Shown here: piece after piece, positions 1-15,755 of the stretch
How positions within the stretch are numbered: position 1 is the stretch's first letter
Layout: each line of letters opens with the position of its first letter
The notes under the pieces: generated by a model
What the model was told of the DNA's origin: nothing
What the model saw: only the letters and a program-made list of their open reading frames with translations
The model's database searches: none
Made by a program: the position numbers and the translations under genes
NCBI GenBank assembly: GCA_025996865.1
Contig: BNTV01000109.1
Span: forward strand, 1 to 15,755
Length of the DNA stretch: 15,755 bases
Source: Bacteroidia bacterium
GTDB lineage: Bacteria > Bacteroidota > Bacteroidia > Bacteroidales > Azobacteroidaceae
Direction: 5' to 3'

Positions 1-173
1 TAATGTGACAAAATTATTACTTGTCATCAAGAGAAAAAAGTCTTTGAAAACGCCAAGTCGCTCCACTATAAGACCATAGATTACAGCCTGTTATCTGTCA
101 AATCGTGTGCAAAATTAGGCATTTTTTTGGCTTTGGTTGTCCTCACAACCTTTTGCCGTTTTGTTGGCGTTAG

Positions 174-202
174 TGGACCTGGAGGGATTCGAACCCTCGT
201 CC
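174..202 (-). other. tmRNA/tRNA-like 3'-terminal fragment
   Basis: Read on the minus strand this stretch gives GGAC, a perfect 5-bp T-stem (GAGGG / CCCTC) around the canonical T-loop TTCGAAT, then CAGGTCC and A as a 3' acceptor strand and discriminator. The wording GGACGAGGGTTCGAATCCCTCCAG is very like the 3' end of bacterial tmRNA (ssrA). I find no matching 5' acceptor strand GGACCTG within 400 bases upstream, where the oxidoreductase gene already lies, and no tag-reading frame. CCA is not encoded; CTAA follows. I therefore read it as a detached 3' end, such as an old integration scar at ssrA or a tRNA gene, rather than a working RNA gene. An intact but divergent RNA is less likely. Confidence 0.5.
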
Positions 203-234
203 AACACCTATTTTCTCTCATGTGTCGGTTATTG

Positions 235-336
235 TTATAGGGCTTCTATCGAAATCCAAGTTTTGTGTTGAGAAGAAGGAATTTCGCCGGTGTGCAGATA
301 ACAATCGGTGCGGCCGCATTGCGTACAATCGCCCAT
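235..336 (-). CDS. possible small Cys-rich peptide (33 aa), unknown
   Basis: The minus-strand frame from an ATG at 336 to TAA at 235 encodes 33 residues beginning MGDCTQCGRTDCYLHTGE. The C-x2-C-G-R-x-D-C-x2-H arrangement looks like a small metal-binding knuckle. The frame is open upstream to about 402, adding RPECQYKPSPPDA with a further Cys, but no standard start codon occurs there. It begins inside the 3' end of the oxidoreductase frame and stops just before the tmRNA-like fragment. I do not recognise a family. It may be a real micro-protein, the tail of a truncated gene, or chance. Confidence 0.25.
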   Translation of the reverse strand: MGDCTQCGRTDCYLHTGEIPSSQHKTWISIEAL

Positions 337-386
337 TGCATCGGGGGGCGACGGTTTGTACTGACATTCGGGACGATTAGCAATAA

Positions 387-1490
387 TTACTTGAACGCAA
401 CCGTTTTACCTGTCCGTGCGCTTTTTTTAGCATCTTCCAAAATCTTCACAACAATCCGGTTGTTTTCAATGGAAGCCAAATCCGTTGCTTTGAGTTTCAA
501 TTTGCCGTTAATCAAATTGGCAAAATAGTTGAACGGCTCGTTTTCCAATTCCGGCAGTTCGGTCAACCGGAGGGAAACGGCGGGTACTTCTCGTTTTAAC
601 CGGTATTCGAAATTATTGGCATTCAATGCTTTCACATAACCTGCTGCGCCATAAACCTCCATGTCTTTCCGGTCAACCGGCCAGTTCCATGAGCCTTGAA
701 TAATGGCTTGTGCATGTTTATATTTCAGGATAATCGTTGCCTGATCATCAACTTTGGGATAGACCTCCGGCTTGATAGTTTGCAAAACAGCCGTGACGGA
801 TTCCGGAGCCTCGTTTTTCATCAACCAAGTCACCAGATTGGCTCCGTAGCAGCCGAAATCGATGACAGCGCCTCCGCCGTTTAAGACCGGATCGGTCAGC
901 CATGCCAGAAATTCCTTGCTGCAACCGATTTCCACCGGGCCTTTGTGGCCGTCATTGACAAGTACTTTGTTGATAGCGCCGATTTCATTGTTGGCCGTAG
1001 CCATTTCAAACGCTTTCCGGTTGGTCGGATACCAGGATGTTTCGTAATTGGTCAAAACCAGGATGTTGTATTTTTTCGCCAGTCCGGACATGCGGTTGGC
1101 GTGATCGACACTCACTGCCAAAGGCTTTTCGACCATGACATGAATCCCGTGCGGTGCGCAAACTTCGACAGTATGCAAATGGTCATAAATGGAATTAAAA
1201 GCCACCACACCTTGCGGCTTTGTTTTTGCAACCATGGTTTCCAAATCATCATAGACCAAGTCCATGTCGAATTTGAAGCGATCGGCCAATCGCTTTACCA
1301 ATTCTTTGTTTTTCTCGGCAATGCCTACAATTTGGATATCCGTACGTTTCCCGTAGTCTTTCAGTAAACCGTTGATGTGGTCGTGACTTAATCCGTCAAT
1401 TCCTATCCGAACCGGTTTTTCGGTTTGCGAAAAGGATTGTTGGAAACAAAAAATGCTAAAGCAAAAAAATAAAATTAAACGTGTTTTCAT
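387..1490 (-). CDS. Gfo/Idh/MocA-family oxidoreductase, exported
   Basis: This 367-residue protein belongs to the NAD(P)-dependent oxidoreductases that act on sugars and cyclitols. Residues 1-22 (MKTRLILFFCFSIFCFQQSFSQ) form a Sec signal peptide ending in S-Q, so it should act in the periplasm, as several Bacteroidetes relatives do. Family landmarks are the E-K-P motif at 121-123 (catalytic Lys) and GGGAVIDFGCYGANL at 205-219, the C-terminal domain signature. The N-terminal dinucleotide loop is odd: VRIGIDGLSHDHINGLL at 27-43 replaces the usual GxGxxG, so cofactor use may differ or be lost. A TAACTTTG promoter box lies 24-31 bases upstream of the ATG, so it is probably transcribed alone. Substrate unknown. 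The family call is secure. Confidence 0.85.
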   Translation of the reverse strand: MKTRLILFFCFSIFCFQQSFSQTEKPVRIGIDGLSHDHINGLLKDYGKRTDIQIVGIAEKNKELVKRLADRFKFDMDLVYDDLETMVAKTKPQGVVAFNSIYDHLHTVEVCAPHGIHVMVEKPLAVSVDHANRMSGLAKKYNILVLTNYETSWYPTNRKAFEMATANNEIGAINKVLVNDGHKGPVEIGCSKEFLAWLTDPVLNGGGAVIDFGCYGANLVTWLMKNEAPESVTAVLQTIKPEVYPKVDDQATIILKYKHAQAIIQGSWNWPVDRKDMEVYGAAGYVKALNANNFEYRLKREVPAVSLRLTELPELENEPFNYFANLINGKLKLKATDLASIENNRIVVKILEDAKKSARTGKTVAFK

Positions 1491-1513
1491 ATCATGCTAA
1501 AATTATAAGAGCA

Positions 1514-1547
1514 CAAAGTTAGCATAAAATCTTCACTTACACACAAA
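1514..1547 (-). promoter_or_regulatory. Bacteroidetes-type promoter of the oxidoreductase
   Basis: On the minus strand TAACTTTG (1514-1521) matches the -7 consensus TAnnTTTG. A TTTG at 1544-1547 sits 22 bases upstream, close to the usual -33 spacing of 19-21. It lies just before the ATG at 1490, implying a short leader. Confidence 0.55.
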
Positions 1548-1595
1548 CGCATAAAAATGTAATTCAAAATTTATAGGGGAAATATACAAAAATTT

Positions 1596-1700
1596 CTATT
1601 CAATCTTTTTAAAACATTTTTTATGGGTGCATTTATGATAGATACAGACCAGTATTTGGTTAGCGTTTTTTACGTCGATCTTGTGTTTTAGACGTTTCAT
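1596..1700 (-). CDS. possible small ORF (34 aa) in frame after 1701-1901
   Basis: A basic 34-residue frame (begins MKRLKHKIDVKNANQ, ends CFKKIE) starts with ATG directly after the TGA that ends the 66-residue frame upstream, in the same reading frame (TGA-ATG). It contains C, H and K clusters (YHKCTHKKC). It could be the second half of one gene broken by a stop, a coupled micro-ORF, or noise. Not recognised. Confidence 0.2.
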   Translation of the reverse strand: MKRLKHKIDVKNANQILVCIYHKCTHKKCFKKIE

Positions 1701-1901
1701 TCAACTGGGATTCCATATACAGCGACCTAAATCTGTCCAAATGGCATCGAAATTTTTCTCGTAATCATAAAAGATGCAATAGAGTTTATCGAGATTGCTT
1801 TGCATACCAAACTCATTTATCATTTGTCTCAGGCGTATTGCACCAAAGAGCATGAAACAACGTTCGGCGGAGCCAAATTGTTGCGGGTTCCATGTGACCA
1901 T
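1701..1901 (-). CDS. hypothetical small protein (66 aa), unknown
   Basis: The ATG-started frame runs from 1901 to TGA at 1701 in the 536-base gap between the oxidoreductase and dnaX. The protein is rich in aromatic residues and Cys (CIFYDYEKNFDAIWTDLGRC), has no signal peptide and no membrane span, and its composition looks protein-like. If the TGA is read through, the frame continues for 34 more residues to 1596, giving about 101 in all. That suggests either a decayed gene, perhaps a transposase-like remnant, or two micro-proteins. No family recognised and no convincing promoter seen upstream. Confidence 0.35.
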   Translation of the reverse strand: MVTWNPQQFGSAERCFMLFGAIRLRQMINEFGMQSNLDKLYCIFYDYEKNFDAIWTDLGRCIWNPS

Positions 1902-1995
1902 AAAAAAACAAATTAATTACACATGAAAATATACGATTTGGTGGATTTCGGGCAAACATTCTTAACCAAACATACCATTTGAATATTTTTATGAC

Positions 1996-2003
1996 TACCT
2001 TTG
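1996..2003 (+). promoter_or_regulatory. -7 promoter box of dnaX
   Basis: TACCTTTG fits TAnnTTTG and lies 23 bases before the dnaX ATG. The only nearby TTTG (1978-1981) is 14 bases upstream, too close for a standard -33 element, so the upstream half is weak. Confidence 0.45.
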
Positions 2004-2026
2004 TAAGAAATTTTTTTTAATTCACG

Positions 2027-3538
2027 ATGGATAATTATATTGTTTCGGCGAGAAAGTATCGTCCTTCCACTTTTCAGTCGGTGGTTGGTCAAAAATCATT
2101 GACTACTACGCTTAAAAATGCGATTATCAACAATAAATTGGCGCATGCTTATTTGTTTTGTGGTCCGCGCGGGGTCGGGAAGACCACTTGTGCGCGCATT
2201 TTTGCCAAGACCATCAATTGTTTTCACCCAACGCCGGAAGGCGAAGCCTGTAATGAATGTGAATCTTGCTGTTCGTTCAATGAAAACCGTTCGCTGAACA
2301 TTCACGAGTTGGATGCAGCGTCGAACAATTCGGTCGATGACATCCGCGCGTTGACCGAGCAAGTGCGTATTATGCCTCAACTGGGGAAATACAAAGTGTA
2401 TATCATCGACGAGGTACACATGCTCACTCAGTCTGCTTTCAACGCTTTTTTGAAGACTCTGGAAGAGCCGCCTCATCATGCCGTTTTTATTTTGGCGACT
2501 ACCGAAAAACATAAAATTCTGCCGACCATTCTTTCGCGTTGCCAGATTTACGATTTTAGTCGAATCGGTATCAATGACATTGTTGATTATCTGGAATATG
2601 TTGCCAAACAGGAAAATATATCCTACGAACGGGAAGCGTTGAATATCATTGCACAAAAAGCCGATGGTGGAATGCGTGATGCCTTGTCGATTTTCGACCA
2701 GGTAGTCAGTTTTTCGCAAGGGAACGTAACTTACAAGACCGTAATTGATAACCTGAATGTCTTGGATTACGATTATTATTTCCGCATAACGGACGCCATT
2801 TTGCAGAACAATGTTGCCCAATGCCTGTTGCTGCTGAATGAAATTTTGAGTAAAGGCTTTGACGGACAGCATATTATCAGTGGTTTGGCTTTGTTCTTGC
2901 GGGATTTATTGGTTTGCAAAGATCCGCAAACGATTGTTTTGTTTGAGGTAGGTGATGCCGTCAAAGAGAAATACCTTGAGTTGGCGCGTCGCTGCGAAGC
3001 GCCTTTCTTGTACAAAGCCATGGAGCTGACGAATGAAACGGATTTGAGCTACCGGTACAGCAAGAATAAACGGTTTGCGATTGAATTGCTGCTCATTCGG
3101 CTTTGTCAGGTGAAGGCTTCTCCCGAGGAAGGCGATAAAAAAAAAATTGTAATTGAAGCGATTGGTGGGAAAAATGAGAGTAAAGAGGAAAATTTTAAGG
3201 ATTTTGAAAATCTTAATGACTCTAAGACCGTTACCCAAACAAATAATATTCCAAAAGTTTCTAATGAGAATAGCCTTTTAGTAAAACCAATCGCTCGCGT
3301 AAGGCTCAACGGTGATCCGGAACAAGCGAGCAAGCCTGAAACGGGTTCTTCACAAGCTGAAAACCCGACTCAAACGGATCCTTCCTGGGAAGACAGGGTC
3401 AAGTCATGGAAAGAGGATGCGAATCAAAAAGACCATACACAAACATTATTTACCGATAAGGAAAAATATTTGTATATGGTCGATAAGAATCCGAGTCTAA
3501 AAGACTTGGTGAAAGAATTTAATCTCCGTTTAGACTAA
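2027..3538 (+). CDS. dnaX: DNA polymerase III subunit gamma/tau
   Basis: This is the AAA+ motor of the clamp loader, which loads the sliding clamp at the replication fork. The 503-residue protein shows the family order: RPSTFQSVVGQ near 12-22, Walker A GPRGVGKT at 46-53, a zinc-binding cysteine set (C65, C75, C78, C81), Walker B YIIDEVH at 125-131, sensor-1 ATTE at 157-160 and SRC near 170-172. The AAA+ and lid/collar regions run to about residue 365. A charged, low-complexity linker (about 370-465) leads to a short conserved-looking tail, KDLVKEFNLRLD. It is somewhat shorter than many tau proteins. The last 35 codons plus downstream sequence are repeated almost perfectly at 4361-4497. The stop codon would have overlapped the convergent palmitoyltransferase gene before the cassette between them arrived. 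Confidence 0.96.
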   Translation: MDNYIVSARKYRPSTFQSVVGQKSLTTTLKNAIINNKLAHAYLFCGPRGVGKTTCARIFAKTINCFHPTPEGEACNECESCCSFNENRSLNIHELDAASNNSVDDIRALTEQVRIMPQLGKYKVYIIDEVHMLTQSAFNAFLKTLEEPPHHAVFILATTEKHKILPTILSRCQIYDFSRIGINDIVDYLEYVAKQENISYEREALNIIAQKADGGMRDALSIFDQVVSFSQGNVTYKTVIDNLNVLDYDYYFRITDAILQNNVAQCLLLLNEILSKGFDGQHIISGLALFLRDLLVCKDPQTIVLFEVGDAVKEKYLELARRCEAPFLYKAMELTNETDLSYRYSKNKRFAIELLLIRLCQVKASPEEGDKKKIVIEAIGGKNESKEENFKDFENLNDSKTVTQTNNIPKVSNENSLLVKPIARVRLNGDPEQASKPETGSSQAENPTQTDPSWEDRVKSWKEDANQKDHTQTLFTDKEKYLYMVDKNPSLKDLVKEFNLRLD

Positions 3539-3568
3539 CATTTTTTGTAAAGCGTCCACTTTGATCAG
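3432..3568 (+). repeat. 137-bp direct repeat, copy 1 (dnaX tail)
   Basis: This contains the last 35 codons of the intact dnaX, its stop, and 30 bases that on the minus strand read as the palmitoyltransferase C-terminus (VDALQKMLV). It matches 4361-4497 at a constant offset of 929, with one difference (T3475 versus C4404, a silent TAT/TAC change in dnaX). After 3568 there are 17 bases not present in copy 2, then 11 more matching bases (ACTTTTTTCTA at 3586-3596 and 4498-4508). The duplicated block was therefore at least 148 bp. Confidence 0.97.
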
Positions 3569-3593
3569 CGTTTGCCAAAGTAAATACTTTTTT
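3558..3593 (+). terminator. possible dnaX terminator hairpin
   Basis: ACTTTG (3558-3563) and CAAAGT (3576-3581) are perfect inverted arms around 12 bases, followed after a short AT gap by a T6 run (3588-3593). The second arm lies within the 17 bases unique to copy 1, so the hairpin exists only on the dnaX side. Six base pairs, mostly A-T, make it weak. Confidence 0.35.
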
Positions 3594-3598
3594 CTACA

Positions 3599-3631
3599 TT
3601 GACTATATGAATGAAAAAATAATTATCTTTG
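3599..3631 (+). promoter_or_regulatory. promoter of the toxin-antitoxin operon
   Basis: TATCTTTG at 3624-3631 is a good -7 box (TAnnTTTG). TTG at 3599-3601 lies 22 bases upstream as a partial -33 element. The antitoxin ATG follows 26 bases later. It lies inside the inserted cassette, so the cassette brings its own promoter. Confidence 0.5.
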
Positions 3632-3657
3632 TATATGAAATTTTAAAATAAAATCCG

Positions 3658-3915
3658 ATGCAAGCATATAAACTGAATACATATATTTCCAATGATGGCG
3701 TAATTTTGCTGCCTTCCTTTCCTGATTTGTATAATAAAAAAGTGGAATTAATTATTCTTCCCATAGAAGAACAAACAAAAAGTAAGATAAAAGAAGAAGA
3801 AAGCAACTATACAACTTTGGATTTTATAAATGAGTTTTCAGGCATTTTGAAAGGTCTGAACGACCAAGATGTTGAAAATGCCAAATACGAAAGATTAAAA
3901 AAGAAATATTTGTAG
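3658..3915 (+). CDS. VapB-like antitoxin (85 aa)
   Basis: This small protein is the first gene of a two-gene operon whose second gene is a PIN-domain toxin; its role is to bind and neutralise the toxin and repress the operon. Its N-terminal part (VILLPSFPDLYNKKVELIIL, then PIEE) resembles the DNA-binding half of Bacteroidetes antitoxins paired with PIN toxins. The C-terminal part (FSGILKG, then NDQDVENAKYERLKKKYL) is the helix-rich, charged toxin-binding tail. The TAG stop overlaps a possible GTG start of the toxin by one base. The VELIILPI segment recurs as VEVIVLPI in the orphan antitoxin at 13911-14141. The call rests on position, size and tail pattern. Confidence 0.75.
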   Translation: MQAYKLNTYISNDGVILLPSFPDLYNKKVELIILPIEEQTKSKIKEEESNYTTLDFINEFSGILKGLNDQDVENAKYERLKKKYL

Positions 3916-3917
3916 TG

Positions 3918-4334
3918 ATGAAAGTACTGATAGATACAAATATCATCATGGACATTGCATTGGAAAGATCCCCGTTTTATAATCATGCAATAATCCTCTT
4001 TCAGAAAATTCATGACAAACAATTACAAGGGAGTATTTCAGCTTCTACCGTTACAGATATTTTCTACTTGGTACAGAGAGAAAAAGGCAGACAAACTGCT
4101 ACCTGCTTTTTAAAGAAATTAATCAAAGTAATAGATATTATAGGAGTTGACAAAGATACGATTGTGAATGCTTTACAATTAGAATGGAATGATTTTGAAG
4201 ATGCGGTTCAAGCGCAAGTTGCTTTAGAAAACGAAATAGATATTATCATAACAAGAAATGCAAAAGATTTTCAGGAGATTAAAAATATAAAGGTTTTTTC
4301 TCCTGTTGATTTCATCAATTTTTTGCCTTCATGA
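3918..4334 (+). CDS. PIN-domain RNase toxin, VapC-like
   Basis: PIN toxins are Mg2+-dependent ribonucleases that stop growth by cutting specific RNAs when the antitoxin is lost. The 138-residue protein opens with MKVLIDTNIIMD, the first catalytic Asp motif. It continues with SASTVTDIFYL, the acidic WNDFEDAVQAQVA helix, and IITRNAKDF carrying the last conserved Asp. All expected acidic positions are present, so it is likely active. I chose the ATG at 3918, two bases after the antitoxin stop; GTG at 3915 would overlap that stop and is also possible. The gene ends 26 bases before copy 2 of the dnaX-tail repeat, so the pair fills the duplicated interval. Confidence 0.85.
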   Translation: MKVLIDTNIIMDIALERSPFYNHAIILFQKIHDKQLQGSISASTVTDIFYLVQREKGRQTATCFLKKLIKVIDIIGVDKDTIVNALQLEWNDFEDAVQAQVALENEIDIIITRNAKDFQEIKNIKVFSPVDFINFLPS

Positions 4335-4360
4335 TAAAGAAAATCCATTAAAAGAAAAAA

Positions 4361-4497
4361 ACCATACACAAACATTATTTACCGATAAGGAAAAATATTT
4401 GTACATGGTCGATAAGAATCCGAGTCTAAAAGACTTGGTGAAAGAATTTAATCTCCGTTTAGACTAACATTTTTTGTAAAGCGTCCACTTTGATCAG
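4361..4497 (+). repeat. 137-bp direct repeat, copy 2 (relic dnaX tail)
   Basis: This near-identical second copy of 3432-3568 still reads as the dnaX C-terminus in an open frame ending at TAA 4465-4467, but has no start or upstream gene body. Its right part is the true 3' end of the serine palmitoyltransferase gene, which stops at 4459, so the relic dnaX stop and the palmitoyltransferase stop overlap by 9 bases. Only one substitution separates the copies, although this one no longer codes for DnaX, which points to a recent duplication or ongoing gene conversion. Confidence 0.97.
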
Positions 4498-5658
4498 ACT
4501 TTTTTCTATTTTCTCCATTGCTTGGTCTAATTGGTCGAAAGTGTGCGTCGCCATTAAAGAGAAACGAATCAAAGTATCACTTGGAGCTACTGCGGGAGAA
4601 ACTACCGGATTAACGAAGATTCCTTGTTCGAACAAATCACGTGTAATATAGAACGTTTTGTCATTATCCCTGATAAATATCGGTATAATCGGCGTAGAGG
4701 TATTTCCGATTTCACAACCCATCTCGCGGAAACCTTTCAAGGCGTAATCGGTCAGTTTCCACAAATTTTCGATTCGTTCAGGTTCGCTCACCATAATATC
4801 AAAAGCGGCATTGGCTGCAGCTATGGCTGCCGGCGTGCTGCTCGCACTGAAAATGTAAGAACGTGAATTGTGTCGTAAATAATTGATTACCGGATCGGAA
4901 GCTGCAATAAATCCGCCTATCGAAGCCAATGATTTACTGAAAGTTCCCATGACTAAATCAATATCGGGCATTACATTGAAATAGTCGCACGTACCGCGTC
5001 CCTGACGGCCTAAGACGCCTAATCCGTGGGCTTCGTCAACCATGACGTTGGCATTGTATTTTCGTGCTAACCGGGTGATTTCGGGGAGATTGGAAATATC
5101 TCCTTCCATGCTGAAAACACCATCGACAACAATCAGTTTGATTTTATCGGGAGTACATTTCATCAACTGTTTTTCCAGTGATTCCATGTCGTTGTGACGG
5201 AATTTCAACTTTTGAGAGTAAGATACACGGTGGCCTTCGATAATAGATGCATGGTCTAATTCATCCCATAAAATAAAATCTTCACGACCGGTAAGACATG
5301 ATACCACACCTTCATTAACCTGAAACCCTGTTGAATAAATCATTGCATCGTCTTTTCCAACAAAATCGGCTAATTTTTTTTCAAACTCTACGTGGATATC
5401 TAATGTCCCATTGAGGTGTCGGCTGCCCGCCATTCCCGTCCCGTATTTTTTAGTGGCGGCGATGGCTGCTTCTTTGACCTTCGGATGGTTTGTCAGTCCT
5501 AAATAAGAATTAGAACCGAACATTAAAACCTTTCTACCGTTAATTATTACTTCCGTATCCTGATCGCTTTGAATCACTTTTGAATAGGGATACAGGCCTG
5601 CGGCTTTCGCTCTTTGTGGAATATCGTACTTCCTCAGTTTCTCAACAAGAAGGTTCAT
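4459..5658 (-). CDS. spt: serine palmitoyltransferase-like alpha-oxoamine synthase
   Basis: This PLP enzyme joins L-serine and palmitoyl-CoA to 3-ketosphinganine, the first step of sphingolipid synthesis, in the cytoplasm. The 399-residue protein has the family's landmarks: H136 in DELDHAS (stacks on PLP), VDEAHGLGVLG with D208 and H211, and the Schiff-base Lys in GTFSKSLASIGGF (K242). The N-terminus (LLVEKLRKYDIPQRAKAAGLY) and the FGSNSYLGLT segment are, from memory, close to the Bacteroides serine palmitoyltransferase. The related glycine C-acetyltransferase (kbl) is the main alternative. Its 3' end lies in repeat copy 2. A TATCTTTG box lies about 90 bases upstream, so it has its own promoter and a fairly long leader. 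Confidence 0.82.
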   Translation of the reverse strand: MNLLVEKLRKYDIPQRAKAAGLYPYSKVIQSDQDTEVIINGRKVLMFGSNSYLGLTNHPKVKEAAIAATKKYGTGMAGSRHLNGTLDIHVEFEKKLADFVGKDDAMIYSTGFQVNEGVVSCLTGREDFILWDELDHASIIEGHRVSYSQKLKFRHNDMESLEKQLMKCTPDKIKLIVVDGVFSMEGDISNLPEITRLARKYNANVMVDEAHGLGVLGRQGRGTCDYFNVMPDIDLVMGTFSKSLASIGGFIAASDPVINYLRHNSRSYIFSASSTPAAIAAANAAFDIMVSEPERIENLWKLTDYALKGFREMGCEIGNTSTPIIPIFIRDNDKTFYITRDLFEQGIFVNPVVSPAVAPSDTLIRFSLMATHTFDQLDQAMEKIEKSLIKVDALQKMLV

Positions 5659-5747
5659 AAATAAATATTAAAATTAATCAAAAAATTATCTCAATATTTC
5701 TGCCTTTCGCTCCCTTCTGACTCCATACCTGAGTAAAAAGCAGGCTG

Positions 5748-5755
5748 CAAAGATA
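5748..5755 (-). promoter_or_regulatory. -7 box of the serine palmitoyltransferase promoter
   Basis: The minus-strand TATCTTTG is a perfect TAnnTTTG match. It lies about 90 bases before the ATG at 5658. The -33 element is not clear (GTTTC-like sequence near the expected position). Confidence 0.5.
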
Positions 5756-5845
5756 AGAATAATTTCTAAATAGAAACACATTTTGCCGAAAATTTCAAAA
5801 AAAGAAATTATAAAATTAGAATGAAGGCCACAAAATACAGCTTAA

Positions 5846-6982
5846 TTATTCATTTCTTCGAATCCGGATTTGAATGCCATTTTCGATGGGTGTTTCACCT
5901 GAAAAAATCAGGTATCCGCCACCGCCGGCTCCGCTTAATTTCCAACCATTTGCCATCTTTTTATATTTATCCAGTACTTCAAAAATATTGTCGGAAATCA
6001 TATTGGGATACATAGCAATCTGAGCTTCAAAGCTTTGTCGCATCGCTTCCCCGAATTTCAAAATGTTTTTTTCTTGGATGGCCTGCCAACAGTCGTTCGC
6101 CGCGTCGCTGAGTTTTTTAGCTCCTTCCGCTGTAAGGTTTGTGTCGGCAAGAACATCATAATCACTATAACGGGGATACAGAGGCACTAACCAGAGCCGT
6201 TCTTCCAACCATCTCAAAATATTGTTATCAAGAATGGTTTCAATTTCCGAAGGCCAAAAATCGCCGGTATAATGCAAACGATTTAATCCGGGCATCACAA
6301 TTCCCAAGGAATCCTGCGAACCGCTGACGTATTTGGTTCCCGGCGGATTTTCGAAACAGAAAAGCGTTCTTGCTAATTTTTCTTTATCTCCCACAGGAAT
6401 ATCCACTTGCCACAGCTCGATGGCTTTTTTGCGGGAACTGGTGGACATGCCGCTCCGGTCGTTGAAATCGTAATCCGGTTCGATAGAAATAGTTAGAACA
6501 GGACCGGGGTACAGACTGCTTACATTGGGTTGGTCGAGCCATCCGCCGGCCAAATCAATCCGGTAAGGAATCCGGCAATCACCTCGTAAAGCGGTCGTTG
6601 ACCGGGCCGGAAGATTCCCGTGCGGAACACGTTTGCTGACGATATATTCCATTCCCAGGTCTTTGCATAGCTGTTCTTTCAAACTGCTGTGCCCGTCGCT
6701 GTTGACGAAAAAGATGTCCGGTTTCAACTGTTTGATTTCTTCCATGAAATCAATTAAACCGCCTCCGCTGTTTATCCAGGCATCTTTTACCGACTTTAAG
6801 GCTTTCACCATGTAGAGGCGTTCCTGTTCGTTGTTGACAGGCCTGCGAGCTTTCAGTTCAAGCAGGGTTTTATCCGAACCGATTCCTACATATAAATCGC
6901 CGTGCATAGCGGCTTCTTCAAAAAAAGCTACATGCCCGCTGTGGAGCATATCGTAACATCCGCTGACAAAAACTTTTTTCAT
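5846..6982 (-). CDS. nucleotidyltransferase / GHMP-kinase-like fusion
   Basis: A two-domain protein of 378 residues. The N-terminal domain (about 1-133) is a cytidylyltransferase-type nucleotidyltransferase, with GCYDMLHSGH (HxGH at 14-17) and an ISST-like RSTT at 127-130. From about 136 a GHMP-kinase-like domain starts with RIPYRIDLAGGWLDQP and ends with SGAGGGGYLIF, the C-terminal GHMP motif. The usual ATP loop PxxxGLGSSA is absent; KYVSGSQDSLG occupies that region. The pairing recalls heptose or fucose activation enzymes that make nucleotide sugars, but the substrate is unknown. ATG at 6982 (MKKVFVSG) is preferred: the longer frame begins with TTG at 6991 and adds only three residues. A TATCTTTG box lies 30 bases upstream. 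Confidence 0.75.
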   Translation of the reverse strand: MKKVFVSGCYDMLHSGHVAFFEEAAMHGDLYVGIGSDKTLLELKARRPVNNEQERLYMVKALKSVKDAWINSGGGLIDFMEEIKQLKPDIFFVNSDGHSSLKEQLCKDLGMEYIVSKRVPHGNLPARSTTALRGDCRIPYRIDLAGGWLDQPNVSSLYPGPVLTISIEPDYDFNDRSGMSTSSRKKAIELWQVDIPVGDKEKLARTLFCFENPPGTKYVSGSQDSLGIVMPGLNRLHYTGDFWPSEIETILDNNILRWLEERLWLVPLYPRYSDYDVLADTNLTAEGAKKLSDAANDCWQAIQEKNILKFGEAMRQSFEAQIAMYPNMISDNIFEVLDKYKKMANGWKLSGAGGGGYLIFSGETPIENGIQIRIRRNE

Positions 6983-7011
6983 TGAGAACAATGATTAATT
7001 AATTTTTTTTG

Positions 7012-7019
7012 CAAAGATA
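7012..7019 (-). promoter_or_regulatory. -7 box of the nucleotidyltransferase/kinase gene
   Basis: The minus-strand TATCTTTG is a full TAnnTTTG match placed 30 bases before the ATG at 6982. No clear -33 TTTG at standard spacing. Confidence 0.5.
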
Positions 7020-7163
7020 AATGAAATTTTCCAAATCACACATGAACGAGTGAAAATTGCCGGGTTGTATTTTACTCACTTTTTCGAGTAATTTACAACC
7101 AAAATGAGTAGAATATCCGGAGAAATATGCTTTACTTTGCAAAAAAAATTTGATTAAAAAAGA

Positions 7164-7971
7164 TGAAAACTCAGACAATCATTACGCTGCTGTTCTCATG
7201 CGGAACCCTGTAATTACCTCCCCCGCGACAGTGACCTGCGCCTACACACCCGCCATCCCCACAGGGACGTATCCCATCACCGTATCGGGCGCAGTCCTGC
7301 AAGCAAGCGCAGTTGGCGACAAGGGATAACTACGAGATAGCTTCTTATGTGAGCGGTACGCTGACGGTAACGCCCCTCGTGCCGCCAACATTCGGCGTAA
7401 GCATTGGCACATTATCCAACGGCAGCGTCTCGGCAAGCCCGAACGCAAATATCACGGCAGGCGAAACGGTTACACTGACTGTCACGCCCGATGCAGGTTA
7501 CGAATTGGACAACATCACGGTAACAGGCAGCGGCGGCGCCGTAGAGACGCGATTAATCGCGTCTCTACAAACGTACACATTTGTGATGCCCGCATCCGGT
7601 GTAACCGTTAATGCAACATTCAAAAAAACGCAGGCGCAATTGGACAGGGAATCCGTCGAAGCAGCCAGGGCAGCCATCGAAGGCGGAACGTTCCGCGTGG
7701 CAATGTCGACGGCAAACGATGCAGCAGGTATTAAAACATGGCTGGCGGGTACACTGAACGTCCGCAGGCCAAAGCCCTGAAAGCCTACGTACAAAACGGT
7801 ACGCTGCACGTCGGTGGCCTGACCGCAGGCAAGCAGTGGGCGGTATATAACCTTTCGGGTGCATTGGTGTATCAAGGCATTGCAAGCGGCGATGAGGCGG
7901 ATGTGCCCCTGTCTGTTCGAGGCGTGTATATTGTTAAGTCAGGCAGTAAAACGATTAAAGTCGTGTACTGA
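7164..7971 (+). pseudogene. decayed MBG/T9SS-sorted surface protein
   Basis: Remnants of a large secreted protein lie in changing frames. The ATG at 7164 starts a signal-peptide-like leader (MKTQTIITLLFSCGTL) that stops at once. Another frame (7198-7329) holds an MBG-type piece, TPAIPTGTYPITVSGAV, ending at a TAA. A third frame (7313-7780) resumes with DNYEIASYVSGTLTV and a bacterial beta-repeat (GYELDNITVTG, YTFVMPASGVTVNATF). From about 7738 a further shift gives a T9SS type-A sorting tail (WAVYNLSGALVYQG, GVYIVKSG) ending at 7971. At least three frame changes and a missing middle show the gene is dead. Its GC content is above the neighbours', as expected of repeat-rich adhesin genes or acquired DNA. 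A 28-bp palindrome interrupts it. Confidence 0.8.
7541..7568 (+). repeat. perfect 28-bp palindrome inserted in coding sequence
   Basis: GTAGAGACGCGATT is followed immediately by its exact reverse complement. It lies between GSGGA and the TYTFVMP strand of the beta-repeat and adds residues ETRLIASL without breaking that frame. Similar GTAGAGACG...CGTCTCTAC palindromes are, from memory, dispersed in many copies in some bacterial genomes, notably cyanobacteria. Confidence 0.9.
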
Positions 7972-7997
7972 CAATAACGACAGCTAAACCATAATTT

Positions 7998-8369
7998 TTA
8001 AGCAAGGAGGTTATCCCGCAAATACCGGGGTAACTTCCTTGCTTTTAAGTACTTTTTCGGCATAAAAACAGCACATATAAATGCTGAAATAAATAATAGA
8101 TGTCCCACTACAAGCATTTTCCAATAATCTGCGGTTTTAACAGGAAACTCATTTAATTCCGACCATAAAGCCAAAATCATATATAAACAGATCATACCTA
8201 TAACGGATGACAAAATCACAGCATATACCCTGTTTTTCCATAGCAACAAAATTGTTATCAACGTAATTATTATTATCTCAGCATAGAATGATCTATTCAT
8301 AATGAATGAAATAAAAGCAGCGGAAATAAATAAAATCTCCGGTAAATAACAAATAAATTTTCTTGTCAT
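7998..8369 (-). CDS. small integral membrane protein, unknown
   Basis: The 123-residue frame from ATG 8369 encodes about four hydrophobic spans (ICYLPEILFISAAFISFI; AEIIIITLITILLLW; VILSSVIGMICLYMILALW; VVGHLLFISAFICAVFM) and a basic tail KKYLKARKLPRYLRD. A longer frame from TTG at 8450 exists but adds a less hydrophobic N-terminus; I prefer the ATG. No family recognised. Its last 15 codons form one arm-loop-arm of the strong hairpin at 8000-8044, so the C-terminus and the terminator share DNA. It is convergent with the decayed surface gene. Confidence 0.55.
   Translation of the reverse strand: MTRKFICYLPEILFISAAFISFIMNRSFYAEIIIITLITILLLWKNRVYAVILSSVIGMICLYMILALWSELNEFPVKTADYWKMLVVGHLLFISAFICAVFMPKKYLKARKLPRYLRDNLLA
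8000..8046 (+). terminator. strong intrinsic terminator hairpin
   Basis: A 19-bp stem (8000-8018 with 8026-8044, only two G-T wobbles) encloses a 7-base loop and is followed by TTTT on the plus strand. It sits 28 bases after the decayed surface gene. Preceding TTTTTA (AAAAAT on the complement) means the minus-strand transcript also has a U-run after the stem, so it may act in both directions. Confidence 0.8.
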
Positions 8370-8581
8370 TTTTATTAATTTATCATCGATTATTATATAC
8401 AACGCTTCAAGGTTAAGAATATTATTCAGTTTCTTCGCAAATATCGACAATTCATAATTGGCGAGGAAGCGTTTCCGGCCACCGTCAGGCTTTCAGCCCT
8501 TGTGGTATTGTTGCGGATAATCATCTTAGTTTTTAATTTTTTTACCTGTTAGGTAATCATTGAGGAAGATTCTATAAAGAT

Positions 8582-11500
8582 TTATTTATATTTTATATTT
8601 TTCTTCGTCCTAAAACTCCGGAACAGCTGTTTGAATGTTTTCCCTTGCCGCTTATACACAATTCCGACGCCCTGCGTCATTTTTGCTTTTTCATAATATT
8701 GATTGTTGGTAAGATTGAAAAAGCGCAACAAGACATTTCCTCCGGGAGATAATTTGTATTCCAAATCAAAATCACCGGTGAAATTATCCGTTTGACCGTT
8801 CGGATTGAGATTGTTGTGGTAACCCAAAGTACTGTTTACCACCAAGCGGTCGTTGAACAGTTTCGTGGAAATATTCACGTCCATATCCATTTTCGACATA
8901 CTTCCGTCGCTGCTGTACAAATCCGTTCCAATCGTCCAGTTATCACTCAAAACGCCTGACAGTAAGCTGTTCAGCTGCGAAGTGACGGACGATGAAGCGA
9001 TGGAAGTCCACATATTGGAACTGTTTGTCGTTTGAACACCGGAACCGACCGGCATAAACGAGCCGAGCGCCAGCAAGTAAGCGAGTTCCTTGATTTTGAG
9101 GTCGTCGGTATAAAGCAAACCATCTAATTTTCGTTGAACTTCAGCCGACTCATTCGGTAAAAGCACCCGGTATTGCAATTGCGGTTTTTTCATGTTGCCG
9201 CTCACCGTCAAAAGGCAATTCACCGGAATTTTACCTGATGAGGTGATTTCGGCGAAACTTGGGTCCAGAGAAGTCAGGGAGGCTTTTAAGCTATACACGG
9301 CCGTCAAGTCGAAAGTAGTGCTTAACGGATCGCCTTTGAAAACCAATTTGCCGCCGTTTTGGATATAAAATACTTTCCGGGTAATGTTTTTCAGGGACAA
9401 AGAGCAGCCGCCGTCTTCCACAACATAACTTCCTTGCAGCGTCATGTTTGCGGTGTTCAAATCGTACAACAAGTGGATGGTTCCGTTGCCCTTCACCAAT
9501 GCCCTGTCTGCGGTTGCGGGATTGAGGATAACGCCGATGTCCAAATCCGGATTAACCGAAATTGTGAAATTTAGTTTTACCGGAAGTGAAATGCCGGATT
9601 TTTTTTTCGATGAGGGATTTTGTTTGTAGCCATCGACTTTTTCTTTTTCGTCGCCGACAAAAGTAATCCAACCATACCGTTTCGCTTCAAACGTTTCGGG
9701 AATATTGGCCATGAGCAAATTGAATGAGTTTCCGTGAGTTAAGTCCCCTTGTATGAGCCAGTTTTTGTTTTGCAGGCTTACATTGAGCCGTCCGTTCACC
9801 TGAAGCCGTCCGTAAAACAAACTATCTATTTGTTGCGTATTGTCCAAAACCAAAAAATCGTTGAAATCAAGGGTTAATCTGGGATTTAGATTCGAGAAAT
9901 GTTTATAACCGATCGTTCCATTGATTTTTCCGGTTTGCTGTTCCTCAGAGTAAACGGTAAAATCTTTGAAAATAATTTTATCCGGTTGTAATTCAATGGA
10001 ATCCGAAATCTGATACATTGTATTGAGTTTTGTGATGCCGGCTTTTGCATTTTTCAAATACGCCGTTCCCGTCAAAACGGGGTCTGAAATTTTACCATCA
10101 ATCCGGATTTTAGCGCCCAATTCGCCGGCCAAATCATAAATACTTCCCGCCAGATAATCGTCAAACCAATTTAACCGGATTCCTTGAATATCGCCGGTTA
10201 AAGCAATCGAGTCTTTTTCGGGAAGCATAAATCCCGAAATGACAGACTCTTGGGCATGCAGATTACGCAATGTAGCGCTTAAAAATAATCCTTGCCTGGC
10301 CGAACTCCACCCGCTTGTCAGGCGGAGATTCCCAATCGAATCATTGTTAAACAGGATGTTGTCAATAGAAAAATTCCGTGTTACAACGCGCGGTTCGCTC
10401 GTCAATCGGGACAGTGAAATTTCACCCGAAGCGCTTCCGGACAGCGGAATATTGTATTTCAAAGCGTTTAAAATCGTCTCAATTTCGAAACGGTTAATAT
10501 CAACCAGCAGCGAATCGCTGCGATTTTCCGAAACGATGCCGTCGATTTTCAGGTATTCCGAAGAAGAATGACGCAACGCGAAATGATGGATTTCATACTG
10601 TTTATCGCGAATGTCTATTTGCGCCGGATAAATTTGGAAAGCCGTTTTGTTCAGGGAAATCGAACCCGGATTCAACGCTATGTGCATATTCGGAAACGTA
10701 TTTTTTTCCGTGCGGATAAACTCAATTTCCGCGCCGATATCGCCGGTCAAATCGTATTGATCGGAACGGTTATTTACATCTATCTGAACCGCTAACTTGT
10801 TTTGACTGTTCGACAAATTCAGATGCAATTTGCTGGTATCCGTTGCACTGAACAGGCAGAATGCAGTCGCATCGAAATTCACGAGCGAGTCGCCCGAACT
10901 GTATTTTCCGATAAATAAAGCCGAATCGGGAATTTCGGTTCCCATTCCCAGCAGATGCGAAACGGTATTGGCTTGACGGATAGCAATAAGGAAATTGAAA
11001 TTTTCCTCCGGCAGTCGGATTTTTTTATTCGTTGCCGTTTTTTCCGGAAACAAAACCGGAAATGCTTGCCGGAGCGAACGATTGATTCCGTCATACGTAA
11101 AGTTTCCTTTTCCTCTTACATTCAAAACTTTAGAGCGGATATTCAATTGTTTTTGTTTAGTTGAACCCGCATTGTAATCTATCGTAACCGGCGAATCGTT
11201 AAAAACGCCGTTTTGCGTTGAAAACCTCAAACTGTCTATTGTCGCGGAAGCCGTCATCAATTCGGGATCAAAACCTTTGACGTGTACATTGACAATACCG
11301 GATAATTTTGCATCCGGGTATTCCGGCAACCCATTCAAAACATCCGGACGGACTCCGTACAAGCCGGCATGCAAGGTCGCTTCCTGATTTTTTTTGTTCA
11401 GACGGACGTTTCCTTGCAAAGCCAAGGGGCAGTTTTCATCCTCCGATTTCAGGTCAATCTTCACCTCTTCTCCAATGTAACTTGCTTTGACAGATATATT

Positions 11501-12877
11501 TTGATATGAATAACCTTTATAACCGAACCGGCTGATGCCGGCATCCAGATTGGCGTCTATTTTTCCGTCTCCGCTGATTTTTCCTTGTGTTGAGGCTTGA
11601 AAAGAGGCGGTTCCATACGTGCTGTCCGATAGCAACTGTTTCACATTGAGATTCGAAGCGAGCATTTCCAAATCAAAACGGATGTCTCCCGAAGCCGGAA
11701 TGTATCCGCCTTTTCCTTGCAGATTCAGGTCCCCTTGTTCGCTTTTTTCCTGTAAATTGAAATGCAAGTCCGGCAGAGAGCCAGTTATTTTTCCGGTCAG
11801 GTTTGTTTTGTTCAAAACAACCGGGGATTTTATTTTGTCTATCAGGCATTTTTTTATTTGCAAAGCAAAAGTCGATTTTTCCCAATGGTTAAAATCATCC
11901 ATTTTAGCGCCGGCAAGCAAGGAAAGATTTTCGCCGTAATTCAGTTCCAAAAAAGGAATATTCAGTGCGGGAAATTGGCCTTCCAGTTTGCCGGAAAAGC
12001 TTAATACATCTGAAAATACATTCAGTTGAGGAGAAAAATAAACCCAATCCGCGGCGCTTATTTTTCTTGAAGAAATTTGAAAAGAATAGCCGGCTTTTGC
12101 CAAAATATCTTTGATTTCCATGCCGGTATAGTCCAATTTAGCATCCTCCATTTGCAGTTCCGAATGGGGCAACCGGAGGACAAAATCGTTCAGTGCAATG
12201 ACTTTTTGTTTCGATTTCAAATTGAAATGCAAATCATCAAGCCGGAAACCGCTTTTCTCTGTAAATGAAAGATTTGCGATGTCTGTTTTCAGATTTTCCA
12301 AATCGATGGATGGCAAATGAATATCCGCTTGGAGATTTTGAATCAAAATGTGATTGACATCAAACAAACTATCGGCTAAATAAGGTTCCGACAGAACATT
12401 ATAAGATAAATTCCCGTTTTTCAGAATGAGTTTATCTATTTCAATCTGCATGGCGGAACTGTCGGAAGACGGAGAATCGGAAGCGAAAGCGTCAATCAGA
12501 AATTGAAAATTGAAAGACGAGCCGATACTGTCTCGGGAAACTCGAATATTAAAATCGTCCACTTTGACGGAATGGATTAACAGCTTTTTGTTCAGCAATT
12601 TGAACAAGTTAAAGCCGGCGTCGAGATTGGCGACATAAAGCAAAGTATCGCCCTGTAAATCGGCAACATAAATGTCTTCCAAGCAGATATGGTTAAATGG
12701 AGAAAACCGGAGGTTGCCGATGTGCATTTGGTTTTTGGTTTTTTTCATAATTTCCTGCAAGGCAAAACCCTTTATCTTTTGTTGGACGGGGGGGAGCCAC
12801 AACAAAAGGTAAAGTAGTAACAGCAATCCGGAAATGGAAAGAATTACTTTCAGGAATATTGATAAAAATTTCTTCAA
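8582..12877 (-). CDS. tamB: TamB/YtfN-like translocation and assembly protein
   Basis: A 1431-residue member of the TamB family, which bridges the inner and outer membranes and takes part in outer-membrane protein insertion or phospholipid transport. Residues 1-30 (FLSIFLKVILSISGLLLLLY) are a single N-terminal membrane anchor. The long middle is repetitive beta-strand sequence typical of AsmA/TamB proteins (N-terminal motif GNLRFSPFNHICLEDIYVAD). The C-terminal TamB domain (about 990-1400) includes VEDGGCSLSLKNITRKVFYI and KLFNDRLVVNSTLGYH. Length and layout fit Bacteroidetes homologues. The start is a TTG at 12877 placed exactly before the membrane anchor; no upstream in-frame ATG was found. 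The upstream lipoprotein gene ends 66 bases away and may share a transcript. Confidence 0.9.
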   Translation of the reverse strand: MKKFLSIFLKVILSISGLLLLLYLLLWLPPVQQKIKGFALQEIMKKTKNQMHIGNLRFSPFNHICLEDIYVADLQGDTLLYVANLDAGFNLFKLLNKKLLIHSVKVDDFNIRVSRDSIGSSFNFQFLIDAFASDSPSSDSSAMQIEIDKLILKNGNLSYNVLSEPYLADSLFDVNHILIQNLQADIHLPSIDLENLKTDIANLSFTEKSGFRLDDLHFNLKSKQKVIALNDFVLRLPHSELQMEDAKLDYTGMEIKDILAKAGYSFQISSRKISAADWVYFSPQLNVFSDVLSFSGKLEGQFPALNIPFLELNYGENLSLLAGAKMDDFNHWEKSTFALQIKKCLIDKIKSPVVLNKTNLTGKITGSLPDLHFNLQEKSEQGDLNLQGKGGYIPASGDIRFDLEMLASNLNVKQLLSDSTYGTASFQASTQGKISGDGKIDANLDAGISRFGYKGYSYQNISVKASYIGEEVKIDLKSEDENCPLALQGNVRLNKKNQEATLHAGLYGVRPDVLNGLPEYPDAKLSGIVNVHVKGFDPELMTASATIDSLRFSTQNGVFNDSPVTIDYNAGSTKQKQLNIRSKVLNVRGKGNFTYDGINRSLRQAFPVLFPEKTATNKKIRLPEENFNFLIAIRQANTVSHLLGMGTEIPDSALFIGKYSSGDSLVNFDATAFCLFSATDTSKLHLNLSNSQNKLAVQIDVNNRSDQYDLTGDIGAEIEFIRTEKNTFPNMHIALNPGSISLNKTAFQIYPAQIDIRDKQYEIHHFALRHSSSEYLKIDGIVSENRSDSLLVDINRFEIETILNALKYNIPLSGSASGEISLSRLTSEPRVVTRNFSIDNILFNNDSIGNLRLTSGWSSARQGLFLSATLRNLHAQESVISGFMLPEKDSIALTGDIQGIRLNWFDDYLAGSIYDLAGELGAKIRIDGKISDPVLTGTAYLKNAKAGITKLNTMYQISDSIELQPDKIIFKDFTVYSEEQQTGKINGTIGYKHFSNLNPRLTLDFNDFLVLDNTQQIDSLFYGRLQVNGRLNVSLQNKNWLIQGDLTHGNSFNLLMANIPETFEAKRYGWITFVGDEKEKVDGYKQNPSSKKKSGISLPVKLNFTISVNPDLDIGVILNPATADRALVKGNGTIHLLYDLNTANMTLQGSYVVEDGGCSLSLKNITRKVFYIQNGGKLVFKGDPLSTTFDLTAVYSLKASLTSLDPSFAEITSSGKIPVNCLLTVSGNMKKPQLQYRVLLPNESAEVQRKLDGLLYTDDLKIKELAYLLALGSFMPVGSGVQTTNSSNMWTSIASSSVTSQLNSLLSGVLSDNWTIGTDLYSSDGSMSKMDMDVNISTKLFNDRLVVNSTLGYHNNLNPNGQTDNFTGDFDLEYKLSPGGNVLLRFFNLTNNQYYEKAKMTQGVGIVYKRQGKTFKQLFRSFRTKKNIKYK

Positions 12878-12912
12878 TTTTCTTGTTATTCTGGATTGTA
12901 AAGGTAGGTATT

Positions 12913-12937
12913 TTGATTTGATGCGTCAAATATTTTA
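12913..12937 (+). repeat. 25-bp direct repeat, copy A
   Basis: Perfectly identical to 14294-14318. It contains the inverted repeat TTTGA-TGCG-TCAAA. It lies between the tamB-like gene and the lipoprotein stop codon, seven bases beyond the latter. Confidence 0.93.
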
Positions 12938-12943
12938 TATTTT

Positions 12944-13921
12944 TCAGGGAAAGAGTTTGTATCTTAATAAATAATCTTCATAATAAGAATTACAACCGTA
13001 TATATATCCATTTTCTTCATCGACGACGAAATAAAAAGGAACTATATCAAAGGTATATTTTATTATGGGATTTCCTTCGTAATCATATACTTCTAATGTT
13101 CGATCTAAAAAATTATCATCTATTTTATGCCCAACATATATAACATAAAAATATTTTTTCCCGGCATAAATATTCAGATAATGGTATGTTATGTTTTTAT
13201 CGTCATATACTGTAACTTTAGGATATTTTTTGCCGTCATCAATTCTTTTTATAAGCTGAAAATTATCCACAGCATAAATGTCTATCTGTTTCTTATATAT
13301 GTAAGGATAAATTACGAATGAATCATTTGCAGCTATAAGTCCTCGGTTGGAATAATAATAAGATTCCTTGTGGTCTTCCTTTTTTAGATTGATTTTTTTC
13401 AATAGCATTTTATTTTTCAAATCATATTTTGTAATAGTAAGCCGGTCGCTGCTATAATATATGAATAAAGAATCCCTTATCAGGTTCATAAAATTATATT
13501 CATCATATCTATCTAATTTATATTCATCAATGAATGAGAAATTTCCCTGAGGCTGTATTAATATTTTTCGGATGGACAAGAGCGAGTATCCCCTTACATA
13601 TAAATACTTATTGTCTGACGTATGGCAAAACATAGGAAATGTTTGAATTTCGTCAGGACCACCTCCTTTTATTCCCGTAGCGTTCTTAAATCCCAACGAA
13701 GGAGTTTCGTATAAAAATAAAGTCGTATCAGTTTTAGAACTTGAAATGATAAAATAATTTCCTGATTTGGTTACAAAATCAACGGAAAATACTTCGTTTA
13801 CAGGAATTTTTTCGGCATATAACTCTTTTCTTTCACGAAAAAATGTTCCGTTCACCCGAGGTTTGGAACACGAATACAACCCGACAACAGTTAATAATAT
13901 ATATAACACTTTACAGTTCAT
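12944..13921 (-). CDS. BF3164-like 6-bladed beta-propeller lipoprotein
   Basis: The 325-residue protein from ATG 13921 starts with MNCKVLYILLTVVGLYSCSK, a lipoprotein signal with the acceptor Cys at 18. A longer frame to 13975 puts 18 polar residues before the signal and is unlikely. The mature part is strand-rich with propeller-like repeats (FLYETPSLGF, YLYVRGYSLLSI, LEVYDYEGNPIIKY, YFVVDEENGYIYG) and a GGGPDE segment typical of this Bacteroidetes family of TolB-like propellers. Exact function unknown; such proteins are cell-surface or periplasmic. Its start overlaps the upstream antitoxin-like gene by 11 bases, so translation of the two is probably coupled. Confidence 0.7.
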   Translation of the reverse strand: MNCKVLYILLTVVGLYSCSKPRVNGTFFRERKELYAEKIPVNEVFSVDFVTKSGNYFIISSSKTDTTLFLYETPSLGFKNATGIKGGGPDEIQTFPMFCHTSDNKYLYVRGYSLLSIRKILIQPQGNFSFIDEYKLDRYDEYNFMNLIRDSLFIYYSSDRLTITKYDLKNKMLLKKINLKKEDHKESYYYSNRGLIAANDSFVIYPYIYKKQIDIYAVDNFQLIKRIDDGKKYPKVTVYDDKNITYHYLNIYAGKKYFYVIYVGHKIDDNFLDRTLEVYDYEGNPIIKYTFDIVPFYFVVDEENGYIYGCNSYYEDYLLRYKLFP

Positions 13922-14141
13922 CTGAATATAATTTGCTATCAACTTTTTCCTGAGCTGCCAGTGCTGTGTTTGCATACTGTTTCAAGTATCCCATCATTGA
14001 CTCGGCCGGTTTCGCTAAAGGAGTTGATGTTTTGATAGGTAATACAATCACCTCCACACGGGAGTCGCGCATTTCAATTGGGATATTCATCACGGGTATC
14101 AAACGTGCCGCGTCCATTATTTCGCTGTATGCATTCATCAT
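13911..14141 (-). CDS. orphan antitoxin-like protein (76 aa)
   Basis: A small protein beginning MMNAYSEIMDAARLIPVMNI, with IEMRDSRVEVIVLPI in the middle and a charged tail (AQEKVDSKLYSDEL). The VEVIVLPI stretch parallels VELIILPI of the VapB-like antitoxin at 3658-3915, and size and layout fit that class. No toxin gene follows: the next frame, overlapping its stop by 11 bases (ATGAACTGTAA), is the lipoprotein. It has its own TAACTTTG promoter box. Either the toxin was lost and replaced, or this is a regulator reused for the lipoprotein. Family call is by motif resemblance only. Confidence 0.55.
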   Translation of the reverse strand: MMNAYSEIMDAARLIPVMNIPIEMRDSRVEVIVLPIKTSTPLAKPAESMMGYLKQYANTALAAQEKVDSKLYSDEL

Positions 14142-14178
14142 TTTTTCAGTTTTATTTAATTGTATTTCAAGTCCGGTA

Positions 14179-14186
14179 CAAAGTTA
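14179..14186 (-). promoter_or_regulatory. -7 box of the antitoxin-lipoprotein operon
   Basis: Minus-strand TAACTTTG, a full match to TAnnTTTG, 38 bases before ATG 14141. A GTTT lies 17 bases further upstream as a possible -33 element. Confidence 0.5.
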
Positions 14187-14226
14187 TGACTTTTTTCCAT
14201 ACTAAACCGAAAGCGCTGTTAAAATT

Positions 14227-14310
14227 TTAATTTTTCTCAACCCGAACCCGCGCATCCATAGCAACAATCCCATTCTCCGCAGCCAACAAAAGATTGATTT
14301 GATGCGTCAA
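14227..14310 (-). pseudogene. gene-end fragment, possibly acyl-CoA synthetase C-terminus
   Basis: A minus-strand open stretch of 27 codons ends INLLLAAENGIVAMDARVRV, then EKN and a stop at 14227. The pattern I-N-x-L-L-x-x-x-x-G-(I/V)-V-A-(M/L)-D-A-R resembles the last strands of ATP-grasp subunits of ADP-forming acetyl-CoA synthetases. No gene body precedes it: the homology-like part begins at the 25-bp repeat copy B, and beyond that lies the end of the methyltransferase gene. I read it as a truncated 3' end at a recombination joint. Confidence 0.35.
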
Positions 14311-14318
14311 ATATTTTA
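14294..14318 (+). repeat. 25-bp direct repeat, copy B
   Basis: Identical to 12913-12937 over all 25 bases; the flanking bases differ on both sides. It lies between the methyltransferase end and the gene-end fragment, so copies A and B bracket the lipoprotein/antitoxin pair. Confidence 0.93.
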
Positions 14319-14344
14319 GGGTGTACGACAAAATTGATATGTTT

Positions 14345-15217
14345 TTACTTCCACCAAACAAAATTATCAGAAATGATAATCTCGGTTTTTTCCAAATGGT
14401 GCGTTGTTTTCATTGGAATTGTTCTATAAGGAAGATTATATGTCTCGGCCAGTTGTCGTATATCTGCCGTATTGTCGTATGTAAGCATAAACCGGCCTTT
14501 CAATCGGGCTGTTAAATCAAACAAACGTTCGTGGTCTATCTCTGAATGGGTATAAAGTCGTTTACCGGCAACGGTATAAGGTGGGTCAATGAAAAAATAA
14601 GCATTTTCGTTATTCAGGTTTTGCTCCATAATTTCAAAAGCGTCACCTTTGATAAAATTCATTTTTTCTTTCACTAGACTAATAGCAACAATTCTATCAT
14701 ACAATGTTTTAGGATACCATCTGGATGAAATTCCTCTCCCGTTTTCTCCATTTTTAATCATACCTGAACCTTTTGCAAGTATGCCTCCATGAAAAATCCG
14801 GTTTCTGAGAATGGTACAGAATGCAATGTCGTGTAACTGTTTGTCCGGTTTATTCAATTCATCTTTCACATTGTCGATTGTCAAATTGTAAGAAATTATT
14901 TTATCGGCAAGCCATTGGTTTTTTCCATTCAACATAACTTCCCAAACGGCAGCTATTTCTTCGTCTTTTTCAATCATTGTAATATGATTAGCCAATTTTT
15001 CAAATGCTGCGGTAAGGCTTACAATACCTCCCCCTACGAAAGGTTCAATTAATTCCGCAATTGGTTTGTTTTCTTGTTTGAGCCATTGCCGGACAGTAGG
15101 AATAAGCCATGTTTTTCCTCCCGGATAACGGAACGGACTCCGTTGTGGAACGGAAGCTACGTTGGTAATTGTAGTTTCAACGCATTCCTCGCCAAATAGA
15201 TTCATTTGATAACTCAT
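14345..15217 (-). CDS. D12-class (Dam-like) adenine-N6 DNA methyltransferase
   Basis: A 290-residue methyltransferase that transfers a methyl group from S-adenosylmethionine to adenine N6. Landmarks of the D12/alpha class in order: FRYPGGK at 29-35 (AdoMet-binding region), EPFVGGG at 58-64, and the catalytic FIDPPYT with DPPY at 211-214. The HGGILAKGSG and SRWYPKTLYDRI segments also fit the family. It overlaps the upstream nuclease gene by four bases (ATGA at 15214-15217), so the two form an operon and should act as modification and restriction partners. Recognition sequence cannot be read from the protein. Confidence 0.9.
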   Translation of the reverse strand: MSYQMNLFGEECVETTITNVASVPQRSPFRYPGGKTWLIPTVRQWLKQENKPIAELIEPFVGGGIVSLTAAFEKLANHITMIEKDEEIAAVWEVMLNGKNQWLADKIISYNLTIDNVKDELNKPDKQLHDIAFCTILRNRIFHGGILAKGSGMIKNGENGRGISSRWYPKTLYDRIVAISLVKEKMNFIKGDAFEIMEQNLNNENAYFFIDPPYTVAGKRLYTHSEIDHERLFDLTARLKGRFMLTYDNTADIRQLAETYNLPYRTIPMKTTHHLEKTEIIISDNFVWWK

Positions 15218-15755
15218 TCTATAACTACATTTTCAATATTGGAAACTCTCGAACGTTTGGCATCTAATCTCTTTTGCAATAATTGGGTAAAATCGCTTAT
15301 AGAGCCGGCTTCAAATTTAGCTATTTGCTCCAATGCGATGGTAAATTTTGTATAAACAATTCTTTTTAACTTTAAATCCAAGCGTTTTTCATTTTTTACA
15401 GGCTCTAAGTCATAGAGAAAAAATGCAAAATCAGCATCGGATTTATCAACCGTAGGTAGTGTGGGTAATGTGTCGTAAAAGGATGTTTGTAAAGCAACTG
15501 CTTGTTTCTTGTTCCATTGATTTAGAATTGAACCTTTAGCTATTATTTGAGGAATTAATCTTTTCTGTGATGATGAAAGATAATCGGGCTTCGGATATTT
15601 GAATGCCTGATTCCAATTGAAATTGGATGTAGAGTTTTCCAAATAAGAGATAAATGGGCCGGTCAAATTTCCGGAAATATAAACAGCCTGAACTTCAAGG
15701 GAACCAAAATCAAGTACCCTCCCTTTCTCATCGTAAGATACCAATACATAGTCAA
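15214..15755 (-). CDS. NotI-like restriction endonuclease, C-terminal part
   Basis: The frame is open to the window edge; what is visible is about the last 180 residues. It starts ...DYVLVSYDEKGRVLDFGSLE, then VQAVYISGNLTGPF. An acidic residue followed about 20 positions later by E-x-Q fits the PD-(D/E)xK-type catalytic core as I recall it in NotI, where Gln replaces the usual Lys. The rest (FAFFLYDL; KRLDLKLKRIVYTKFTIALE) is consistent with the family. The N-terminal part, where NotI carries its iron-cysteine site, is outside the window. The stop overlaps the methyltransferase start, supporting a type II restriction-modification pair. The apparent Met at 15744 would be a TTG inside the gene, so the CDS is treated as partial. 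Confidence 0.72.
   Translation of the reverse strand, partial: DYVLVSYDEKGRVLDFGSLEVQAVYISGNLTGPFISYLENSTSNFNWNQAFKYPKPDYLSSSQKRLIPQIIAKGSILNQWNKKQAVALQTSFYDTLPTLPTVDKSDADFAFFLYDLEPVKNEKRLDLKLKRIVYTKFTIALEQIAKFEAGSISDFTQLLQKRLDAKRSRVSNIENVVIE

Follow-up and report, generated by a model that had tools for sequence, protein, structure and literature searches.

A predicted toxin-antitoxin operon between two copies of a dnaX/spt gene junction in Bacteroidales: a likely case of insertion with long target duplication

The stretch of Bacteroidales DNA analysed here (the window) is 15,755 bp in length and carries two host genes that converge on one another. On the positive strand lies dnaX (2027..3538), encoding DNA polymerase III gamma/tau, and on the complementary strand lies spt (4459..5658), a complete serine palmitoyltransferase gene (NCBIfam, 3.7e-197). 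The two genes are separated by a 786-bp cassette on the positive strand (3569..4354) with a G+C content of 29%, compared with 43.4% for dnaX and 42.5% for spt. The cassette is bounded by two direct copies of the dnaX/spt junction, both given here as read on the positive strand. Copy 1 (3426..3568) contains the last 113 bp of dnaX, which form its functional end, and a relic of the last spt codons, and copy 2 (4355..4497) contains a relic dnaX end and the functional last codons of spt on the complement; these coordinates agree with the original prediction that dnaX ends in the first copy, spt in the second, and that the other halves are relics. A relic open frame on the positive strand (4306..4467, from the ORF list) joins the end of the cassette to the duplicated dnaX end.

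Two genes are located within the cassette, both on the positive strand. The downstream gene (3918..4334) encodes a 138-aa toxin of the PIN_3 family (PF13470; Pfam, 3.2e-22), with an alternative GTG start at 3915, the position at which the upstream frame ends. Its structure model has a pLDDT of 93.7 and its top PDB matches are VapC proteins, from 2.0e-6, and the acidic PIN residues D12, D92, E94 and D95 are invariant across 26 sequences. The upstream gene (3658..3915) encodes an 85-aa antitoxin-like protein with no match in Pfam or NCBIfam and a structure model too unreliable to use as a fold (pLDDT 42); its relatives, at 40-58% over the matched part, are found upstream of related PIN toxins, including those at L035-L039 and L081. 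The cassette is thus predicted, from sequence and structure models, to be a VapBC-type toxin-antitoxin operon. As in type II VapBC systems, a toxin of PIN/VapC fold has a small gene directly upstream, however the antitoxin-like gene differs from those systems in having no family match, and the "VapBC-like pair" first proposed for this locus therefore stands for the toxin but lacks a family assignment for its partner. The suggestion that the pair has its own promoter is likewise upheld in part: a possible promoter can be read as a motif at 3599..3631 on the positive strand (TTG at 3599-3601 and TATCTTTG at 3624-3631), which follows TTG...TAnnTTTG, a pattern we take to be the Bacteroides-type promoter motif, whereas a sigma-70 scan returned five sites against a shuffle mean of 5.5, which is no excess. 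The antitoxin-like and toxin genes are the only ORFs of more than 75 aa between the copies, so neither an integrase nor a transposase is encoded there, as had been predicted, and the terminal inverted repeat score of the insert (9) falls below the 95% shuffle mark of 11.

The longest repeat that a mechanical search reports for the window is a direct repeat family of 148 nt with a start-to-start spacing of 929, the spacing given earlier. The direct repeat itself (R) is 143 bp with 141 identical positions, of which the 137 bp (136 identical) recognized originally correspond to 3432-3568. The two mismatches lie at 3431/4360 and 3475/4404, and the copies diverge beyond 3568/4497. Both positions at which copy 2 departs from copy 1 (4360 and 4404) are within the dnaX part; of the eight relatives aligned, copy 1 shares its base with the six nearest at 3431 and with all eight at 3475. 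When 3426-3573 was used as a query against the source genome, matches were found at the two window sites only (32/32 candidates scored). The two copies are 98.6% identical to each other, against 93.6% for the junction of the nearest relative; the copies being closer to each other than to that relative, the extra copy arose locally or was derived from the same lineage. Judged by these alignments, R is host sequence. In copy 2, the remnant of the dnaX frame terminates at 4467, giving a 9-bp tail-to-tail overlap of the dnaX and spt frames that is also found in relatives L006-L010, bearing out the claim that the host genes originally overlapped.

A further part of the original prediction, that each host gene keeps a full C-terminus, holds for spt but not for dnaX. 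The window dnaX lacks a C-terminal domain (PF28557, from precomputed domain lists) found in most relatives examined: KSWKEDANQK runs directly into DHTQTLF, skipping approximately 64 residues of near relatives, at a position no more than a few bases from the left repeat border. A deletion of this segment as part of the insertion event was considered and set aside, as the same join (ANQKDHTQ) occurs in metagenome protein P0002, encoded on a 42.8-kb JGI contig, and the domain is also missing from other alleles. Because P0002 and these alleles share the loss, it is probably older than the insertion, and the closeness of the skip to the repeat border is left as either coincidence or the effect of a shared A-run.

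Relatives provide the empty site. Among 29 spt loci fetched from relatives, dnaX adjoins spt in 23 and neither toxin nor antitoxin is present in any, and R matched once in each of the seven relatives tested (L006-L011 and L015). Cassette-free alleles with a single junction, as anticipated, therefore exist, in line with the claim that a toxin-antitoxin operon inserted at an ancestral single junction which became duplicated, leaving both host genes with their ends.

Comparable arrangements recur in the genus. With direct repeats of at least 40 bp flanking the locus as the criterion, the thresholds having been set after the first cases were seen, 7 of 47 PIN loci lie between repeats versus none of 89 control loci (29 SPT, 30 GNAT and 30 MTase; Fisher p = 0.0004). 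Two of the seven (L003 and L004) were picked up with less strict toxin criteria, applied to the source genome alone. The repeats of L003 and L072 are dispersed, and without these two cases the count is 5 of 47 versus 0 of 89 (p = 0.004); the toxin frame of L068 contains a stop. Clean cases besides the window are L051 (repeat of 41 bp, 93%, a gene end; insert 727 bp), L067 (55 bp, 98%; insert 715 bp) and L004 (89 bp, 99%; insert 1072 bp), and, outside the genus PIN set, the ParE locus L141 (41 bp, 98%; insert 673 bp), whose repeat has one further match, in G000, and L280 from another family (55 bp, 98%; insert 862 bp). Five of the six clean inserts, at 673-862 bp, hold little beyond the toxin-antitoxin genes. 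Terminal inverted repeats scored below the 95% shuffle mark in five of the six inserts and equal to it in L067. R differs among cases, ranging from gene ends and intergenic stretches to the border of a pseudogene, so that no common core or shared attachment site was seen among the R sequences compared. The expectation that PIN/antitoxin pairs elsewhere would be flanked by duplicated gene ends was thus answered by toxin-antitoxin loci between repeated gene ends or upstream regions. Among the clean cases, the window alone has a documented empty site. One relative of L051 points to the left copy as the original end of the gene, and the aldo/keto reductase loci of L067 relatives had no recognisable R upstream and are uninformative for an empty site. 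L113, in a nagB-like neighbourhood, was rejected as a clean case; its relatives show no simple insertion, and its gene end is situated towards the insert.

The absence of the cassette and the single R in the relatives tested, the step from approximately 43% to 29% G+C and the recurrence of the arrangement together argue for insertion. The features found are those of insertion with long target duplication, namely a single target in relatives, long and variable repeats, and neither transposase nor terminal inverted repeats. It is fairly probable that an AT-rich, foreign toxin-antitoxin operon inserted at the dnaX/spt junction in this manner, with a template switch as the likeliest route. Host sequence X-R-Y would have become X-R-T-R-Y, where R is the 143-bp junction and T the near-minimal 786-bp operon, through an illegitimate, repair-type event: synthesis would most likely have passed from the host template onto acquired DNA once R was complete, continued through T there, and come back to the host template where R begins, with the A-run that borders R as possible microhomology. 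A 1.2-kb metagenome contig that carries P0122 and P0242 might show flanks of T elsewhere. Two effects may account for the persistence of such inserts: with the junction duplicated, neither neighbour forfeits its end, and a cell that lost the operon through recombination of the two repeats would be left exposed to the predicted toxin, a form of addiction.

Other routes to the same architecture were weighed. A transposon or insertion sequence was rejected in view of the missing transposase, the lack of convincing inverted ends and the 143-bp repeat, which, as first noted, is much longer than a transposon target duplication. Campbell-type integration, in which a circle of one R copy and T recombines with a single chromosomal junction, would yield exactly X-R-T-R-Y by a single crossover, and 143-bp repeats are long enough for RecA excision and re-insertion. 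However, the circle must already carry the host gene ends, and as R varies from case to case every circle would need its own host piece; in the window, moreover, the copies are closer to each other than to the junctions of any of the seven relatives tested. The circle put forward in the original prediction gained no specific support and is unlikely as the origin of the cassette, although such a route could also spread an already formed cassette among cells of one lineage. Capture of T at a staggered break, with nicks approximately 143 nt apart and overhangs filled to give an oversized target duplication, predicts the same product and accommodates the variable R of 41, 41, 55, 55, 89 and 143 bp in the clean cases, but it calls for overhangs of 41-143 nt of single-stranded DNA, for which no enzyme is known, at an insert lacking a convincing terminal motif, and we consider it improbable.

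It is very unlikely that the locus is a remnant, or a trans-mobilised form, of a site-specific integrative element with the repeats as attL and attR. Islands that insert by means of an integrase can leave a gene with a restored 3′ end, according to the available part of one report (PMC3826726), however no integrase lies between the repeats, the R sequences compared have no common core, five of the six clean inserts carry little else, and the target in the window is formed by two converging protein genes, with intergenic targets elsewhere. An assembly or binning artefact is barely credible: the contig spans 15,755 bp and its source genome is 88% complete in 421 contigs, but two mismatches separate the copies, the sequences flanking each repeat are distinct, and the same architecture is present in other genomes.

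Insertion with long target duplication was reportedly described for restriction-modification genes by Nobusato et al. in 2000 (Gene 259:99) and Furuta et al. in 2010, a link that the original prediction had not drawn. In the portions available of five publications (PMC3874152, PMC3031569, PMC1643837, PMC2749054, PMC4978471), restriction-modification genes are flanked by direct repeats of approximately 100 bp and variable length; target duplications are given there for restriction-modification systems, and mobility in general for toxin-antitoxin systems. The window shares with these accounts the variable repeats of about that length, a target that is single in a relative and an insert of the toxin/antidote type, and differs in its PIN (or, at L141, ParE) operon, its Bacteroidales host and an insert that often barely exceeds the operon. 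The association usual in those texts is with restriction-modification genes, whereas the insert here is a toxin-antitoxin operon and none of 30 N6/N4 methyltransferase loci of the genus, the restriction-modification analogue, had repeat pairs, a result that counts against the favoured reading. In Arabidopsis, non-transposon genes at new places have direct repeats of more than 30 bp, often matching the orthologous target of a relative, and the authors discuss both circle recombination and target duplication (PMC2869330, as far as the text was available); flanking repeats that match the target are common to both settings, but the host is a eukaryote and the genes are not toxin-antitoxin genes. 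Many islands listed for Acidithiobacillus caldus lie at tRNA genes with repeats of approximately 45-77 bp, and the duplicated gene end keeps the host gene whole as it does here; in the part of that report available (PMC3826726), such islands contain a whole or fragmentary integrase, which the DNA between the present repeats does not.

The window and the related cases suggest that long target duplication extends from restriction-modification genes to toxin-antitoxin genes, that toxin-antitoxin operons can move bare by this target-duplicating route, and that the duplication is what allows them to settle beside essential genes; if so, both kinds of addiction gene would be tied to one entry mechanism. 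Clean, repeat-bounded inserts, one with documented empty sites, make toxin-antitoxin movement without a mobility gene testable. A bolder reading, which we hold doubtful, is that the duplication turns a bare operon into a self-contained mobile unit: the host's recombination system, acting on the repeats, would release a circle of R and T without leaving a scar, the circle would re-enter any cell with the same junction, and the predicted toxin would punish loss. This would place toxin-antitoxin operons among the smallest of mobile elements; they would be free of any mobility gene and would make an attachment site for themselves out of the gene end in which they happened to land.

Repeat pairs were also observed around toxins beyond the genus PIN set. 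Among order-level PIN loci, 9 of 29 have a pair of at least 40 bp, a count made without control loci at that level: besides the clean L280, the pair at L287 consists of gene starts that resemble each other, the repeats at L264 and L289 gave the impression of being dispersed or AT-rich, and the others are L262, L270, L274, L283 and L285. Five of 30 ParE loci have pairs (L132, L141, L149, L151 and L154); L132, L149 and L154 were set aside, as neighbouring ParE genes are listed there and are probably the repeats, with L132 and L149 overlapping, and the pair at L151 is 85% identical. Of the toxin relatives fetched in the family, the closest (L035-L040 and L002) have no flanking repeats, which counts against the favoured reading. 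Among eight relatives in genome contigs (L081-L088), left out of all counts, six have no pair, L085 has tandem repeats next to the toxin, and at L088 the toxin lies between the members of a 62-bp, 90% pair that belongs to a multi-copy repeat. Two-copy direct-repeat pairs are no rarity in the genomes examined, which likewise counts against that reading: they number 11 in 800 kb of G000 and three per 400 kb in both G011 and G038, and several of these surround genes other than toxin-antitoxin genes, so the process is not restricted to toxin-antitoxin operons.

The window comprises all of contig C109 of genome G000 (5.42 Mb, 421 contigs, 88% complete), which the names of close protein relatives (Candidatus Symbiothrix, Dysgonamonadaceae) suggest is a member of Bacteroidales. 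In this contig, dnaX (2027-3538, positive strand) and the serine palmitoyltransferase gene spt (4459-5658, negative strand) are convergent, with two copies of a 143-bp repeat, R (3426-3568 and 4355-4497), and a toxin-antitoxin (TA) cassette in between. The copies lie 929 bp apart, differ at two positions (98.6% identity) and contain both gene ends, that of dnaX completed in copy 1 and that of spt in copy 2. In copy 2 the relic dnaX end stops at 4467, giving a 9-bp overlap with the spt stop (4459) that is also present at the single junction of the relatives' loci L006-L010. The 786 bp separating the copies have 29% G+C, compared with 43.4% for dnaX and 42.5% for spt. The sequence ACTTTTTTCTA abuts R in copy 2 (after 4497) and recurs 17 bases past R in copy 1 (after 3568), either as the leftover of a longer duplication or by chance.

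A search for spt in 45 genomes of the family gave a match at the cut-off in 41, and 30 loci were among the matches listed, one being the window's own. dnaX adjoins spt in 23 of the 29 relatives' loci, the other six having a different neighbour or little sequence at that side, and no toxin or antitoxin was detected at any of the 29 (tblastn, E up to 1e-3). Seven relatives were tested with R, namely L015 and the six closest by spt (L006-L011); each has one match, sharing 76-94% identity with copy 1, so the cassette-free alleles with one junction copy envisaged by the original prediction do exist. Where the copies differ, copy 1 agrees at position 3431 with the six nearest of eight aligned relatives, whereas L012 and L015 share the A of copy 2; at 3475 it agrees with all eight. 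The empty relatives, the single R and the agreement of copy 1 with relatives together indicate that the filled state is derived and R is host sequence, and that the dnaX part of copy 2 is probably a relic, free to drift.

The original prediction also had both genes retaining complete C-termini, which does not hold for dnaX: about 64 residues that most relatives examined have are missing. These correspond to PF28557 (precomputed domain lists), which in most relatives examined directly precedes the last 35 residues, and no more than a few bases separate the deletion join from the left border of R. The same join is present in P0002, from a JGI metagenome contig, and PF28557 is absent from the metagenome dnaX alleles P0002, P0004, P0016, P0018 and P0020, so the loss probably predates the insertion; this is perhaps a recurrent loss of a replisome domain.

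The cassette encodes a PIN toxin of 138 aa, preceded by an antitoxin-like ORF of 85 aa. The predicted VapBC-like identity is sound for the toxin, a PIN_3 protein (3.2e-22) whose structural model (pLDDT 93.7, alignment of 26 sequences) has VapC proteins as its best matches and whose D12, D92, E94 and D95 are invariant across the 26 sequences. For the whole pair it is plausible: the antitoxin-like ORF has no family match, but ORFs resembling it (40-58% across the matched portion) precede related toxins at L035-L039 and L081. A 1211-bp JGI contig encodes a toxin 85% identical to the window's (P0122), and an antitoxin at 82% identity (P0242) is assigned to the same contig by equal listed length.

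PIN loci were collected from the own genome (E up to 1e-3), the family (1e-12) and the genus (PF13470, 1e-8), giving 35 distinct loci with up to 1.5 kb on each side and 12 further listed places, 47 in total. Seven of these (the window, L003, L004, L051, L067, L068 and L072) have direct repeats, 40 bp or longer and at least 85% identical, with one copy either side of the toxin; of the seven, L003 and L004 were found solely by the looser own-genome search and L068 has a stop inside the toxin frame. The same test gave no pair at 29 spt, 30 GNAT acetyltransferase and 30 N6/N4 methyltransferase loci; 7/47 against 0/89 (Fisher p = 0.0004) is a comparison with thresholds fixed only after the first cases were known, with best-scoring matches of unmatched neighbourhood as controls, and with many loci in every set truncated at contig ends. 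Repeats at L003 and L072 are dispersed or palindromic, and omitting both leaves 5/47 (p = 0.004). In this survey, PIN operons occur disproportionately often at such repeats.

Among the clean cases, in which gene names lacking a family call were recognised by eye, empty sites are documented for the window only. At L051 (G007), the 3′-terminal 41 bp of a glycosyltransferase-like gene serve as R (93%) and flank a 727-bp insert with antitoxin and toxin; a locus in a relative favours the left copy as the original end of that gene. At L067 (G022), a 715-bp insert lies between 55-bp repeats (98%), upstream of an aldo/keto reductase-like gene. At L004 (G000), the insert is 1072 bp long and the repeats (89 bp, 99%) sit at the edge of a broken wecB-like gene. 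L141 (G015) has a ParE-family toxin in a 673-bp insert between repeats of 41 bp (98%), and L280 (G060, from a different family within the order) has an 862-bp insert between repeats of 55 bp (98%), upstream of an SbcC-like gene. The repeats showed no relatedness where compared, and no convincing inverted repeats were found at the insert ends, five of six inserts falling below the 95% shuffle mark and L067 equalling it. Outside the clean cases, L003 (G000, contig C86) has its PIN toxin beside an Abi-like gene, and the locus has two distinct AraC-type C-termini, one of which looks by eye like a relic. In a Flavicella sediminum contig (L088), direct repeats of 62 bp (90%), part of a multi-copy repeat, also flank a distant PIN toxin relative.

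G000 has 11 repeat pairs of 40-400 bp in 800 kb, with two copies within their 400-kb sample; G011 and G038 (400 kb each) have three such pairs. Because some G000 pairs enclose other genes, including L125 (58 bp, identical, insert 1228 bp) and L116 (58 bp, 93%, insert 1760 bp), the insertion process extends beyond TA operons. At L110 (2598-3350; G000, contig C2), a 180-bp repeat (97%) contains the start of a dapA-like gene and supplies an endonuclease-like ORF with the same first residues, both recognised by eye. The palindrome GTAGAGACGCGA...TCGCGTCTCTAC at about 7543-7570 of the window recurs dispersed in L003 and L125, and L118 has a REP-type transposase-like ORF (by eye) between 251-bp repeats of a different kind.

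We rank a copying repair route first, in which synthesis would depart from the host template past R, copy the cassette from acquired DNA and re-enter slightly upstream, yielding flank-R-cassette-R-flank with any length of R, no common ends and no enzyme. Re-entry downstream would delete host DNA, and since such products would damage genes and disappear, the duplicating class would be what remains visible. The same product would follow from a staggered break, but with overhangs as long as 41-143 nt, and this option is placed behind the copying route; so is the Campbell-type circle of the original prediction, which would already have to carry each host's own R.

Addiction may retain repeat-bounded inserts, and we infer it as the cause of retention, which would account for TA and restriction-modification (RM) sets occurring in this unstable form. 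All 30 methyltransferase loci of the genus, however, lacked repeat pairs.

'Insertion with long target duplication' was reportedly proposed by Nobusato et al. (2000) for RM genes, on the basis of Helicobacter pylori genomes (as cited in PMC1643837, PMC3031569, PMC2749054 and PMC4978471), and some RM systems are described as producing long, variable target duplications, on the order of 100 bp (PMC3874152). The passages seen of that review, which covers RM and TA systems, do not extend the mode to TA systems, and our literature search, mostly at listing level, found no recognisable report of long target duplication with TA operons. The new part would be the TA operon as insert in this mode, previously described for RM genes.

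Elsewhere in the window, identical 25-bp direct repeats (12913-12937 and 14294-14318) enclose about 1.36 kb with a 343-aa gene (12944-13975) and another antitoxin-like ORF (complement 13914-14141), recognised by eye and lacking a family match, beside which no PIN toxin was seen; 12913-14318 is possibly a further insert with a shorter duplication. From 14345 to 15744, the contig end, a D12-class adenine methyltransferase and a NotI-type restriction endonuclease fragment form an RM pair. On the complement at about 175-215, a stretch resembling a tmRNA 3′ end in its T-arm motif gave no ARAGORN call and nothing at Rfam gathering thresholds. Three overlapping short frames at 7150-7971 resemble a broken surface protein.
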